Source of the DNA: Armatimonadota bacterium
GTDB taxonomy: Bacteria > Armatimonadota > Fimbriimonadia > Fimbriimonadales > Fimbriimonadaceae
Assembly (NCBI GenBank): GCA_016125185.1
Contig: WGMG01000006.1
Coordinates: forward strand, 930,001 to 994,000
DNA: 64,000 nucleotides
Direction of reading: 5' to 3'
Shown: positions 1-64,000 of the stretch, piece after piece
Numbering within the stretch: the stretch's first letter is position 1
Layout: every line of letters starts with the position of its first letter
The notes under the pieces: model-generated
Database searches by the model: none
What the model was told of the DNA's origin: nothing
Seen by the model: the letters and a program-made list of their open reading frames with translations, nothing else
Translations under genes and position numbers: made by a program

Positions 1-2
1 AT

Positions 3-548
3 CCAAGGCTGGATCGATACACGGCTTTCGAAGGTACGAACATCATCGCCGAGGGAACTCGGCGCGAAGTGCACGAGATGTTGCGCCTGGAAGGCAAAGA
101 CAGCGCGATCATCTTCGAAGACTGGACGGGCAAACAGATCGACTTTGACCTCGCCCAACCTTACCAAGACGCGCAAGACGAAATTAAGCCAGTCGGTCCC
201 GGTCGGCCCAAGCTCGGCGTTAAAGCCCGCGAAGTGACGCTTCTCCCCCGCCATTGGGATTGGCTCGACGGCCAGCGTGGCGGAGCTTCTGCCCATCTGA
301 GGCAACTGGTCGAAAAGGCGATGAAGCAGAACCCCGGACGCGAACGCGTGAAGCAGTCTCAAGACGCCTGCTGCCGATTCCTCTCCGCAGTGGCGGGCAA
401 CCTGCCCAACTTCGAAGAAGCGACTCGCGCCCTATACCGAAAGGATCGCGACAAGTTCTCTGAAGAGATGGGCGAATGGCCCGAGAGCGTGCGCGGATAC
501 GCGATGTTCTTGGCCCACGACTCGTTTTTGGAGCCAGAACCGGCGTAG
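3..548 (+). CDS. DUF2239 family protein, 5' end not resolved
   Basis: The central block GPGRPKLGVKAREVTLLPRHW and the following W-L-x-x-Q-x-G-G-A-S region are the signature of the DUF2239 family, whose function is unknown. The first ATG in frame is at 69. However, the frame is open to the window edge and the residues before that ATG (RYTAFEGTNIIAEGTRREV) look like the usual N-terminus of the family, so the real start is a non-ATG codon near position 9 or lies outside the window. The protein is soluble, with no signal peptide or membrane segment. It ends 21 bases before the S10 peptidase start, so co-transcription is possible. The family call is confident; no reaction can be assigned. Confidence 0.8.
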   Translation, partial: PRLDRYTAFEGTNIIAEGTRREVHEMLRLEGKDSAIIFEDWTGKQIDFDLAQPYQDAQDEIKPVGPGRPKLGVKAREVTLLPRHWDWLDGQRGGASAHLRQLVEKAMKQNPGRERVKQSQDACCRFLSAVAGNLPNFEEATRALYRKDRDKFSEEMGEWPESVRGYAMFLAHDSFLEPEPA

Positions 549-569
549 GCATTGGGTAGCCTGCCCCTT

Positions 570-2132
570 ATGGGACGGGTACCTACTTTTCTAATCATTT
601 CGGCTCTATCCATCTCGTTTGCATTCGCCCAAAGTGAGCAAGGCCCAGGTCAGCGAGGACCGGGCCAGGGGCGGTTCCAGCGCAACCAGCAGGAACCGCC
701 TGCCCAAAGCTCTGGCGAGCAGACCAAGAATGCCTCGATCGAGATTCCCACTTCGGTGACGCACCACACCATCAGCCTGCCGAGCGGAAGTCTGAAGTAC
801 ACCGCGACGGCGGCACAGATTCCGCTTCGAAACGACAGCGGGGAAGTCGAGTGCCGAATGTTCTACGTGGCCTACACCAAGGACGATGAGGACATCTCCA
901 AGCGGCCCGTCACGTTTGCCTTCAACGGCGGACCCGGAAGCGCGACGATGTGGCTCCATATGGGCGCCCTCGGACCCAAGCGCGCTCCCATGCCCGACGA
1001 TGGCTCGCTTCCCGCCGCTCCCTACACAGCCGTCGACAATCCCGACACATGGCTGGACTTCACCGACGTCGTCGTCATCGACGCCCCCGGCACCGGCTAC
1101 AGCCGCCTGGCAAACCAATCGTTGGCCTCCAAATACTACGGCGTGCGCCAGGACATCCAAGCCTTCACCGAGTTCGTGCGCGGCTGGCTGAAGGAGCATC
1201 ACCGATGGACTTCGCCGCTCTTCATCGCCGGCGAGAGTTACGGCGGTATCCGCGGCTCCGGCCTCAGCGCCAGCTTGGTCAATGCCGGAATCGGCGTCAA
1301 TGGCTTCATCAGCATCTCCGGCACCAGCAGCTACATGACCATCCGCGGCATGCGCGGCAATGACTCGCCCTACATCGGCTTCTTCCCCTCGATGGCGGCG
1401 TGCGCCTGGTACCACCACAAGCTCGCCCCGCGATTCAAGACTGTCGATCAGGTCGTGAAAGAAGCACAGCAGTTCGTGGATACCGAGTACGTTTCGGCCC
1501 TCGAGCGCGGCGACAGCCTTTCCGACCAGGAGAAGGACCACATCGCGACCAAGATGTCCGAATTCCTCGGCATCAGCAAGGAGTACTGCCTTGGCGCGAA
1601 TCTTTCCGTTAACGTCGGCGCGTTCTTCAAGGAGCTTCTTCGCAAGGAAGGCTTGATGATCGGCCGCTACGATGGCCGCCTCACCGGACGCGAGGAGACG
1701 AAGGTCGGCGACCGTGGTCTGGGCGACCCAAGCGACGACGCCACGACTCCACCGTTCACCAGCACAATCAACGACTATCTCGACCGAGAGTTGGGTATCA
1801 AGACCGACCTCACGTACCTCAACTCGGGCCGAGTCCGGCCCTGGTCGGAGGACGAAGGTGTGTACTCCGAGACCGCCACCGACCTGAGCCACCTCCTTCT
1901 TCGCGATCCGCACTTCCACGTGATGTATTGTTGCGGTTACTACGACCTCGCCTGCCCGCTCAACGCGACGGTGTATACGGTCAACCACATGGGCTTAGAC
2001 AAAGAGACGCGCAAGCAGATCTCGTTCCAGTTCTATCCCGCCGGCCACATGATGTACATCGAAAAGTCCTCGCGGCAGAAGCTCCACGACGACGCCAAGG
2101 CCTTCGAGAAGATGGTCCTATCCGGCGGCTAG
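570..2132 (+). CDS. Secreted S10-family serine carboxypeptidase-like peptidase
   Basis: 520-residue exported alpha/beta-hydrolase of the S10 carboxypeptidase family. I chose the ATG at 570 because it begins directly with a signal peptide (MGRVPTFLIISALSISFAFA); a TTG at 552 would add six residues. A Q/P/G-rich linker follows. Seen in the sequence: the oxyanion-loop motif FNGGPGS (about residues 118-124), the nucleophile elbow GESYGG with Ser223, Asp459 in CGYYDLACP and His493 in PAGHMMY, which gives a complete catalytic triad. Such enzymes cleave C-terminal residues from peptides, often at acidic pH. A periplasmic or extracellular scavenging role is inferred. A hairpin follows the gene. Confidence 0.88.
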   Translation: MGRVPTFLIISALSISFAFAQSEQGPGQRGPGQGRFQRNQQEPPAQSSGEQTKNASIEIPTSVTHHTISLPSGSLKYTATAAQIPLRNDSGEVECRMFYVAYTKDDEDISKRPVTFAFNGGPGSATMWLHMGALGPKRAPMPDDGSLPAAPYTAVDNPDTWLDFTDVVVIDAPGTGYSRLANQSLASKYYGVRQDIQAFTEFVRGWLKEHHRWTSPLFIAGESYGGIRGSGLSASLVNAGIGVNGFISISGTSSYMTIRGMRGNDSPYIGFFPSMAACAWYHHKLAPRFKTVDQVVKEAQQFVDTEYVSALERGDSLSDQEKDHIATKMSEFLGISKEYCLGANLSVNVGAFFKELLRKEGLMIGRYDGRLTGREETKVGDRGLGDPSDDATTPPFTSTINDYLDRELGIKTDLTYLNSGRVRPWSEDEGVYSETATDLSHLLLRDPHFHVMYCCGYYDLACPLNATVYTVNHMGLDKETRKQISFQFYPAGHMMYIEKSSRQKLHDDAKAFEKMVLSGG

Positions 2133-2141
2133 TGACGACCA

Positions 2142-2172
2142 ACCCCTCTTTGGCCGACCGCCGAAGAGGGGT
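2142..2172 (+). terminator. Terminator-like hairpin after the S10 peptidase gene
   Basis: Nine-base perfect arms ACCCCTCTT (2142-2150) and AAGAGGGGT (2164-2172) enclose a 13-base loop. The right arm is followed by only a weakly T-rich run (ATTCTAG), so intrinsic termination is plausible but not certain. It lies between the stop codon at 2132 and the TauE start at 2237. Confidence 0.55.
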
Positions 2173-2236
2173 ATTCTAGTACTATGGTCGGCTCCCCAGC
2201 AGACGACTCGTTACAGTCGCGGGTGATCGTTCACTC

Positions 2237-3073
2237 GTGACGTTCCTCACCTTTTCCCTGATCGTTTTCGTCATCGCCTTGCTCGCTGGGTTTCTCGGCT
2301 CGCTGACCGGCTTGGGCGGTGGAATCGTGGTCACGCCCGCGCTCACGCTGTTCCTCGGCGTCGACATCCGGTACGCCATCGGCGCGAGCCTGATCTCCGT
2401 CATCGCCACCTCGTCTGGCGCGGCGGCTGCCTATGTGCGCGATGGCCTCTCGAACATTCGCGTTGGAATGTTCCTGGAGGTCGCCACCACCATTGGGGCG
2501 CTCCTCGGTGCCTTTCTCGGCGGCATTTTGCCCACCACCGCCCTCAGCATCATTTTCGGCGTCATTTTGCTCCAAGCCGCCTGGCAGACTAGCCGTCCCA
2601 AGCATGAGGAAACCGGTGACTCACCGCCCGATCCGCTTTGCCAAAAGCTGGAGCTTTCCGGGACCTACCAAACGGCCGCCGGACCCGTCGCCTACGACGC
2701 CCACGGCGTCAAACAGGGCTTCGCCGTCATGTTCGGTGCGGGCACGATCTCCGGTCTGCTCGGTATCGGTTCGGGTTCGCTAAAGGTTATCGCCATGGAC
2801 CACTTCATGCGCCTCCCGTTCAAAGTTTCGACCGCAACGAGCAACTTTATGATCGGCGTCACTGCTGCTGCCAGCGCGGGAATCTACCTCAGCAAGGGCT
2901 TTGTTCGGCCCGAGATCGTCATGCCCGTCATGGCCGGTGTCCTCGCGGGCTCGACTGTGGGCGCGAAGATTCTCCCCCACGCGCCGGTCAAGACCCTACG
3001 CACCGTCTTTTCGGTGGTGGTCGTCATCATCGCTATTCAAATGATCATCAAGGGATCGGGAGGGGGCATCTAG
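2237..3073 (+). CDS. TauE/SafE-family membrane transporter
   Basis: 278-residue polytopic membrane protein. It starts with a GTG; an upstream ATG at 2184 runs into a stop. The N-terminal half has the glycine-rich first repeat GFLGSLTGLGGGIVVTPAL and the C-terminal half repeats the pattern (FGAGTISGLLGIGSGSLKV). This internal duplication is the hallmark of the TauE/SafE (DUF81) family. Members export sulfite, sulfoacetate or other organosulfur anions, and many remain uncharacterised. About eight membrane segments are visible, with a hydrophilic loop near residues 120-145. The stop codon overlaps the next gene by one base, so the two are almost certainly translated together. The substrate is unknown. 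Confidence 0.85.
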   Translation: MTFLTFSLIVFVIALLAGFLGSLTGLGGGIVVTPALTLFLGVDIRYAIGASLISVIATSSGAAAAYVRDGLSNIRVGMFLEVATTIGALLGAFLGGILPTTALSIIFGVILLQAAWQTSRPKHEETGDSPPDPLCQKLELSGTYQTAAGPVAYDAHGVKQGFAVMFGAGTISGLLGIGSGSLKVIAMDHFMRLPFKVSTATSNFMIGVTAAASAGIYLSKGFVRPEIVMPVMAGVLAGSTVGAKILPHAPVKTLRTVFSVVVVIIAIQMIIKGSGGGI

Positions 3074-3459
3074 TGCCGCGCGATACCGAAGGTTCGATGC
3101 AGAACGTCGTGAGTGTCGTCCTACGCGGGGGCGTCGCCGCCGCCGCCCTGGTGGGTGGAATCGGCTGGATCGGTTTCCTAGCCGCCCATGGCCACGACCC
3201 CGAATCCTTTTCGAAATTCAGCCCTTCGCCCGAGCGTTACCGCGCTGTCGGCGAAATCCTCGGCGGAGCCTCGCACTTCGATTTCTTGTCGATCATGCTC
3301 GTCGGCGTTCTGCTCCTCGTCCTCACCCCCGTCCTGCGCGTCGCCGTTTCCCTGATCGGCTTCGTCAAGGAAAAGGACCGCCTTTACGTCCTCATCACGT
3401 CGATCGTGCTCACGACCCTGCTCGCCAGCCTTATCGGCGGCATGCTCCGCTACCAGTAA
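3073..3459 (+). CDS. DUF1634 membrane protein, partner of the TauE-like transporter
   Basis: 128-residue protein with three hydrophobic segments (about residues 15-33, 67-90 and 105-122), matching DUF1634. I chose the GTG at 3073 because GGGAGG lies about eight bases upstream and the codon overlaps the stop of the TauE gene by one base; an ATG at 3097 is a possible alternative. DUF1634 proteins are commonly encoded beside TauE/SafE transporters, and an accessory role in the same transport complex is inferred. The 3' end overlaps the convergent DinB gene by ten bases. Confidence 0.8.
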   Translation: MPRDTEGSMQNVVSVVLRGGVAAAALVGGIGWIGFLAAHGHDPESFSKFSPSPERYRAVGEILGGASHFDFLSIMLVGVLLLVLTPVLRVAVSLIGFVKEKDRLYVLITSIVLTTLLASLIGGMLRYQ

Positions 3460-3983
3460 GGCAGTTCGCGACAGTACTTCAAGATGTCCTCTGCCACGCT
3501 GGGTGGTGGCGTCGAACTCTCGTCCACCCCGTAGCGCAGAACCGCGATTTGCCCTGCATGGTATGAGTCGTGTTGAGTGCAGATGCGCAGGATTTCGAGG
3601 GCCGATCGATCCTGTTTCCAATTCGTTGGACGGATTTCGTCAAGCCGGTCGTCATCGAGATCGGCCCAACAATCCAGCCAGTACCGTTGCGCCTCCATCA
3701 AAAACTCCACCGCTGGCTCCCAGCTTGGCTCGATCTTGACCGTGTCCTCGTACAGATCGCGCCATCGGTACTCGGCGTTGCGGAAGCAGACGCTCCCGTG
3801 GACCTTTTTCATCCCGGCCAGATGGTGAACGATGGCGTGGATGGTGCCGTCGGTATGCAGATAGTCCGGGCCAACGTTGGGCAGAACCGCCCACGCCTGA
3901 GCCTCCGTCACACCCTCGATCGACTTCATGACTTCCGCAAACGCGTAGTCCGCATCCGCCCGCAAAACCTCGACGATTCTCAT
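3450..3983 (-). CDS. DinB-superfamily protein (second of a coupled pair)
   Basis: 177-residue four-helix-bundle protein of the DinB/DUF664 type. Histidines usual for the metal site are present: one in the IVHHLAGM segment and a later pair in CTQHDSYHAGQIAVL. I chose the ATG at 3983 because it overlaps the stop of the upstream DinB gene as ATGA, the classic coupling arrangement; a longer in-frame start at 4022 would sit inside that gene. Members bind a divalent metal and include thiol S-transferases, but most are unassigned. The closing HDSYHAGQIA-type segment is the best family marker. It is convergent with DUF1634 and overlaps its last ten bases. Confidence 0.85.
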   Translation of the reverse strand: MRIVEVLRADADYAFAEVMKSIEGVTEAQAWAVLPNVGPDYLHTDGTIHAIVHHLAGMKKVHGSVCFRNAEYRWRDLYEDTVKIEPSWEPAVEFLMEAQRYWLDCWADLDDDRLDEIRPTNWKQDRSALEILRICTQHDSYHAGQIAVLRYGVDESSTPPPSVAEDILKYCRELPYW

Positions 3984-4495
3984 CGGATCACCGGCGGCTC
4001 GGTTAGGTGGCCGCCCAGCCAAGTCAGTTCCTGCGGAAAGATGCCTTGAGCTCCCAAAAGCTCGCTAAGTTGCCCGCCGTGGTGGATGTCGTGGGCCAGC
4101 ATCCGAAAGATCACCCATTGCCGCGAGACCGCGTACACCTTGCCTTGGTAGGCCTGCTCGTAGGTTTCTGGTAAGTCCGCTACCGACCACTTGGTGAGCA
4201 GTCCATCCACAATCCGGTAGGTCTCGCCTAGCCAAGCCGCTAACTCCGGTCCGGTTGAAGGCTTGGCCGCTCGCGTGTCCATCTTCGCTCGCAGCTCTTC
4301 GGTTAAAGGAGCATGTAGCCGCTCGAACCAAACGATCCGCCCGTCGGCGATGTGCAGCGCCAACTCGCCCACCGGCTGGATCTCCGGGTGAAGCCGAAAT
4401 GCCAACTGTTGTTCCGTGAGCGGTTCCACCGCGTTCATGAGGCTTCGATTGTAGCCTTCCCATCCGTCGTACACGGACGCCAGCGACTCTGCCAT
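3980..4495 (-). CDS. DinB-superfamily protein (first of a coupled pair)
   Basis: 171-residue DinB-fold protein beginning MAESLASVYDGWEGYN. The fold markers are ELALHIADGRIVWFERL in the first half and MLAHDIHHGGQLSELLGAQG near the C-terminus, which carry the three histidines expected to bind a metal. I chose the start at 4495; a longer reading from 4579 would overlap the divergent gene and adds residues unlike the family. The last bases overlap the start of the next DinB gene. The two proteins are distant paralogues and may act as a pair; the reaction is unknown. Confidence 0.83.
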   Translation of the reverse strand: MAESLASVYDGWEGYNRSLMNAVEPLTEQQLAFRLHPEIQPVGELALHIADGRIVWFERLHAPLTEELRAKMDTRAAKPSTGPELAAWLGETYRIVDGLLTKWSVADLPETYEQAYQGKVYAVSRQWVIFRMLAHDIHHGGQLSELLGAQGIFPQELTWLGGHLTEPPVIR

Positions 4496-4550
4496 GCCCC
4501 GATTATGGGCGAAAGGAGCGCCGACGATGGCATTTTTGTCTCTGTGTCTG

Positions 4551-4556
4551 TAGAAT
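4551..4556 (+). promoter_or_regulatory. TAGAAT -10 box placed for a leaderless transcript
   Basis: TAGAAT ends seven bases before the ATG at 4564 and no Shine-Dalgarno lies between them. With a normal 6-8 base distance from -10 box to transcription start, the mRNA would begin at or next to the ATG. No good -35 hexamer is visible. The same box and spacing recur at 31592, 39832 and 41142. Confidence 0.6.
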
Positions 4557-4563
4557 AGCGACG

Positions 4564-5067
4564 ATGAAGACATTGACAATGGCGATTGCCGTTCTTGGGG
4601 TTGTTTCGATGGCCTCTGCGGACTCGCTGAAGAACCAAATTGCCGAAATGAATAAGAAGGTCGGCAAGACGATCGTGAAACAGGACTACAAGGGTTTTGA
4701 GAAAATCGTCAAAGCCGGAGTGACCAAAGACTTCAAGTACATCGAAGGTGGCCAAACCATGAATCTCGACCAAATGCTGGCGATGGTGAAGCAAAGCTTT
4801 TCGCCGCAAATGAAGGTCTCCAAGGCCGATTCGAAGATCCTCAGCTTCTCTCAGAAAGCAAAGTCCGCCACCGCCACGGTTAAGCACACGATGGTCGGCA
4901 AAATGATGGGCCCGGATAAGAAGTGGCACTCAATGACCCAGGAAGGCACCAGCACGGACACCTACACGATGGTAGGCAAAGAATGGAAGATGTCCAGCAT
5001 GTCGTGGGGCGAGATGAAAATGACAATGGACGGTAAGCCCTTCGACCCGTCCAAAGCTGGCGGCTAG
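4564..5067 (+). CDS. Exported NTF2/SnoaL-like protein of unknown function
   Basis: 167 residues with a Sec signal peptide (MKTLTMAIAVLGVVSMASA, cleavage near residue 19). The mature part has the pattern of an NTF2-like alpha/beta barrel: an N-terminal helix (IAEMNKKVGKTIVKQDYKGFEKI), a short hinge, then strands ending in a W-K-M-S-S-M-S-W segment. It is lysine- and methionine-rich and shows no catalytic motif. The protein at 7900-8373 is similar in size, export signal and predicted fold. An intrinsic -10 box sits directly before the ATG. The role is unknown; binding a small molecule or acting as an accessory domain is typical of the fold. Confidence 0.65.
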   Translation: MKTLTMAIAVLGVVSMASADSLKNQIAEMNKKVGKTIVKQDYKGFEKIVKAGVTKDFKYIEGGQTMNLDQMLAMVKQSFSPQMKVSKADSKILSFSQKAKSATATVKHTMVGKMMGPDKKWHSMTQEGTSTDTYTMVGKEWKMSSMSWGEMKMTMDGKPFDPSKAGG

Positions 5068-5096
5068 AAAGATCCTGATAGGGATTAGGACAAGGT

Positions 5097-5134
5097 CCCT
5101 CTCCGACTTCTCGCGAAGCGAAAGTGGGGGAGGG
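5097..5134. repeat. GAAGCGA-loop hairpin, diverged copy of a dispersed repeat
   Basis: Arms CCCTCTCC...GGGGAGGG with an inner ACTT/AAGT extension around the loop CTCGCGAAGCGA. The same loop core occurs in the hairpins at 16967-16985 and 20930-20948, where the closing stems are CGCT/AGCG and CGGC/GCCG. The stem sequence differs in each copy but stays complementary. Confidence 0.6.
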
Positions 5135-5398
5135 TGTCTCCTGACTTGTGTCAGGAGACGGGAGGAGAAAATCCACTCTCAGCCCAGAGGGGCGGCATGT
5201 GTGCGAAATACTGATCTTGGGTGGCATGCTCAGCCGAGCTAGATGCCCTTGGGCGCTTTCAAATATGAGCCCCAAAGGGGGCGTCCTACTCTTTGCCTAA
5301 TCCGAAGAGATGCGAGGCGGCTCGATGGGTTCGATAACGAACCGCACTCTCAAACGAGGGAATATCCTGCGACTCTCGAACCCTTTTAAACGTAGATA

Positions 5399-5420
5399 CT
5401 CCTGCCGTAACCGGCAGGAG
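5399..5420 (+). promoter_or_regulatory. Hairpin that encloses the osmC ribosome-binding site
   Basis: Perfect 8-base arms CTCCTGCC (5399-5406) and GGCAGGAG (5413-5420) with loop GTAACC. The right arm contains the AGGAG Shine-Dalgarno, eight bases before the ATG at 5429. A folded mRNA would hide the ribosome-binding site. The hairpin could also be an operator; this is inference from the sequence alone. Confidence 0.6.
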
Positions 5421-5428
5421 ATTCAACA

Positions 5429-5842
5429 ATGAAACGACACGCAACCGCCGTCTGGAACGGATCCGGAAAAGAAGGATCGGGCCACCTCACCACCCAAAGC
5501 ACCACCCTCGATCAGACCCAATATTCGTTCAACTCGCGTTTTGCCGAAGGCGTTGGCACCAACCCCGAAGAACTGATCGCTGCCGCTCACGCCGGCTGTT
5601 TCACCATGAAGCTCAGTTTCGTGCTTGGTGAAGCTGGTTTCACCCCTGAATCTCTGGAAACCACGTCCTTCGTGACGTTTGAAAATGGCCAAATCACGGA
5701 GTCGCATTTGGTGCTGAAGGCCAAAGTCCCCGGCATTGGTCAAGATGTTTTCGATGCCTGCGTGAAGGACGCCGAGCTCAACTGTCCGGTCAGCCAGGTC
5801 CTCAAGGCTAAGATTTCCGTCGAAGCGACTCTCGAAGGGTAA
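5429..5842 (+). CDS. osmC: OsmC/Ohr-family peroxiredoxin
   Basis: 137-residue OsmC-type thiol peroxidase, the normal length for the family. It reduces organic hydroperoxides with two cysteines: Cys57 in AAAHAGCFTM and Cys119 in ELNCPVSQ, both present, with the family arginine and glutamate in SRFAEGVGTNPEELIAA. Cys111 is extra. The protein is cytoplasmic. AGGAG eight bases upstream fixes the ATG at 5429 and is itself held in a hairpin. The following methyltransferase begins ten bases after the stop, so the genes may form an operon. OsmC rather than Ohr is favoured by the N-terminal MKRHATAVWNGSGKEGSG block. Confidence 0.9.
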   Translation: MKRHATAVWNGSGKEGSGHLTTQSTTLDQTQYSFNSRFAEGVGTNPEELIAAAHAGCFTMKLSFVLGEAGFTPESLETTSFVTFENGQITESHLVLKAKVPGIGQDVFDACVKDAELNCPVSQVLKAKISVEATLEG

Positions 5843-5852
5843 AACCTACGAT

Positions 5853-6632
5853 ATGGCTTCGTCGCGGGTCGGGGGAGATGTCGACTACTCGGTTCATGGA
5901 ATCGGCTACGCCGCCCAACGCCAACCCGATCCGCGAATCGCGGCCATGATCCACGAGGCACTCGGTCCGGCCCAAACCGTTCTCAACGTTGGGGCCGGAA
6001 CCGGCTCATACGAGCCCGAGGACCGGGTCGTCATCGCCGTCGAGCCCTCCGCGACCATGCGAAGCCAGCGTCCGCTCCACCTCGCGCCCGCCATAGACGC
6101 CTATGCAGAGAGCCTTCCGCTCGACGACCAATCGGTCGATGCCACTATGGCGTCCGTCACAGTCCACCAGTGGTCCGATCTGGAAAAAGGAATCTCTGAA
6201 CTGAAGCGCGTCACATGCGGGCCGATTGTAATTCTGACCTTCGACGGTGACCTCCTCGACCGATTTTGGCTGGCTCAGTACGTCCCCGAACTCATGGAAG
6301 CCGAGCGCAAGCGCTACCCAAAGATCGCCCACTTGTCTCAACTCCTTGGTGGCAAAGTCTCGGTCCGACCGGTTCCGATCCCCATCGACTGCACTGACGG
6401 CTTCACCGAAGCCTTCTACGCCCGCCCCGAGAAATTCCTCGACGAAAACGTCAGGCGTTCGCAGTCGGCTTGGACCTTCGTCGAACCAAAAGCCATCGAT
6501 CGAGGACTCGCAAAGCTGGCCGATGATCTGCGCACAGGAAGGTGGTCCGAAGTTGTCGGCGAGCTATCCATCCAACCGACTTTCGAAGGATCATTGACGC
6601 TGGTCGTCAGCGATCACCGGTCAGGTTCATGA
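5853..6632 (+). CDS. Class I SAM-dependent methyltransferase
   Basis: 259-residue soluble protein. Motif I is LNVGAGTGSYE (about residues 44-54), followed by the acidic end of strand 2 (VVIAVEPS). A D-A-x-M-A-S-V-T-V-H-Q-W segment at motif IV is typical of the UbiE/Methyltransf_11 group. The substrate cannot be read from the sequence; such proteins methylate small molecules. It starts ten bases after osmC and its TGA overlaps the ATG of the ankyrin protein gene (ATGA), which suggests translational coupling of the two. Confidence 0.82.
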   Translation: MASSRVGGDVDYSVHGIGYAAQRQPDPRIAAMIHEALGPAQTVLNVGAGTGSYEPEDRVVIAVEPSATMRSQRPLHLAPAIDAYAESLPLDDQSVDATMASVTVHQWSDLEKGISELKRVTCGPIVILTFDGDLLDRFWLAQYVPELMEAERKRYPKIAHLSQLLGGKVSVRPVPIPIDCTDGFTEAFYARPEKFLDENVRRSQSAWTFVEPKAIDRGLAKLADDLRTGRWSEVVGELSIQPTFEGSLTLVVSDHRSGS

Positions 6633-7123
6633 GTTTCGACGCAGTTCTAAAGCACTTACGGAAGGGCGACTTCTCGCTTCTCGATTCGGTCTTCGATGGA
6701 CCTTCCATCATCGAGTGGCATAAACAAGGCCGTTTCGATGACCACCAAGCAGAGTTGAATGAGGCGCTTTCGTGTGCCTGCTTCAATGGTCGATGCCAAG
6801 TAGCGGAGTACCTGCTCCACCATGGCGTCCGACCCGAGGATGGAAACCTGACTGGGATGAACGCCATTCATTGGGCGGCAAATCGCGGGCAACTGGAAGC
6901 CGTTCGCCTCTTGATAAGCCGCCATGCCGACCTGGAATCAGTCAATACCTACCTTGGAACAGCATTGAGCTGCGCCGTCTGGTCAGCCATGAACGAGCCA
7001 AAACCTAACCATTTAGAGATCGTTCGAACCCTGATCGAGGCAGGTGCGGACCGGTCGACGGTCGAAGTTCCGACTGGTAACCCAGACATTGACAGGTTAC
7101 TGAGCCCTCACAATAGACCCTAG
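6629..7123 (+). CDS. Ankyrin-repeat protein
   Basis: 164 residues beginning MSFDAVLKHLRKGDFSLLD. The start at 6629 overlaps the upstream TGA and is preferred over a longer in-frame start inside the methyltransferase gene. Three to four ankyrin repeats are visible: LNEALSCACFNGRCQVAEYLLHHG, MNAIHWAANRGQLEAVRLLISRHAD, and a last one ending HLEIVRTLIEAGAD. No signal peptide or catalytic part is seen. Ankyrin repeats mediate protein binding; the partner may be the coupled methyltransferase, but that is inference. Confidence 0.8.
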   Translation: MSFDAVLKHLRKGDFSLLDSVFDGPSIIEWHKQGRFDDHQAELNEALSCACFNGRCQVAEYLLHHGVRPEDGNLTGMNAIHWAANRGQLEAVRLLISRHADLESVNTYLGTALSCAVWSAMNEPKPNHLEIVRTLIEAGADRSTVEVPTGNPDIDRLLSPHNRP

Positions 7124-7376
7124 GTTCGGCTGACCCTTTTAGGCGGTCCTGTTGCTCCAAGGTCGGACCCCGGAGGTGTCCCAGACCTTAGCCTGGAGTG
7201 CTTGCACCCCAGGAAAGTCCCGGCACGAGAAAAAGTCCGAGGAGCGGCTTGTCCGCCGAAGCTTTAGCGAAGGTGGAAGCGACCCCTCCGAGCAGAGCGA
7301 GGGTGAGTAACGACTGCCGAAAGTGGCTCGAAACAGTTCTCCTTTCAGCTGGAAAACAGAAACGAATGGTCCCCCC
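7124..7376. repeat. Intergenic region with GC-rich palindromic elements
   Basis: 253 bases between convergent genes with no reading frame worth calling. Two structured parts stand out: CCGCC...GGTGG around GAAGCTTTAGCGAA (7253-7276), and CCCTC/GAGGG around CGAGCAGAGC (7284-7303). The second resembles the GAAGCGA-type hairpins elsewhere in the window. The first resembles a palindrome I have seen scattered in unrelated bacterial genomes; that is a recollection, not a search result. Either element could end transcription from both sides. Confidence 0.45.
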
Positions 7377-7886
7377 TCATCGCAAAACGATCTCGCAATA
7401 ATCCGTCGGATACATCATCCCTCCGATGGGGTACCCATGGTTCGCCACAAACACCGCACCCTGACGACGGTAAAACTCCTTCGACGGCTCATTCGCCGAC
7501 AAGACTCCCAACACCAGGCGAGCGGCCCCCGCTTCCCGACCGAAAGCTTTCACTCGATCCAGCAAACCCCGCCCAATCCCGACACCCTGGTACTCGGGCA
7601 AAACATACAGCGCAAACAAAAACCACTCGCACTCAAACGGCTTTTCCGGCTTCCAACCATAAACCGCAAAGCCAACGATCGTATCCCCAACCGTGGCGAC
7701 CAACCGAAAAAACGACGACACGGCGATCCGCTCTTCGGTCCGAATGCCTGCCTCCTCGATGGAAAGCGAGTCCAAAACCGTCTGGTCCACGATCCCAGCA
7801 TAGGCGTCACGCCAAGTTTGAACCTGAACCGTGGCGATGCCAAGCCCGTCGCCAGGCTTGGCATCGCGAATGACGAAAGAATCCAT
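7377..7886 (-). CDS. GNAT-family N-acetyltransferase
   Basis: 169 residues, a standard GNAT length. The acetyl-CoA pyrophosphate loop is QGVGIGRGLL (residues 100-109), directly after the strand FALYVLPEY. The C-terminal part has a SANEPSKEFYRRQGAVFV segment typical of the last helix and strand. The N-terminus MDSFVIRDAKPGDGLGIA is the usual first strand and helix. The acceptor is unknown. It is followed 13 bases upstream in the genome by the secreted NTF2-like gene on the same strand, so both may share the promoter before that gene. Confidence 0.87.
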   Translation of the reverse strand: MDSFVIRDAKPGDGLGIATVQVQTWRDAYAGIVDQTVLDSLSIEEAGIRTEERIAVSSFFRLVATVGDTIVGFAVYGWKPEKPFECEWFLFALYVLPEYQGVGIGRGLLDRVKAFGREAGAARLVLGVLSANEPSKEFYRRQGAVFVANHGYPIGGMMYPTDYCEIVLR

Positions 7887-7899
7887 CGAGAAGGAGAGC

Positions 7900-8373
7900 T
7901 TATCCCTTCTTCTTCTTTTTCTCGGTGGTAACGTCCATCTTGGTATCGACGGTCTTGACCATCACCCATTGCCCGTCAACCTGCTTCCATGTGTCGGTGC
8001 CGACCTCGTGAACGACCGTTTTCGGAGTCTTTGGCAATTTGCTCGAGATCTTCGTTGTGAAGTCGAACGACACATCGACCATGCCGTCGTGCGACTTGGA
8101 ATCGAAGAATTTGATCTTAACCGTCGCCGACTTAGCGTCCGCAAACAGCTTCTCAACTTCGGCAAAGAAGTCCTCGCGGCTCTGGCTCTTGCCCTGAGGG
8201 TCCACGCAGACATAATCGCTTGAGAACGACATCTCGAAGGACTTAATGTCGAGCTTGCGAATAGTGCCCTCGAGAGCAGTATAACGGGCCTTAATGACCT
8301 TCGGCACGGTGCCCGCCGCGAGTGAGGTGGCAGCCATGAGGCCGAGCGACAAAACGATCAATGGTTTATTCAT
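7900..8373 (-). CDS. Exported NTF2/SnoaL-like protein of unknown function
   Basis: 157 residues starting MNKPLIVLSLGLMAATSLAA, a clear Sec signal peptide. I chose the ATG at 8373 because GGGGA lies a few bases before it; an in-frame start at 8430 would put non-signal residues first. The mature part shows an NTF2-like order (helix TALEGTIRKLDIKSFEM, then a Y-V-C-V-D-P-Q-G-K-S strand, then alternating strands) and ends in a polylysine tail (TTEKKKKKG). It resembles the protein at 4564-5067 in length, export and fold. Function unknown. Confidence 0.65.
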   Translation of the reverse strand: MNKPLIVLSLGLMAATSLAAGTVPKVIKARYTALEGTIRKLDIKSFEMSFSSDYVCVDPQGKSQSREDFFAEVEKLFADAKSATVKIKFFDSKSHDGMVDVSFDFTTKISSKLPKTPKTVVHEVGTDTWKQVDGQWVMVKTVDTKMDVTTEKKKKKG

Positions 8374-8420
8374 GATTCCCCAAGAAGACGGTGCGCTCCA
8401 AAAGGCGCACAGTCCTTCCG

Positions 8421-8426
8421 ATTCTA
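8421..8426 (-). promoter_or_regulatory. TAGAAT -10 box for the secreted NTF2-like gene
   Basis: On the minus strand TAGAAT lies about 47 bases before the ATG at 8373, leaving a normal leader with a GGGGA ribosome-binding site. It shows that TAGAAT is used as a -10 box here also for genes that do have leaders. The rest of 8374-8550 is an AT-richer divergent promoter region; for the plus-strand gene a TATTCT lies about 25 bases before 8551. Confidence 0.45.
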
Positions 8427-8550
8427 ACAAAACGCTTCGTTATTTTGGTACCGATTTTTTCGACTTTCCGCGAGAATCTTCGTTTCACCTTTCGTGAACC
8501 AAAACCAGCCCTCGTAGGGTGTGTTATTCTAGGATCGTCCCCAACTGGAA

Positions 8551-11514
8551 ATGAAGGAAGTTTTCCGACCCGCGCCAAGGACTTTTGCTCGGTGGATTCT
8601 GATCGCCCTTCCCGGGCTCAGTTTCTTCCTGCCCTCGCGCGTCGGGCCCGTTCAGGCCCAAACCCCCGCCCCAACCCCTACCGCCGAGCAGGCTAAGTTC
8701 TTCGAGGACAAAGTTCGCCCGATCCTGGTCGAAAACTGCTATTCCTGCCACGGAAAGGACACCCAAACCGCCGGTCTTCGCGTCGATAACCTAGCCAGCC
8801 TTCTGAAGGGCGGCTCCTCCGGTCCTGCTCTGGTACCGGGCAATCCCGACAAGAGCCTCCTCATCGACTCCGTACGCCAGGTTGGTCCGGTCAAGATGCC
8901 CGCCGGGGGCAAGCTCAAACCCGCCGAAGTTCAGGTCCTCGTCGATTGGGTCAAAATGGGTGCTCCCTGGCCCGAAGACAAAGCACCGACCACCAGCGGC
9001 AAAGGACCGCTGTGGTCGCTCCAACCGGTGCGAATGCCGTCAATTCCCAAGGTCAAGAACGCTAAGCTGGTCGCAAATCCAATCGATGCTTTCGTCCTTG
9101 CCAAGCTGGAATCCGCGGGAATGACGCTCTCCGCTCCCACTGACAAACGCACGCTGCTCCGCCGCGTAACCTACGACCTCATCGGCCTCCCGCCCTCCGA
9201 TGCCGAGACTGAGGCCTTCTTGGCCGACAAGTCGCCAACTGCGTACGAGAAAGTTGTGGATCGTCTGCTGGCTTCGCCCCACTACGGCGAGCGATGGGGA
9301 CGGCTCTGGCTCGATGTCGCCCGCTACGCCGACACCAAAGGCTACGTGTTTGACGAAGACCGCAACTACCCCAACGCCTACACCTACCGCGATTGGGTCA
9401 TCAACGCCTTCAACCGCGACCTGCCGTACGACCAATTCATCATCGACCAACTCGCCGCCGACCGTCTGCCCGGCATGACTGACGCCGACGATAACCATGA
9501 CCTCGCCGCCTTAGGATTCCTGCGGGTCGGACGGCGATTCCTCAACAGCCAGCCCGACATCATCGACGACCGAATCGACGTCACCATGCGCGGCTTCCAA
9601 GGTTTCACGGTCGAGTGCGCCCGGTGCCACGACCACAAGTTCGACCCAATCCCGACGCAGGACTACTATTCGCTATACGCCGTGTTCTCATCATCGGTCG
9701 AGAAAGAAGCCCCGATCGGCGACCGCACCAGTCGAACTGCTTGGAATGCCTACGAGCAGAAAGTCGATGGCCTTCAAGACGAGATGCGCAAGCTGACACT
9801 CTCCCAAACCGCCCGCTTGCGTGAGATGCTCAAAACTCCCGACACCGCCGCCAACATCCCCGCCGCCGTCAAGCAAACCCTCCAAGGCATCCGCGAGAAC
9901 GTCGCGCCCGAGGGCGATAACCTGAAGAAGCTATTCGAGTCCTTCGAGAAGCCCGCCCAGGACAAGTACCGCGAGTTGCAAGGCGATCTGTCCTCGACCG
10001 AGAAAGCCCAGCCCAACCGACCTGAATTCGCGATGGCGATGATGGACGGACCGAATCCCCATGATGGCGTCGTGTTCAAGCGCGGCAATCCTGGTAACCA
10101 CGGCGATGCCGCGCCCCGTCGATTCCTCCTCGCTCTCTCAAAGCCGGGCCAAGAGCGTCCGCACTGGACCGACGGCAGTGGCCGCCTGGACCTGGCTAAA
10201 GCCATTGCCAGCAAAGACAATCCGCTGACTGCTCGCGTCTTTGTCAACCGCGTCTGGCAAAACCACTTCGGCAACGGCCTCGTCCGTACCGCGTCGGACT
10301 TCGGTAACCAGGGCGACAAACCGACCCACCCTGAACTGTTGGACTTCCTCGCGGAAACGTTCATGAACGACGGATGGTCGATCAAGAAGCTCCAAAAGCT
10401 GATCGTCATGTCCGCAACCTACCGGCAAGTCTCCGATGTCACCGCCAAGACCTTCCAAAACGATCCAGATAACCGCTACCTCAGCCACATGAGCCGCCGC
10501 CGCCTGGACATGGAGCAGATGCGCGACACCTTCCTGTCCGCCTCCGGCAAAATCGACCTGAAAGACATCGGTGGCAAGTCCGTCGATATTTGGTCGCGGC
10601 CCTTCTCGGGCCGTCGCTCCGTCTACGGCTTTATCGAGCGCCAAAACCTGCCCGGCGTCTTCCGCACCTTCGATTTCGCCACGCCCGACGTCAGCAGTCC
10701 CAAGCGGTTCGAAACCACTGTCCCCCAACAAGCGCTCTTCTTCATGAACTCGCCGTTCAGCGTCGAGCAAGCCAAACTGGTCAGCACGCGACCGGAAATC
10801 GCTGACGCCAAAGACGATGGCCAGCGAGTTCGGCGGCTCTATCTCCTCCTTTTCGACCGCCTTCCAAGTGCCGACGAAGAGGCCATCGGTCGCCAATACC
10901 TGAAGCAGGGAAGTCAAGTGCCGATGGAATCCCCCGAAGGAATCTGGCAATACGGCTACGGCTCATTCGATGCCGTACGGGCACGAACCGGCCCGTTCAT
11001 AAGCCTCAAAGTCTTCGACGACAAGGGGTACCACGTCGGCGATCAATTCCCCGACCCGAACCTCGGCTACATCGACCTCAACCAGTTCGGTGGCCACCCC
11101 GGTCGAGACCAACAGCACGCCGTCATCCGGCGATGGGTTGCACCCGATTCGATGACCATTCACATCACCGGCAACATCACCCACCGCCAAGCCCAGGGCG
11201 ACGGAGTGAGGGGCCGCATCGTCTCCAGCCGCGAAGGTCTTCTCGGCGAATGGACGTCCCACAATAACAGTGTCAACGCCGCCGTCGCGTCCGCGACGGT
11301 CCAAAAGGGCGACACCATCGACTTCATCCTCGACCCAATCGGCAACGACGGGTTCGATTCTTTCGAATGGTCGCCGACCATCCTTCGAACCGACGGCGGC
11401 TCGAAATGGGCCTCTCGAACCGAGTTCGGCCCGCCCCCGCCCGAGCCGCTTTCCCGCCTGGCCCTCTACGCCCAAGCCCTGATGATGACCAACGAATTCA
11501 TGTTTATCGACTAG
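8551..11514 (+). CDS. Planctomycete-type cytochrome protein with DUF1549 and DUF1553 domains
   Basis: 987 residues. An N-terminal signal segment (about 14-37) is followed by a PSCyt1 domain with one heme motif CYSCH (63-67). The DUF1549 (PSCyt2) domain then begins near residue 150 (NPIDAFVLAKLESAGMTLS; LLASPHYGERWGRLWLDVARYAD). After a helical linker comes the DUF1553 (PSD1) domain (LTARVFVNRVWQNHFGNGLV, about 560 onward). A CARCHDHKFDPI segment near residues 353-364 is a second possible CxxCH heme site. The C-terminal 150 residues form a beta-rich region. It is exported, probably periplasmic. The DUF1501 gene follows by seven bases, the standard partner. These pairs abound in Planctomycetota and are thought to handle polysaccharide or sulfated substrates, but no reaction is proven. 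Confidence 0.9.
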   Translation: MKEVFRPAPRTFARWILIALPGLSFFLPSRVGPVQAQTPAPTPTAEQAKFFEDKVRPILVENCYSCHGKDTQTAGLRVDNLASLLKGGSSGPALVPGNPDKSLLIDSVRQVGPVKMPAGGKLKPAEVQVLVDWVKMGAPWPEDKAPTTSGKGPLWSLQPVRMPSIPKVKNAKLVANPIDAFVLAKLESAGMTLSAPTDKRTLLRRVTYDLIGLPPSDAETEAFLADKSPTAYEKVVDRLLASPHYGERWGRLWLDVARYADTKGYVFDEDRNYPNAYTYRDWVINAFNRDLPYDQFIIDQLAADRLPGMTDADDNHDLAALGFLRVGRRFLNSQPDIIDDRIDVTMRGFQGFTVECARCHDHKFDPIPTQDYYSLYAVFSSSVEKEAPIGDRTSRTAWNAYEQKVDGLQDEMRKLTLSQTARLREMLKTPDTAANIPAAVKQTLQGIRENVAPEGDNLKKLFESFEKPAQDKYRELQGDLSSTEKAQPNRPEFAMAMMDGPNPHDGVVFKRGNPGNHGDAAPRRFLLALSKPGQERPHWTDGSGRLDLAKAIASKDNPLTARVFVNRVWQNHFGNGLVRTASDFGNQGDKPTHPELLDFLAETFMNDGWSIKKLQKLIVMSATYRQVSDVTAKTFQNDPDNRYLSHMSRRRLDMEQMRDTFLSASGKIDLKDIGGKSVDIWSRPFSGRRSVYGFIERQNLPGVFRTFDFATPDVSSPKRFETTVPQQALFFMNSPFSVEQAKLVSTRPEIADAKDDGQRVRRLYLLLFDRLPSADEEAIGRQYLKQGSQVPMESPEGIWQYGYGSFDAVRARTGPFISLKVFDDKGYHVGDQFPDPNLGYIDLNQFGGHPGRDQQHAVIRRWVAPDSMTIHITGNITHRQAQGDGVRGRIVSSREGLLGEWTSHNNSVNAAVASATVQKGDTIDFILDPIGNDGFDSFEWSPTILRTDGGSKWASRTEFGPPPPEPLSRLALYAQALMMTNEFMFID

Positions 11515-11521
11515 GAGAACC

Positions 11522-12976
11522 ATGTCCCAATACGATCACGATAGCCACGTCCGCGACTACTTTCTCACCCGCCGAGAGCTGATCGGCCGGATGGGAAATG
11601 GGTTCGCCGCGCTCGGACTTATGACACTCCTCGGCGAGTCTGCGTTCGCGATGGGAGGAGAAACTGGGACCGCCTACAACCCGCTCGCGCCCAAACTGCC
11701 TCCGCTCAAGGCCAGAGCCAAGCGCGTGATTTTCCTGTTCATGAACGGCGGACCGTCGCAAGTGGACACCTTCGACCCCAAGCCGTCGCTCACAAAGTAC
11801 GCCGGACAAGTGATTCCGCTTCACCTGCCGACCGAGCGCAAAACCGGCGCCGCGTTCGCCTCGCCTTACAGCTTCCAAAAGTACGGTCAGTCCGGCATCG
11901 AAGTCAGCGAAATCTTCCCGAACGTCGCCAAGCATGTGGACGACATGTGCGTCATCCGATCCATGCACGCCGACGTGCCTAACCACGAGCCGTCGCTGAT
12001 GCTGATGAACTGCGGCGACGCCCGCCAGATCCGCCCTTCGATGGGCTCCTGGGTCCTCTACGGCCTCGGCACCGAAAATCAAAACCTCCCTGGCTTCATC
12101 TCGATGTGCCCAGGTGGGCTCCCCATTCAAGAAACGCAAAACTGGCAGGCGGGCTTCCTCCCCGGCGTCCTCGCTGGAACCTACATCGACCCGAATCAGA
12201 CCGACATCGACAAAATCGTCGAGAACATCCGTAACCACTACACCGTCCCGTCTGAACAGCGCGCCCAACTCGACCTGGTCCAAAAACTGAACCACGAGCA
12301 CCTTGCCCGGCGAGAAAACGACGCCGCTCTCGAAGCACGAGTCCAGTCGTTCGAACTCGCCTACCGCATGCAAAGCGAAGCCACCGACGTCTTCGATGTC
12401 GATAAAGAGCCCCAAGCCATCCGCGACATGTACGGCCCAGGGCACTTCGCCCGGCAGTGCCTCATCGCCCGTCGCCTCGCCGAACACGGCGTGCGCTTCA
12501 TCCAGCTCTACCACGGCGCCGGTCAGCCGTGGGACAGCCACGACGACCTCGAGGTCAACCACCGTCGACTGGCTCACGAAGCCGACCAAGCTATCGGAGC
12601 CCTGCTCACCGACCTCAAACAGCGCGGCATGCTCGATGACACGCTCGTCATTTGGGGCGGTGAATTTGGCCGAACTCCGACCGTCGAACTCCCAACACCC
12701 GGCTCAAATGCCGGCAAGATCAACGGCCGCGACCACAACCACTACGGCTTCACCTATTGGCTAGCGGGCGGCGGCGTCAAAAAGGGAACCGTCTACGGCG
12801 CGACCGACGAATTCGGCTTCCGTGCTCAAGACAACCCGGTCCACGTCCACGACCTCCACGCGACGATCCTATACCTCCTCGGCTTCGACCACACCAAGCT
12901 GACCTATCGCCACGCGGGTCGGGACTTCCGGCTGACGGATGTTTATGGCCAAGTGATCGACGGGATCGTAGCGTAA
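11522..12976 (+). CDS. DUF1501 family exported protein
   Basis: 484 residues of the DUF1501 family, which has an alkaline phosphatase/sulfatase-like fold. The N-terminus carries a twin-arginine-like signal (TRRELIGRMGNGFAALGLMTLL). The family markers are FLFMNGGPSQVDTFDPKP (about 70-90), a central CPGGLPIQ segment, WDSHDDLEVNH and GGEFGRTPTVE near residue 380, plus GRDHNHYGFTYWLAGGGVKKG. GGAG stands a few bases before the ATG. It is seven bases downstream of the PSCyt/DUF1549/DUF1553 gene. The two products are presumed to act together at the cell envelope; the substrate is not known. Confidence 0.9.
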   Translation: MSQYDHDSHVRDYFLTRRELIGRMGNGFAALGLMTLLGESAFAMGGETGTAYNPLAPKLPPLKARAKRVIFLFMNGGPSQVDTFDPKPSLTKYAGQVIPLHLPTERKTGAAFASPYSFQKYGQSGIEVSEIFPNVAKHVDDMCVIRSMHADVPNHEPSLMLMNCGDARQIRPSMGSWVLYGLGTENQNLPGFISMCPGGLPIQETQNWQAGFLPGVLAGTYIDPNQTDIDKIVENIRNHYTVPSEQRAQLDLVQKLNHEHLARRENDAALEARVQSFELAYRMQSEATDVFDVDKEPQAIRDMYGPGHFARQCLIARRLAEHGVRFIQLYHGAGQPWDSHDDLEVNHRRLAHEADQAIGALLTDLKQRGMLDDTLVIWGGEFGRTPTVELPTPGSNAGKINGRDHNHYGFTYWLAGGGVKKGTVYGATDEFGFRAQDNPVHVHDLHATILYLLGFDHTKLTYRHAGRDFRLTDVYGQVIDGIVA

Positions 12977-12982
12977 GGTAGG

Positions 12983-13207
12983 ATGAGCGACATGGCCGAA
13001 GGTAAAAAGCCTTTCAACAAACTTGTCATCATAGGCATGTGGATGACGCTGGGAGTGATCCTGTTTTGGGCAGGCGGCGAAGCCTTCAAAAAGGTGGAGG
13101 CAATCATGCCGTGGATCCTCGCACTCTCCGTTCTGATCCTGGTGCTCGGGCTCCTCATGCAGTACCGAAAGCCGAAGGACGCCAAGCCGACGAGCGAACA
13201 GAAATAA
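12983..13207 (+). CDS. Small two-helix membrane protein
   Basis: 74 residues with two hydrophobic helices (about 14-31 and 41-60) and a lysine-rich C-terminus (YRKPKDAKPTSEQK). An ATG at 12983 and another at 12992 are both possible; AAGGTAGG lies just before the first. It begins six bases after the DUF1501 stop, so it is the last gene of that operon. I do not recognise a family. A role as membrane anchor or assembly aid for the exported pair is only a guess. Confidence 0.65.
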   Translation: MSDMAEGKKPFNKLVIIGMWMTLGVILFWAGGEAFKKVEAIMPWILALSVLILVLGLLMQYRKPKDAKPTSEQK

Positions 13208-13214
13208 AGCCGGT

Positions 13215-13239
13215 CCTCTGCCTAAAGAAAGGACAGAGG
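13215..13239. terminator. Hairpin between convergent genes
   Basis: CCTCTG (13215-13220) and CAGAGG (13234-13239) with an A-rich 13-base loop; flanking GCC and GGC can extend the stem. It lies between the stop codons at 13207 (plus) and 13262 (minus) and could end both transcripts. Confidence 0.45.
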
Positions 13240-13261
13240 CGGCCAAAGAATCGGTACGAGC

Positions 13262-13660
13262 CTACGAAGAAAATTCCATAAATGGAACGTCAGTTGACTC
13301 ACCAGTGATTTTGGCCACGTCGCCATGTCTCCAACTGGGAGCTGCAAAGAACGTTGGTTTCTGCCGCAACGTTAACGGGTGATTTTCCTTGTGGACCAAG
13401 TACTTGGCCGTAGCCCACAGGTATCCGACGGCTTTTTCCCGCATGGCGATAAGCGTTTTCAACTTCGCAAAACGGGCTTCGTCGGATCGGTTTTTCTCGG
13501 AAAGCCGAATCAGGGCTTCCAGCCGATGTCCGTGCCAGGCCACCATAGCCTGAAGCTCCATGAGCTTCTCGGATACCGGCCTAGCGCTCCTAATGAGCGT
13601 ACTTGTATCTTTGATGAGAGCAGACTTAAAAGACCGCTCTGCGCGATTCAGTAACTGCAT
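13262..13660 (-). CDS. Unknown helical protein with a consensus ribosome-binding site
   Basis: 132 residues, mostly helical and basic in the first 90 (LNRAERSFKSALIKDTSTLIRSARPVSEKL; LIRLSEKNRSDEARFAKLKTLIAMREKAVGYLWATAKYLV), then a less ordered tail ending DVPFMEFSS. The gene is supported by an unusually good Shine-Dalgarno, AAGGAGGTG, four bases before the ATG. No signal peptide, no membrane helix and no catalytic motif can be seen. I do not recognise the family. It is divergent from the DUF389 gene, with a dyad-rich region between them. Confidence 0.7.
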   Translation of the reverse strand: MQLLNRAERSFKSALIKDTSTLIRSARPVSEKLMELQAMVAWHGHRLEALIRLSEKNRSDEARFAKLKTLIAMREKAVGYLWATAKYLVHKENHPLTLRQKPTFFAAPSWRHGDVAKITGESTDVPFMEFSS

Positions 13661-13664
13661 AGAA

Positions 13665-13673
13665 CACCTCCTT
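13665..13673 (-). promoter_or_regulatory. Full-consensus Shine-Dalgarno
   Basis: AAGGAGGTG on the minus strand, four bases before the ATG at 13660. It is the best match to the anti-Shine-Dalgarno that I noticed in the window and decides that the gene at 13262-13660 is real and where it starts. Confidence 0.75.
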
Positions 13674-13782
13674 ATGCAATCGGTCGGGGAGAATGGTGGT
13701 ACATTCTCTTTCGATGTGTCTACGAGGTTAGCTGCCGGGTTAGAGCCGAAAGTTACTCTTCCTGTGTGGATTAACCCCTAAG

Positions 13783-13831
13783 TTAGGTGGTTCCCCCGCT
13801 CCGGTGTGATCACCGGACTCGACTTACCTAA
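13783..13831 (+). promoter_or_regulatory. Nested dyad before the DUF389 gene
   Basis: Outer arms TTAGGT (13783-13788) and ACCTAA (13826-13831) enclose a perfect hairpin TCCGGTG-TGAT-CACCGGA (13800-13817). TAAATT at 13829-13834 sits seven bases before the ATG at 13842, which suits a -10 box of a leaderless transcript. In that case the dyad is an operator over the promoter rather than a leader RNA. Both readings remain open. Confidence 0.5.
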
Positions 13832-13841
13832 ATTATACCCT

Positions 13842-15104
13842 ATGGACGCCTCCCCCATCCAAAGTGAAATCCTTCAGGCTCCCGAACCTGGTGGTCTTAG
13901 CAAGCATCAAGCCCAAATCCGGCGAACGATCGCGACCGGGGCGATGCTCAGTTCCCCGTACTTGATCATGAACGCGCTGGCCACCGTCGTGGCTGCCTAC
14001 GGTTTGCTCGCCAACAGCACGGCCGTGGTGATCGGCGCGATGATCATTGCGATGCTATTGGGGCCGATCATGGGTCTGGCCTTGGCCCTGGTGGATGGCG
14101 ACACGCTTCTGCTCAAAAACGCGGTCATTGCCGAGGTCGTCGGCGTCGGAATGGTTCTGATCCTGGGTTACGTTATTGGGCATATCCACGGCGACCTTCC
14201 TATTACCGAAGAAATCCTCGCGCGCACGAAGCCGAACTTGCTCGATCTCGCTGTCGCTCTGGCTGGAGGAGCTGCGGGTGCCTATGCGACCGTCTCGCCA
14301 CGCGTGAGCGTCGGCCTAGTCGGCGTGGCGATTTCCACCGCCCTCGTGCCGCCCCTCGCCGTCTGCGGAATCTGCGTCTCGCGCAGCCTGTACGACCTCG
14401 CTGCCGGTGCCTTCATCCTCTTTCTCACCAACCTCGTCGCCATCCAGGTTGCGTCATCGGTCGTGCTGTTCGCCTTCGGATACCACAAAGTCACGCATCG
14501 TGACCCCGGCGACACCGGCTTTGTCCGCCGCCTGGTAATCGATGCAGCCTTATTCCTGGGTCTGTCCGTATTCCTTTACGTGCAGTTGGGCAGTACGGTT
14601 CGGGAACAGCGATTCGAGGAAGACGTCAAGATTCAGCTTGAACGCGGCTTGGTGTCCATCCCGGGCGCATACCTCGCCGAAACCCGGTTCCGAACCATCG
14701 ACAAAAAGTCGGTAGTGGTCGCGCTCGTGCGCGCGCCAAACTCGATCACGCCCGAGCAGACCAAGATTTTGCAGGACCTACTGCCAACGGTTGCTGGCCG
14801 TCCGACCGAACTCCACGTTCGATCTCAGCTCACCAAGGAAACGACGGTCGAAGGCTATCTCCATGTGATCGAACCGAAGGCAACGCCGATCGAGGACGTC
14901 CAATCCACCGCAAGCGACACGACGACTGAGATCACTCCGCTCGTGCCCGACTCCCACGTGCCCCAAACGGACACCAATGCGGCCAACGACGCGAACAACG
15001 AGCCTCCGAGCGACAGCAACAACGAGCCGCCCGCGGACGCCAATAACGCGCTCGGAACCGATTCGAACAACGCGGAAGCTGGAGACGGAGCGTCGCCGGA
15101 GTGA
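13842..15104 (+). CDS. DUF389 (TIGR00341-type) membrane protein with Asn/Pro-rich tail
   Basis: 420 residues. The membrane core contains the DUF389 signature: a first helix TGAMLSSPYLIMNALATVVAAYGLL, then STAVVIGAMIIAMLLGPIMGLALALV, and YATVSPRVSVGLVGVAISTALVPPLAVCG. About seven hydrophobic helices are visible. A soluble domain follows (about 265-360, FEEDVKIQLERGLVSIPGAYLAETRF). The last 50 residues are a low-complexity acidic stretch with NNEPP and D-x-N-N units. I chose ATG 13842; a GTG 36 bases upstream lies in the dyad. The TGA overlaps the GTG of the NhaP gene by four bases. Function of DUF389 is unknown; a link to ion transport is inferred from the neighbour. Confidence 0.85.
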   Translation: MDASPIQSEILQAPEPGGLSKHQAQIRRTIATGAMLSSPYLIMNALATVVAAYGLLANSTAVVIGAMIIAMLLGPIMGLALALVDGDTLLLKNAVIAEVVGVGMVLILGYVIGHIHGDLPITEEILARTKPNLLDLAVALAGGAAGAYATVSPRVSVGLVGVAISTALVPPLAVCGICVSRSLYDLAAGAFILFLTNLVAIQVASSVVLFAFGYHKVTHRDPGDTGFVRRLVIDAALFLGLSVFLYVQLGSTVREQRFEEDVKIQLERGLVSIPGAYLAETRFRTIDKKSVVVALVRAPNSITPEQTKILQDLLPTVAGRPTELHVRSQLTKETTVEGYLHVIEPKATPIEDVQSTASDTTTEITPLVPDSHVPQTDTNAANDANNEPPSDSNNEPPADANNALGTDSNNAEAGDGASPE

Positions 15105-16294
15105 ACCTGTCTTTCGACAACGTCGAGCTCCTACTCTTCATCGCCGCGCTGGTGGCGCTCCTTGCTAAGCGGCTACGTCTGCCATACACGGTCGGACTGG
15201 TCTTCGCCGGAAGCATTCTCGCCTCGATGGGCCTTCTTGAGGGCTACCCATTCACCAAGGACCTAATCTTCCGCGCCCTGCTTCCCCCGCTTATCTTTGA
15301 GGCCGCCTTCTTCATTCGTTGGTCCGACCTCCGAAAGAACTTTGCTCCGGTGTTGACCCTAGCCACCGTCGGCGTGATCGTGTCGGGCGGAGTCGTCGCC
15401 TCGGCGATGGCCTTGCTGGGAGGCTGGCCGTGGCCGGTTGCGTTTGTTTTCGGATCCCTCATCGCTGCGACCGACCCGGTGTCGGTCATCGCCATGTTCA
15501 AGGAACTCAAAGTCGAGGGCCGCCTGCGCCTCTTGGTCGAATCCGAAAGTCTGTTCAACGACGGCGCCGCCGCCGTAGTTTTCACCCTCGCTGTCCTAGT
15601 CGCCACTGGCACGACCCTCACCCCTAGCCTTGCCGTGAAATCTCTCCTGCAAGAGGTTGGCGGCGGAATCCTTTGCGGCGGACTCGTCGCCGGAGCATCG
15701 CTGTTCCTCGCCGGTCGAACTGACGAACACCTGATCGAACTCAGCTTCACCACCGTTTCGGCTTTCGGCTCATTTGTCTTGGCCGAGCATTTCCACTGCT
15801 CGGGCGTGTTGGCTGTCCTCGTTTCTGGCCTCATGATCGGCAATCTGGGGAGCATCGGCTCGATCACCGACGCCGGACGAGAAGCCGTCGGAGCCTTTTG
15901 GGAGTTCGCCGCCTTCGTGGCCAACTCGATCGTCTTCCTCCTGATAGGGGTGAGGGAACACGCCCTCGGTTCCGATCTCCTCGGCCATGCCGGTCTCATT
16001 GGCCTTGGCATCGGCGCGTCGCTCATCGGTCGCGCCATCTCCGTCTACGGTGTTTCTGCCCTCTTCGGAAGGTCCAAGCATCGAATCTCCGGCATGCACC
16101 AGCATGTGCTGGTGTGGGGCGGCTTGCGCGGCGCACTCTCGCTGGCGCTCGCCATCGGCCTGCCCGAAACCTTCCCCTTGCGGGAAGAAGTGGCGGCGGT
16201 TGCGTTTGGCGTCGTGGCGTTCTCCGTTGTCGTTCAGGGAATCACGATGCCGTTCCTGATCCGGCGTGTCCCGCCCGAACCCGCCGAAACCTAA
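15101..16294 (+). CDS. CPA1/NhaP-type Na+(K+)/H+ antiporter
   Basis: 397 residues with 11-12 hydrophobic segments. Ion-site motifs of CPA1 antiporters are present: ATDPV (123-127) with Asp125 and ESLFNDG (149-155) with the Asn153-Asp154 pair. An arginine-containing WGGLRGALSLALAIGLP block sits near residue 340. It exchanges a monovalent cation for protons across the inner membrane. It lacks the long cytoplasmic C-terminal domain of some members. GTG start, overlapping the DUF389 gene as GTGA, so the two are translationally coupled and probably work together in pH or salt homeostasis. Confidence 0.9.
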   Translation: MNLSFDNVELLLFIAALVALLAKRLRLPYTVGLVFAGSILASMGLLEGYPFTKDLIFRALLPPLIFEAAFFIRWSDLRKNFAPVLTLATVGVIVSGGVVASAMALLGGWPWPVAFVFGSLIAATDPVSVIAMFKELKVEGRLRLLVESESLFNDGAAAVVFTLAVLVATGTTLTPSLAVKSLLQEVGGGILCGGLVAGASLFLAGRTDEHLIELSFTTVSAFGSFVLAEHFHCSGVLAVLVSGLMIGNLGSIGSITDAGREAVGAFWEFAAFVANSIVFLLIGVREHALGSDLLGHAGLIGLGIGASLIGRAISVYGVSALFGRSKHRISGMHQHVLVWGGLRGALSLALAIGLPETFPLREEVAAVAFGVVAFSVVVQGITMPFLIRRVPPEPAET

Positions 16295-16326
16295 GCGGCC
16301 AGATTCGCGTACCCCGGAATAGAAGC

Positions 16327-16845
16327 ATGCGATATCAGATGCGCCAGAAGCTGTTCTCGTGGGGCGACGATTTCGTTATCCGCGACGAATACGGGCAGGA
16401 CCGATTCTTCGTTGATGGACGAGTGTTTTCCATCGGGAAGCAGCTCTCGTTTCAAACCATGAACCGGCAGGAGCTAGCGTTCATCCGGCAAGAGCTGCTC
16501 AGTTGGGGCCCAAAGTACGACATCTTCCGCAACGGACAACACTTCGCAACCGTGACGAAAAAGCTCTTCACGTTCCTCCACTGCACCTTCTTCATTGACG
16601 TTCCCGGGCCGGACGATCTCGTAGCGGAAGGGAACTTCACTGACCACGAATACCGCTTCATTCGCCAAGGTCGCGTAGTCGCCGGAGTCTCGAAAAGCTG
16701 GTTCTCGTGGACCGACAGCTACGGCGTCGACATCGCTCCCGGCGAAGACGACGTGCTCATCCTCGCGTGTACTGTCGTGATCGACATGGCCTGTCACCCT
16801 GACGGCGAAGACCGCTCTCTTCTCGGCTCGATTCTGGGGTCCTAA
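16327..16845 (+). CDS. LURP-one-related (DUF567, tubby-like fold) protein
   Basis: 172 residues. The opening MRYQMRQKLFSWGDDFVIRDEYGQDRFFVDG, followed by repeated short strands and FIRQGRVVAGVSKSWFSWTDSYGVDI, is characteristic of the LURP-one family, a 12-stranded barrel around a central helix related to tubby and scramblase domains. The helix is likely the closing DVLILACTVVIDMACHP. No export signal. The molecular role in bacteria is unknown. It starts 32 bases after the antiporter stop and ends in a strong hairpin. The start ATG at 16327 is the first in the family-like frame. Confidence 0.87.
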   Translation: MRYQMRQKLFSWGDDFVIRDEYGQDRFFVDGRVFSIGKQLSFQTMNRQELAFIRQELLSWGPKYDIFRNGQHFATVTKKLFTFLHCTFFIDVPGPDDLVAEGNFTDHEYRFIRQGRVVAGVSKSWFSWTDSYGVDIAPGEDDVLILACTVVIDMACHPDGEDRSLLGSILGS

Positions 16846-16875
16846 AAGCGTCGCCAGGCGACGAACAATGCTTTT
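16844..16875 (+). terminator. Intrinsic terminator after the LURP-one gene
   Basis: CGTCGCC (16849-16855) and GGCGACG (16857-16863) form a perfect stem; AAAAGC before it and GCTTTT after it (16870-16875) add an outer A/T-rich arm and a T-run. It overlaps the stop codon. Confidence 0.6.
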
Positions 16876-16919
16876 CCGCGCAGTCATACTTTTTGAGATT
16901 TGTGCGGCTCCACGAGCCC

Positions 16920-17130
16920 TTGAACATAAGTCATGAAGAATAACTACGCTACTCCACGGGGGGAGTCGCTGAGCGAAGCGAAGCGGTGGGGAGGAGGCAG
17001 ACGACCAAACGGTGCAAATCTAGTCTCTGGAATATTGACTCCCTTACCCAGCAAATAAATATGAGATAGGGAGTTGGCACGGATGAGCTTCTCTGGGCGT
17101 AGCTGAGCGATGCCCATCCGTGTCTTAAGC
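16920..17130 (+). repeat. Dispersed two-hairpin noncoding repeat, copy A
   Basis: A block of about 210 bases, also seen at 20883-21110. It begins TTGAACATAAGTC, then 28 bases from its start comes GCTACTCC followed by GGGGGGAGTCG. Hairpin 1 is CGCT-GAGCGAAGCGA-AGCG (16967-16985), then GGTGGGGAGGAG-CAG-ACCAA. A less conserved middle follows. Hairpin 2 has arms CACGGATG (17078-17085) and CATCCGTG (17115-17122). No reading frame. It fills most of the gap 16846-17155 between convergent genes. The stems differ from copy B but remain complementary. Confidence 0.7.
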
Positions 17131-17155
17131 AGTCAATCCAGTTGTAAGGTAACCA

Positions 17156-20100
17156 CTAATTCCCGATCTTGCTCTTGTCCGGATTCGGCGGTCGGTGGAG
17201 AATCGGCCGCTGGTACTTAGCCAGCGCCTTATTGATCTCCTCGATCGCCTTTTCTAGCTGAGCATCTTTTCCTTGCCGCCACAGGTATGGATCGAGTTCG
17301 ACGTCGAAATCAGGATCGACGCCGTGACCTTCCACGTCCCAACGATTCTCCGCCACGTTGTAGAATGCGCAGTTCGGCGAGTTGATCTCGCCCCCATCGA
17401 CGGTGGGGAAGCCAAACGCCGCGACAAGGCCGCCCCAGGTGCGTTTGCCAACCAAGGGACCGATCTTCTTATGCTTGAACAGCCACGGGAACATGTCGCC
17501 GCCCGAGCCAGAGAACTGGTTGGCGAGCATGACCTTGGGGCCGTAGATCGTCGATCCTGGCGTCGGCCAGTCCTTGCCGTCTCGGGGTGTGAATGCGCCG
17601 TCCAACTCTTTCGCCATCTCATAGACCAGGTAGTCGGCGATGAGTCCACCGTGGTTGAACCGCTCGTCCACGACGATTCCGTCCTTGTCCGATTGAGCGT
17701 AGTAGTAGCGGATGAACGAGGTCCAACCGCCGCTGCCCGTATCCGGCACGTGGACGTAACCAGCCCGGCCCTTGGTCATCTTCTCAACGTATCGCCGGTT
17801 GTCTTCTTCCCAGGCTCGGCTTCGGAGCGCGAATTCGCTTGCCACCGGGACAACCGTCACCTCGCGCGATCCATCCCCGTTCGGGTTGGGCCCGATCTTG
17901 ACCTTCACTTGCTTTCCGGCCTTGCCCTCCAGCATTTCGTAGATGTCGTTCGAATCCTGCAGATCCTTGCCATCGATGGCCAGCACATATTCACCCGCCT
18001 TTGCGTTGACGCCCGGCTGGGCCAGCGGCGCATATAGGCCCGGGTTCCATCGCTCGCCGTCGTAGACGCGTTTGATGCGGTACTTGCCGTCTTCAAACAC
18101 AAAGTCGGCGCCCAAGAGGCCGCCGGGGGTGCCAGAAACGCCAGGAATGTCACCGCCGCGGGCCCACATATGGCCGATGGAGATTTCGCCGAGCATATCT
18201 GTGAACAGGTAGTTCAAGTCGGCTCTCGAAGCCACGTTTTCAACGAACGGAGCATAGCGCGCTCGCATCTGCTCCGCGTTGATTCCATGCAGGTTCGCCG
18301 CATAAAACAGGATCGGCTCGTTCGTCCATATCTCATTGAAGATCGATTTCCATTCAGCCTTCGGATCGATTTTCACTTTCATGTCGTCGAGGTCCAAGGT
18401 TCCTGCGCCAGGCTGCATCGGAGCTGCCGTGCTGACGATTGATGCGCCGCCGAGCCCCATGACCAGTGCTTTCGAACCGTCTGGGGTCGTTGTCATCGTT
18501 CGACCTGACCCAAATGGGGTTGCCTTGCGGTCCGCAAACGACCACTTGGTGATCGTAGAGATCGGACTTCCTGCCTGTGGATTCACATGCGGCGGCGTGG
18601 CCAAGGCAAAGAACGAACCGGCCGGTCCTGGTTCTAAGCCTTGGTACTCCATCGTCGGCATCGGGAGCGAGATGATTCGCCGCTCAATGTTGTCGAGATC
18701 GATGGTGAACTCCGGTTTGGCTGGCTTTTCATCTTTCTTATCCCCGTCGGCGGGTGGCGGGGGAGTCTTCACGACCTCCTCGTCGCTCTCAGGCTGAAGC
18801 GGGTTCGGCAGGTCGTTGCGGAGCACCACGCAGTACATCGAGCTCAGAAGCACTGGGCTGGTCATGCTTGACATGTCCAGCCAACTGGTTCCCGGACCCG
18901 CGTTCGTACTGGCAAAGAAGTACAAATGCTTGCCGTCTCGGTCGAAAATCGGGCTCTTTGCCATGCTGAGGCCGTCTGTAATCTGCGTCTTCTTGCCCGA
19001 ATCGAGACTGAAAACAAACACCGCTTGCATGTGGCTATCGAGGTCTCGCGCCCAGGTGATCCACTTGGAATCGGGCGACCATCGGGCGACCAAATTCACA
19101 TTCGGGTCGGTATATGTCGTCTGGTCGACGAACGTGCTCTTTCCAGATTCGACATCTAGAATCCAGAGCTTGTTGCGGTTGTCGTAATAGGCGATCTTCT
19201 TCGAATCCGGCGACCAGTACGAAGCGCCCGATCCGTAGTAATAAGCCGGCGAATCGCCGAGGTCCACGAGTTTGACCTTTTCCGTTGCCGCATCGTAGAA
19301 CGCCATCTGCTGGTGGCCGCTCTCATCTGAGATGTAGGAAATCGTCTTGCCGTCCGGCGACCAGGCTGGATCTCGGCGATGAACGCCCTGCTTATCGTCA
19401 ATCTGGTGGATGTCGCCCTTGCTCGCCGGAACCGTCATCACCCATCCGCGGGCGGCCAACACCGCCCGCTTGCCACTGGGCGAGATGCTTCCGCCCGTCA
19501 TGTCGCCACGAAGGTCCTTAAATTGAGACCGAACCTCGGGGAAGTCGCCTCGAATGTTGATGTTCAGCCGTGTGGTCTGCTTCGTCTTCAAGTCGAAAAG
19601 GTTCAGCGAGCCGAGCTTTTCGTAGACGATCGCGCCGGGACCGGCCGAGGCGGACTTGATATCGAAGCCCTCGCCCGGAATCTCATCCGTGACGCGTTTG
19701 CTCTTGAGATCGAAACTGCTGAGGCCCACCGGGCCCTTTGGATCGGTCAGGAAGTACACCTTATCGCCAATCCACATCGGCTGGAAGTCGTTCCACCCCT
19801 TGCGCGGAATCTCATACACTTTCGAGTCCGACATTTGGCCGATCCAAATCGAGTATGCCTGGCCGCCTCGGTATCGCTTCCAGGCGTCTTGCCACTTGAA
19901 GCCCGGAACGTAGGCCAGTTGCTTGCCGTCTTCCGAGAACGACGCCATCGTCCCCATCGGGAACGGGAGCATTTGGGGCACGCCGCCGTCCTTCGAGATG
20001 GTGAAAAGCTGAGGAGCATCGGTGTTCGAAAGCATGTTCGAAGCAAAGATGATTGATTTGCCGTCCGGTGTCCAGCCTTGAACTTGCTCGCCGCCTGGAT

Positions 20101-20413
20101 GATAGGTCAGTCGTTTGGGCACTCCGCCCTCGACCGGGACCGTGAAGACGTCGGTGTTGCCGTTGTACTGGCCCGTAAACGCGATGGTCGAGCCATCCGG
20201 CGAGAAGTATGGGTAGGTTTCGATACCTGGAGCGCTCGTAAGCCGTTTGGCGTCGCCGCCAGTTCGTGGCACCGACCACAGGTCGCCCGCAAAGCTGAAC
20301 ACGATGGTTGTCGCATTCATCGTCGGGTGTTGCATCAAGAGTGGGTTGGGTCCCGGGTCAAACGCCGATTGCCGACCTGCCGCCAAAAGGGCGAAGAAGG
20401 GAAGTGGAGTCAT
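17156..20413 (-). CDS. Tricorn-type S41 serine protease, exported
   Basis: 1085 residues in the layout of tricorn proteases. The signal peptide (about 1-17) is followed by a beta-propeller of PD40-like repeats (FSPDGSTIAFTG, WTPDGKSIIFAS, WSPDGKTISYIS, WSPDSKKIAYYD). A second propeller comes next, then an acidic lysine/proline linker near 545-560, a PDZ domain (about 850-920) and an S41 protease core. The histidine of the GHMWARGGD segment, Ser970 in NQFSGSGGDMFPW and Glu1028 in VEGHGVDPD fit the catalytic set. The residue after the serine is Gly971, where archaeal tricorn has an aspartate that sets specificity for basic residues, so cleavage preference may differ. These enzymes degrade oligopeptides. 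Divergent from the ArsR gene. Confidence 0.88.
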   Translation of the reverse strand: MTPLPFFALLAAGRQSAFDPGPNPLLMQHPTMNATTIVFSFAGDLWSVPRTGGDAKRLTSAPGIETYPYFSPDGSTIAFTGQYNGNTDVFTVPVEGGVPKRLTYHPGGEQVQGWTPDGKSIIFASNMLSNTDAPQLFTISKDGGVPQMLPFPMGTMASFSEDGKQLAYVPGFKWQDAWKRYRGGQAYSIWIGQMSDSKVYEIPRKGWNDFQPMWIGDKVYFLTDPKGPVGLSSFDLKSKRVTDEIPGEGFDIKSASAGPGAIVYEKLGSLNLFDLKTKQTTRLNINIRGDFPEVRSQFKDLRGDMTGGSISPSGKRAVLAARGWVMTVPASKGDIHQIDDKQGVHRRDPAWSPDGKTISYISDESGHQQMAFYDAATEKVKLVDLGDSPAYYYGSGASYWSPDSKKIAYYDNRNKLWILDVESGKSTFVDQTTYTDPNVNLVARWSPDSKWITWARDLDSHMQAVFVFSLDSGKKTQITDGLSMAKSPIFDRDGKHLYFFASTNAGPGTSWLDMSSMTSPVLLSSMYCVVLRNDLPNPLQPESDEEVVKTPPPPADGDKKDEKPAKPEFTIDLDNIERRIISLPMPTMEYQGLEPGPAGSFFALATPPHVNPQAGSPISTITKWSFADRKATPFGSGRTMTTTPDGSKALVMGLGGASIVSTAAPMQPGAGTLDLDDMKVKIDPKAEWKSIFNEIWTNEPILFYAANLHGINAEQMRARYAPFVENVASRADLNYLFTDMLGEISIGHMWARGGDIPGVSGTPGGLLGADFVFEDGKYRIKRVYDGERWNPGLYAPLAQPGVNAKAGEYVLAIDGKDLQDSNDIYEMLEGKAGKQVKVKIGPNPNGDGSREVTVVPVASEFALRSRAWEEDNRRYVEKMTKGRAGYVHVPDTGSGGWTSFIRYYYAQSDKDGIVVDERFNHGGLIADYLVYEMAKELDGAFTPRDGKDWPTPGSTIYGPKVMLANQFSGSGGDMFPWLFKHKKIGPLVGKRTWGGLVAAFGFPTVDGGEINSPNCAFYNVAENRWDVEGHGVDPDFDVELDPYLWRQGKDAQLEKAIEEINKALAKYQRPILHRPPNPDKSKIGN

Positions 20414-20496
20414 TAAAGCCTTTTTACCCGAGCCCCCTCGGATCGGTTGCGTGGTGAAATATCACTTCTTCGCTCCCTAACGAAACTTAGGAATAC

Positions 20497-20508
20497 AACC
20501 AAGTGGTT
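20497..20508. promoter_or_regulatory. Palindrome AACCA-AG-TGGTT before the ArsR gene
   Basis: A perfect 5-base inverted repeat with a two-base centre in the 112-base region between the protease and ArsR genes, 17 bases before the ATG at 20526. Its place fits autoregulation by the ArsR-type protein, but its short arms could arise by chance. Confidence 0.4.
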
Positions 20509-20525
20509 AAATAAGAATAGGAACA

Positions 20526-20870
20526 ATGGCCACTGATACTCTGAGCACCGTCTTTTCCGCCCTCGCCGACCCGACCCGTCGCTCGATTCTGGAGCAGTTG
20601 ACCCACGGGCCGTTGGCCATGGGCGAAATCGCGAAGAAATTCTCGATCAGCGGTCCGGCGATCACGAAGCACCTGAAGGTCTTGGAGCGAGCGGGACTGA
20701 TCCGTGCGGATAAGCAGGCTCAACTGCGCCCACGAACGCTGGACGCCACCAGATTGAAGGAGGCACAGGAGTATATTGAGTCGTACCGAAAGTTCTGGGA
20801 CGAGAGCTTCGACCGCCTCGACCAGTTCCTCATCGAGCTTCAGGCGCAAGAAAAGAAAAACAACCCATAA
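20526..20870 (+). CDS. ArsR-family transcriptional regulator
   Basis: 114-residue winged-helix protein. The start MATDTLSTVFSALADPTRRSILEQLTHGPLAMGEIAKKF and the recognition-helix region SISGPAITKHLKVLERAGLI are typical of ArsR-type repressors. The C-terminus (YIESYRKFWDESFDRLDQFLIELQ) is the dimer helix of the subgroup often encoded beside SRPBCC/AHSA1 genes, though none is adjacent here. No metal-binding cysteines are present, so it probably does not sense arsenic or other thiophilic metals. The nearest possible targets are itself and the divergent protease gene. GGAACA just before the ATG is a weak ribosome-binding site. Confidence 0.85.
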   Translation: MATDTLSTVFSALADPTRRSILEQLTHGPLAMGEIAKKFSISGPAITKHLKVLERAGLIRADKQAQLRPRTLDATRLKEAQEYIESYRKFWDESFDRLDQFLIELQAQEKKNNP

Positions 20871-20882
20871 CCTCCTGACACA

Positions 20883-21110
20883 TTGAACCTAAGTCTTGTG
20901 GACCAGCTCCGCTACTCCCTGGGGGGAGTCGGCAAGCGAAGCGAGCCGGTGGGGAGGAGACAGCCAACCAAAGAGTCCAAAAAGCTATTCGAAGAACCAT
21001 TGAATCATTTCCGGATACATGCGAGTCAAATGAATGCCAATCAGGGTGCCACGGATAGGCGCAACCGAGTCTTTGTGAACGCCAGTTGAACAGCGCGCCT
21101 ATCCGTGTAA
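20883..21110 (+). repeat. Dispersed two-hairpin noncoding repeat, copy B
   Basis: Second copy of the block at 16920-17130, in the same orientation. TTGAACCTAAGTC stands the same 28 bases before GCTACTCC-CT-GGGGGGAGTCG. Hairpin 1 is CGGC-AAGCGAAGCGA-GCCG (20930-20948), then GGTGGGGAGGAG-A-CAG-CC-A-ACCAA. Hairpin 2 is longer than in copy A: CACGGATAGGCGC (21050-21062) with GCGCCTATCCGTG (21095-21107), 13 perfect pairs. The two copies keep both hairpins while changing stem bases on both sides. It lies just downstream of the ArsR gene. Confidence 0.7.
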
Positions 21111-21270
21111 CTACGAACACTCCGTTTTTCGCCGCCTAAGGTCCGAAGGACCGTAGTTTCTAGCGAAGGCTGAGGGCCTGGTAACAGGGTCCAAAAATTC
21201 ATGCGGCCTGGAGGGCCGCGGCACCTTAACAAGACAATAACCGCCGACACCATCTGGGCGTCAAAACTAC
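21111..21270 (+). other. Intergenic region with short GC-rich hairpins
   Basis: Together with copy B it makes a 400-base gene-free stretch. GGTCC-GAA-GGACC near 21140-21152 and GCGGCC...GGCCGC near 21203-21218 are short hairpins. No clear -10 box is seen before the ATG at 21271, and no convincing reading frame is present. Confidence 0.45.
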
Positions 21271-22218
21271 ATGGGAAAGGTTCTGTCGTTTGCTTGGTTA
21301 TCGCTGGTTCTCGCCGCGACCTCGTTCGCTCAAGTCCGACCCGTCGTCTCCTCACTCGAATCCAAAGTTGCGCGAGCCGACGCGATTTGCGTTGGCACCA
21401 TCGAGAGCCTGAGCGAAGAACGGACCGAGTTCGGACAAGGCTACACGAATTTCACCATCACCGTAAAGGTGAGCCACGTTCTAAAGGGCAACCCAGAGTC
21501 GTCGATTAGCTTCGTTGGCTATACAACGGAAACGTATGCGAACCTGAAGCAGATTCAAGCCAAGGCGGCACCAGTTTGGGTAGCCCGAATTCTGCCTTAT
21601 GATCCTCAGTCCCATCCCGACCCTTCATGGGTTATTCACACCGATTGGAACGAACTGACGATGGACTACAAGGTTCTGTCGACCCAAGACGCGATCGTGA
21701 AGCGACTGAAAGAATACGTAGCCGCGAATCCCGCGCCGGTCAAAACAAAGTCCATCATGTCGTTCGTACCCATGTTCATCAGTCCGTCGAGAGGGATCGT
21801 TGACTTTATCCTCCCCGATTGTCCGGCGCTCGAATCCTTGGCCCATCGCATGATTGACGACCCAAAGACGTTTGTGCCCCCAGCCGACGAGCACGAAAAA
21901 CAGCGAAAGGGACTCGCCGCCTATGATCAGTCTTGCCAAACCTTTATGCGCTTCGAGGGCCTCAACTTACTCTCAGGATTCAAGTCCGACCAAAACATAA
22001 GACTCGTCCAGAAATACCTCAGCGACTCATCCGTGGTCATCACCTATCGCACACCCGACGAAAAGGTCTTGTGGTACATGCTTCGCTCCGCATCTTACCA
22101 AATTCTCACCAAGTGGGGAGTGAAAGTAGAGGTCCCGATCGACGAAGCCCCGATCGACTCCGTCAAGTCGACAGATGGTCTTATGATATTTAATAAATTA
22201 ATCATGAACATTCGATGA
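21271..22218 (+). CDS. Exported protein of unknown function
   Basis: 315 residues with a Sec signal peptide (MGKVLSFAWLSLVLAATSFAQ). The first half looks beta-rich: SKVARADAICVGTIESLSEERTEFG, then NFTITVKVSHVLKGNPESSISFVGYTT. This is the pattern of small beta domains in which a secreted protein reports 'ADAIVVGTV...VLKG', and similar text occurs in many unassigned exported proteins. The second half is mixed helix and strand. No catalytic residues can be named. The end of the gene (about 22185-22218) is markedly AT-rich. It precedes the GH3 gene by 99 bases on the same strand, but a structured gap separates them. Confidence 0.65.
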   Translation: MGKVLSFAWLSLVLAATSFAQVRPVVSSLESKVARADAICVGTIESLSEERTEFGQGYTNFTITVKVSHVLKGNPESSISFVGYTTETYANLKQIQAKAAPVWVARILPYDPQSHPDPSWVIHTDWNELTMDYKVLSTQDAIVKRLKEYVAANPAPVKTKSIMSFVPMFISPSRGIVDFILPDCPALESLAHRMIDDPKTFVPPADEHEKQRKGLAAYDQSCQTFMRFEGLNLLSGFKSDQNIRLVQKYLSDSSVVITYRTPDEKVLWYMLRSASYQILTKWGVKVEVPIDEAPIDSVKSTDGLMIFNKLIMNIR

Positions 22219-22252
22219 TTGCAGGTGAAATCATGCGAATCAGGGCAAAGAG

Positions 22253-22310
22253 GCCCTATTCCTGTGCCAAAACGTGCCATTTTTGAACCTGGCTTGGGGT
22301 GAAATAGGGC
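22253..22310 (+). promoter_or_regulatory. Long-range inverted repeat just before the GH3 gene
   Basis: GCCCTATT (22253-22260) and AATAGGGC (22303-22310) are perfectly complementary and enclose 42 bases; the right arm ends seven bases before the ATG at 22318. It could be a structured leader, an attenuator or an operator pair. No known riboswitch class is recognised. Confidence 0.35.
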
Positions 22311-22317
22311 TAGACCC

Positions 22318-25263
22318 ATGCTCACTTCAGCGCTGATTTTCCTTGCGGCTTCTGTGTCTCGACCTCCAAAGGTTCCCCTCTATCGCGACCCGCAGGCACC
22401 TGTCGAAGCGCGAGTCAACGATCTTTTCAGTCGAATGACGCAGGAAGAGAAGATGGACATTCTGACTGGCACCGGGTTCACCACTCGCCCGATTCCTCGC
22501 CTCGGCGTCCCACCAATGGCGATGGCCGACGCCGGTCAAGGCGTTCGCGGCGGAATGCCAAGCACCGAGGGACCAGCGACCGCCTTTCCGTCTGGCGTGG
22601 CAATGGCCTCTACGTGGGACCCAGAGTTAGTTGGCCGAATCGGCAAGGCTATCGGCGAAGAAGCGCTCAACAAAGGCACTGGCGTCCAGGTCCTCCTCGG
22701 ACCTGCTATCAACATCCACCGCTCGCCGCTCGGCGGACGCAACGGCGAATACTTCAGCGAAGACCCGTTCCTCGCTTCCCGAATGGCGGTCGGCTACATC
22801 GAAGGGATGCAGAGCACTGGCTGTGCCGCTTGCGCCAAGCACTACATCGCCAACAATGAGGAGGTCGATCGCGACTACGTGGACGTTCAAGTCAGCGAAC
22901 GTGCGCTCCGAGAAATCTACATGCCCGCATTTGAAGCAGCGGTGAAGGAAGCCCATGTTTGGACCGTAATGTCGTCCTACAACATGATCAACGGCTACCA
23001 CGCCAGTGCCAACAAATATCTCCTCACCGATGTTCTCAAGAAGGGATGGGGTTACGATGGAATGGTCATGTCCGACTGGGGTGGCGTCCACGAGACCGTA
23101 CGAACCGTCAATGCAGGCAACGACCTCGAAATGCCCGGTCCTGGACTCCTACGCCAAGAGCAGATCGAAAAGGCGATGAAGCGCGGTCTCATCACCCAGG
23201 CTCAACTCGACGACAACGTCCGTCGAATTTTGCGAACCATTGTTCGCGTGGGCCTCCTCGATGGAGCGAAGACGCCTGACCACGACGTCGTCAACTCGGC
23301 AGCGCATCAGAAACTGACGTTCGAAGCCGCGACCAAAGGAATCGTGCTCCTCAAAAACGAAGGCGGCATTCTGCCCCTTCAGGCCAAGCGAATTAAGTCC
23401 ATCGCCGTCATTGGTCGTCCCGCAAGTGATGTTCAGGTTGGCGCGAACGGAAGTCCGACGGTGACTCCGTTCTACAAAATTCAGCCTCTGGAAGGCATCA
23501 AGAAGTATGCCGACCCAAACACGAAGATCACCTACGTTCCAGCCTCCAACCTCGGCGAGACGATCCCGAGTTCCGCCCTCAAATCGTCCGACGGCCAGCC
23601 TGGTCTCCACGCTGAATACTTTTCGAATAAGACCCTGAGCGGAACGCCGGTCGCCACCCGAACGGACCAAACGATCTCCTTCACCTGGGACGGCTCGCCT
23701 GCAAACGGGGTAGGCAAGTCCGACTTCAGCGTCCGCTGGACCGGCAAGCTGACCGCCCCGAAGACCGGCACCTATAACTTAGTCCTGAGTTGTGACGACG
23801 GATGCCGTCTGTTCCTCGATGGCAGACTTCTTATCGACCACTGGGTAGACAGCGGGGAGACCCCGATTTCGACGAAAGTCGATTTGGTGGCGGGTGAACC
23901 ACACGATCTGAAGGTCGAATACTACCAGGCAGGCGGTCTGGCGGTAGCCAAACTGAACTGGACGCCACCACAGACCGAGGCCTTCCAAGATGCCGTCGCG
24001 GCGGCCAAGCAAGCTGATGTCGCCATCGTCTGCATTGGCACTAACGGTCAAGAGGGCGAAGGCAACGATCGCCCGTCGATGGAGCTTCCTGCCAATCAAG
24101 ACGAACTGATACAAGCCGTCATGAAGGCTAACAAACGTACGATCGTCGTCATGAACAACGGCACGCCGGTCGACATGTCGCAATGGGTGGACAAGGTTCC
24201 CGGACTGGTGGAAACTTGGTTCCCCGGGCAAGAGGGCGGTGCCGCCCTTGGTGCAATCCTTTTTGGCGAAGTGAACCCGTCGGGCAAACTACCAGACACC
24301 CTTGCCAAGCGTCGCGAGGACTACCCCGACTTTGGCAACTTCCCGGGAACGAAAGGGACGGTGAACTATGCCGAAGGTATCTACGTTGGCTACCGGCACT
24401 TCGACAAGGAAAAGATCGCTCCACTCTTTCCGTTCGGATTCGGCTTGAGCTATACAAGCTTTGGGTACGGCAAAGCAAGCGTCTCGGAGCCCGATGACCT
24501 CGGAAACCGAACGGTCAGCCTAAACGTGACCAATACCGGCAAGCGAGCCGGCGCCGAGGTGGTTCAACTTTACATTCACGATCTTGCCCCGAAGATCGAC
24601 CGCCCGATCCAGGAACTGAAAGCATTCCAAAAAGTGATGCTGGAGCCAGGTGAAACTAAGACCGTGCACCTAACCGTACCGCCTCGGGCTTTTGCCTATT
24701 GCGACGTACCCGGCAAGCAATGGAAGGCCGACGCCGGACGCTACGAGCTTGAGATTGGCGCTTCCTCGCGCGATATTCGCCAGCGGGCAACCGTCACTTT
24801 AGGTTCAGACTTCACCGAATCGATTCCGTTCATGAGCGAGCAGACCGCCCCGAAGGCCGCTACCGAACCGGACCTGGCCAAAGGGAAGCCGGTGACGGCG
24901 TCCAGCACAGAAAATCACATCGATGTAGAAGCGAAGAACGCGGTCGATGGCAACGACCAAACGCGATGGGCCTCAGACTTTGCCGACAATCAGTGGATCG
25001 CGGTTGACCTCGGTCAACCAACCTTGATTGACCATGTGACGATCAAGTGGGAGGCCGCTTTCGCATCCGAATACGCAGTTCAGGTCAGTGACGATGGACT
25101 GGCTTGGAACGATGTCTTCTCAACAGACGCTGGGTTTGGCGGCATCGACCCCATCTCGTTCAAACCCGTCACCGCCCGCTACGTCCGCCTCTTTGCCAAG
25201 AAGCGCGGAACCAAGTACGGGGTTTCGCTCTTCAGCTTCGAGGTGTATGCTCCCAAGAAATGA
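22318..25263 (+). CDS. GH3 beta-glycosidase with PA14 insert and C-terminal discoidin domain
   Basis: 981 residues. A short N-terminal hydrophobic segment (about 1-14) suggests export. The GH3 N-domain has substrate-site Lys174-His175 in CAKHYIANNEE and the nucleophile Asp253 in DGMVMSDWGG. The second GH3 domain is interrupted by a PA14 domain (about 428-560, LHAEYF...DDGCRLFLDGRLLIDHWVDSGE) and resumes with VAIVCIGTNGQEGEGNDRPSMELP. A fibronectin-III-like domain follows (about 735-815). The last 125 residues form an F5/8 type C (discoidin) domain (LAKGKPVTASSTE...ARYVRLFAKKRGTKYG). It removes terminal beta-linked sugars, likely glucose or xylose; PA14 and discoidin parts probably aid carbohydrate binding. 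The next gene overlaps its stop codon. Confidence 0.92.
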   Translation: MLTSALIFLAASVSRPPKVPLYRDPQAPVEARVNDLFSRMTQEEKMDILTGTGFTTRPIPRLGVPPMAMADAGQGVRGGMPSTEGPATAFPSGVAMASTWDPELVGRIGKAIGEEALNKGTGVQVLLGPAINIHRSPLGGRNGEYFSEDPFLASRMAVGYIEGMQSTGCAACAKHYIANNEEVDRDYVDVQVSERALREIYMPAFEAAVKEAHVWTVMSSYNMINGYHASANKYLLTDVLKKGWGYDGMVMSDWGGVHETVRTVNAGNDLEMPGPGLLRQEQIEKAMKRGLITQAQLDDNVRRILRTIVRVGLLDGAKTPDHDVVNSAAHQKLTFEAATKGIVLLKNEGGILPLQAKRIKSIAVIGRPASDVQVGANGSPTVTPFYKIQPLEGIKKYADPNTKITYVPASNLGETIPSSALKSSDGQPGLHAEYFSNKTLSGTPVATRTDQTISFTWDGSPANGVGKSDFSVRWTGKLTAPKTGTYNLVLSCDDGCRLFLDGRLLIDHWVDSGETPISTKVDLVAGEPHDLKVEYYQAGGLAVAKLNWTPPQTEAFQDAVAAAKQADVAIVCIGTNGQEGEGNDRPSMELPANQDELIQAVMKANKRTIVVMNNGTPVDMSQWVDKVPGLVETWFPGQEGGAALGAILFGEVNPSGKLPDTLAKRREDYPDFGNFPGTKGTVNYAEGIYVGYRHFDKEKIAPLFPFGFGLSYTSFGYGKASVSEPDDLGNRTVSLNVTNTGKRAGAEVVQLYIHDLAPKIDRPIQELKAFQKVMLEPGETKTVHLTVPPRAFAYCDVPGKQWKADAGRYELEIGASSRDIRQRATVTLGSDFTESIPFMSEQTAPKAATEPDLAKGKPVTASSTENHIDVEAKNAVDGNDQTRWASDFADNQWIAVDLGQPTLIDHVTIKWEAAFASEYAVQVSDDGLAWNDVFSTDAGFGGIDPISFKPVTARYVRLFAKKRGTKYGVSLFSFEVYAPKK

Positions 25264-25646
25264 AGTACACGGCCAAGATTGAGTGTGCCGATCCGGCGTC
25301 TTTCCATGTCCTCGACCCGGAAAAGGCAAAGCGGATGAACGCAAAGACGCTCTACATTCCGTCGGTAGCCGATGTGCGCGAAGCCATCAACGCCATTCCT
25401 GCCGGAAAGACGAAGACCATCGTCGAGCTAAGGAAGATTCTGGCGGTCAAGGGCAACGCCGACACTGCCTGTCCGGCGAAGGTCAACGGCTATTGGAAAT
25501 GGATGGCGTTTGCCGCCGAAGAAGAAGGTGGCGAGCCTTTACCGTGGTGGCGAGTCCTGAAAGACGGCAAGTTGAGTCGTCACATGCCTGGTGGCGTTGA
25601 CGCCCACCGAGCAAGACTCAAGGCCGAAGGCGTTACGCTTCCTTAA
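25260..25646 (+). CDS. MGMT-like (alkyltransferase-like) protein without acceptor cysteine
   Basis: 128 residues starting at the ATG that overlaps the GH3 stop (ATGA). The middle has IPAGKTKTIVELRKILAVKGNADTACPAK, and the end has PLPWWRVLKDGKLS...PGGVDAHRARLKAEGV. This order matches the DNA-binding domain of O6-alkylguanine-DNA alkyltransferases, where PCHRV is the active site. Here the residues are PWWRV (95-99), so the acceptor cysteine is replaced by tryptophan. Alkyltransferase-like proteins of this kind bind damaged DNA and hand it to other repair routes. That role is inferred; coupling to a glycosidase gene is probably an accident of compact packing. Confidence 0.72.
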   Translation: MKYTAKIECADPASFHVLDPEKAKRMNAKTLYIPSVADVREAINAIPAGKTKTIVELRKILAVKGNADTACPAKVNGYWKWMAFAAEEEGGEPLPWWRVLKDGKLSRHMPGGVDAHRARLKAEGVTLP

Positions 25647-25818
25647 AATTCAATCCTTTCTCAGCCATTGCCGTCTTCAGCTTGCCAAGTGCGTTCGGCC
25701 CCATGCCATGCAGGGCCTTGATCTCAGGTTCAGTGAAGTTCTGAAGCTGTTCAAGCGTGGTCACTCCCACACTGTTCAAAGCCCGAACTGCCGGTTTAGC
25801 AATCTTGGGTAACTCCAT
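25633..25818 (-). CDS. Small helix-hairpin-helix protein
   Basis: 61 residues (MELPKIAKPAVRALNSVGVTTLEQLQNFTEPEIKALHGMGPNALGKLKTAMAEKGLNF), a single helix-hairpin-helix domain resembling the C-terminal domain of RNA polymerase alpha and common as small stand-alone proteins. The ATG at 25818 shares one base with the TGA of the upstream reductase gene, so I prefer it to an ATG seven codons earlier. Such domains bind DNA backbone or proteins. Its 3' end overlaps the convergent MGMT-like gene by 14 bases. Confidence 0.78.
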   Translation of the reverse strand: MELPKIAKPAVRALNSVGVTTLEQLQNFTEPEIKALHGMGPNALGKLKTAMAEKGLNFKEA

Positions 25819-26477
25819 CAAACGAATTTTTCGATCCACTTGGCGAAAGAATCCAGGAAGGATGCCAGATACTTCTTCGTTCCTTCATTAGTCAGGTTTC
25901 CGTTCTCATCGAAGAGGGTGTCCACCCGCCCGATGCTGACGTTCGGCTGAGGCAAGACAAACATATTGACGTTGGTAAGGGTTTGCCGAAGGTGGTTGTT
26001 CGACGAGATACCCCCCAGTGCACCCGGCGACGTACTCACTACGCCAGCCGGAACGCCATCCCACAGGTTCTGACCCGGCGGGCGGGAGCCGATATCCACC
26101 GCGTTCTTAAGGGGTGCGGGCATGGAACGGTTGTATTCCGGAGCCATAAAAATGACGGCGTCGAACTCACGTACCCGGTCCCGAAACACAGTCCACGCGA
26201 CGGGCGGATCGTCTTCGAGGTCTTGGTTAAACAGCGTCAAATCGAGAATTTCGACGATTTCCAGATGGAGGCCCTGCGGAGCCATCGCAATTAGGGCATT
26301 GGCGGCCATCCGGCTGTAAGCTCCGCGTCGAAGACTGCCGATGATGACCGCCACCTTGCGAGCCGACACGTCGTCGGGCTCTATTTCAGATAGAGATGCC
26401 GGTGCATCGCTCGCGGGAAAGCTCTCCATAAGCGCCTCGTCCAATTTCGATTCCAATTCCATTTCTACCAGTCCCAT
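25818..26477 (-). CDS. NAD(P)H-dependent FMN reductase with SFPASD N-terminal extension
   Basis: 219 residues. Residues from about 40 form a flavodoxin-fold FMN reductase: GSLRRGAYSRMAANAL binds the FMN phosphate, and MAPEYNRSMPAPLKNAVDIGSR is the family signature of azoreductase/chromate-reductase types. Before it lies a short acidic piece, LDEALMESFPASDAPAS, a motif often found alone or at the start of other bacterial proteins. A TAGAAT box four bases before the ATG at 26477 suggests that start; in-frame ATGs at 26483 and 26462 are alternatives. The HhH gene follows with a one-base overlap. Electron acceptor unknown. Confidence 0.85.
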   Translation of the reverse strand: MGLVEMELESKLDEALMESFPASDAPASLSEIEPDDVSARKVAVIIGSLRRGAYSRMAANALIAMAPQGLHLEIVEILDLTLFNQDLEDDPPVAWTVFRDRVREFDAVIFMAPEYNRSMPAPLKNAVDIGSRPPGQNLWDGVPAGVVSTSPGALGGISSNNHLRQTLTNVNMFVLPQPNVSIGRVDTLFDENGNLTNEGTKKYLASFLDSFAKWIEKFV

Positions 26478-26555
26478 GCCCATTCTACAAGACGCCGACA
26501 CTTTTGAGCATCAGACCAAGAACTCTCCGGTGGTGGTCAAACGTCTTATTGAGAA

Positions 26556-27275
26556 ATGATCGCGTCGATCGTCGCAATCGCGTTGTTTCAAGCCCCACCC
26601 GATCTCGCTAAGCTGGGCGAGCGGCTGGCCGTCTCCATCGATGTCCGCTCCGCGCCGTTTTCCGATGCGGGCAAGGACTATAAGGTTAATGGCGATCAGG
26701 CTACCGATGCCGCGATGGCGAAGTACGTCCCGCTGTTCGTGACCGAGTGGAGTCGCTACACCGCCGATGTGATGCGCAAGGCCAAGGTAACCAAGATCGT
26801 CTTCTGCGAGAAGTTGGCTCTTGGCCAACAAATACGAGCCGCGGTTCCGGCCTACGGCCTCGACGCGATGTACTACGATCCGGCCCTGGGCGCCTACTCC
26901 CCGAGTTATCAGAAATCGGTCATTCACCACGAATTCTTTCACATGATGGATTACCAAATGGGGAGGTCCGAGGTGGACCGAGAATGGGTCGCAATGAACC
27001 CACCCGAATTTCAATACGGTTCTGGTGGAGCGAAAATGCGAACTAGTGGTGTGGGCAATCTAACCAAGGAGATTCCTGGATTCATCACGATGTATGGCAC
27101 CTCCGCTATGGAAGAAGACAAGGCGGAGCTTTATGCACATCTCATCGTCGATCCCAAATTTGTCCTGGATCAGGCAAAGACCGACGCTGTCCTCGCCTCC
27201 AAGATCGCTTTGCTCAAGAAGAGACTTTTTGCCTTTGACAGTTTGTTCGGCCAGAAGTTCTGGCCGAACAGCTAA
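26556..27275 (+). CDS. Putative exported zinc metallopeptidase
   Basis: 239 residues. The start (MIASIVAIALFQAPP) is a short hydrophobic segment that may act as a signal peptide. The motif HHEFFHMMDYQ contains HEFFH (125-129), a gluzincin-type zinc site. Glu187 or Glu191 in AMEEDKAELYAHLI is well placed as third ligand, which also contributes to the call. The remainder is not recognised. It is related in outline to uncharacterised putative zinc-binding peptidases. The stop overlaps the convergent VWA gene by four bases (CTAA). Confidence 0.7.
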   Translation: MIASIVAIALFQAPPDLAKLGERLAVSIDVRSAPFSDAGKDYKVNGDQATDAAMAKYVPLFVTEWSRYTADVMRKAKVTKIVFCEKLALGQQIRAAVPAYGLDAMYYDPALGAYSPSYQKSVIHHEFFHMMDYQMGRSEVDREWVAMNPPEFQYGSGGAKMRTSGVGNLTKEIPGFITMYGTSAMEEDKAELYAHLIVDPKFVLDQAKTDAVLASKIALLKKRLFAFDSLFGQKFWPNS

Positions 27276-29230
27276 TGGTGATTTTCGACCATCTCGAGGT
27301 TGCTGATTCCGATGATGCCACCACCGTGAGGGATCGGCATTCGGACGATGCTGATGGTGGCATGGGTAGCGCTCTTCGAACTCCACTTCATGCTGACTTC
27401 CTGGTAGCAAAGTTGACCAGCCGCTTGGGCATCGCTTCGCTCTCCGTTCACGCGAATCTCGTAGGTCGGCACCCATTCCACTCCTGGCGTCAGACTGATG
27501 CCCTGGAAGCTCAGCCGATACTGGGTGTTCGGCTTGCATTCGACGGTCGTCGTGAGGATCACCATCGAGTCGGTACCGCCCGCATTGGCAAATAGGGCCT
27601 GTTCGTTGCCGGTGGCGCTTTTAGCCGCCGAGAAGGGTGATGCTTGAATCAGACGGTGAAGTTGAGGTGAATTGAAGGCCGGTGCGACCGTGTAGAACAT
27701 CCCCCACAGGCAGTTGTCGGCCGGAGGCGTGTAAGGCAGAACCGGCGAGGTAAAGCCCTGGTTTCCGAACGCGAAGTCGCCGTTAAATATGAGATTCTTT
27801 GAACGGGGATCAGGAAGGTCGCGAATTGGCTGAGGATTGTCGTCGTTATATTTCTGGAGCACGGTTCGGTAATTCTCAGCAATATCGAACGTCCGCTTGA
27901 TATCAGGATCATCGAGGCTCGGGTACCGCTTTCTGGCTTCCGAAGTCGACCAATCAAGAGCGCTCAGCGCCTGCCCGTACTGCTTGTATTGGCAGGCCGA
28001 GGCCATATCGTGGATGGACTGGGCTAACTCGGCAATCGTGTAATTCTTGGCGACCGAGTCGTCTTTGAAGGCGTCGCCTCCCTCGGACGGCAAGATCTTC
28101 ACCGTTGTTTCTTGCGTTGTCGTGACGGTCTTCTTCGCTTCTAAATCGTAGTAGCTTAGCTTGACCTTGACTGGGACTTCCTGTAACCCGGGTGCTCGTC
28201 GAGATGTGAACCCTAACATGACGACTTCGGTTGCGCCGTTGTTGAGGTTGGCCACGTTGACGGTGAGTTGACTTCCGTTGCGCTTGGGCTGGTAGCCGTA
28301 AATCTTGGCAAGTTTGAGCCCATTTCCGTAGGTGATTTCAACGCTTGGGTCGGTAGCGACCGGCGAAACAAGACTCTGCATTTCATCCTGAAAGACCTTT
28401 CGAACATCCTCGGTATCGGCGACAAAGTGGAAGAGTCCTCGTCCCTGGTGAGAGAGACTTTGCAGGAGGCTGCGATTGATGTCTTCGCCAACTCCGATGG
28501 TGGATAGGTCGACGCCACGGTCGTTGTAACCGAGCGATTCGGCGGCCATTTCGTCGGGCGAGGTGATTCCCCGGTTGGCGATGCCGTCGGTGAGGAGAAT
28601 GACTCGATTGGTGGAATCCTTGCAGTAGTTCTTTAGCACTTCCTCGTAGCCGAGTTTCATTCCGGCTTCGAGGTTTGTGGAGCTTCCGGTTTGGATCGAG
28701 TCGATGACCCGCTCAACGTCTTGAGGGTTAGAAACCTTCTGCGCAGGCATGAGGACCGAGGCATTGTCGTCGAAGACCACGATAGAGAGCGTATCGACCG
28801 GGCGAAGCTGCGAAACAAAGGTCCTCATCGCGTCCTTCACGCGCGTCATCTTGTTGGCGCTGGACATCGATCCGCTTTTGTCGATGACAACCGACAGATT
28901 AAGCGGTCGAAGGTTCTTGCGATCATGAACCAGAGCCGTGCTGAGACCCACCTGCAAGACCGCGGTTTGATCGGATGACACGACATCATTGCCCCACCGA
29001 ACGTCCAGTCCAACCGCCTGGTTGGCTTTGGGACGGGCAATCTCGTGCCGATGGTAGTTGATGAAATCTTCGACGATGACGTCGCCGGGCGCAGGAATGA
29101 CTCCTAGTGAACCGAGGTAACGGGTTCGCGCCGCTCCCGCATTGGATACACCTTCCTGGGCAAAGACGGCCTGCGCAGATAAGGTGGCAAGGACGACGAA
29201 AAATGTGGCGAATCGGTGTCTGAACCCCAT
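27272..29230 (-). CDS. Exported VWA-domain protein (YfbK-like)
   Basis: 652 residues. A signal peptide (about 1-24) is followed by the N-terminal segment VIVEDFINYHRHEIARPK typical of YfbK-type proteins. The VWA domain begins near residue 110 with a complete MIDAS: DKSGSMS (117-123), a threonine in GSSTNLEAG and the aspartate of LLTDGIANRG. A DUF3520-like region follows (about 420-490). The last 170 residues look like a carbohydrate-binding-module beta-sandwich (LIFNGDFAFGNQGF...TQYRLSFQGI), which is an unusual addition. VWA domains bind ligands through a metal ion; an envelope or surface scaffold role is inferred. GGAGGG before the ATG supports the start. Confidence 0.83.
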   Translation of the reverse strand: MGFRHRFATFFVVLATLSAQAVFAQEGVSNAGAARTRYLGSLGVIPAPGDVIVEDFINYHRHEIARPKANQAVGLDVRWGNDVVSSDQTAVLQVGLSTALVHDRKNLRPLNLSVVIDKSGSMSSANKMTRVKDAMRTFVSQLRPVDTLSIVVFDDNASVLMPAQKVSNPQDVERVIDSIQTGSSTNLEAGMKLGYEEVLKNYCKDSTNRVILLTDGIANRGITSPDEMAAESLGYNDRGVDLSTIGVGEDINRSLLQSLSHQGRGLFHFVADTEDVRKVFQDEMQSLVSPVATDPSVEITYGNGLKLAKIYGYQPKRNGSQLTVNVANLNNGATEVVMLGFTSRRAPGLQEVPVKVKLSYYDLEAKKTVTTTQETTVKILPSEGGDAFKDDSVAKNYTIAELAQSIHDMASACQYKQYGQALSALDWSTSEARKRYPSLDDPDIKRTFDIAENYRTVLQKYNDDNPQPIRDLPDPRSKNLIFNGDFAFGNQGFTSPVLPYTPPADNCLWGMFYTVAPAFNSPQLHRLIQASPFSAAKSATGNEQALFANAGGTDSMVILTTTVECKPNTQYRLSFQGISLTPGVEWVPTYEIRVNGERSDAQAAGQLCYQEVSMKWSSKSATHATISIVRMPIPHGGGIIGISNLEMVENHH

Positions 29231-29376
29231 AAAATTCCCTCCGACAACGATAAGACGTGGCGCTTTTGGCCGCGTTACTTCGAAATCAAAACTAAGTAAG
29301 CTGTCGGAATGGCCGATCCAGCTAGCCGGTGCGCTTGTGCGCTCGGTGCCACTTGCCGCCCTCCGGAGCCTAGCCG

Positions 29377-30576
29377 ATGATCGTGCTGTTGGCTGTCCTC
29401 ATCGCGGTGCTGGTGACGCTGGTATTTGCCTTCAGTAACTTTTCCCGAAGCGACTTTTGGACGGCTACGGTTACGCCGCTGGCATCGATCATCGGAAGCG
29501 GATTTCTGGTGTGTGCCCCCTTACTCGCCAAAGAGTTTGGCGCGTTCGCCGCTCCGGCGATGGGCGTTCTCCTCGTCATCGCCTATCTGGTTGGTGCCGT
29601 CATTCGCTTCAATATCCATCATGTCGAGCCCTGCCTGGAAGATGGTGCGAAGCATGGGCCGGTCGTGGTGCTCGCCCGGATCTCTCAGGGCGTGCTGTCA
29701 CTGGCCTATGCGGTTTCGGTCGCGTACTACCTCAAGTTGTTAGCGGCGTTTGTACTTCGGGGTGCCGAGAACGAGAGTGTCATTCGTTCGAACATGCTCG
29801 TGACGGCGATCATTCTCGTCTGTGTGGCGCTTTCGTTCTCTGGCGGACTGCGGCGAGTGGAGCACCTGGCTCATGCCACGGTGTCCATCAAGTTGGGCGT
29901 CATTGCTGGTCTGCTGGCGGCGTTGGCCGTGCACTGGGTCGTGAACATCGGTCGGCCATTTACCGTGCCACCCGGAGTGGTGAGTCCGCGAAACATCTTC
30001 ATCTTGCTGGGCTTGCTGATCACGGTTCAGGGATTCGAGACCTCCCGGTATTTGGGAGAGGCATATGACCGGGAGACGCGGGTGCGAACAATGCTGTTGG
30101 CCCAATGGATTTCGGCAGGCATCTACGCCGTTTTCCTCATTCTTTTGACTCCATATCTGACCGAAGCATCGATGACGCAGGGCGTGGCGGGCATCCTCGA
30201 CATTATGAAGTCGATCGCCCCATTCTTCGGCGGGATGGTGCTTCTCGGAGCGGTGATGAGCCAGCTTAGTGCGTCGGTTGCCGATTCGATCGGAGCGGCA
30301 GGGATTGCGGTGGAGGCGTCCAAGCGAAAGCTTACGATCCCATCGGGGTACGCCATCGGTGCGGCTCTCTCGATTGCAGTGGTGTGGTTGACCGACCCCT
30401 TTCAGGTCATCGCTCTTGCATCGCGCGCGTTTGCCCTCTACTATGCCTTCCAATGCGTATTGGCGATTATGGTCGCGAGGCGAACGAAGTCGGCCAGTCT
30501 GGCGCGGCAAGTGGGCTTTGCGCTGATTGGTCTGATCTGCTTGGTGGCTGTGATCGCTGGTTCACCGGCTGAGTAA
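29377..30576 (+). CDS. APC-superfamily-like permease
   Basis: 399 residues with 10-11 hydrophobic segments. The glycine-containing first segment TPLASIIGSGFLVCAPLLAKEFG resembles the unwound helix 1 of LeuT-fold transporters. The block ITVQGFETSRYLGEAYDRETRVRTM resembles helix 6 and the following loop of amino-acid permeases. Substrate unknown. It starts 146 bases from the divergent VWA gene, and its end overlaps the convergent phosphotransferase gene by 15 bases. A clear ribosome-binding site was not seen. Confidence 0.7.
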   Translation: MIVLLAVLIAVLVTLVFAFSNFSRSDFWTATVTPLASIIGSGFLVCAPLLAKEFGAFAAPAMGVLLVIAYLVGAVIRFNIHHVEPCLEDGAKHGPVVVLARISQGVLSLAYAVSVAYYLKLLAAFVLRGAENESVIRSNMLVTAIILVCVALSFSGGLRRVEHLAHATVSIKLGVIAGLLAALAVHWVVNIGRPFTVPPGVVSPRNIFILLGLLITVQGFETSRYLGEAYDRETRVRTMLLAQWISAGIYAVFLILLTPYLTEASMTQGVAGILDIMKSIAPFFGGMVLLGAVMSQLSASVADSIGAAGIAVEASKRKLTIPSGYAIGAALSIAVVWLTDPFQVIALASRAFALYYAFQCVLAIMVARRTKSASLARQVGFALIGLICLVAVIAGSPAE

Positions 30577-31488
30577 TCGGTACGATTCGTCGGCGGTTTG
30601 GACAATCTGCCTCGGCTTGAAGATGCCGCTTAAGAATCGAAGGCTCTCGTCCGTGCGGCTTGGGTCGCACGACTCGCGCGTGAATGACACGATGTCTTCG
30701 ACGGCGCGAACATGTCGATAGTAAGCGAGGGCAAGCGGATCTATCTGGCATTGTCCGTATCCTTCGAAGAACCATCCTTCCACCTCAGGCTCGTGGCCGG
30801 TAATTCCGGGACCGCAGAAAAACATCAGATCGCACTCTTTTGGAGCCAACTTTGGCGCGTCCCAGTCGACGAGAAGGGGAGGTCCGTCTTCGCGAACGAG
30901 AATGTTTCCGACGTGAATATCCGCATGACAGGGCACAAGGTGCCATTCCTTCGCCCGGCACCGCGCACCCAACTCGACTACTCGCTGAAGGCACGTTTCG
31001 ACGGCCTCGGAGTAAAGACAAAGGATCTCTTGAGCAGGAGTTTGGATTGCGGTTGCCCGGAATTCATCGATGCCCTCGACGGTAAACGTTTCATTTGGAA
31101 CCTCTTGGGCTTCTTTGAATTCGTGAACTCGCCGAAGCGTCCGTCCAACCGACCGCCAATGCTCTGGCTCTAACCGCAGCTCAAAACCATTCTTGCCCTC
31201 GACGTACGGATAGATGAGCAGAGCACCGTCAGACACGGTAACCCAAGGCTCCCCTGTGACGGATTTTAGCGGTGAGAGCACTTCTGGTATGTCGAGGTCA
31301 GCGACCAAGCGAAGACCAGGAGGAAGGTTTTTGCGCCATTTGACGAAGAAGTCTCCGTTCGCCGAAGATCCTCGGAAGGCGACTGCCTGCGCGTCCAAGC
31401 CACCTTCAACGGGTTCTAGACGGGTTAGTTCAATGCCAAAGCCACTGCAAACAGCCCCAATGATTTCCCGAGTGTCTGGCGATGCCAC
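30562..31488 (-). CDS. APH-family phosphotransferase
   Basis: 308 residues of the aminoglycoside phosphotransferase/choline kinase fold. The catalytic loop is CHADIHVGNILV and the metal-binding Asp lies in LLVDWDAPKLAPKECDLMF, about 20 residues later. The N-terminal lysine of FFVKWRK is the likely ATP anchor. GTG start. The substrate is not readable; homologues include kinases of small molecules as well as resistance enzymes, and nothing here points to resistance. It is convergent with the permease, overlapping by 15 bases. Confidence 0.83.
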   Translation of the reverse strand: MASPDTREIIGAVCSGFGIELTRLEPVEGGLDAQAVAFRGSSANGDFFVKWRKNLPPGLRLVADLDIPEVLSPLKSVTGEPWVTVSDGALLIYPYVEGKNGFELRLEPEHWRSVGRTLRRVHEFKEAQEVPNETFTVEGIDEFRATAIQTPAQEILCLYSEAVETCLQRVVELGARCRAKEWHLVPCHADIHVGNILVREDGPPLLVDWDAPKLAPKECDLMFFCGPGITGHEPEVEGWFFEGYGQCQIDPLALAYYRHVRAVEDIVSFTRESCDPSRTDESLRFLSGIFKPRQIVQTADESYRLLSR

Positions 31489-31591
31489 CCCGTCAGATTA
31501 CTTCAGGTCGATGCTAACGCTTCATCCAACCTCCGTATGCTGCTCCGACGAACAGTCCGAGTCCGGTGAATTCGCGGTCACCATAGCTCGG

Positions 31592-31597
31592 TAGAAT
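31592..31597 (+). promoter_or_regulatory. TAGAAT -10 box placed for a leaderless transcript
   Basis: TAGAAT ends eight bases before the ATG at 31606, with GGCCCAAC between and no Shine-Dalgarno. No convincing -35 hexamer. It matches the arrangement at 4551, 39832 and 41142. Confidence 0.55.
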
Positions 31598-31605
31598 GGC
31601 CCAAC

Positions 31606-32676
31606 ATGCTCGGTCGTTCGACACTTTCATCCTTGCCGCGTCTGCGGTCTTACCGCTCAATGCGCGCGAGCTCATACGAGACCACCGGCGGCAACCGGGA
31701 CTGGTGGGTCATCCCTTCCGGCGTCGAGACGACGGTCATGGAGTCGGCCCGACCCGGGTGCATCAAACACATTTGGATGACGGTGGGGGAGGACGACGAA
31801 TACTGCCGCAAAGCCGTGATCCGTATGTATTGGGACGACCAGTCCCACCCCGCCGTCGAGGTTCCATTAGGCGATTTCTTTGGAATCGGACACGGCATCT
31901 TCAAGAATTTCGTCAGTGCGCCCCTCCAGATGAGCCCGGAAGACGGGCGTGGGATGAACTGCTGGTGGGCGATGCCGTTCGACAAGGCGCGGGTGACCAT
32001 CGAATATCAAGGCGAGAAGCCCAAGATTCATTTGTATTTCTATATCGACTACGAAGAGTATGCCCAGCCCCAAGAGCCCGAAGTCGCCCGCTTCTGCGCC
32101 TTTTGGAACCGAGAAAACCCGACCGAAGGGTGGCTCAAAGAGAACCTCAATCCTGAGAACTATCTGCGAATTTGGGACGAACATCCTAACCTATCGGACC
32201 GAGACAACTATCTGATCTTGGAAGCAGAGGGGAGCGGTATCTTCGTTGGTTGCCATCTCAACATCGACTGCCGAGTACGACTAGGGAACGATTGGTACGG
32301 AGAGGGCGACGACATGTTTGTAATTGACGGCGAGCCATGGCCGCCGCGACTGCATGGCACCGGCACAGAAGACTATTTCAACACCGCATTCGGTCCGGCA
32401 CAGGAGTGTTGCGCGCCCTACCACGGTATCCACCTCAATTCGGGTGACCCAGAATGGCGATGGAGAGGGAAGAACTCGATGTACCGCTACCACATCGAAG
32501 ACCCGATCCGATTTGAAAAGTCGATTCGCGTCTCGATCGAGCACGGAGAGGCGAACGCGCTCTCCCATGACTTCTCGTCGACGGCTTACTGGTACCAGAT
32601 TCTGCCGAGCCGCCCCTTGCCCCCGCTTCTTGACGTCCAGGATCGAATGCCGCTGCCCGACGTCGAACGGGAATAA
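31606..32676 (+). CDS. DUF2961 (GH172) glycoside hydrolase
   Basis: 356 residues, typical length of the family. Diagnostic stretches are RPGCIKHIWMTVG, IGHGIFKNFVSAPLQ, GMNCWWAMPF and LHGTGTEDYFNTAFG. Glu233 (EGDD) and Glu255 (GTED) match the spacing of the two catalytic glutamates known for GH172, a family acting on fructofuranosides or D-arabinofuranosides. There is no signal peptide from the ATG used here, so it may act in the cytoplasm. Leaderless expression is suggested by the upstream TAGAAT. A GCGCC-GAAA-GGCGC hairpin follows. The sugar handled cannot be decided from sequence alone. Confidence 0.85.
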   Translation: MLGRSTLSSLPRLRSYRSMRASSYETTGGNRDWWVIPSGVETTVMESARPGCIKHIWMTVGEDDEYCRKAVIRMYWDDQSHPAVEVPLGDFFGIGHGIFKNFVSAPLQMSPEDGRGMNCWWAMPFDKARVTIEYQGEKPKIHLYFYIDYEEYAQPQEPEVARFCAFWNRENPTEGWLKENLNPENYLRIWDEHPNLSDRDNYLILEAEGSGIFVGCHLNIDCRVRLGNDWYGEGDDMFVIDGEPWPPRLHGTGTEDYFNTAFGPAQECCAPYHGIHLNSGDPEWRWRGKNSMYRYHIEDPIRFEKSIRVSIEHGEANALSHDFSSTAYWYQILPSRPLPPLLDVQDRMPLPDVERE

Positions 32677-32690
32677 AGTCGTCCTTGGGT

Positions 32691-32704
32691 GCGCCGAAAG
32701 GCGC
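32691..32704 (+). terminator. GAAA-tetraloop hairpin after the DUF2961 gene
   Basis: GCGCC-GAAA-GGCGC, perfect five-base stem with a stable GNRA loop, 15 bases after the stop codon and without a T-run. It may be a weak terminator or mRNA end protector. Confidence 0.4.
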
Positions 32705-32730
32705 TCTCAAACCGTCCCAACCGACATCAG

Positions 32731-34182
32731 ATGAAAGATTCTAGCTCTCCACATCTCATCCGACAGATCGGATTGGGAAGCGGCATCGCGGTTGTGGTCG
32801 GCAGTACCATCGGTTCGGGAATCTTTCGAAGTCCGTCGGACATCGCCGGCAATTTGCCCGGTCCGGTTCCGATGCTCCTCGCCTGGCTTGTCGGCGGCCT
32901 ACTTGTGCTATGCGGGGCCCTGACGCTGGCGGAGGTTGGCGGCGCTTACCCCTATTCTGGCGGCCTGTACGTGTACATACGGGAAGCCTTTGGCCGGGTG
33001 GTGGCGTTCGTCTTTGGCTGGACGCAACTGGTGCTTCTGCGTCCAGCCAGCATCGGAGCGGTGGCGGTGGTGTTCGGCAATTACGCATTGCGGCTGTTTG
33101 GAATCACCGATTCTGACCCGCGTTTCGTAACGTGGTCAGCCGGGCTCGCCATCGTCGCGGTCGTGGTCGTGACGATCGCGAACGTCATCGGGGTTAAGTT
33201 CGGGACGGGGATTCAGGACCTTACGACGATCGCCAAAACGGCGGGATTGCTGGTGCTGATCCTCATCGCGTTTGGGGTGGGCATGTCTCACCACGAGGCG
33301 CACTTTACGCCCGCGATGCCGGAGGGCAGTTTCTCGGTTTCGCTGTTTGGACTTGCGCTGGTCTCGACGTTGTGGGCTTACGATGGTTGGGCGGACGGCT
33401 CGTACGTGGGCGGCGAAATGGTCGATGCCAGGAAGAACCTTCCGAGGGCGATTCTCTTTGGAACGCTGATCATTATCGGCGTCTATATCCTCGCCAACCT
33501 CGCCTATCTTTGCGTGTTTTCGGTTCAGGACATTTCGAAGAGTTCAGGTATTGCGGCCGACGCCATGCAGAAGCTGGTCGGCCCGTGGGGCGTCGCGTTC
33601 ATTTCGGCAACCGTCATGATCTCGACCTTCGGCACGTTAAACGGGTCGGTTCTTACTAGTCCGCGCATTTTCTTTGCCATGTCTGAAGACCGGCTGTTCT
33701 TTCCCAAGATTGCCGCCGTCCACCCGACCTATAAAACGCCTTACGTCTCCGTCATTCTCTGTGGGGCGCTCGGTGTTCTGTACATCGTCCTTGCGACGAT
33801 GATGAGCGGATCGAAGGCGTTTGGCGCTCTGACGGACGCGTTTGTGATCGGCATTGTCCCGTTCTACGCCCTGTCCGTAGCGTCGGTCTTTGTGTTTCGG
33901 CGACGCGAGATCAAGCGGAAAGCCGCTATGGACGAGACCGATGATTCGCTCGTCGATCCGGTCGAACCCGGGCATTTAGAGACGCATCCTCACGCCTATA
34001 GTCCCGAGGTCCATGTTCCGCTCTATCCGATCGTGCCTGCGTTGTTCATCGCTTCGGCGGTCTACCTGCTGGTGAACTCGCTACTCGACGCGAATTCGCG
34101 CATGCCAACTGTCATCACCCTGGGTCTCGTCTTGGCTGGGATTCCGCTTTACTACGGGACTATCGCTCGACGTAAAGCTTAG
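32731..34182 (+). CDS. APC-family amino-acid permease
   Basis: 483 residues with 12 predicted helices. The first helix, IGLGSGIAVVVGSTIGSGIFRSP, is the substrate-binding unwound segment of amino-acid permeases. ALTLAEVGGAYPYSGGLYVYIREAFG is the following family block. The region FGLALVSTLWAYDGWADGSYVGGEMVDARKNLPRAI corresponds to helix 6 and its loop. Start chosen at ATG 32731. It transports amino acids or polyamines across the inner membrane; the specific substrate is unknown. A cytoplasmic insert (about 405-440) rich in acidic residues and histidine is longer than usual. Confidence 0.88.
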   Translation: MKDSSSPHLIRQIGLGSGIAVVVGSTIGSGIFRSPSDIAGNLPGPVPMLLAWLVGGLLVLCGALTLAEVGGAYPYSGGLYVYIREAFGRVVAFVFGWTQLVLLRPASIGAVAVVFGNYALRLFGITDSDPRFVTWSAGLAIVAVVVVTIANVIGVKFGTGIQDLTTIAKTAGLLVLILIAFGVGMSHHEAHFTPAMPEGSFSVSLFGLALVSTLWAYDGWADGSYVGGEMVDARKNLPRAILFGTLIIIGVYILANLAYLCVFSVQDISKSSGIAADAMQKLVGPWGVAFISATVMISTFGTLNGSVLTSPRIFFAMSEDRLFFPKIAAVHPTYKTPYVSVILCGALGVLYIVLATMMSGSKAFGALTDAFVIGIVPFYALSVASVFVFRRREIKRKAAMDETDDSLVDPVEPGHLETHPHAYSPEVHVPLYPIVPALFIASAVYLLVNSLLDANSRMPTVITLGLVLAGIPLYYGTIARRKA

Positions 34183-34222
34183 CCACTGGCATTCCTCGCC
34201 AAATCCTGATTAAATACCCGTC

Positions 34223-34606
34223 ATGAGAGGCGTGACGGTCGACAATGTTGACGACTATCTAGAATCGGTTCCCTCGGATGCGGCCCGCTCGGCGCTTGAG
34301 GGCCTTCGTTCCGTGATTCGAGCGGAAATTCCCGACGCAGAGGAGGTTATCAGCTACGGAATGCCGATGTACAAGCACCACGGAATGGTGGTCGGCTTTG
34401 CCGCGTTCAAGAAGCACTGCTCGCTCTTCCCTGGGCACACCGTGGCTGATTTCTCGAAGCAATTGGAAGGATACAAGCTGTCAAAGGGGACGATTCAATT
34501 CGACCCGGCTAGCCCTTTGCCAGAGCCGTTGGTCCGCGCGATTGTCCGCGCTCGCTACGACGAAAACGAGCAGATTGCGCGCGAGAAAGGTAAGAAGAAG
34601 AAATGA
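34223..34606 (+). CDS. DUF1801 (YdhG-like) protein
   Basis: 127-residue small soluble protein. The family markers are VDDYLESVPSDAARSALEGLRSVIRAEIPDAEEVISYGMPMYKHHG and SLFPGHTVADFSKQLEGYKLSKGTIQFD, matching the DUF1801/YdhG group with a TBP-like fold. It ends in a lysine-rich tail. Biochemical role unknown. Its TGA overlaps the ATG of the glyoxalase-like gene, so the two are coupled. TAAATA six bases before the ATG is a possible leaderless-type -10 box. Confidence 0.85.
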   Translation: MRGVTVDNVDDYLESVPSDAARSALEGLRSVIRAEIPDAEEVISYGMPMYKHHGMVVGFAAFKKHCSLFPGHTVADFSKQLEGYKLSKGTIQFDPASPLPEPLVRAIVRARYDENEQIAREKGKKKK

Positions 34607-34995
34607 ATCTGGAAGGAATGACGACGCTGATCGAGGTGTTTGACATCGACCGGTCGATTGAGTTCTACCGATCGGCGCTCGGCTTTGAGGTGCATCAGCA
34701 AGCTGGAAATGACAAGGGCCTTGGCTGGGCTTGGTTGAAGGGTAACGGGCTTGATCTGATGCTGAACACGATGTACAACCCCGGAGATGCGCCGGAAGCG
34801 CCGGACGCGACTCGGATCAAGTGGCATCGCGATTTGACGCTGTACATCGGTTGCTCTGACATTGACGCGGCCTACGGTCATCTGGTGGCTGTCGGCATCA
34901 AGGCCAACACTCCCGAAGTGGCTCCGTATGGCATGAAGCAATGCTATTTTTCGGATCCCGATGGGTACGGCATATGCCTTCAGTGGCCCGCCTAG
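34603..34995 (+). CDS. VOC-superfamily (glyoxalase/bleomycin-resistance-like) protein
   Basis: 130 residues in two beta-alpha-beta-beta-beta modules. The first opens MTTLIEVFDIDRSIEFYRSALGFEV and the second ends YFSDPDGYGICLQWPA, both typical of VOC proteins. Metal ligands cannot be assigned with certainty; the usual histidine in strand 1 is absent and the last strand lacks a clear glutamate ligand, so it may bind rather than convert its ligand. Coupled to the DUF1801 gene upstream (four-base overlap) and sharing stop-codon bases with the convergent DUF72 gene. Confidence 0.85.
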   Translation: MNLEGMTTLIEVFDIDRSIEFYRSALGFEVHQQAGNDKGLGWAWLKGNGLDLMLNTMYNPGDAPEAPDATRIKWHRDLTLYIGCSDIDAAYGHLVAVGIKANTPEVAPYGMKQCYFSDPDGYGICLQWPA

Positions 34996-35708
34996 CCGAC
35001 TACGTCACGCAGTCGAAACGCCCATTTCCATGGCTCGACCGTGTCCTTGTGCCGACAATAGACGAAGCAATCCTTGCCGTTGGCAAGGTGCTTCTTGAGA
35101 ACCTGCCCCCATACCATCAGTTGCTCGTCGGTGTATTCCAGCCTGCGCAGACGAGCGAAGAAATACGGCGCTGTGTCGAAGGTCTGGGCCTCTTCCTCAT
35201 CGGTTTCGACCGAGGCAAACGCCGCGCCGCGCGACCTCAGCAGATCGGCGACTTCGGGCGTGTTCCATGACGAGTTTCGGAACTCGACCGCCCACCGGAC
35301 ACCAGTAAATGAATCCAAGAACTTCGAAAGCTTTTCATCGTCTCGCTTGAAGTTTGGTGGAAGCTGGAGGAGGATCGGACCGAGTTTGCCTGCCTTGTCC
35401 AGAGGTTTGAGCACATCGATGAACTCCTTTGCGATGTCGATAGCTTCGGGATTGAGGCGCTTGAAGTGGGTGACGTTCTGCACCATCTTGGGCGAAATGG
35501 TGAAGGTTGGCGGCGTACTGGTGATCCATTTGGCGACACTCGCCTCGCTCGGCATCCTCTGAAAGGTTCCATTGGCCTCTAGTGAGTTCAGTTGCTCGGC
35601 GTAAGCCGACAGGTAGTTCGCCTTCTTAACCGTTGGCGCGTAGAAGAGTCCCTCGCCTTGCCACTCCTTGTAGTCGTAGCCCGAAAGGCCGATGTGCAAC
35701 TTCGCCAT
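34992..35708 (-). CDS. DUF72 family protein
   Basis: 238 residues, the usual length for DUF72 (YecE-like), a TIM-barrel family. Markers are HIGLSGYDYKEWQG at the start, YLSAYAEQLNSLEANGTFQRMPS, FTISPKMVQNVTHFKRL and RWAVEFRNSSW, in the right order. The reaction is not established. The stop overlaps the convergent VOC gene as CTAG. The gene upstream on the same strand ends 18 bases away, so they may be co-transcribed. Confidence 0.88.
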   Translation of the reverse strand: MAKLHIGLSGYDYKEWQGEGLFYAPTVKKANYLSAYAEQLNSLEANGTFQRMPSEASVAKWITSTPPTFTISPKMVQNVTHFKRLNPEAIDIAKEFIDVLKPLDKAGKLGPILLQLPPNFKRDDEKLSKFLDSFTGVRWAVEFRNSSWNTPEVADLLRSRGAAFASVETDEEEAQTFDTAPYFFARLRRLEYTDEQLMVWGQVLKKHLANGKDCFVYCRHKDTVEPWKWAFRLRDVVG

Positions 35709-35726
35709 GTCCTGCCTATTGTACGC

Positions 35727-35936
35727 CTAGGGCTCCGACACGGCTTTCAAGTAATTCGTCGTGAGTGTTCGCGCCCAGTATCGCGGGACACCGAAGGTCT
35801 GAAGGTGAGCCACGACATCGTTCGACTTCTTGTCAACTGCGCCAAATTCGTCCAAGACTTGCTTCCAATGAGCCAACGGGTGGCCCGTCTTCTCGACGAC
35901 TTGGGCGTCATCCACATTCCAATAATCGCTTCTCAT
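35727..35936 (-). CDS. Small conserved protein, W-A-R-T motif domain
   Basis: 69 residues: TGHPLAHWKQVLDEFGAVDKKSNDVVAHLQTFGVPRYWARTLTTNYLKA. The pattern TG-x-x-x-x-x-W-x-x-x-LD...GV-x-x-x-WAR-x-x-T-x-x-Y is a short helical domain seen alone or at the start of other proteins (DUF4287-like, name from memory). No enzymatic residues are evident. It lies between a membrane protein gene and the DUF72 gene on the same strand. Confidence 0.6.
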   Translation of the reverse strand: MRSDYWNVDDAQVVEKTGHPLAHWKQVLDEFGAVDKKSNDVVAHLQTFGVPRYWARTLTTNYLKAVSEP

Positions 35937-35952
35937 GATTCGGCGGTTTACC

Positions 35953-36222
35953 TCAAGGATTGGATTTTCTGGTTAACAAGTAGCGGATGAGGTGGCCCAG
36001 ACCAGCGTATCGGTACGAAGGATCGACGTACTTCTCGACAACATAGAACGCATAGTAGTACCACCGGCTCACCGCCCAAAGCGCAATTAGCAACAGTGCG
36101 GCATTCTGCCAGGACGGAATTTGGAGAAGGAGAGCACCTCCGGCGAGTACCACAATGACGAGGAACAGCCACCCTTTGACATGAATCCAAAGGGAGCTCC
36201 GAAGGTCGGAAAAGAGGCGCAT
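35953..36222 (-). CDS. Small two-helix membrane protein
   Basis: 89 residues with two hydrophobic helices (about 16-33 and 38-58) and a basic C-terminus (IRYLLTRKSNP). The segment WYYYAFYVVEKYVDPSYRYAGLGHLIRYLL follows the second helix and is unlike transporters I know; I cannot assign a family. It starts seven bases downstream of the glycosidase-like gene in transcription order, so the two share an operon. Confidence 0.6.
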   Translation of the reverse strand: MRLFSDLRSSLWIHVKGWLFLVIVVLAGGALLLQIPSWQNAALLLIALWAVSRWYYYAFYVVEKYVDPSYRYAGLGHLIRYLLTRKSNP

Positions 36223-36229
36223 TTACCGT

Positions 36230-37177
36230 CTAGACGTCGATTGACGCCATGCAGATCGCAGAATTCAGGTCCCATGCGTACTTGCCTGGACTACCTTCGA
36301 AGAGCATGACGACCGAATTTCCGCTTTGGTGAAGAGCGGGAAACCACATTGCGCCCCCATCTGGCGCACCTTTGGGGCCGCAACCAAAGACCGGATTCCC
36401 AGGATGAAACTCCCAGTCGGTCATATTCTTCGAACGGGCGAGCCCAAAATAGTCCGGCTCGTCGGCCAGGTAGGAACTCCCGCCGTACATCGCATAGATG
36501 GTTCCGTCCTCCATTCCTAACCGCACGGTGGCGATGGAGAGGCAATCCCAACTGTTGGCGGTTGGCCGCAAAACCGGGTGGTCGAGGATATCCATAAACG
36601 TGTAGCCGTCTTCGCTTTCGGCTAGATAGACCTGATAGTTGCCGTTCGCATCGGCTTTTTGGTAGACCATGCGGAGCTTGCCTTGGTATTCGAGAACGTC
36701 CGGGGCTCGACCCGTCATCACTCGACCGAATTTCTCAAAATGGACACCGTCTTCGCTGACCGCGAGACCGACGCTATCCTCTCCCGGACCAATGGCTGAA
36801 TAGTAGAGAAACACTTTGCCCTGGAAAACCACGCTGGCCGGGTCCAGCGCATCGATACCGTCAAACTCGTCCGGCTCGCCGACGTCGACGACGGGTACGC
36901 CGTCGTTGAGGAGCTCGATCTCCAGTCCACTCGGATCGAAGCAACGCACTTCTGCAACCGCGATGCGGTCATGATCACCTTCTCGACCGGGCATCGGTCC
37001 ATTGCCCCGGTAGTACAGGAGCAGGCGTCCGTTGAAGTTGAGGAAGTCGGGATTAGCGGTCCAAACCGACTGCCATCCGTCGCCGCTGGGCGGCAGAATC
37101 GGTTCCTCGCCGTGAGTCCAGGCAAGGCAGTTCTGGCGGTGGTCAGACGAGAAGCGGTTCCAGAGCTCGGCGTACAA
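36230..37177 (-). CDS. Five-bladed-propeller glycosidase-like protein (GH43/GH130 clan type)
   Basis: 315 residues of repeated blades, each with a D-P-x or N-P-D strand turn: ANPDFLNFNGRLLLYYRG, LDPASVVFQGKVFLYYSAIG, RAPDVLEYQGKLRMVYQK, then WDCLSIATVRLGMEDGTIYAMYGG and GAMWFPALHQSGN. The phrases AVSEDGVHFEKFGRV and AESEDGYTFMDI are typical of sugar-hydrolase and phosphorylase propellers (GH43, GH32, GH130). No signal peptide, so it is probably cytoplasmic. TTG start. It lies in a minus-strand operon with the esterase upstream (21-base gap). Exact family and substrate are not decided. Confidence 0.72.
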   Translation of the reverse strand: MYAELWNRFSSDHRQNCLAWTHGEEPILPPSGDGWQSVWTANPDFLNFNGRLLLYYRGNGPMPGREGDHDRIAVAEVRCFDPSGLEIELLNDGVPVVDVGEPDEFDGIDALDPASVVFQGKVFLYYSAIGPGEDSVGLAVSEDGVHFEKFGRVMTGRAPDVLEYQGKLRMVYQKADANGNYQVYLAESEDGYTFMDILDHPVLRPTANSWDCLSIATVRLGMEDGTIYAMYGGSSYLADEPDYFGLARSKNMTDWEFHPGNPVFGCGPKGAPDGGAMWFPALHQSGNSVVMLFEGSPGKYAWDLNSAICMASIDV

Positions 37178-37198
37178 AGTCGTCCAAGGATACTTGAA

Positions 37199-38062
37199 TT
37201 AGGCCTTCAGCTTGTCCTTGAACCACTGCACTAGGCGCGGGAATCCGCCCAAGAGCGTTTTCGCGTCATGGCCCCCGCCTTCGATGACGATCAGCGTGTG
37301 GTCAACACCGACTTTGCCGAGAGCTTCGTCCATCAGTTTGGACTGCTGAATCGGGACCAGGTCGTCCTTGTCGCCATGGATAATCAGCGTTGGCGGGAAC
37401 TTGGCCGAAACGTATTGGATCGGCGACATCAGCTTGCCAATCGCCATCACCTTGTCTTTTGGCGTGTCCTTGGTTACCCCGAAAGCGGGCATAAAGACCG
37501 CCATCTTTTGCTCCTCAAAAGGCATGTAGTCCGGCTTGCCCCAGTTCAGAAAGTCGGTTGGCGGCATGAAAACTCCCACTGCATTGACGGTGCAAGGTTC
37601 CTTATCGACCGGGTCCTTGGCGTTCGGGTCGCCCGCATCGCCAATTCCTCCGATCATCAGCGAAAGGTGACCACCAGCGCTACCACCCGAGATTCCAATT
37701 CGGTTCGGATCGATGCCAAAGCGAGTGGCGTTGGCGTGAACATAGCGCACGGCCCGCTTGATCATCGGAACGATGTCGTTTAGGTTGTACCGCGGCTGAG
37801 CGCCGTGCACCACCTCGACGACGGTCATGCCCTGGTCGTTAAAGGCTTTGGCCAGGATCGGATTGATGTCTTTATGGTCGGAAACCCAGCCACCACTGCA
37901 AAGCCAGATGACGCAGGGCGCATTCGGCTTGGCCACCTTGAAGACATCGAGCGTGAACGCGGCCCCGCCGCTCTTCATGTAAATCTGGTCGGTCAGACGT
38001 TCCTGGGCGTAGGAGACGATGCTTGCACATGCGAAAAGGATGGCGAGCGCCACGCGTTTCAT
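37199..38062 (-). CDS. Secreted alpha/beta-hydrolase (acetyl-esterase-like)
   Basis: 287 residues with a signal peptide (MKRVALAILFACASIVSYAQ). The nucleophile elbow is GISGGSAGGH with Ser128, and Asp233 in HGDKDDLVP and His265 in GGGHDA complete the triad. The oxyanion segment is CSGGWV rather than the common HGGGW, an unusual first residue. It resembles BD-FAE and xylan-acetyl-esterase types that deacetylate hemicellulose. It overlaps the acetyltransferase gene upstream by four bases (ATGA) and precedes the propeller glycosidase, which supports a carbohydrate role. Confidence 0.85.
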   Translation of the reverse strand: MKRVALAILFACASIVSYAQERLTDQIYMKSGGAAFTLDVFKVAKPNAPCVIWLCSGGWVSDHKDINPILAKAFNDQGMTVVEVVHGAQPRYNLNDIVPMIKRAVRYVHANATRFGIDPNRIGISGGSAGGHLSLMIGGIGDAGDPNAKDPVDKEPCTVNAVGVFMPPTDFLNWGKPDYMPFEEQKMAVFMPAFGVTKDTPKDKVMAIGKLMSPIQYVSAKFPPTLIIHGDKDDLVPIQQSKLMDEALGKVGVDHTLIVIEGGGHDAKTLLGGFPRLVQWFKDKLKA

Positions 38063-38634
38063 GTTGCTAGCTTAGCATGTACCGTCTTTCGCACCAGCCA
38101 ATGATGCTTGCCGATCTGTCGGATTCGTTCGAAGCCTTGGCGTTCGAAGGTGGAAAGGGAAGAGTTGTAGAGGAAGGCCCCCGCCGTCTTTCGTCCTTCG
38201 ACGTTCTCGGGATAGCTCTCGACCACTCCTCCACCTGCCTCGGCAATGAGATCGAGGGCGCCCGCCAGGGCGACGGCGCTGACGCCTTTGCTTCGGTATT
38301 GTTTGTCGACAAAGAAGCAGGTGATGCGCCAGTTGGGAGCATCCATCGGCTCGCTTTCGATTTTCTTCCGGTGCTTGATACGGGGCAGGCTTGCGGCGGG
38401 TCCGAACTGGCACCATCCAATCGCAAGATCGCCATCGTACACAAGGGATGCGTGCGTTTTGCCCTCGCGAACCATCGTTTCCTTGATCGAGCGGTTGCCG
38501 TCGTAGCTCCCCGTACCTCTTTGATGAAAACCGATGCACCAGCATCCGCCCCACACGCCGTTATGTCGCTCGACCAGTGAGGCGAAGTCGGGCCAAGTAG
38601 AGGAATCCAAGGGTTTGACGGTGTATTCTGGCAC
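38059..38634 (-). CDS. GNAT-family N-acetyltransferase
   Basis: 191 residues. The N-terminal block HNGVWGGCWCIGFHQRG and the central segment WRITCFFVDKQYRSKGVSAVALAGALDLI (acetyl-CoA loop region YRSKGVS) mark a GNAT subgroup with a Trp/Cys-rich start. The final GFERIRQIGKHHWLVRK strand-turn-strand is also typical. GTG start at 38634, 31 bases from the divergent DUF1905 gene. Its stop overlaps the esterase start, so they form one operon. Acceptor unknown. Confidence 0.8.
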   Translation of the reverse strand: MPEYTVKPLDSSTWPDFASLVERHNGVWGGCWCIGFHQRGTGSYDGNRSIKETMVREGKTHASLVYDGDLAIGWCQFGPAASLPRIKHRKKIESEPMDAPNWRITCFFVDKQYRSKGVSAVALAGALDLIAEAGGGVVESYPENVEGRKTAGAFLYNSSLSTFERQGFERIRQIGKHHWLVRKTVHAKLAT

Positions 38635-38665
38635 TGGTGTGGCGACAGGCTACCACAAGGAATCG

Positions 38666-38947
38666 ATGACTTTAGAGTTCGAAGCGGAGGCGATTTGGTG
38701 GCGCGGTCCCGCGCCGTTCGTCTTCCTGCCTATACCGGCCAAGGAGTCCGCCGAGATCAAGTCGATCTCCTCGCAGGTGACCTATGGCTGGGGGTGCATT
38801 CCTGTCACGGTGACCATCGGTGAGACCGAGTACACAACGTCGCTGTTTCCCAAAGACGGCATCTATCTGGTGCCCGTCAAGGTCGTCGTCCAGAAAGCCG
38901 AAGGCGTGAAAGTCGGCGATGTCGTCGTCGCCACTGTCGAGGTGTGA
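38666..38947 (+). CDS. DUF1905 family protein
   Basis: 93 residues beginning MTLEFEAEAIWWRGPAPF. I place the start at 38666, where AAGGA stands four bases upstream; longer in-frame readings add residues unlike the family. The stretch TYGWGCIPVTVTIGETEYTTSLFPKDGIYLVPVKVVVQKAEGVKVGDVV is the DUF1905 signature, a small beta-barrel of unknown function. The next gene begins two bases after the TGA, so both are one transcription unit. Confidence 0.85.
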   Translation: MTLEFEAEAIWWRGPAPFVFLPIPAKESAEIKSISSQVTYGWGCIPVTVTIGETEYTTSLFPKDGIYLVPVKVVVQKAEGVKVGDVVVATVEV

Positions 38948-38948
38948 G

Positions 38949-39803
38949 GTGCTGGAACAGCGTACGCAGGCGGTGTGGCAGTTGGCCAAGGAACTGGTGG
39001 GATCGGTCCGAGAGGTGGTGCATCAGCCTTATGGTCACGCGGGTCTGACCTTCGAGGTTCGCGCTGATAGTGGCGACTTCATCCTGAAAACCCGCACGGA
39101 GGTTGGCGCTTTCGACCACACGGAGCACCACATCGACGTCCTTCGGGCCTCGGATATCCCGGTTCCGACGGTGCTGAAACGAGGGAGGACCGATGATTTC
39201 GACTACCTTCTGCTCGCCAAGATTCCTGGTCGTGATCTGGGGCATGTCTTGGGCGAGATGTCGTCAGAGCAGATGTCGGGGCTTGCCGCTCAGATCGTCG
39301 ACATCGAAAGGAAAGCGACCTCGTTACCGAACGGTGAAGGATTCGGCTGGACCCCGATGAAGATTCCGGGACTCTTCGCGAGTTGGACGGACGTGATCGA
39401 GCGCGACTCGAAGGGCTGTCCAGACTTCGTTCTTGCCGAAGTGGCGCGTTGGAAGCCCTATTTCGACGAAGTCCAGCCAACTTGCTTTCTGGACGACCTG
39501 ACGGTTAAGAACGTGATCATCGAAGACGGTGAACTGCAAGGAATCGTGGACCTCGACGAGGTCTGCTACGGGGACGCGCTGTACTGGCTGAGCCTGGCCG
39601 AGACGACGGTGGTGCTGGACATCGGTCCGCAGGCATCGTTTTACGGGAGTGAACTGCGCCGTCTTTGGGGCTTGAGCGAAGACGAGCATGCCGTCTGCGA
39701 CCTGTACTGCGTGATCCATTCCTGGAGCTTCATGAATAGGGGGCTTGGCGGTTTCGTACTTGAAGAGTGGGCTAAGGACCGATTTGCCTTGCTGAAGAAT
39801 TAA
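38949..39803 (+). CDS. APH-family kinase-like protein
   Basis: 284 residues from the GTG at 38949, just after the DUF1905 stop; a longer reading would overlap that gene. The N-lobe has GDFILKTRTEVGAFDHTEHHIDVL with the ATP-anchoring lysine. The catalytic region reads FLDDLTVKNVIIEDGELQGIVDLDEVCYGD. The usual H-G-D of the loop is L-D-D here, so the histidine is missing while both catalytic aspartates and the asparagine remain. Kinase activity on a small molecule is likely but not certain. The substrate is unknown. Confidence 0.78.
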   Translation: MLEQRTQAVWQLAKELVGSVREVVHQPYGHAGLTFEVRADSGDFILKTRTEVGAFDHTEHHIDVLRASDIPVPTVLKRGRTDDFDYLLLAKIPGRDLGHVLGEMSSEQMSGLAAQIVDIERKATSLPNGEGFGWTPMKIPGLFASWTDVIERDSKGCPDFVLAEVARWKPYFDEVQPTCFLDDLTVKNVIIEDGELQGIVDLDEVCYGDALYWLSLAETTVVLDIGPQASFYGSELRRLWGLSEDEHAVCDLYCVIHSWSFMNRGLGGFVLEEWAKDRFALLKN

Positions 39804-39831
39804 TACTATACATATGTCTGGTTATTTGTGA

Positions 39832-39837
39832 TAGAAT
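39832..39837 (+). promoter_or_regulatory. TAGAAT -10 box placed for a leaderless transcript
   Basis: TAGAAT ends six bases before the ATG at 39844, in an AT-rich 40-base gap, with no Shine-Dalgarno. It matches 4551, 31592 and 41142. Confidence 0.6.
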
Positions 39838-39843
39838 GCCCGC

Positions 39844-40314
39844 ATGGCAAGTGTCGATTTATTGTGGAAAGCGCTGGACTCGGCGATCTGGGAAATGAGT
39901 GAAGCCTTCAAAGGGTTGAAGGACGAAGATGTATGGACCCGGCCCGATCCGAGGCTCTTGAGCGTCGGTGAGCTGGCGGCGCATACGGCTTATTGGGAGG
40001 CGATGTCCTTCATCGGTAAAGACTTTGAGAGCCCGCTTTCGGTGCAGGTTGCGCGCTACTACACCGCCAACGAACCGGAACCGTTTTCCCTACCGATGAG
40101 CGCGGAAGCGGTTTACGAGGAAGTGAAGCGGGTCCATGAGGCTTGCAAAGCGGCGTTTGCCGCCGAGCCACACGAGTTTGACGATCCAAGCCTGCACCGC
40201 GAGGGTTGGACTTACGGCTATGTGCTGATCTATCAGGGCTTCCACGTGGCGTACCACACCGGTCAGATGTACTCGGTCAGACACCTCATGGGGCACGAGA
40301 CGGCGGACAACTAG
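39844..40314 (+). CDS. DinB-superfamily protein
   Basis: 156-residue four-helix protein. Metal-site histidines are expected in SVGELAAHTAYWEAM and in the pair of GFHVAYHTGQMYSVRHLMG, the typical DinB ending. It is the third DinB-type gene of the window and is not close to the pair at 3450-4495. Activity unknown. The stop codon is read in both directions: CTAG at 40311-40314 also ends the PEP-CTERM gene on the other strand. Confidence 0.83.
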   Translation: MASVDLLWKALDSAIWEMSEAFKGLKDEDVWTRPDPRLLSVGELAAHTAYWEAMSFIGKDFESPLSVQVARYYTANEPEPFSLPMSAEAVYEEVKRVHEACKAAFAAEPHEFDDPSLHREGWTYGYVLIYQGFHVAYHTGQMYSVRHLMGHETADN

Positions 40315-41018
40315 CGACGGCGGCGAAGCTTTGCATAAAGGCCGATGACGCCGCAGGTGATGGTCACGATCGCACCGGGCTCGGGAACGGTTGTAACGCC
40401 CACGCTATAGTCGGCGCCCTGCTGAATCCAGTCGCCAAGCTCCGTGCCGGTGGCAAAAGCGCTACCATCCAAAATTGAATTCTGGGGTGCTGGATTTGGG
40501 TCGTTAGCGGGGCCGTTGTCCGCCCCCAGCGTCTTCGCGAGAAACGACGTCCATTGGGCGGGAGGATTGGCGCCTTCGTTGTTTTGGAGCCCCAACCAGT
40601 ACGTGCCGGGAGCTAGGTCGAAGTCGACGGTGCCGCCGAGTTGGATTTCTCGATAGGCCGTGTTCTGGGTGGATCGGCCGGTGCCAATCTGCTGAAGGTT
40701 GGAGACGAATCCACTCTTCAGTAGCGTTCCTCCGTGTCCAGCCGAGACGCCGGTTCGGATTTCGTACCGTAAGCCAAGCGACGAACTGGTGTATTGCTGA
40801 TAGATGAGGAAGTTGCCCCAAATCGAGGTCACATGTGAGCCTGTGACCTGAATGTCGTCGAAGACCATCATGTCGCTCAGGGTATCGGCTTGGGTAACGT
40901 TCGAATCTCCGCCGCGAAAGTCTCCGTTATACGAGACCTGGACTTGTGCGTTCGCGATACCCGTAGTGGAAATGAGAGCGAAGAGAAACAATGTGAGTTT
41001 TGGGCCAGTAAAGCGCAT
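40311..41018 (-). CDS. PEP-CTERM-sorted exported protein
   Basis: 235 residues. The start at 41018 gives a signal peptide (MRFTGPKLTLFLFALISTTGIANAQ); a start at 41084 would place non-signal residues first, and GGGGAA lies before 41018. The C-terminus is a PEP-CTERM sorting signal: VPEPGAIVTITCGVIGLYAKLRRRR, that is the PEP motif, one helix and an arginine cluster. The mature part is beta-rich with NTAYREIQLGGTVDFDLAPGTYWLGLQ, a pattern of many exosortase substrates. The protein is probably processed by an exosortase encoded elsewhere and released to the surface or matrix. Confidence 0.85.
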   Translation of the reverse strand: MRFTGPKLTLFLFALISTTGIANAQVQVSYNGDFRGGDSNVTQADTLSDMMVFDDIQVTGSHVTSIWGNFLIYQQYTSSSLGLRYEIRTGVSAGHGGTLLKSGFVSNLQQIGTGRSTQNTAYREIQLGGTVDFDLAPGTYWLGLQNNEGANPPAQWTSFLAKTLGADNGPANDPNPAPQNSILDGSAFATGTELGDWIQQGADYSVGVTTVPEPGAIVTITCGVIGLYAKLRRRR

Positions 41019-41117
41019 GATGGTTCCCCAATTGAAATCAGCGTGACTAGCTGGCATTATGCGCCCACCGCAGTTTATGTGCAAGGACTAAGGTCATATA
41101 TTGGGACACGCTCTGAT

Positions 41118-41147
41118 TTGTCGGACAGCAATGGGAGAAGCTAGAAT
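41118..41147 (+). promoter_or_regulatory. Promoter TTGTCG-18-TAGAAT, leaderless spacing
   Basis: TTGTCG at 41118-41123 and TAGAAT at 41142-41147 are 18 bases apart, and the -10 box ends five bases before the ATG at 41153. Only GGGGC lies between, too close to the ATG for a normal ribosome-binding site. This is the only one of the four TAGAAT cases with a passable -35 hexamer. Confidence 0.6.
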
Positions 41148-41152
41148 GGGGC

Positions 41153-42013
41153 ATGACCTCATCAAGCGGTTTTGACCCGGCCGCCTATAAAGCGACTACC
41201 CACAAACAATGGGACAGCGCCGCCGAAGCTTGGCATCGGTGGGGGCCGACGCTTGAGGAATGGCTGGGTGATGCGACTGAGATGATGCTTGACCTAGCGG
41301 CGGTCGGTATCGCTAGCCGGGTGCTGGACGTCGCCGCTGGGGCTGGCGGACAGACCATCGCTGCCGCGCAAAGGGTCGGATCGACGGGATCGGTTTTGGC
41401 CACCGACATTAGCCTGGAAATCTTGCACTACGCTCAGTCTTCGGCAAGAGAAGTGGGTCTCGATAACGTGGAAATATTCCAAGCGGACGGCGAAACGCTC
41501 TCATTTCCGCCAGATTTCGACGCCGCGATTTCGCGGGTTGGACTGATCTATTTTCCCGATCAAGTCAAAGCCCTCTTGGGTATTCGTAGTAGTCTGCGAC
41601 CGGGAGGCAAGTTTGCCACTGTCACGTATTCGACCGCCGATATGAATGAGTTCTTCTCAGTACCGATTGGTATTGTCCGGCGTCGGGCCAACCTTCCCGC
41701 ACCTTTGCCCGGCCAACCTGGCCCGTTTAGTCTGGGGCAGGACGGGACGTTGGCAGATGTTCTGAAACGGGCCGGATACTCGAATATCGAAGTGCGCAAA
41801 GTTAGTGCGCCGGTACGAATGGCGACGGCCGCCGACTACTTGCGGTTTGCGCGAGAGTCGTTTGGGGCTCTGCACCAGATGCTGGCATCGCTTTCGGAGG
41901 CGGAACAGGCTGACACCTGGCAAGAGATCGAGGATGCCATGGAGGTATACGAAGGTCCGGCGGGTTTCGTCGGACCTTGCGAACTGTTGGTGGGTGCGGG
42001 AATGAATCCGTAA
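41153..42013 (+). CDS. Class I SAM-dependent methyltransferase (UbiE-like)
   Basis: 286 residues. An N-terminal KATTHKQWDSAAEAWHRWGP block, motif I RVLDVAAGAGGQTIAAA, strand-2 acidic residue in VLATDIS, and motif IV FDAAISRVGLIYFPDQVKAL followed by LRPGGKFATVTYS all match the UbiE/COQ5-like group. The substrate is not known. The expected product is a methylated small molecule. It has its own promoter, and its stop is five bases from that of the convergent reductase gene. Confidence 0.85.
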   Translation: MTSSSGFDPAAYKATTHKQWDSAAEAWHRWGPTLEEWLGDATEMMLDLAAVGIASRVLDVAAGAGGQTIAAAQRVGSTGSVLATDISLEILHYAQSSAREVGLDNVEIFQADGETLSFPPDFDAAISRVGLIYFPDQVKALLGIRSSLRPGGKFATVTYSTADMNEFFSVPIGIVRRRANLPAPLPGQPGPFSLGQDGTLADVLKRAGYSNIEVRKVSAPVRMATAADYLRFARESFGALHQMLASLSEAEQADTWQEIEDAMEVYEGPAGFVGPCELLVGAGMNP

Positions 42014-42018
42014 GCGTT

Positions 42019-42624
42019 CTATTTACTACCGATCGCGCCGGTCTTCGCGCCGCCATCGCGTTGGTAGTTGGCCATGATTACGCCTTTCGTCGTGACTGTA
42101 CTCTCGGTTAACACGAAGGAGGCGGGGACTGCACCGTCGGCGAATAGCTTCTTTCCGGACCCCAGGACTTGGGGGTAGAACTTGAGCCAAAGCTCGTCGA
42201 CCAAGTCGTGGCTGAGGAGGAGCTGGACAAGTTGAGCGCTGCCCCAAACCTGGAGGTCTCTCCCCTCGGTCGCCTTGATTCGCTCGATCTCGGCCACGCT
42301 ACCGATGAATTCGGTTTTGTTCCAGTCCGAGCTGTCGCGGGTCGAGGAGTAGACGTACTTCGTGCCTTCGTTGATCGCAGGCCAAAAGTCACCGGCGTTG
42401 GTCGGCCAGTAGGGCTCCCAAATTTCAAACGTCTTTCGGCCCAAAAGGTAGTCGGCAGGCTGAAGCTGTCGCTTGAGGGCTTCCAATCCGACCTTGTCGC
42501 CGAACGGCGCGGCCCATCCACCAAACTCAAAATTGCCAGATTGGTCTTCTTCCGGTCCGCCCGGGGCTTGCATCACCCCGTCCAGTGTGATCATTTCTGC
42601 GACGATTATCTTTCTCATTTTCAA
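42019..42624 (-). CDS. Dihydrofolate-reductase-family (RibD C-terminal-like) protein
   Basis: 201 residues: MRKIIVAEMITLDGVMQAPGG, then LLGRKTFEIWEPYW, GRDLQVWGSAQLVQLLLSHDLVDELWLKFYPQVLGSGKKLF. This is the common stand-alone form of the RibD C-terminal (DHFR-like) fold, which binds NADPH. True substrates are generally unknown and need not be folates or flavin precursors. A strong hairpin separates it from peptidase E upstream, so it probably has its own promoter within the 98-base gap. Confidence 0.86.
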   Translation of the reverse strand: MKMRKIIVAEMITLDGVMQAPGGPEEDQSGNFEFGGWAAPFGDKVGLEALKRQLQPADYLLGRKTFEIWEPYWPTNAGDFWPAINEGTKYVYSSTRDSSDWNKTEFIGSVAEIERIKATEGRDLQVWGSAQLVQLLLSHDLVDELWLKFYPQVLGSGKKLFADGAVPASFVLTESTVTTKGVIMANYQRDGGAKTGAIGSK

Positions 42625-42661
42625 TTCGTTTCCTTTCAGTTTGCCGGGGTTGGGCTATCCA

Positions 42662-42693
42662 TTCCCGTTCGTTACTTCCTCAACGAACGGGAA
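42662..42693. terminator. 12-base-pair hairpin between two minus-strand genes
   Basis: TTCCCGTTCGTT (42662-42673) and AACGAACGGGAA (42682-42693), perfectly complementary, with loop ACTTCCTC. It lies after the peptidase E gene in transcription order. No T-run follows on the minus strand, so it may be a terminator, an mRNA end structure or an operator for the DHFR-like gene. Confidence 0.5.
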
Positions 42694-42722
42694 GTATGGG
42701 AACAGACAAGAAGGGCAATTAT

Positions 42723-43397
42723 TTATGAGTGAATGAGTCTCCACTGGCCTTCGGAGATGACTTCTACCGAGCCATCGACCACCATGAACGCTGTATCGTC
42801 ATCCACGGTATAGGCCGGACACGATAGCTTGGCGGCCCACTTTTCGGCGTTGGCCATGTGGTTATGTGGCAATCCTGGATTGTCGAGATGGGGGAAGATG
42901 GCAAAATCGACGATGCCGAGCGTCGTGTCGTCTTCGTCGCCAGAGGGCGGAGTCCAACCAACGAATTCCTCGCCAATTCTCGGCGCCATGATCATGCTTC
43001 CAGCGCTGAGCCCAACCCAAACCGTGTTTTCGAGCGTAGGTAGAAGGTCGGCCATGCCGGACTGCCGCATCCAGTAGTAGAGGTATAGCGGATCGCCGCC
43101 GTTGACGAGAATCACGTCGGTCTCGCGCACGGTTGGTACCCAAATGTCTTCTTTCAGACTCGGGAGCGCGGTCAATTCAAGTACTCCCATCGATTTCCAG
43201 CCAAGCTCACACATTGGGCATTGGGGTTCGTTGCCACTGATGAAATTCCAAGCCCGCCCGAGTCCGCCTGGGTTGGCATAGCCGGAGGTCGGAATGCAAA
43301 GAGCGCTACATTCATCGATGGGCTTTTCCAGCAGGTCCAACAAGGCTCGGTTGATGCTTGGGTTTTTGATACCCGCGGAGGTAAGGAGCATTTTCAT
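42723..43397 (-). CDS. Peptidase E-like (S51) protein
   Basis: 224 residues of the class-I glutamine-amidotransferase-like fold. ILVNGGDPLYLYYWM precedes the nucleophile elbow WVGLSAGSMIMAP, where Ser131 replaces the cysteine of amidotransferases, as in S51 peptidase E. A histidine in IFPHLDNPGLPHN follows in the expected place. S51 enzymes cleave Asp-X dipeptides; relatives include cyanophycinase. The substrate here is unproven. It is cytoplasmic. Confidence 0.82.
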   Translation of the reverse strand: MKMLLTSAGIKNPSINRALLDLLEKPIDECSALCIPTSGYANPGGLGRAWNFISGNEPQCPMCELGWKSMGVLELTALPSLKEDIWVPTVRETDVILVNGGDPLYLYYWMRQSGMADLLPTLENTVWVGLSAGSMIMAPRIGEEFVGWTPPSGDEDDTTLGIVDFAIFPHLDNPGLPHNHMANAEKWAAKLSCPAYTVDDDTAFMVVDGSVEVISEGQWRLIHS

Positions 43398-43428
43398 GGC
43401 GGCTGGCTGGGAGTTTAACCGATCTTCG

Positions 43429-45177
43429 TCACCGAAGAACGAGCGTTCGTATTCGAACGTAAACGTCGAACGGACTCAATGTTTCGTTGCCGCTAGACTG
43501 GGTTGTCCCAAGCAAGCGTCGAGTTGCGGGCAAGATGGTGTATTGCCTGGATCTGTAGATGGCCTCGGTCATGGTGGCCAAGCGATCGGCTTCGTCGGAT
43601 GAGAAAGCAATGCGAATGGCCGCCACCAGGACTGGAAGGATGCCTAGTTGAGTAGCAAGATTGCGTTCGGCCATGGCACCGTGAACCGCAGATAGAAGAG
43701 CCGCTCTTGCTTGGCGAATATCGCTGCTGGCCGAAATAAGGGCGAAGATGCCTTTGCCCATCGAATCGAAGCTGATCATGCCGTTGGCTCCGCAGAACTG
43801 AGACCAATCGTCGATGAGTTCCTTGGCTCGTCGATGGTCTCCTGTCATCCACGCAATGAGGGCGTGGTTAGACTTGGCAAAACCAAGACTAAGCAAAGCG
43901 TTTGGTTCACTCGCTTCAGTCAAGCCTGTGAGCGCCTCAGTCATTTCGGCGTCGGCTTTGTCTAGCTTCAATTGTCTCATGTGAAGCACGGCGAGATTGG
44001 CTTTGGAGACGGCCCCGAAGTAGGGTTGCTTTCCTTCGTCGGCCGCTGAAATGGCCTCTTGGAGATGAGACTCCGCCAGATCTGCGTTTCCCTGCATCTG
44101 CTCGGCGATCGCCAAGAAATTCAGTGCCGGAATCCGATCCGATGGTTCGGAATGGTCGAGCAGGTCCCTCGCCAAGTCGATAGAGAGCTGACACTCAAGG
44201 TCCTGTGCGTAAATCTGCAAAAGGCGCTTGGCCACTCCGCGACGATCTGGCGACCAACCGTTGGTTTCACGCATCACCCTTTCGATCAGCGTTCGTAGAT
44301 CGGGTCCCGATGTGGCGATCGACCAATTCAACTTGGAAGTGGAGAGCAGCGGCAGGACTCGTTCGGCGTCCTCCTCGACCAGCATGTCCAGAATCTGCCA
44401 GACAAGGTCTTTCTGGGCGGTTGTCGCTTTGGTTCCACGGGCTTGATAGCGCCCGGAAACCACGGTGTCGGCTAACTGTCGCAATCCTGGCGACGGCTTC
44501 AATCCGAGCTCAGAAATCATCCGCTTGGAGTATCGGGCGTATTCAATTTGGGCCTCGGAAAGTCGCCCCAATGCACCGAATGCCTGTAACTTCAACCGAA
44601 CGCCGTCTTCGTCGTAGGGGTCAGCTTCTGAGAGCCTCTGCGCGTGCTCCAGGGCCGAAGTCCAGTCGCCAAGCGTGGCACAGGTTTCGGCTAGCTGGCG
44701 CAAAGCCGCCGTCTGTCGTCGACCGTGATAATCGCGGTATCGATCGATCCACTCCGAATTCCACCCACGTAAGAGCGGGTCTCGTAAGGCGTCGTTGAGC
44801 GCGTAGAGGGCAATTAACTGGTGGTCCCGCCCCTCGGCGGACTGTGCGCGCCCCTCAAGCATGTCGATATCCTCCCAATCCGATTTCGCGTCGGAACTGA
44901 GCGAAATCATCTCGCCTTCCTGCAGGAGGATGTTTGCATCACCGATGGCTTGGCGAGCGTACGAAAGCGCGGGCCGAAGATTGGCAAGTCGCGAGGAACG
45001 GTCGGCGTCCGGCCAAATATCGAAAGCAAGTTCCTCGCGCAGCATTCGGCGCGACTCTCGCAGGACTAAAAGAGCGATGACTTCGCTGGCTCGATTGGTG
45101 CGAAAACGAGCGGGATCCCCGTCGGCCCGGAAAACGGAAAAGTCGCCTAGAACATTGATGCGGATTGGGCCGGACAA
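43429..45177 (-). CDS. SARP-like (winged helix plus BTAD) transcriptional regulator with TPR-like tail
   Basis: 582 residues. Residues 5-100 form an OmpR-type winged helix of the SARP kind (IRINVLGDFSVFRADGDPARFRTNRASEVIALLVL; LRPALSYARQAIG). Residues about 105-245 are a bacterial transcriptional activation domain (DALRDPLLRGWNSEWIDRYRDYH; LEHAQRLSEADPYDEDGVRLKLQAFGALGR). The remainder consists of helical repeats like TPRs (AESHLQEAISAADEGKQPYFGAVSKANLAVLHM), with no ATPase domain. TTG start. SARPs activate genes by binding heptamer direct repeats spaced 11 bases apart; just such repeats lie at 45224-45242 before the divergent lipoprotein gene. The ligand or trigger is unknown. Confidence 0.83.
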   Translation of the reverse strand: MSGPIRINVLGDFSVFRADGDPARFRTNRASEVIALLVLRESRRMLREELAFDIWPDADRSSRLANLRPALSYARQAIGDANILLQEGEMISLSSDAKSDWEDIDMLEGRAQSAEGRDHQLIALYALNDALRDPLLRGWNSEWIDRYRDYHGRRQTAALRQLAETCATLGDWTSALEHAQRLSEADPYDEDGVRLKLQAFGALGRLSEAQIEYARYSKRMISELGLKPSPGLRQLADTVVSGRYQARGTKATTAQKDLVWQILDMLVEEDAERVLPLLSTSKLNWSIATSGPDLRTLIERVMRETNGWSPDRRGVAKRLLQIYAQDLECQLSIDLARDLLDHSEPSDRIPALNFLAIAEQMQGNADLAESHLQEAISAADEGKQPYFGAVSKANLAVLHMRQLKLDKADAEMTEALTGLTEASEPNALLSLGFAKSNHALIAWMTGDHRRAKELIDDWSQFCGANGMISFDSMGKGIFALISASSDIRQARAALLSAVHGAMAERNLATQLGILPVLVAAIRIAFSSDEADRLATMTEAIYRSRQYTILPATRRLLGTTQSSGNETLSPFDVYVRIRTLVLR

Positions 45178-45223
45178 TCTTCGACCAGTTTATCCCACAC
45201 CTTGCTCTCATAGGGTGAAGCCC

Positions 45224-45242
45224 TGATAACGCGTTGATAACG
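45224..45242 (+). promoter_or_regulatory. Direct repeats TGATAACG with 11-base period
   Basis: TGATAACG at 45224-45231 and again at 45235-45242, start-to-start distance 11 bases, one helical turn. The repeats lie 55-73 bases before the ATG of the Tat lipoprotein gene and 47 bases before the SARP-like gene, which is divergent. Equal spacing of short direct repeats is the known form of SARP/BTAD operators; only two units are seen. Confidence 0.55.
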
Positions 45243-45296
45243 GCAGGTGGTCACCATTGAGTTGCCCGGCTAACCGACGGGAAGGTACCGAAGAAG

Positions 45297-47582
45297 ATGA
45301 AACACACCGCCTCTCGAAAAATGACACGCCGCGACTTCAATTTGAAAGCGATGACGCTCGTAGGCGGGTCGGGGCTCGTGCTGAGCGGTTGCGGCGGTTT
45401 CCTCTTTGGAAGCAGCGGATCGGCGAACAATATGGCGACGGTTGCTGGGCAAGTGGCCCTACCGTCGGGGGTCGATCTGACTAGTCTGCAAGTCGTGGGT
45501 GGTGGTGGCTTTGGTACCTTGACTGCTTCGTCTTTCTCGGTTAACGTCCAGACTCAGATTCCCAGTTTGACGATGATTTGGGATTCGGTCGGTCAGCGCA
45601 TCCTGTTGATGGGCATCATCGATTCGGGTTCGGCCAACAAGCGTCTGGATGCGGCGAGCACGGCGGCGGCTTTGATGTTCCTTGGAGTGGGCGGAATTGA
45701 GTTGAATACGGACGACCGAAGGTCGCTAATGGAGCGGATACTAGCGAGCCCCGAACTCGCCACTCTTACGACGGTTCTGGAGAACGAACTGGCAAGCGAC
45801 CCGTTTGCGGTTGCTAACGCTCCTCAAACCTTGAAGGATGCAATCAAGACTGCCGTTGACAGCTTTAGCGGTGGGGCATCCAACTCGGCGGTGCGGGCCG
45901 GCGAAAGGAGAGCAGGGAAGCTATCGCAGAGCACTCAGGCAGACACGACCTTGCTACTGCTCCAACCTGGAAGCGAAGTGGATGGGCTGACTTTCGTTCA
46001 AACTTCGAGCCCGCTTGGCTATCAAGTGCAGAACACGAAGCGGAGGTTTGGCCGAGTGCTGACCTACGTCACCGGTCACGTCGATGAGAACGACGTGGAG
46101 ACGGCAGAAACTCCGCCGAGCATCGTGGGTTCGCCACTGGATATTCCACTAACGGTCGGGTTGCTGAATTCCTCCGGCCAGGGATGGTCACAAGTCACGT
46201 CGAGTTCCGTTCCGCTCAAGATCATTGGTCAGGACAAGCAGACTAAGTATGAGATGATTGCCCTCAGCCCGGTCTTTGGCGCATCGACGCCGCCGATTTA
46301 CTCAGACACGAGGTATGCGGGCGAGATCGAGAAGTGGAAGGACGAATGCGGCCAATTGCGACAGTCGGTGATGCTGGGCGGCTTCATGGAGGTTGTGCTT
46401 GAGATTCTTGGCTTGGGCGGCGCGGCGATGTCGTATTCCGCCGTTCAAGGGGCGATCGCCGGATTGCTCACCTCCACCCAAGTCATTCGCAGTGCCATGT
46501 CTGCCGCCTACCTTGGCAACGTGTTCTATGGTCAGGTCATTGGAGAACTGGCGTCGAAAATGACCTTTGAAGAGATCTTTTACGCCGAGCTTCCGCTGTT
46601 GGAAACCTTGACCCTGAAAATCAAAGGCGACCTCGCCGCGAATGCCGTTCGCAACGCATTCTTGGGTCCACGGCTGGTTGTTGCTCGGGCGGCGTTGGTG
46701 GCGTTGGTTGCGCTTGGAATTATCGAACTAGCCGATATCCTCGCCATTGCCAAGGACACGACCAGCGGCAACGAAGCAAATCTTTGGACCGGGTTGGTGT
46801 TCAAGCCGACGGTGTCGATTTCGGCCACGAGCGACACTTACACGCCGGGTGGGCAGGTCGTTCTCTCGGCTCACGCTCCGTCGACGGGAGCGACTCTTCT
46901 CTACCATTGGAAAGGTTCTGGTAGCAATCTCATGGTCTTGGATGACGGAGTCGTTTACGACAAGCTGGAGTTTGATAGCGACAAGAGCGTGGTAACGCTC
47001 TCGACGACCCCCTCGACGGTTGGCGACCTGACCGTTCAGTGCGAAGTATTCGATGTGAGCGGCGGCGGACGAGTGTCGCTGGGCAAGGCATCGAAGGTTT
47101 TGCCTCTCGATCCAGGAAATCACAACTTCACGCTCGACGTTGTGGAGGCGACGCGAACCTTCGCATCCGGCTATGTCGTGACGTTCAAGTACATCGCCAT
47201 CGGGATTACCGTGGACGAAACGGGCGCGACTGGCCTGAAGATTTCGCATCCCAACCAAGTTCCGTGGACATTCAAGGGGTCGGCTTTCACTGGCCACTCG
47301 GGTGTGCTGGACATTTACAATCCTCAAGTGGACATCAATGGCGATCTGCAGATCAACGGCGTCTACGATCGATTCTTTGGCGAACAGCAAGGGGCCAATC
47401 TGGTTCGCATCGGGGCCAATAAGGCTTACTTCCCGGGATACTGGACACCTTACAACTGGAGAGTCGACGGTCAGAGCCAAGCCGAAGTCGATTCCAAGCT
47501 GGCGGCTCTTCAGACAGACATCGATGCGCTCGTGGCTCAGTTGCGAAGCGAAATTCAGGTGCAGAACCTGCCTGGCTACTAA
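45297..47582 (+). CDS. Large Tat-exported lipoprotein of unknown function
   Basis: 761 residues. The N-terminus has a twin-arginine motif (MTRRDFNLKAM) and a lipobox with Cys32 (LVLSGCGG), so it is exported folded and lipid-anchored. Residues about 360-475 contain several hydrophobic helical stretches (MEVVLEILGLGGAAMSYSAVQGAIAGLL; VVARAALVALVALGIIELADIL), odd for a secreted protein and possibly membrane-inserting. A PKD/Ig-like domain follows (about 500-600, SISATSDTYTPGGQVVLSAHAPSTGATLLYHWKG). The C-terminus is not recognised. GAAGAAG before the ATG is the likely ribosome-binding site. It is divergent from the SARP-like regulator with paired direct repeats between them and is its most likely target. 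Confidence 0.7.
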   Translation: MKHTASRKMTRRDFNLKAMTLVGGSGLVLSGCGGFLFGSSGSANNMATVAGQVALPSGVDLTSLQVVGGGGFGTLTASSFSVNVQTQIPSLTMIWDSVGQRILLMGIIDSGSANKRLDAASTAAALMFLGVGGIELNTDDRRSLMERILASPELATLTTVLENELASDPFAVANAPQTLKDAIKTAVDSFSGGASNSAVRAGERRAGKLSQSTQADTTLLLLQPGSEVDGLTFVQTSSPLGYQVQNTKRRFGRVLTYVTGHVDENDVETAETPPSIVGSPLDIPLTVGLLNSSGQGWSQVTSSSVPLKIIGQDKQTKYEMIALSPVFGASTPPIYSDTRYAGEIEKWKDECGQLRQSVMLGGFMEVVLEILGLGGAAMSYSAVQGAIAGLLTSTQVIRSAMSAAYLGNVFYGQVIGELASKMTFEEIFYAELPLLETLTLKIKGDLAANAVRNAFLGPRLVVARAALVALVALGIIELADILAIAKDTTSGNEANLWTGLVFKPTVSISATSDTYTPGGQVVLSAHAPSTGATLLYHWKGSGSNLMVLDDGVVYDKLEFDSDKSVVTLSTTPSTVGDLTVQCEVFDVSGGGRVSLGKASKVLPLDPGNHNFTLDVVEATRTFASGYVVTFKYIAIGITVDETGATGLKISHPNQVPWTFKGSAFTGHSGVLDIYNPQVDINGDLQINGVYDRFFGEQQGANLVRIGANKAYFPGYWTPYNWRVDGQSQAEVDSKLAALQTDIDALVAQLRSEIQVQNLPGY

Positions 47583-47591
47583 GGGTTTGGG

Positions 47592-48020
47592 TCAGGCACT
47601 GGGTGCATCAAGGCCGAATTGAATCGCTGCTTGGAGGACGTCGAGGTCGATGTCCTTGAGCGATTTGAACTTGATGCAGTACCCGGTGACCTTCGCCTTG
47701 CCCAAGGCTTCTCCGTAGGTGTTGGCAAGGTACGTCTTGTCTTCGAGACCAAGGATGTAGACCGAGATTCCGGCGGTGTTGGCGCTAAGGCCAATGCGAT
47801 AGAACTCCTTGCTCGACCCGTCCGCGTACTTGATGGTGTAACAGCCGTATCCGATGTTGGGGTTGGCCACGACCTTTCCGTCGGCGTCCTTTCCGTCTGT
47901 AAACCAAAGCTGACGACCGGCGGACAATTTGAGAACCAATTCGTGGAGGGTTCGCAATTCCGTCTGTTTGGGCTCCGGCTGGCTACTGATGTAGCCTTCG
48001 ATTTGTTCTTCTGTGCTCAT
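47592..48020 (-). CDS. DUF1801 protein
   Basis: 142 residues: EEQIEGYISSQPEPKQTELRTLHELVLKL, then GYGCYTIKYADGSSKEFYRIGLSANTAGISVYILGLEDKTYLANTYGEALGKAKVTGYCIKFKSLKDIDLDVLQAAI. This is the variant of the DUF1801 fold with the end motif of G-K-x-x-x-G-x-x-C-I-x-F. A second DUF1801 member lies at 34223-34606. Role unknown. It is convergent with the lipoprotein gene at a distance of nine bases. Confidence 0.82.
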   Translation of the reverse strand: MSTEEQIEGYISSQPEPKQTELRTLHELVLKLSAGRQLWFTDGKDADGKVVANPNIGYGCYTIKYADGSSKEFYRIGLSANTAGISVYILGLEDKTYLANTYGEALGKAKVTGYCIKFKSLKDIDLDVLQAAIQFGLDAPSA

Positions 48021-48579
48021 TTTCGTGGCATCAGTCGAGTGACTTTGGCCAGGTTACCTTTGTGAGTCCAGGGGCAGAAACCAGGGGCCACATCAAAAGA
48101 TTTGCAAATCCGTCTCTTATCGAGAAACCGTGGTCAAGGAGCTTGCTTAATCCATGCAGGTGGCCCGGCTTCCCATTTATTATCTGCGATTAGACGCTGG
48201 CCACTTCTGTCCGGACGAACCCGATAGACGTCGGCAGAGCATGTCCTTTCCGACGTGAAGGGGCCCCATCTACCTTCTTGAGGCAACAATGGCGAATAGT
48301 CGAGGGTAGTTTGGTCAGGTGAGGCCCCTGATACGTTCCATCTCCATTCGCCACAAACTACTGTGAGCGAGATGGACTAGCGTCGACGCTGAACCACATA
48401 TCGTTCTTCAAGCTCCTGTTGTTCGGTGCCGAACGATGGGGTGCCGTTACTAAAACAGGCATCAAAATAAGCGTCATATTGGTGCGAATACTGCCAATTC
48501 GTACAACAGGAATGCGCTTATAATTTCTCGAATGCACTTGGTTCTGTGTGCTTCGGTGACTGATCGCTGTACCCACAAA
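48021..48579. other. Gene-free stretch of 559 bases at the edge of an AT-richer segment
   Basis: Neither strand has a convincing gene; two short minus-strand frames (72 and 78 codons) lack family resemblance, and one runs into the ClC coding region in another frame. Short inverted pairs such as TGGCC/GGCCA (near 48170-48205) and TCAGG/CCTGA (near 48316-48333) are present but weak. The base composition shifts to AT-rich around here. It may be the decayed left boundary of an inserted segment. Confidence 0.4.
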
Positions 48580-50427
48580 TCAGCATTCTCGATTGCCTTT
48601 AGGCCTGAAGTTAATGGACTTACGAATTCGGATATGTCGTCCAGCCTCTTCTTCTTCTGCGATACGAGAAGTGTGAGCCTGCAGTAAATCGCTTCTCGTG
48701 ATAATGCCAATTACAATATCGGGATGTTGTTGGGAAACAACGGGCAATCTCCCTACGTTACACCTCACCATCAAGTCCGCCGCCTCTCGTAACGTATTGT
48801 CATCAAAAGCCCTTATCGGTAGTTGCTTGATAAGAGAGCCCGCAGTTGCCTCATTTGGCACTAAAGGGTCGAAAATCTCCTTTCGAGTGATTACACCGGC
48901 AAGCCTCCCCTCGGAGTTGATGACTGGGTAACCGTGGTGTCCTTTTGAACCGTGCGAAAACGATGTTTCCGTTCTTACTTTCCCAATTAAATCCGTGTCA
49001 TTTATGCAAGTCACAGCCTTAACGCCGCACGAGGCAACAAGCTGTCGGGACAAATAGTCTGCCTCATAATCACTCGGGACGACAACACCCCGTCGAACGA
49101 TCTTTTCAGTCATGATGGTATTGCGCATCATAGTCAGAGAGACCAGATATGCGATTGTGCAGCTACCGAGCAATGGGAAGATGCCAACGGGCTGTAGCGT
49201 AGCTTCAAATGCGAAAATTACAGACGTCAGCATGGCACGTGAAGCGCCTGTGAACATTGCCGCCATCCCTACTAGTGCGCAAAGCCGTATGTCGGTTCCA
49301 ACGGCTGGAACGTATGTCTGAAACGTTAGCCCTAGCAATGCCCCAATTCCTCCACCAATTGTAAAGAGCGGCGCAAGCGTTCCTCCGGAAGTTCCACTCC
49401 CTAGGGCGATGAGCCATGATGCCAATTTGGTAAACGTCAGTAAAACCAGGGCTCCGCCCACGATCTTTCCGCCAAGTAGCGAAACAATGTTGTCATAACC
49501 GACGCCTAGGGTTGATGGAGAAGCTAGCCCTATAAGACCCACGGCGACTCCCCCAATTGCTGGCCACCACATCCAATGTATCGGAAGGCGCTCAAAGATA
49601 TCCTCGATGGCATAGACGAGTTTCGTGACAACCACTGCCACAAGTCCGATAACTGCACCAATTACCAGATAAGCGATTAATGCTTCTTTGCTTGGCACTT
49701 GTACGTTCGGCATGGCAAATACTGGACCTGAATGGAAGAGGAGTGACCTTGCCCCAGCTGCAACTGCGCAGGCTAGGGCTATTGGCGCAAGCGACCGTGA
49801 TCGAAACTCAAAGAGGAGAAGCTCTATAGCCAATACCACAGCCGAAATAGGCGTCCCGAAAATCGCCGTCATGCCGGAAGCAGCACCTGCAGCCAGCAAT
49901 ACTTTTCGTTCTGATCCGGTTGTTCTTAATATTTGGCCCAGTAGTGACCCAAGTGCTCCTCCCGTCGCAATAATCGGACCTTCTGCTCCAAACGGGCCTC
50001 CCGTTCCTATGGCGATGGCGGATGACAGGGGCTTGAGGATCGTGACCCGCGGAGGAATGCGACTACAGTTCGTAAGCACTTGCTCCATCGCCTCAGGAAT
50101 ACCATGACCACGGATGGCCGCCGACCCATATCGAGCCAAAAACCCCACGATGAGTCCTCCAAGCGGCGGGGCAAGGACAAACCATAGCGGACTTAGAGCC
50201 TGGGAAGGTGTTGCATCGGCAACTGAAAAATGGTGAAGAAATACAAGGTTCGTAACAAAGTTGATGAGGAGCACCAATAGCTTCGCCACAACCACCGTCA
50301 ATAGGGAAATCAGAACGGCAATTGAACATAGAAAGACGACACGGTCCTGAGAGGTACGGGACTCTTCTTTGGTCACATTGGGTCGAGGATCTTTGTGATC
50401 GGGGCTCAGGTCTTTTTGAACGTCCAC
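48580..50427 (-). CDS. ClC-family chloride channel/transporter with CBS pair
   Basis: 615 residues. The membrane part has the conserved gate segment GTGGPFGAEGPII with gating Glu149, TGASRAMLTSVIFAFEAT, and GSGTSGGTLAPLFTIGGG as the G-x-x-x-P-type anion helix. The first selectivity block reads RGHGIPEAM rather than GSGIP, as in a bacterial subgroup. Two CBS domains fill about residues 470-600 (AVTCINDTDLIGK...GHHGYPVINSEGRLAGVITRKEI; MVRCNVGRLPVVSQQHPDIVIGIITRSDL). GTG start inside a large palindrome, with TATATT seven bases before it. Codons are more AT-rich than in neighbours. It is divergent from marR, which probably controls it. Confidence 0.92.
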   Translation of the reverse strand: MDVQKDLSPDHKDPRPNVTKEESRTSQDRVVFLCSIAVLISLLTVVVAKLLVLLINFVTNLVFLHHFSVADATPSQALSPLWFVLAPPLGGLIVGFLARYGSAAIRGHGIPEAMEQVLTNCSRIPPRVTILKPLSSAIAIGTGGPFGAEGPIIATGGALGSLLGQILRTTGSERKVLLAAGAASGMTAIFGTPISAVVLAIELLLFEFRSRSLAPIALACAVAAGARSLLFHSGPVFAMPNVQVPSKEALIAYLVIGAVIGLVAVVVTKLVYAIEDIFERLPIHWMWWPAIGGVAVGLIGLASPSTLGVGYDNIVSLLGGKIVGGALVLLTFTKLASWLIALGSGTSGGTLAPLFTIGGGIGALLGLTFQTYVPAVGTDIRLCALVGMAAMFTGASRAMLTSVIFAFEATLQPVGIFPLLGSCTIAYLVSLTMMRNTIMTEKIVRRGVVVPSDYEADYLSRQLVASCGVKAVTCINDTDLIGKVRTETSFSHGSKGHHGYPVINSEGRLAGVITRKEIFDPLVPNEATAGSLIKQLPIRAFDDNTLREAADLMVRCNVGRLPVVSQQHPDIVIGIITRSDLLQAHTSRIAEEEEAGRHIRIRKSINFRPKGNREC

Positions 50428-50466
50428 TCCTTCTAATATATCCTAATGGGATATATTAGAAGGAGT
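50426..50466. promoter_or_regulatory. Large palindrome over the divergent clc/marR promoters
   Basis: Perfect 18-base arms ACTCCTTCTAATATATCC (50426-50443) and GGATATATTAGAAGGAGT (50449-50466) around a five-base centre. Each arm carries TATATT, fit for a -10 box, and AGAAGGAG, a Shine-Dalgarno. The ClC GTG overlaps the left end; the marR ATG at 50470 lies four bases after the right-hand AAGGAG. Size, symmetry and place suit an operator bound by the MarR product. Confidence 0.75.
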
Positions 50467-50469
50467 CCT

Positions 50470-50862
50470 ATGCCCCTCGATAAGAATGGCTATGAAACTT
50501 TGCTTCAACTCCGGTCTGCAATCCGGAAGTACATCCGCTTCGTCGACGAAGGCGCTCATGCCGTTGGCATTACGCCTCAGCAACACCAACTATTGCTCGC
50601 CATCAAGGGGCAACAGAGGAGAGATTGGGCGACGGTATCGGAAATTGCGGACGAACTGCAACTGAAACACAATTCTGCTGTTGGCCTGGCGAATAGATGT
50701 CAGACTGCTGGGCTGATCCGAAAAGAAGCTTCAATGCAAGATCGCAGGTATGTCCGGCTATTTCTTACAGCGAGAGGCGAAAGCCTTCTAGAAGAACTGA
50801 CTTTGCGAAACCTTGAACAACTTCATCTCCTGAAAAATGCCTTTACTTTCGTCATCAAATGA
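50470..50862 (+). CDS. MarR-family transcriptional regulator
   Basis: 130 residues: LRSAIRKYIRFVDEGAHAVGITPQQHQLLLAIKG, winged helix TVSEIADELQLKHNSAVGLANRCQTAGLIRKEASMQDRRYVRLFLTARGESLLEEL. The D-R-R wing and the recognition helix are intact. I chose the ATG at 50470 because AAGGAG sits four bases before it; an ATG at 50446 would lie in the centre of the palindrome. It most likely represses itself and the divergent ClC gene through that palindrome. The inducer is unknown. Codon use is AT-rich like that of the ClC gene. Confidence 0.88.
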   Translation: MPLDKNGYETLLQLRSAIRKYIRFVDEGAHAVGITPQQHQLLLAIKGQQRRDWATVSEIADELQLKHNSAVGLANRCQTAGLIRKEASMQDRRYVRLFLTARGESLLEELTLRNLEQLHLLKNAFTFVIK

Positions 50863-51130
50863 ACCTCTCTAGGGCACAAACAACCTCTAGACTTCCGGCT
50901 CACAACGAAACCGTTCCAAGTGCTTGCTTAGTCAACCTGAAGACGGTGAGAAAGCTGTGCGACATGATGTACTATTGCATCTGGCTCGCTACGGCTTTGA
51001 ACCTACGGAATATAGCCTTTTGAGCCAAGTAGGCATGTTGGCTGCTTCACTTTGTTTGCGCTACCTCGCTAGCGAACCCCAAGTACCGGTGCGATTGGCA
51101 AGTTCTCACCCAGCGGCTATGCAAAAATGC
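50863..51130. other. Gene-free stretch after marR
   Basis: 268 bases, AT-richer than the flanks. A 73-codon plus-strand frame (50924-51145) is without family resemblance and runs into a terminator hairpin, so it is not called. No repeat or tRNA-like fold that I could pair was found. Confidence 0.4.
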
Positions 51131-51156
51131 AAAAGACATCCTTAAGGGATGCCTTT
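51131..51156 (-). terminator. Intrinsic terminator below the truncated tRNA copy
   Basis: On the minus strand AAAGGCATCC-CTTAA-GGATGTCTTT forms a ten-pair stem with one G-T pair, then TTGCATTTTTG. It follows the tRNA 3'-end fragment at the same distance as a normal tRNA terminator, which suggests that the fragment was once part of a complete gene. Confidence 0.6.
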
Positions 51157-51161
51157 CACAT

Positions 51162-51186
51162 TTTGGTACTCCGGACGGGATTCGAA
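51162..51186 (-). pseudogene. Truncated copy of the tRNA-Glu 3' end (25 bases)
   Basis: Identical over 25 bases to 51290-51314: the T-loop, 3' T-stem, 3' acceptor strand, discriminator and CCA of tRNA-Glu, plus two following bases. Upstream of it (51187-51250) no matching acceptor strand or anticodon arm can be found, so it is not a functional tRNA. It could be an attachment-site remnant from integration at the tRNA or a decayed tandem tRNA gene. Confidence 0.65.
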
Positions 51187-51254
51187 TGCCGATACTCGGC
51201 ACGTCGCAGGCTCCGCCCGCAGGCAGAGTTCTCACCAGCCCAATCTCCAAACCA

Positions 51255-51286
51255 AAAACCCCTACGCCAAAGAGCGTAAGGGTTTT
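51255..51286 (-). terminator. Intrinsic terminator of tRNA-Glu
   Basis: Minus strand AAAACCCTTACGC-TCTTTG-GCGTAGGGGTTTT forms 13 pairs with one G-T and ends in a T-run (TTTTTGGTTTGG). It starts six bases after the CCA end. Confidence 0.8.
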
Positions 51287-51291
51287 CAGTT

Positions 51292-51368
51292 TGGTACTCC
51301 GGACGGGATTCGAACCCGCGATCTTCGCCGTGAGAGGGCGATGTCCTGAACCGCTAGACGACCGGAGC
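51292..51368 (-). tRNA. tRNA-Glu (anticodon CTC)
   Basis: A cloverleaf can be drawn by hand. The acceptor strands are GCTCCGG and CCGGAGT with discriminator A and an encoded CCA. The anticodon stem is TCGCC/GGCGA around the loop CTCTCAC, giving anticodon CTC, and the T-arm is GCGGG-TTCGAAT-CCCGT. The first acceptor pair is G1-U72, a wobble. The intrinsic terminator lies directly downstream. Proteins read through this tRNA on the plus strand are artefacts. Confidence 0.93.
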
Positions 51369-51413
51369 AAGCGAGACATAAAGATACCCGATTCGGTTAG
51401 AATTCGGAGATCA

Positions 51414-52115
51414 ATGCTCTTTCGAAAAAGAACCGATCCAAATGTGGTCCTCAAATCTATTCAAGCCCTAAGTCCGCGCGATCAATTCGATCGCAAGGAG
51501 CTTTGCGAAAAAGCTCTCAAAGGCTTAGGATTTCAGGTGAACCCACGGCTTCCCGCTATCGAAAGCGAAGGTGAGGTTCGAATCCGATCTAGTGATGAAC
51601 TCTACAAACGGATGATCGCCTTATTCTTGGTGACTGGAAGTGCCCACCATCCGGATGGGCCATTCTTCAGAGAGTATGTTGATGAACACAGAATTGTCGA
51701 TTGGTTGTCCAAAAGGGAGCAAGAGTTTTTCTACAACGACGACCGCAAAGAAAGGGACATTGTCAACTTTACTTGGGGGACCGAAGCCTTCATCTTGCTA
51801 TCGTGGTGTGGTGGACTGATCGACACCCTCACTTTTCCTCAACGGCAGTCCTCGATTGAACCGATTGCAGACCTATTACCGCAAGAGATTGAAGAAGAGG
51901 GCGAGTTACAGTCGGCGTTGCGCGTGCGGAGTACAACGGAACTGCTAAACGTGTCCGACTTCTTATACCGTCTTCACTGGGCACTGCGAAGCCCTCCCAA
52001 GAAGGGGCAGGCTTTTGCGGATTGGGAAATCGTGATGGAATGGCATAAAGCGATCAACTGGATGACTTGCTACGATAACGAAGACGATTGGGATCAAGTT
52101 TCCACCGACACCTAA
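51414..52115 (+). CDS. DUF4272 family protein
   Basis: 233 residues from the ATG at 51414, which has GGAG four bases upstream; a longer frame runs back through the tRNA and is rejected. Markers of DUF4272 are RKELCEKALKGLGFQVNPRLPAIESEGEVRIRSSDELYKRMIALFLV, FTWGTEAFILLSWCGGLIDTLTFPQ, NVSDFLYRLHWALR and VMEWHKAINWMTCYDNEDDWDQVSTDT. Function unknown; such proteins are often near toxin-immunity or tRNA-adjacent loci, but nothing of that kind is seen here. Its stop overlaps the convergent alkB gene (CTAA). Confidence 0.85.
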   Translation: MLFRKRTDPNVVLKSIQALSPRDQFDRKELCEKALKGLGFQVNPRLPAIESEGEVRIRSSDELYKRMIALFLVTGSAHHPDGPFFREYVDEHRIVDWLSKREQEFFYNDDRKERDIVNFTWGTEAFILLSWCGGLIDTLTFPQRQSSIEPIADLLPQEIEEEGELQSALRVRSTTELLNVSDFLYRLHWALRSPPKKGQAFADWEIVMEWHKAINWMTCYDNEDDWDQVSTDT

Positions 52116-52678
52116 AGCTTCGTCCGGTACGTAATCGAGATTCGGCGTTTTCGCATCCGCCGCCCGCCGCCCTGCACCACGTCGCTTTGACGTTTGTAAA
52201 TCTCATGGGTCCATTCAGTTCGGCTTGGACCCGACATCACCGCCACACTTCTTGGCTCTAGCCATTGCTCGAACTTTGCACTCGACTCGATATGGGCAAA
52301 CTCCATTGGATAGCAGTCGAGAAGAGAAATGGTGACCACCTGACTTTCAGGATCGGGCATCTCGTCTACATGCGCGGCGATGCCTTGCCCTGGCTTGTAC
52401 TCGTTGATCAGCACGTGGTCGGGCACCACCAGCACCAAGCCGAGATCGAACAGGCGTTGAGCGAAAGCCTTGAGGATCGGCGGCACCTCGCAATAATGCG
52501 AAGGATCTCGATACGATTGGCCGTAGAACTGTCGACGCCGTGCATAGCCACGGTCCCATGGCTGAGAATCGATCCACTGAACGACCTCCAATTCCTCAGC
52601 CTCGGACATAAAATCTGGCAGATACACCAACCCCTCCGGCGGCGCAACGACTTTTTCGTCAAAAGTGAATAGAGTCAT
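52112..52678 (-). CDS. alkB: AlkB-family 2-oxoglutarate/Fe(II) dioxygenase
   Basis: 188 residues. Iron ligands His103 and Asp105 in AAHVDEM and His158 in EWTHEI are present, with the 2-oxoglutarate-binding RxxxxxR (Arg179, Arg185) in RKRRISITYR and an NEYKPGQGI strand. It removes alkyl groups from DNA or RNA bases or from proteins by oxidation. The N-terminal half (GLVYLPDFMSEAEELEVVQWIDSQPW) is the usual AlkB lead-in. No Shine-Dalgarno is seen; a perfect palindrome overlaps the ATG and the -10 box, so the gene is probably repressed under normal growth. It is convergent with DUF4272. Confidence 0.88.
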   Translation of the reverse strand: MTLFTFDEKVVAPPEGLVYLPDFMSEAEELEVVQWIDSQPWDRGYARRRQFYGQSYRDPSHYCEVPPILKAFAQRLFDLGLVLVVPDHVLINEYKPGQGIAAHVDEMPDPESQVVTISLLDCYPMEFAHIESSAKFEQWLEPRSVAVMSGPSRTEWTHEIYKRQSDVVQGGGRRMRKRRISITYRTKL

Positions 52679-52702
52679 AATGTAGACACTAGTCTACATT
52701 AT
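52677..52702 (-). promoter_or_regulatory. Operator-like palindrome over the alkB promoter and start codon
   Basis: ATAATGTAGAC-N4-GTCTACATTAT, perfect 11-base arms. On the minus strand a consensus TATAAT (52698-52703) lies 19 bases before the ATG, and the palindrome runs from that box to within the start codon. Transcription would begin inside the palindrome and give a leader of about 13 bases. The size suits a TetR-like or similar dimeric repressor; I cannot assign it to a known box. Confidence 0.65.
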
Positions 52703-52721
52703 ATTAACCCGAATGAGAAGG

Positions 52722-53150
52722 CTAATCGACCGAAGCGACCACGCCGTGGTAGGTCGTTCCGTCGTTGGTCAGGTCAATGGGCGTATCGGAACTCTTGTCG
52801 GGAATGCCGCCAAAGATTGTTACCAAGCCGCCGATCGACGTGCCGGGCGGCGGCGGAACAAAGACGGTGTAGTAGCCGGAAATCGTAAAGGTCCCCGCAC
52901 CAACGTTTAGTTTGCCAGTCACGGTTGCCCGCGCGATGATGGCCGCTGATGTGGTGCTCACCATCGCGCAATGGCCGGTCACGGTGCCGTCAGCGGCGAT
53001 TTGAAAGTCGACAATGGTCGAGTTAGTAGAGCTTTGGGCCACCGTTCCGCTGTAGTTGCCGGTCGCGTTCGAGGCGAGCGATCCGCCTCCCCCGCCGCAC
53101 CCGGCGGTAATGATCAAAGCGCCGACAAGAATCGCAAACCGGGAGACCAT
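52722..53150 (-). CDS. Exported lipoprotein of unknown function
   Basis: 142 residues with a lipobox (IITAGCGGGGG), so the mature protein starts at a lipidated cysteine near residue 18. The mature part is small beta-rich, threonine- and serine-rich (ATGNYSGTVAQSSTNSTIVDFQIAADGTVTGHC), with repeated short strands. No family recognised. It is ten bases from the penicillin acylase gene upstream and probably in its operon. Confidence 0.65.
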   Translation of the reverse strand: MVSRFAILVGALIITAGCGGGGGSLASNATGNYSGTVAQSSTNSTIVDFQIAADGTVTGHCAMVSTTSAAIIARATVTGKLNVGAGTFTISGYYTVFVPPPPGTSIGGLVTIFGGIPDKSSDTPIDLTNDGTTYHGVVASVD

Positions 53151-53159
53151 GATTACACT

Positions 53160-55316
53160 TTACGGGAGAATCCTCATCGGTTTGTATCGAAAGTCCCGGG
53201 CAAACTCGACTTGGTCGAAAGAATGGGGCCCAGTTGTGGCCACGCCGGGCGTCACCACATTCTCGCCCACCGGCCTGTCGCCAAGTTGGATGATTTGGAT
53301 ATAGGTTCCGCGGTCGCGGTAGAGCACAGGGTCAAGACCCGAACCGGGAGGAACCGGAATCGTCGATGCCACAAAGCCCTTGCCGGGAATGGTGTCCTCG
53401 GCTTTTTGGATAGCCGCTTCGATGACCTGCTTGGCCGTTCGTCCATTCAGATAGTTGAACTTTGTTTCACCTCTCAGGGCGCGAGCCATCACGTCCGGCT
53501 GGGCCACCAACGCAAAGTTGTCATTGCCAGCGAAGTTTCCGGTTGTCGGCAAGAACAGTTCGTTTCGAAGCGCAGAGATAAAGGCGTTGTAGACCAGCGC
53601 ATCTTTCGAGCCCGCCATCATCGCGCCGTGGAATGTGTCAAACGCCTTTTCGTCCTGCAGGAACGGGCCAAACGTGTTCCAGGTCGAGCTATGCGTCGCC
53701 AAACGGATGACGGCTTGCTCGAGGTCCTGCGTGGTCTTCTTGCCGGATGGGGTTAGGAAGTCGACGAGGACATTGTTGCGAAACGCCTCTCCCCACGCCG
53801 GGGTGTCGAGGTTTGGCCACCAGGAAACCGGCTTGTTGTTCCAGTTGCACACCCAGCCGCGCTTGGGGTTCCAAACGTGCGGCATGTCGTCGAACGAGAT
53901 CATGCCTTGCCATTCGGCATCCTTGGTCGCGGGCAAAGGGAACCGAGGGTCGTAGCCGTCGGCCCGCTTGGGCACCCAGCCGAGGTAGCGCCACCCGATA
54001 TCGCCCGACTTGAGAGCGATGAAGCAGTTGAAGTTCATCGTCGCCCGCTTGGTGGTTTTGTCGAAATCGCTCTTGGTTTTGGTGTTCCAAAGTCCGGCAA
54101 CCGCCTCGTAGGACTGAAGCTCGTGACCTTCGTACGCTCGCTTGCGGGCAAAGGCCGTGAACTTGTTCTTGACCTCGTAAACGATCGGCCCGTAGTCGGT
54201 GTCTTGGCGCACTACCTTCGAATTCGCTTCGCCTTTGACGGGAAGGTCGTACTCCGTGTTCACGATCTTCTTGTTCTTCCCATCGACGGTGTAACCCTGG
54301 TCACTGGTGCGGAGGACGTAGATGTCCTCGGTGTCGGCCACGCCAGTCGTGAGGCCCCAGGCCGCGTCGGGCGTCGCACCGATCAACACTCCCGGAATGC
54401 CGGGTACGTCCATACCCACGACGTCGAGGCCCGGTGCATGGATCGAGGTTTCATGGACGATGGACGGGATGGTGAAGCCCATCTGCGGACCGCTCAGCAA
54501 AAGCGCATTGCCGGTCGCCGACATCGATTTGTTGACGACGGCGCAGTAGCTGCCGGTTTTGAAGGGTGTTGCCAGCCGCTCCCACTCGCGCTTATTCTCT
54601 TCAAGCGACACCACTCGCACGCCAGGCAGAAGCTCGAAAATGCCAAGGTCAGGGAGCTTGGTGAGGTGCTTCAGCGTCTCGACCGCGGTCGGATTCGGGA
54701 AGGTCGGCGGCTTCTTGACCGGGTCGTCTTCGGGGTAGCAGGTCGGGATCGCTTTGGGATCGTTCTGCCAGGCGAAATCGTCGAAGACATCGAGAGCTTT
54801 CTTGCCGATTTTGGGCTGAAGCTCGAGGTACTTGAACATCGCAAAGTTTCGTAGTTCACCGGCTCCGCCGCGGCCAAAAAGCTGGACGAGGTTGATGGTG
54901 ATGGCGGCGGAGTCGAGGACCGTCCAAGGCTCAGGCTTCAGGCCATTTTGTGCGTACTCCGGCGGCAGATCACCCTCTTTCAGGTACTTGTTCACGCCGT
55001 CCGAGTACGACTGAAACCACTGCTTGATGTTCTTTGGCAGTCGGTCGAACTGCGCTTGAATCTCTTTCGGCGTGTAGAACTGTTGAAACTGCTTCTTATC
55101 GGCCTCGAGGTACTGCTTGCCAAATGCCTCGCTGAGGCGGCTCCGAGAGCTACGGCGGCTCATCTCCATCTGCCACATCCGGTCCTGGGCGGTCGCGTAA
55201 CCGGCCCACATCATCGCCTCGTCGACGGTTTTCGCGTGGATGATGGGGACGCCGTACCGGTCGCGTTCGAGAGGGCTTTGCCAGAGGGTCAGGCACGCGG
55301 CGATGGATGCAAGCAT
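53160..55316 (-). CDS. Penicillin acylase family (S45, Ntn-hydrolase) protein
   Basis: 718 residues. After a short N-terminal hydrophobic segment, ERDRYGVPIIHAKTVDEAMMWAGYATAQDRMWQMEMSRR is the classic alpha-chain start. The beta-chain nucleophile is Ser256 at TGSYCAVVNKSMSATGNALLLSGPQMGF, where maturation would cut before the serine. The residues after it are Tyr-Cys rather than the common Asn-x-Trp. The rest (GVLIGATPDAAWGLTTGVADTEDIY) matches the beta chain. Such enzymes hydrolyse amides, including acyl-homoserine lactones, cyclic lipopeptides and beta-lactams; substrate unknown. The lipoprotein gene lies ten bases downstream. Confidence 0.87.
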   Translation of the reverse strand: MLASIAACLTLWQSPLERDRYGVPIIHAKTVDEAMMWAGYATAQDRMWQMEMSRRSSRSRLSEAFGKQYLEADKKQFQQFYTPKEIQAQFDRLPKNIKQWFQSYSDGVNKYLKEGDLPPEYAQNGLKPEPWTVLDSAAITINLVQLFGRGGAGELRNFAMFKYLELQPKIGKKALDVFDDFAWQNDPKAIPTCYPEDDPVKKPPTFPNPTAVETLKHLTKLPDLGIFELLPGVRVVSLEENKREWERLATPFKTGSYCAVVNKSMSATGNALLLSGPQMGFTIPSIVHETSIHAPGLDVVGMDVPGIPGVLIGATPDAAWGLTTGVADTEDIYVLRTSDQGYTVDGKNKKIVNTEYDLPVKGEANSKVVRQDTDYGPIVYEVKNKFTAFARKRAYEGHELQSYEAVAGLWNTKTKSDFDKTTKRATMNFNCFIALKSGDIGWRYLGWVPKRADGYDPRFPLPATKDAEWQGMISFDDMPHVWNPKRGWVCNWNNKPVSWWPNLDTPAWGEAFRNNVLVDFLTPSGKKTTQDLEQAVIRLATHSSTWNTFGPFLQDEKAFDTFHGAMMAGSKDALVYNAFISALRNELFLPTTGNFAGNDNFALVAQPDVMARALRGETKFNYLNGRTAKQVIEAAIQKAEDTIPGKGFVASTIPVPPGSGLDPVLYRDRGTYIQIIQLGDRPVGENVVTPGVATTGPHSFDQVEFARDFRYKPMRILP

Positions 55317-55423
55317 GCTGGTAGTTTAACTCAACACCAGGCTTCTGGCTTCAGCTTTCAGGCTTCAGAAACAAGAGAAATTGCCCTAGCGAAGCGAGCC
55401 CTTGCCCTAAGACGTGGCGGCCC

Positions 55424-56638
55424 CTATTCAGCCAGCATCTCTTCGTAAATCTCGATCAGACGTTTGACGTGATTCTCCATCGTCGGAGGATTGGCCCAGA
55501 ATCGATCGTATGCGGCTCGGCTCATTCGATCCGCCGTCTCATCATCCAGAAGCCGCTTCATTTTGTCAGCAAGGTCATCCACATTGTGAGCTTGAAAGGC
55601 GAAGCCAGTTTCTCCTTCGACGATCTCATACTTCGTCGATGTACAGTCCGAGGCGATGACGGGAATCCCCCGTCCAAGAGCCTCGATCGGAGCCAGTGGA
55701 TTAACTTCATACCAAATCGATGTGATCGCCATGGCGCGGGCGTTTTTCATTTCGGCCAAAACCTGGTCGCCGCTGAGCCATCCAAGGAAAGTGGCCTTGT
55801 CGTAACCGATGTCCTTGACTGCCTGCATCAATGGTCCGTCGCCGAGAATCCGCACCTCGGCGCCGATTTTCTTCGCCGCCTCGACAAAAATCCTCGGATC
55901 CTTCTCGATGGAAAGCCGTCCAGAGAAGACGATGGCTCGATTCTTGGTTACATCGACGCGAGGCTCATGGACCGCCTGAATCGGATAGTGCATCATGTGC
56001 AGCTTCGCTCCCTGAGGCAGGTATTGGCCGAAGGCGTCGACGCTCTTTTGGCTGAACACTCCGAAGTGCCGAACCTTGCCCGGCATGCCCGCTTTGCCTC
56101 GCTGCACTCGCCAACGATACACTTCTGCCCACTTCGGTAGGATCGTGCGAGTGTCCGTGCAGTGGGTGCAAAGGCATTTCACACTTCCCGGCGTCAGGGT
56201 GCAAATGCGGTTGGTCTGCTTGTTGAAGAACTGCCCTTGCGGACAGGCGACATGGTAATCGTGGAAGGACGATAGGAGGTGGGCTCCGCTATCGAGCGCG
56301 GCATTGACGACACTCGGCGAGATACCGGTCTTCCATAGGTGGGTGTGAACGATGGTCTGCTTCGGGTCGCCAAGCTTGATGATCTCGGTCAGCTTGTCGT
56401 ACGCCTTTTGCAGATACGACATCTCGATCAGTCGCGGAATGTCCATCCGCGTCTTCGTCTCGCCGCAGTTATGGAACTGAATGCCCGGGACACTCGCAAA
56501 ATAGGGGTCCACCTCGGCAAAGCCGGAGAAGAAGTGGACTTCGTGCCCGAGTTTGGCGAGCCCTTCGGCCTGCAGAAGAGCGCATTTAGTTGCGCCTCCG
56601 CTGACCACCGCGTTATCGTTGGCGATAATGATCCGCAC
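55424..56638 (-). CDS. GT4-family glycosyltransferase
   Basis: 404 residues of GT-B fold. The N-terminal part has VVSGGATKCALLQAEGLAKLGHEVHFFSG. The C-terminal donor domain has IVFSGRLSIEKDPRIFVEAAKKIG, RILGDGPL and the E-x7-E segment EVNPLAPIEALGRGIPVIASD. A CPQGQFFNK...CLCTHCTD cysteine cluster near residues 130-160 might bind a metal, as in some teichoic/capsule glycosyltransferases. It begins three bases after galE, so both form an operon that probably serves exopolysaccharide or glycolipid synthesis with UDP-sugars. Acceptor unknown. Confidence 0.88.
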   Translation of the reverse strand: MRIIIANDNAVVSGGATKCALLQAEGLAKLGHEVHFFSGFAEVDPYFASVPGIQFHNCGETKTRMDIPRLIEMSYLQKAYDKLTEIIKLGDPKQTIVHTHLWKTGISPSVVNAALDSGAHLLSSFHDYHVACPQGQFFNKQTNRICTLTPGSVKCLCTHCTDTRTILPKWAEVYRWRVQRGKAGMPGKVRHFGVFSQKSVDAFGQYLPQGAKLHMMHYPIQAVHEPRVDVTKNRAIVFSGRLSIEKDPRIFVEAAKKIGAEVRILGDGPLMQAVKDIGYDKATFLGWLSGDQVLAEMKNARAMAITSIWYEVNPLAPIEALGRGIPVIASDCTSTKYEIVEGETGFAFQAHNVDDLADKMKRLLDDETADRMSRAAYDRFWANPPTMENHVKRLIEIYEEMLAE

Positions 56639-56641
56639 TCG

Positions 56642-57634
56642 TTAGACCCCCAACTCTGCGCGCTTGTTTTCCCAGGTCCACGCGGTGCGTAGGATCGTTT
56701 CGAGATCGCTGTACTTCGGCGTCCAATCGAGCAGGGAATTGGCGAGTTCAGGATTGGCGTACAGCGCAGGTGGGTCTCCCGCGCGGCGCTCTTGGTACTG
56801 GACGGGGACCTCGCGGCCCGTCACTTTTGCCGCCATATCGATGACTTCCTGAACCGAGTAGCCCTTACCGGAGCCGAGGTTGACCTTCGTGCTTTCGCCC
56901 CCGTTGATGAGATATTCCAGAGCTTTGACGTGTCCGCTAGCCAGGTCCTTTACGTGAACATAGTCTCGAATAGCGGTTCCGTCGGGAGTTTCGTAGTCGG
57001 TGCCAAAGACGCCGATGTGCGGACGTTTGCCGAGGATGGCTTGAAGAATGATCGGGATAAGGTGGGTCTCAGGATCATGGACCTCACCGATTTCTCCATC
57101 GGGGTCGGCACCACTGGCGTTAAAGTAGCGAAGCGCTACATAAGAGAGGTCGTACGCGCCCGAGTACCAGTGAAGGATTCGCTCGCCCATGTACTTCGTG
57201 TCGCCATAGGGGGAGATCGGTGCCTGCGGGTGCTTTTCGTCGAGCGGAACATACTGCGGAACGCCGTAGGTGGCGCAACTGCTGGAGAAAATGACCTTCT
57301 TGACGCCGCTGTCGATGCACGCACCGAGGAGTTGATCCATGGCCGTTACGTTGTTCTTGATGTACTTTCGGGGATTGGCGACCGACTCGCCGACATAGGC
57401 GTTGGCCGCAAAGTGCAGGATGCTTCCGATCGCGTGCTTCTTCAGGACCCCCGACACGAAATCGTAGTCGCCAGCGTCGCCTTGCTCGATGGGGCCGAAC
57501 TTGACGGCCCAATCGTGGCCTTCGGAGAGGTTGTCGAGGACGACTGGGTTAAATCCCGAGAGTTTAAGTTCTTTGCAGGTGTGGCTTCCGATATATCCTG
57601 CGCCGCCAACGACTAAAACGTTCTTGAAATCCAT
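56642..57634 (-). CDS. galE: UDP-glucose 4-epimerase
   Basis: 330 residues. The start at 57634 gives MDFKNVLVVGGAGYIGSHTCKEL with the NAD-binding GxxGxxG at residues 10-16; an in-frame start at 57724 adds unrelated residues. S-S-S-C-A-T-Y and YGDTKYMGE supply the Ser and YxxxK of the extended SDR active site. RYFNASGADPDGEIGEVHDPETHLIP is the GalE signature. It interconverts UDP-glucose and UDP-galactose in the cytoplasm. The GT4 gene follows with a three-base gap. A terminator-like hairpin separates it from the small membrane protein gene upstream. Confidence 0.93.
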   Translation of the reverse strand: MDFKNVLVVGGAGYIGSHTCKELKLSGFNPVVLDNLSEGHDWAVKFGPIEQGDAGDYDFVSGVLKKHAIGSILHFAANAYVGESVANPRKYIKNNVTAMDQLLGACIDSGVKKVIFSSSCATYGVPQYVPLDEKHPQAPISPYGDTKYMGERILHWYSGAYDLSYVALRYFNASGADPDGEIGEVHDPETHLIPIILQAILGKRPHIGVFGTDYETPDGTAIRDYVHVKDLASGHVKALEYLINGGESTKVNLGSGKGYSVQEVIDMAAKVTGREVPVQYQERRAGDPPALYANPELANSLLDWTPKYSDLETILRTAWTWENKRAELGV

Positions 57635-57734
57635 AACCGAGACCACGGTTAAGGTACCGCACATTTCAAGCCAGTGGCTCGACAGTGCGGGAGAACAGTG
57701 CAAGAGCAAGTTAAGATTTGGCAATATGGCCTAG

Positions 57735-57768
57735 AGCAGTGCGAGAAGGATTAGTTTCTCGCACTGCT
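57735..57768 (-). terminator. 13-base-pair terminator-like hairpin in nested inverted repeats
   Basis: AGCAGTGCGAGAA (57735-57747) and TTCTCGCACTGCT (57756-57768) pair perfectly. An outer pair AGAGCAAGT (57703-57711) and ACTTGCTCT (57775-57783) encloses them. It lies after the small membrane protein gene (stop at 57788) and before galE. Confidence 0.6.
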
Positions 57769-57787
57769 TTCTAGCACTTGCTCTAAA

Positions 57788-57988
57788 TTACGGAAGCGTC
57801 TTTCGCCCACCCATTAGGGGTTTGCCGCCTGCCGCGCGGTAGATCACGTAGCCGATGCCGCCCAGTATTGCGACTGGGATCAGCAAGCTCAGGACCATGT
57901 GCGTTGCGATCAGCACAAGCTTGTAGCCGACGTAGATCAAAAGAATGACTCCGATCAGCTTGAGGATATTTCGAGTTCCTTCAGACAT
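57788..57988 (-). CDS. Small two-helix membrane protein
   Basis: 66 residues with two hydrophobic helices (about 9-28 and 32-50) and a basic tail (RAAGGKPLMGGRKTLP). No family recognised, and no partner gene adjacent on the same strand except galE, from which a hairpin separates it. The tyrA gene is divergent, 123 bases away. It could be one of the many single-domain proteins that associate with membrane complexes. Confidence 0.55.
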   Translation of the reverse strand: MSEGTRNILKLIGVILLIYVGYKLVLIATHMVLSLLIPVAILGGIGYVIYRAAGGKPLMGGRKTLP

Positions 57989-58111
57989 TTGGTTTTGTTG
58001 CCTCTGCTGTGTATACGGACGATTAAGACGATCCGTTGAGAGCAGGTCTGTGGTCCTAATTAAATGCTATCATTTTATGTTCCCGATGAGCTTGCGAGAA
58101 GGTGTGTCCCC

Positions 58112-58927
58112 ATGCGAATAGGCATCGTTGGCACCGGTCTCATCGGTGCGTCCGTCGGCATGGCGCTCAAGACGCAAGGCCACCAGGTCTTCGGCCTCGA
58201 CACCAATTCTGAGCACATCAGCACCGCGCTTCGCCGCAACGCGATCGACCAAGCGGCCGACCTTGCCGAGATTTCTCAGCTCGATGTGGTGTTTATGTGC
58301 ATTTCCCCCAGCTTGCTCGTGCCGATCGCCGAGGAGGCATACGCGCAACGGGGCGAATTGACGATTTTCACCGATTGCGGTTCGACTAAAACCGAAGTGG
58401 CGGCCTGGGCGAAGGATAAGCCGATGTTCGTTCCCGGTCATCCGATGGCGGGCCACGAGAAAAGCGGTCCGGCCTACGCCACCAACTGGCTTTTCCGGGG
58501 GGCAAAGTGGATTCTCACGCCCAACGCTCAGACCGACAAGCACGCGGTCTCCGTCATCAAGGAGTTAGTTAAGGAAATGGAGGCGACTCCCGTCTGCATT
58601 CCGCCCGATACCCACGACCAGCAGGTCGGCATCCTCAGCCACCTTCCCCATGTGGTTGCGGCGTTGCTCATCGAGTCGCGCAACAGCGTTCCGAAGGCCG
58701 ACGTCAGCGGCGGATCATGGAAGGACCTCACGAGAGTTGCCGGCGTCGATCCGGGTTTATGGACGGACATTCTGATGTCGAATCGGCAAGAGCTGGTCAA
58801 AGTTTTGGCTGACTTTTCGTCGAACCTGAGCGGCGTCCAAGAAATGCTTGAGCAGGGCGACCGAGAGGCTTTGAATTCCTGGCTGAAGGACATTGTGAAG
58901 TGGAAGGCGAAGCAGAATGAATCTTAG
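58112..58927 (+). CDS. tyrA: Prephenate dehydrogenase
   Basis: 271 residues. The start at ATG 58112 gives MRIGIVGTGLIGASVGMAL with the NAD(P)-binding glycines at residues 7-13; 16 residues upstream of it in frame are unlike the family. The motif TDCGSTKTEV and HPMAGHEKSGP carry the active-site histidine region, and HLPHVVAALL follows. It oxidatively decarboxylates prephenate to 4-hydroxyphenylpyruvate on the way to tyrosine. No fused mutase or ACT domain. The aroA start lies within its last 11 bases. Confidence 0.9.
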   Translation: MRIGIVGTGLIGASVGMALKTQGHQVFGLDTNSEHISTALRRNAIDQAADLAEISQLDVVFMCISPSLLVPIAEEAYAQRGELTIFTDCGSTKTEVAAWAKDKPMFVPGHPMAGHEKSGPAYATNWLFRGAKWILTPNAQTDKHAVSVIKELVKEMEATPVCIPPDTHDQQVGILSHLPHVVAALLIESRNSVPKADVSGGSWKDLTRVAGVDPGLWTDILMSNRQELVKVLADFSSNLSGVQEMLEQGDREALNSWLKDIVKWKAKQNES

Positions 58928-60191
58928 TTTCTCAAGGATAGCGGCCATGCAGGGCGAGTTTCGTCCGCCGAGCGATAAGTCGCTAACCCACCGATCCTAC
59001 ATGTTTGCCGCCTTCGCCGATGGTCCGAGCGTCGTGCGTAATCCGCTGAGAGGCGAGGACTGCGAAAACACCCGCAATTGCATGATCGAGTTGGGGCTCC
59101 GCCATGAACAGTTGAGCCCAACCGAGTTTCGTCTCATCCCGTGCCGCGAGTGGACCCAACCAAGTCGCCCTCTGGATTGCGGCAATAGTGGAACTACCAT
59201 TCGCCTTCTTTCTGGTCTTGTCGCCTCCCGCCCGCTGGATGTGACGATGACGGGCGACGCCAGCCTGAATAAGCGCCCGATGAAGCGCATCGCAGAGCCG
59301 TTGCGACTGATGGGGGCCAACTTTGAGGGCGACACTCCACCGATCCGAATTCGAGGAGGCAACCTCAAGGCAATCGACTATGTCTCGCCGGTTGCCAGTG
59401 CGCAGGTGAAGAGTTGCACCCTTCTGGCTGGACTTCTTGCCGATGGAACGACAAGCGTGACCGAACCGAGCCTCAGCCGCGACCACACCGAGCGGATGCT
59501 GGCCGGGATGGGGGTTCAAGTGGTCCGAGATGGACTGAAGGTTTCGGTCAAAGGTGGACAAAATGCCTCCGCCTTTGAGTTCGACGTACCTGGTGACATC
59601 AGTAGCGCCGCGTTCTTCTTGGTTGCCGCCGCTCTGCTCAACGGCAGTCAGATCACGGCGACGAGCCTCGGCGTGAACCCGTCTCGCACCGGAATTCTCG
59701 ACGTCCTCCGGCAAGCAGGCGTGCCGTTCGAGTTGACGAACGAAAGGGAAGAGCTTGGCGAGCCGGTCGCCGATGTGACGGTTGGCACCGCCCCAATTCT
59801 GCGACCGTTCAAGATCGAAGGCGACCTCGTCCCGAGGCTGATCGACGAGATTCCGGTCCTTGCCGTCCTGGCCACTCAGTGCGAGGGGACCACGGTCATT
59901 CGTGATGCAAAAGAGATGCGCGTGAAGGAAAGCGACCGTATCGAATTGGTCGCCGACAATCTGCGGCGAATGGGCGCGAAGGTCGAGACGTTTGAAGATG
60001 GAATGGCAATTTCGGGTCCGACTCCGCTCAAAGGTGTGACGGTCGATTCCAAGCTCGACCATCGAATCGCGATGTCATTCGCCATCGCCGGGTGCATCGC
60101 CGATGGCACCACCGAGATCGTCGGGGCCGACAGCATTCGCACCAGCTTCCCCAATTTCGTCGAAGAACTCAATAGGTTGGCAATCTCCTAA
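58917..60191 (+). CDS. aroA: EPSP synthase (3-phosphoshikimate 1-carboxyvinyltransferase)
   Basis: 424 residues, normal length. It has SDKSLTHRSYMFAAFADG (shikimate-3-phosphate binding), CGNSGTTIRLLSGLVA, VSSAQVKS-type segment ASAQVKSCTLLAGL, and RVKESDR (RDAKEMRVKESDRIELV), all hallmarks of AroA. It joins phosphoenolpyruvate to shikimate 3-phosphate. The NAGT-x-x-R-type helix of class I enzymes reads CGNSGTTIRLL here. It overlaps tyrA by 11 bases and the cmk start by one base, so the three genes are one translationally linked unit. Confidence 0.93.
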   Translation: MNLSFSRIAAMQGEFRPPSDKSLTHRSYMFAAFADGPSVVRNPLRGEDCENTRNCMIELGLRHEQLSPTEFRLIPCREWTQPSRPLDCGNSGTTIRLLSGLVASRPLDVTMTGDASLNKRPMKRIAEPLRLMGANFEGDTPPIRIRGGNLKAIDYVSPVASAQVKSCTLLAGLLADGTTSVTEPSLSRDHTERMLAGMGVQVVRDGLKVSVKGGQNASAFEFDVPGDISSAAFFLVAAALLNGSQITATSLGVNPSRTGILDVLRQAGVPFELTNEREELGEPVADVTVGTAPILRPFKIEGDLVPRLIDEIPVLAVLATQCEGTTVIRDAKEMRVKESDRIELVADNLRRMGAKVETFEDGMAISGPTPLKGVTVDSKLDHRIAMSFAIAGCIADGTTEIVGADSIRTSFPNFVEELNRLAIS

Positions 60192-60868
60192 TGGACACGA
60201 GCAAAGTCGTCATCGCCATTGACGGACCGGCCGGAGCCGGAAAATCGACCGTCAGCAAAATTCTCTCAAAGTCGCTGGGCATCCGTTACCTGGACACCGG
60301 TGCAATGTACCGCGCCATCGCCTGGAAGGCGCTGCGCAATGGCTTGACAACGGACCAGGGTGAAGCCGCGGCCAAACTGCTCGACGAAACCGACATCGAC
60401 TTTGGCATCGGCGAGCCCCAGCCGGTCTTTGTGGACGGCACCGATGTCACCGCCGAAATCCGTACCGCCGAAATTGGAGAAGCCGCCAGCGCTATCAGCC
60501 AGCACACTCCGGTTCGCCAGCGCATGGTCGAACGTCAAAAGAAGCTGGTCGCCGAAGGTGGAGTGATCCTCGAAGGTCGAGATGTCACCACCGTCGTTGC
60601 CCCGAATGCGACTCTCAAGGTTTATTTGACCGCGAGCCTCGAAGAGCGCGCGAAACGACGCCTCGGCGAGTTCAAAGAGAAGGGCATGGATAGCTCGTTC
60701 ATCGATGTCCGCACCCAGATTCTCATGCGCGACCACCGCGACATCAGTCGGGAAGACAGCCCGCTGACCGTCGCGCCCGACGCCTGCGTGGTGGAGTCGG
60801 CTGAACATACGCCGAATGAGGTCGCAGAGATCATCGCCGACCTCCTGAAAAAGAAGCTCTCCGGGTAA
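60191..60868 (+). CDS. cmk: Cytidylate kinase
   Basis: 225 residues. The P-loop is GPAGAGKST (12-20); RYLDTGAMYRAIAWKAL and GRDVTTVVAPNATLKVYLTAS are cytidylate-kinase signatures, and the lid region has RRLGEFKEKGM...DHRDISREDSPLTVAPDACVV. It phosphorylates CMP and dCMP. The A of its ATG is the last base of the aroA stop codon. An aroA-cmk link is common in bacteria. An intergenic gap of 48 bases follows before dapA. Confidence 0.94.
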   Translation: MDTSKVVIAIDGPAGAGKSTVSKILSKSLGIRYLDTGAMYRAIAWKALRNGLTTDQGEAAAKLLDETDIDFGIGEPQPVFVDGTDVTAEIRTAEIGEAASAISQHTPVRQRMVERQKKLVAEGGVILEGRDVTTVVAPNATLKVYLTASLEERAKRRLGEFKEKGMDSSFIDVRTQILMRDHRDISREDSPLTVAPDACVVESAEHTPNEVAEIIADLLKKKLSG

Positions 60869-60916
60869 CCTTTAGGTCGTTGTCTAACCAAGTTTTAGGC
60901 ACACCCGAGAAACAAA

Positions 60917-61819
60917 ATGGGAAGTTATTTTGCACCCCGAGACTGGGGCACTCTGCTCACCGCGATGATCACGCCTTACAATTCCGATGGGGCCGTGAAC
61001 TTCAAAGAAGCGCGGCGAATCGCCGCCTTTTTGGTGGACGAGCAGAAAAACGATGGGATCGTTGTGAACGGCACGACCGGCGAGAGTCCAACAACCACCG
61101 AAGCAGAAAAACTGAAACTCATCGAAGAACTGCTGGACGAGGTCGGCGACCGAGCCGCCATCGTCGCCGGGTGCGGCACCTATAACACCGCCGAGTCGGT
61201 CCATATGACCAAAGAGGCGACGGCGCGCGGCGTTCACGGAATCATGATCGTGAGCCCCTATTACAACAAGCCGGGCCAGCGCGGTCTGTATGCGCACTAC
61301 AAGGCGTGCGCCGAGGCGACCGAGCTTCCGGTGTTGTTGTACAACATCATTCCTCGAAGTTCGATCAACCTCGACACGCTGACCTTGCTGGAGCTTGCCA
61401 AGATTCCCAATATCGTGGCGGTGAAGGAGGCGAGCGGCAATATCTCCCAGATTTCCGATGTGTGCGGGAGCGCGCCGTCCGGTTTCCGAATCTATAGCGG
61501 CGACGACGGACTCACAGTCCCAATCCTGAGCGTTGGTGGTCATGGAGTGGTCAGCGTGGCGGGCCACGTGGTCGGCAAGCAGATCAAAGAGATGGTTTCG
61601 GCTTTCGCCTCGAATCCGGCGAAAGCGTCGGCGATCCATCACCAAATCATGCCAGTCGTCAAAGCCTGCTTCTGCGCCCCCAATCCGGGTCCGGTCAAGT
61701 ACATGCTGACCAAGATGGGGTTTGACTGTGAGAGCATGCGGCTGCCGCTAGTCGAACTCGACGACAGCGAAAAGAAGACCTGCGATGCCGCACTAGCGAT
61801 CATCAAATCGCTAGGTTAG
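60917..61819 (+). CDS. dapA: 4-Hydroxy-tetrahydrodipicolinate synthase
   Basis: 300 residues of the DapA/NAL TIM-barrel family. The Schiff-base lysine is Lys170 in NIVAVKEASGN; Tyr142 and the GTTGESPT loop (52-59) complete the site. The usual YNVPxRT reads YNIIPRSS, with the proline shifted by one but the arginine kept in register. It condenses pyruvate and aspartate semialdehyde for lysine and diaminopimelate. The family also contains other aldolases, but the motif set supports DapA. The ribosome-binding site is weak. Two hairpins follow. Confidence 0.9.
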   Translation: MGSYFAPRDWGTLLTAMITPYNSDGAVNFKEARRIAAFLVDEQKNDGIVVNGTTGESPTTTEAEKLKLIEELLDEVGDRAAIVAGCGTYNTAESVHMTKEATARGVHGIMIVSPYYNKPGQRGLYAHYKACAEATELPVLLYNIIPRSSINLDTLTLLELAKIPNIVAVKEASGNISQISDVCGSAPSGFRIYSGDDGLTVPILSVGGHGVVSVAGHVVGKQIKEMVSAFASNPAKASAIHHQIMPVVKACFCAPNPGPVKYMLTKMGFDCESMRLPLVELDDSEKKTCDAALAIIKSLG

Positions 61820-61827
61820 GTTCATCA

Positions 61828-61912
61828 GTTACGCCGATGGACAATCGCCGTCGGCGTAACGACTCTCTCGGATCGCCATTACTGGCTTACCGGTCTCTCT
61901 CGCCAGAGAGAC
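61828..61912. terminator. Two hairpins between convergent dapA and fadN-like genes
   Basis: GTTACGCCGA (61828-61837) with TCGGCGTAAC (61851-61860), and GTCTCTCT-CGCC-AGAGAGAC (61893-61912). Both stems are perfect. Each probably serves one of the two converging transcripts. Confidence 0.6.
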
Positions 61913-61967
61913 ATCTGTTGTTGGTCGTGTATCTCGAACCGGGAGAGTAGACCTTTTAACGCGAACT

Positions 61968-64000
61968 CTAATTTCTCAGCGGCTTGCCGAATTCCAGCAT
62001 ATGCGTAATTCGCGCCTTCGTCTCTGGCCGCTGGCACAACTGAAGGAACCGCTCGACTTCGAGCCGAGGAAGGTCCTCGTACGACATGCTCTTTGCGAAG
62101 ATGAAGCGAATATGGTTGCCGACGAAGTCGTCATAGGTTGTCAGCGTTCCATCTTTCAGCTTCTTATTGACTTCCTCCTCGATCATGCCGTTCACGAACG
62201 GAGCCAACGATTTGAAGGCGATCTCTTCGCGCGGGGCCGCGGTCATGGCTAGTTCTTTCGCCTTCGTGATGAGCAGGTCGGGATGGAAGCAGACGACGTC
62301 GTCTTCCGTCAGGTAGCCGTTTACTTTTGCCTCAACCGCGTTGGAGAAGGTGGTTCCCTCGATGAGATTCAGGGCCGCCTCCTTTGCGATTTGAGGAGAA
62401 TGCTGACTTCGCAGACGCATCAGCGTGACGCCCCGACCGCCGGGCAGGAGTCCGACTTTTGCTTCGGGCAGACCGATGGTCGCATCCGACAAAGCCACAA
62501 CGCGGCGGCAGTTCATTGCCAATTCGAAGCCGCCGCCGAGGGCGTAGCCATGAACAGCGGCCACCACTGGCGAGTGTGAAAGCTTTTCACCAAGCCCTTG
62601 TAAGCGCTTCAGAGAATTCTCGATGCCGCGCCAGTTGCCGGTTTCGATGGCCTCCAGGAAGAAGTGCAAATCAAAGCCGACGGAAAACGCGCGACCCGAG
62701 TTGGACAACACGAATGGTCCTGGTCGACCTTCATCGAGGAATCGGTGAAGATCCTCAACACCGTGCGTTGTCACCACGCCCATTTTGCTTGAGAATTCGA
62801 TAGAGGACACGCCGTCGCCGAGGTCCCGAAGCAGGAGCGATCCATGCTCTTCTGTCACTGGGTACTCGGACAGGGATCGGTATTCAGGTTGCGACGGCAC
62901 CGGCTCCAGACCCGACTCGTCCACTCGCAATTGCTCGGAACCAATGTAGAACTGCTTGGGTGCGGGCAGAACGAGGTCGCTTCCGATGGCATCGGTGAGA
63001 CCAAACGGACCCAGTTCCCAACCGAACCCCCACTGCATCACGTGATCGAAATCGGCGACCGAATAGGAGATTTCCTTCTTCAGATAGTCCGCGTAGCGAA
63101 GAGTGGGCAAGAGGTAGAGGCGTAGGAATTCGCCAACCTCGTCTTTGGCGGCCAAGGCGGTGCGGATACGCTCGCCGATCGGCTTGCGGGCGTTCTCAGC
63201 CAGAGTTTTGTGCTCCTCCTTGAATTGCGGCCGGTAGGCGTTGGTTTGCAGGTCGAAAACCAATAGCTCCTGCCCAACACGCTGGTAGTAGCCCTTGCCA
63301 GCTTTGTTGCCCATGTGCCCCTCGCTGCGCAGGTATTGCATCGACTTCGGAGTCGCCAGGGTGCCGATGTAAGGATCGTTTGGACATCGAGCCATTTGGT
63401 TGGAGGCGATATCCTCCATGATGTCGAGGCCGACCATGTCATTGAGCCGAAAAGAGGCCGACTTGGGTCTTCCGAGAAATGGTCCAGTAATTTCGTCAAC
63501 CAATTCGATGGAAAGCTGTAGCTTTTCGGCGATGTGAATCGCATGGAACATGCTCCACATTCCAAATCGGTTGGCGATGAAGCCCGGTGTATCCTTGGCC
63601 CGAACCACTCGCTTGCCCACCCGCTTTTCGAGGAATTCCGTTACGACGGGAAGAAGGGCGGGATCGGTGGCGGGAGTATCGATCAGTTCAAGAAGTTTGA
63701 GGTACCGCGGCGGATTGAAGAAATGGGTGCCGAAGAAGCGGCTTTTGAACGAATCCGAGCGGTCCTCGAGCAGGAGTCCAAGCTCTAGTCCGCTGGTGTT
63801 GGTTGAGATGAGGGCATCGGGTGCCAGCAAAGGATCGAGCCTGGCGAAGAGGGCCTTTTTAAGATCCAATTTTTCGACAATCGCTTCGCAAACCCAGTCG
63901 GCTTCGCTCACCCATTCGAGATTCTTCTCGATGGAGCCCAGGCGAATGTTTTCGGCTGTTTGACGGATAAAAAAGTGGGGCGGGCGAACATTTTTTGCTT
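61968..64000 (-). CDS. FadN-type 3-hydroxyacyl-CoA dehydrogenase/enoyl-CoA hydratase, N-terminus beyond window
   Basis: 677 residues visible; the frame is open to the window edge and the NAD-binding start (GxGxxG) is missing, so the gene is cut by the window rather than broken. The dehydrogenase part has SEADWVCEAIVEKLDLKKALF, STNTSGLELGLLL, FFGTHFFNPPRYLKLLELI and RAKDTPGFIANRFG. An enoyl-CoA hydratase domain follows at the C-terminus (VVAAVHGYALGGGFELAMNCR; GLPEAKVGLLPGGRG). This order, dehydrogenase first, is that of FadN rather than FadB/FadJ. It catalyses two steps of fatty acid beta-oxidation. Partner thiolase and acyl-CoA dehydrogenase are not in the window. Confidence 0.9.
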   Translation of the reverse strand, partial: AKNVRPPHFFIRQTAENIRLGSIEKNLEWVSEADWVCEAIVEKLDLKKALFARLDPLLAPDALISTNTSGLELGLLLEDRSDSFKSRFFGTHFFNPPRYLKLLELIDTPATDPALLPVVTEFLEKRVGKRVVRAKDTPGFIANRFGMWSMFHAIHIAEKLQLSIELVDEITGPFLGRPKSASFRLNDMVGLDIMEDIASNQMARCPNDPYIGTLATPKSMQYLRSEGHMGNKAGKGYYQRVGQELLVFDLQTNAYRPQFKEEHKTLAENARKPIGERIRTALAAKDEVGEFLRLYLLPTLRYADYLKKEISYSVADFDHVMQWGFGWELGPFGLTDAIGSDLVLPAPKQFYIGSEQLRVDESGLEPVPSQPEYRSLSEYPVTEEHGSLLLRDLGDGVSSIEFSSKMGVVTTHGVEDLHRFLDEGRPGPFVLSNSGRAFSVGFDLHFFLEAIETGNWRGIENSLKRLQGLGEKLSHSPVVAAVHGYALGGGFELAMNCRRVVALSDATIGLPEAKVGLLPGGRGVTLMRLRSQHSPQIAKEAALNLIEGTTFSNAVEAKVNGYLTEDDVVCFHPDLLITKAKELAMTAAPREEIAFKSLAPFVNGMIEEEVNKKLKDGTLTTYDDFVGNHIRFIFAKSMSYEDLPRLEVERFLQLCQRPETKARITHMLEFGKPLRN

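Follow-up and report, generated by a model that had tools for sequence, protein, structure and literature searches.

Two gene-free blocks that flank a gene pair in a member of the Fimbriimonadaceae resemble each other closely, which raises the question of what kind of repeat they represent and whether a transposase moves it. The repeats bear on how bacterial repeats without a transposase spread and on how their folds are kept up. The window, that is, the whole stretch of DNA analysed, comprises 64,000 nt of an Armatimonadota bacterium (Fimbriimonadaceae; GCA_016125185.1, contig WGMG01000006.1, positions 930,001 to 994,000). Its two blocks, at 16920-17129 and 20883-21110, agree in sequence and coordinates with the first-pass annotation of this DNA. 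As described there, both lie outside long reading frames on either side of a tricorn-like and an ArsR-like gene. Over their first 99 nt they are 79% identical without gaps, a match that no other direct repeat of the 64 kb surpasses. The annotation had also reported two hairpins common to both blocks, with stem bases that differ on both sides at once, and had proposed a structured RNA or a REP-like element with its own transposase elsewhere. The account that we consider moderately probable is that each block represents an unpaired copy of a triplex-like, non-coding DNA repeat that is dispersed in the genome and has no dedicated transposase (family 1), accompanied beyond copy 2 by a separate REP of the RAYT kind (family 2). 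The features are as follows:

16920-16940 (+): 5' flank of copy 1, TTGAACATAAGTC.., at the offset that the right end of the pair-joining spacer (TTGAACATAATTCAAGCCTAC) has elsewhere
16941-16996 (+): family-1 repeat, copy 1; cmsearch with model R1, 79.2 bits
16951-16966 (+): stem 1 of copy 1, ACTCC (16951-16955) with GGAGT (16962-16966), C-strand with purine strand; from sequence and covariation
16967-16985 (+): stem 2 of copy 1 (loop-2 hairpin), CGCT (16967-16970) with AGCG (16982-16985), loop GAGCGAAGCGA; from sequence and covariation
16986-16991 (+): putative third strand of copy 1, GTGGGG, mirror image of GGGGAG
17076-17124 (+): second hairpin of copy 1, CACGGATG..CATCCGTG; fold z -4.3 against shuffles, missed by model R3
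17156-20413 (-): tricorn-like open reading frame between the blocks
20526-20870 (+): ArsR-like open reading frame between the blocks
20883-20903 (+): 5' flank of copy 2, TTGAACCTAAGTC.., in a position that matches the flank of copy 1
20904-20959 (+): family-1 repeat, copy 2; cmsearch with model R1, 70.1 bits
20914-20929 (+): stem 1 of copy 2, ACTCCC with GGGAGT; from sequence
20930-20948 (+): stem 2 of copy 2, CGGC with GCCG, loop AAGCGAAGCGA; from sequence, compensatory to copy 1
20949-20954 (+): putative third strand of copy 2, GTGGGG, as in copy 1
21044-21109 (+): family-2 element, a RAYT-type REP with GGGT tag (21044-21047) and hairpin (21048-21109); R2 89.0 bits and R3 65.8 bits, the hairpin being a member of both training sets

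Copies and inverted pairs of family 1

A first pattern search returned a third copy, and blastn placed the repeat at 62 sites in the window's own genome (G000). In a genome-wide search of 85 genomes of the family, 59 copies were found in G000, 51 in the congener G009, four in the congener G002 and one or two in each of three others; the same search found none in the remaining 79 genomes. Applied to retrieved DNA, a covariance model detected 72 copies in G000 and 68 in G009. By its own terms the first-pass annotation would have been refuted by a lack of further copies or by stems that are not kept; the 72 copies in G000 retain their stems. Only six of 48 copies fell inside reading frames of at least 150 aa versus 81% of random points, which places the repeat mostly in intergenic DNA.

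The copies occur in both orientations and as inverted pairs. Neighbouring copies in G000 form 22 divergent pairs with gaps mostly of 85-99 nt, and none of these pairs joins equal loop classes (shuffled mean 3.4, P 0.014, with classes assigned by simple patterns). The spacers of about 85-99 nt are clearly homologous among most pairs, and their right end, TTGAACATAATTCAAGCCTAC, abuts the unit directly. At this spacer-end offset the window copies carry TTGAACATAAGTCATGAAGAA, and a 21-nt offset to TA(A/G)C-ACGC is common to the window copies and the paired copies at C10:438 and C5:139499. Because TTGAACxTAAGTC sits where the right end of the spacer would be, each window copy resembles the right half of an inverted pair standing alone, a reading that would also explain the fixed 28-base distance noticed in the first-pass annotation.

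The copies in G000 are concentrated on contigs C3, C5, C10 and C12. Ends of C3, C5 and C10 lie in or near family-1 clusters, suggesting that the repeats break the assembly. A foreign or plasmid origin of these four contigs was rejected, as their tetranucleotide composition is like that of the window and they look like ordinary gene-bearing chromosome. An identity as integron attC sites seems improbable; the copies are dispersed. A sub-threshold match to the Acido-Lenti-1 RNA (30.9 bits, cut-off 37) lies at L038:10304-10348 (+), about 75 nt before a family-1 fragment.

In G009, 34 units carry a stem-2 loop of 34-39 nt (37-43 counting closing bases) that is nearly unique to each copy between almost identical stems, for example at L191:270-352 and 415-498 and on L174, L189 and L200. 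These loops resemble one another (mean score -0.40 versus -2.37 +/- 0.21 shuffled), a few of them being clear relatives, and the loop sequences of G009 do not fold. Captured or guide-like spacers are not supported by this residual mutual similarity and lack of a fold. For the same two reasons drift is the simpler explanation, and the simplest reading is that the loops descend by drift from one old common loop, with the structural parts conserved or homogenised meanwhile.

A core of the same design was met far outside the family. When one genome per species was scanned for the pattern, it turned up in MAGs of Rickettsiales, Holosporaceae, Pseudomonadales, Bdellovibrionales, Phycisphaerae and an actinomycetote; in this species-wide contig scan a strict pattern gave no matches and a looser one did. 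The core, GGGGAGTCG-N6-36-CGGTGGGG, was present 2-39 times in each of ten distant genomes, and the reversed control never matched. The loop hairpins differ wholly between these genomes and their complementarity is kept. CTCCC stood within 30 nt upstream in 55 of the 65 distant core matches (background 3.7%), and the length of the C-run tracked that of the G-run in the third strand, runs of 5 usually going with 5 and runs of 6 with 6 (r 0.69, a figure dominated by related genomes); these tests are phylogenetically non-independent and the search pattern itself fixed key bases. Isolated matches in Blastococcus and Geodermatophilus look like chance since they lack the C-strand. One match to the pattern came from viral contigs. 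Among open-access papers, we found no description of the family-1 motif.

Covariation and the putative triplex

The anatomy of the unit was derived from an alignment of 41 distinct units. In alignment columns, A11 C T C C (C17) pairs with G22 G G A25 G T27; next, C28 G N30 T pairs with A N54 C G56, enclosing a variable loop with conserved GA..GA at its edges, and stem 2 is followed by G57 T58 G G G G. The core can be written CTCC(CC)-loop-(GG)GGAG-TCG-[variable hairpin]-CGG(T/A)GGGG. About a dozen copies (C10:10611, C12:32550, C5:87025 and others) hold an extra repeated hairpin, GGAGCCTGCC..GGCAGGATTCATG, inside the loop of stem 1.

Among the 41 distinct copies, 95.9% of the stem cells were paired (89.1% shuffled) and 34 changes were two-sided versus 7.4 after shuffling. 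An alignment of 144 distinct rows from several genomes, drawn from 149 hits, gave 94.1% pairing versus 82.5% and 191 two-sided changes versus 55; when slid, it reached at most 52% pairing. In this larger alignment, stem 2 has four pairs with two-sided changes and is 98% paired; its column pair 30-54 occurs as G-C in 84 rows, C-G in 40, A-U in nine and U-A in eight. The covariation that the first-pass annotation saw in this first part of the blocks is real, and for family 1 it supports the proposed selection on the fold. RNA folds of the two window copies were no better than those of shuffled sequences (z about -1).

Behind stem 2 stands GTGGGG, which mirrors GGGGAG except for a T in place of the A, as in a purine-motif intrastrand triplex. 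The A of GGGGAG is faced by T in 34 of 41 units and by A in five. Other subfamilies show joint changes of the duplex base and the putative third base (A-T goes with T, G-C with C and a G/A mismatch with A), a pattern that is suggestive only, because the independent changes are few. Counted by the base in the place of the A in GGGGAG, the opposite base is T or A for A, T for T and C for C. The commonest type in G009 has a T in the purine strand, a non-canonical triad, and Watson-Crick alternatives between the C-strand and the G-strand exist.

A motif of this kind has been described in E. coli and other Proteobacteria as the intrastrand triplex motif PIT or TM_ECO (Holder et al. 2015, PMC4666352, citing Hoyne and Maher). 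The E. coli motif, CCCTCNCCC-N3-6-GGGNGAGGG-N3-GGGNGAGGG, forms a triplex in vitro, is intergenic and varies strongly in copy number among relatives; its inverted pairs always join loop type A with type B, and in many copies a G of the C-strand faces A (PMC4666352). Family 1 resembles it in strand order (first the C-strand, then the purine strand, then a G-rich third strand that runs antiparallel), in having T.A-T or A.A-T at the A and a shared G/A mismatch class, in its intergenic sites, inverted pairs of two loop types and very uneven copy number among relatives, and in having no linked mobile element. Family 1 has the strand order of the ITxF rules, in which a pyrimidine strand is followed by a purine strand and by an antiparallel third strand of purines, giving G.G-C and T/A.A-T triads. 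Both loops of 1-6 nt and a triad stem of at least 6 also belong to these rules, and the published searches were limited to loops of 1-6 nt and stems of 6-15 (PMC4666352), whereas in family 1 a hairpin of at least about 20 nt occupies the second loop and the window copies have only 4-5 uninterrupted triads. Longer runs, C5-C6 with G5-G6 in the third strand, occur in distant relatives. Across family 1 the second loop is a variable hairpin of about 18-50 nt instead of 3 nt and the triad stem measures 4-7 instead of 9, around a core GGGGAG-TCG..CGG-TGGGG. Because it falls outside the published loop and stem limits, we call family 1 PIT-like and not a member. For the same reason, such repeats with a hairpin in the loop may have been missed widely.

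A possible course of events can be outlined from the alignments. The complete form in G000 would be an inverted pair of two units of about 60 nt with different hairpin loops and a conserved spacer. A unit may fold when its strand becomes single, on the lagging-strand template or in a transcription bubble. The C-rich strand would then pair with GGGGAG, the variable hairpin would close the TCG..CG connection, and GTGGGG (or GAGGGG) would lie antiparallel on GGGGAG as the third strand. The predicted result is a short intrastrand triplex of the purine-motif type, similar to the E. coli PIT/TM, whose second loop contains a hairpin in the present case. Such a repeat could spread by copying during replication or be mobilised in trans by some enzyme, and would not be an RNA gene.

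The hairpin beyond copy 2 and the search for transposases

A model of the second hairpin, R2, matched ten places in G000 and 24 in G009. Model R3, built from 18 members with the copy-1 hairpin left out, matched ten places in G000, 34 in G009 and one, weakly, in G002, and recovered only 21048-21109 in the window. In G000, the places at C6:142696(+), 142765(-) and 143425(+) surround the gene C6:142973-143296, and in G009 those at C72:2766(+), 2843(-) and 3688(-) surround a Y1 gene at 3111-3344. The G000 protein is a REP-associated tyrosine transposase (NCBIfam equivalog NF047646, 84.2 bits versus a cut-off of 80) with the HUH motif HVH and YIHQNP, and its nearest solved structure is TnpArep 4er8; the counterpart in G009 is 68% identical and scores 68.3 bits, below the cut-off. 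Family-2 elements start with GGGTGG-CAYG and have a 12-bp stem with strong covariation, a variable loop and a conserved GAGTC near the start of the loop. GGGTGG precedes nearly all relatives, and the window copy has GGGTGC. The copies are dispersed and include ten heterotypic inverted pairs. Family 2 is thus a REP of the RAYT kind, a type of repeat already known to come with a transposase of its own, and covariation supports selection on the fold of the 21048 hairpin family. It shares with RAYT-associated REPs and REPINs of the GTAG superfamily the REPs in both orientations around the RAYT gene, and the dispersed heterotypic pairs, with a 5' GGGTGG that may correspond to the GTAG/GTGG tag, and differs in its long 12-bp stem and variable loop of about 34 nt.

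Since R3 was built without the hairpin of copy 1 and found only 21048-21109, copy 2 carries a RAYT REP 84 nt beyond its family-1 unit. The hairpin of copy 1 at 17076-17124 folds better than shuffled sequences (z -4.3), yet R3 did not find it; an earlier model that scored it had been trained on it. What the two hairpins have in common is limited to the outer 7 bp and some adjacent bases. Of the two shared hairpins in the first-pass annotation, the first therefore stands as a repeat present in both blocks and the second is not confirmed. As one repeat is found in both blocks and a different element in copy 2, we regard the two as separate systems, the hairpin past copy 2 probably belonging to a single-strand, transposase-linked RAYT system with its gene elsewhere in the genome.

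Y1 transposase genes number 13 in G000 and 26 in G009. A profile search of their flanks found no convincing family-1 copy at any of the 13 genes in G000 (best about 10 bits), and a decayed relative may lie near the Y1 gene at C2:499822. In G009 and G002, the listed Y1 genes and family-1 units are kilobases apart or on separate contigs, and a Y1 gene was absent from six of eight distant carriers of the motif, which are incomplete MAGs. The REP-like element with its own transposase, as proposed at first, accordingly holds for the second hairpin of copy 2, with relatives flanking the RAYT genes of G000 and G009, and is not supported for the main repeat. Several other Y1 genes in G000 seem to have their own flanking palindromes (flanks L060, L061, L062, L066 and L068; for example GGTGGGCT..AGCCCACCCTCCCA at L066 and GCGACCCCGGAGGGCGTCGC at L062), so G000 appears to host several separate REP systems.

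Readings of family 1

Family 1 might be an ordinary REP or REPIN, a single-stranded DNA hairpin moved by a RAYT or an IS200-like Y1 transposase that acts in trans or has since been lost. Inverted pairs, few loop classes, intergenic sites and patchy abundance would all fit, as would the Y1 genes of G000 and of G009, the other repeat-rich genome, and the family-2 RAYT common to both. We nevertheless judge this unlikely: no Y1 gene has a convincing family-1 copy in its flanks, six of the eight distant carriers (incomplete MAGs) lack a Y1 gene, and the alignment of 41 units shows no unpaired 5' GTAG/GTGG or CGTC tag (tags as defined in PMC3733652). With neither tag nor RAYT, family 1 differs from RAYT-associated REPs. 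It resembles the CGTC-tagged REPs in having copies without a dedicated transposase and HH-type dimers of different units (PMC3733652), and differs from these in lacking the CGTC tag and in having two stems and a G-rich tail. A composite mobile element of about 210 nt with two hairpins, which could draw on the similar distance (about 80-90 nt) of the second hairpins from both repeats and on a family-2 element 61 nt from the family-1 copy at C5:21312, is very improbable and largely refuted: the independent model R3 rejects the copy-1 hairpin as a member of family 2, most family-2 places have no adjoining family-1 copy, and the stretch between repeat and hairpin is not alike in the two blocks.

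A structured RNA, such as an element transcribed at the 3' end of transcripts to stabilise or attenuate them, would be consistent with the strong covariation, with the G-U pairs allowed in the stems and with divergent upstream positions that look under-represented (4 of 31 classifiable copies versus 21 of 71 gaps). This we hold to be improbable, given the occurrence in both orientations and in inverted pairs, the lack of a match to any Rfam 15 family, and the related E. coli motif, which has neither promoter nor terminator activity (PMC4666352). The near-absence from most congeners also argues against it, since it speaks against a conserved regulatory role. An intrinsic terminator was rejected, there being no T-run after the hairpins. 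Family 1 is best called a probable triplex-type repeat with a hairpin in its second loop. Its proposed fold is precise and cheaply testable; many co-varying copies are available in two related genomes and clean negatives in other congeners, and family 2 provides a RAYT-linked control within the same genome. More tentatively, the family could belong to a previously unrecognised, Y1-independent superfamily of interspersed repeats in several phyla, in which an intrastrand triplex would carry a co-varying hairpin in its second loop and, in some lineages such as G009, this hairpin would hold an almost copy-specific sequence of near-constant length (34-39 nt).

Two further features of the window lie apart from the blocks. 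A c-di-AMP riboswitch (Rfam RF00379, 71 bits) at 13701-13834 (-) is located just before a predicted membrane-protein frame at 13806-15104 (+). A pair of 28-nt repeats, 96% identical, at 51159-51186 and 51287-51314 is located at a tRNA (51295-51368, -) and is a duplicated tRNA 3' end, as from an integration event or a tRNA fragment.
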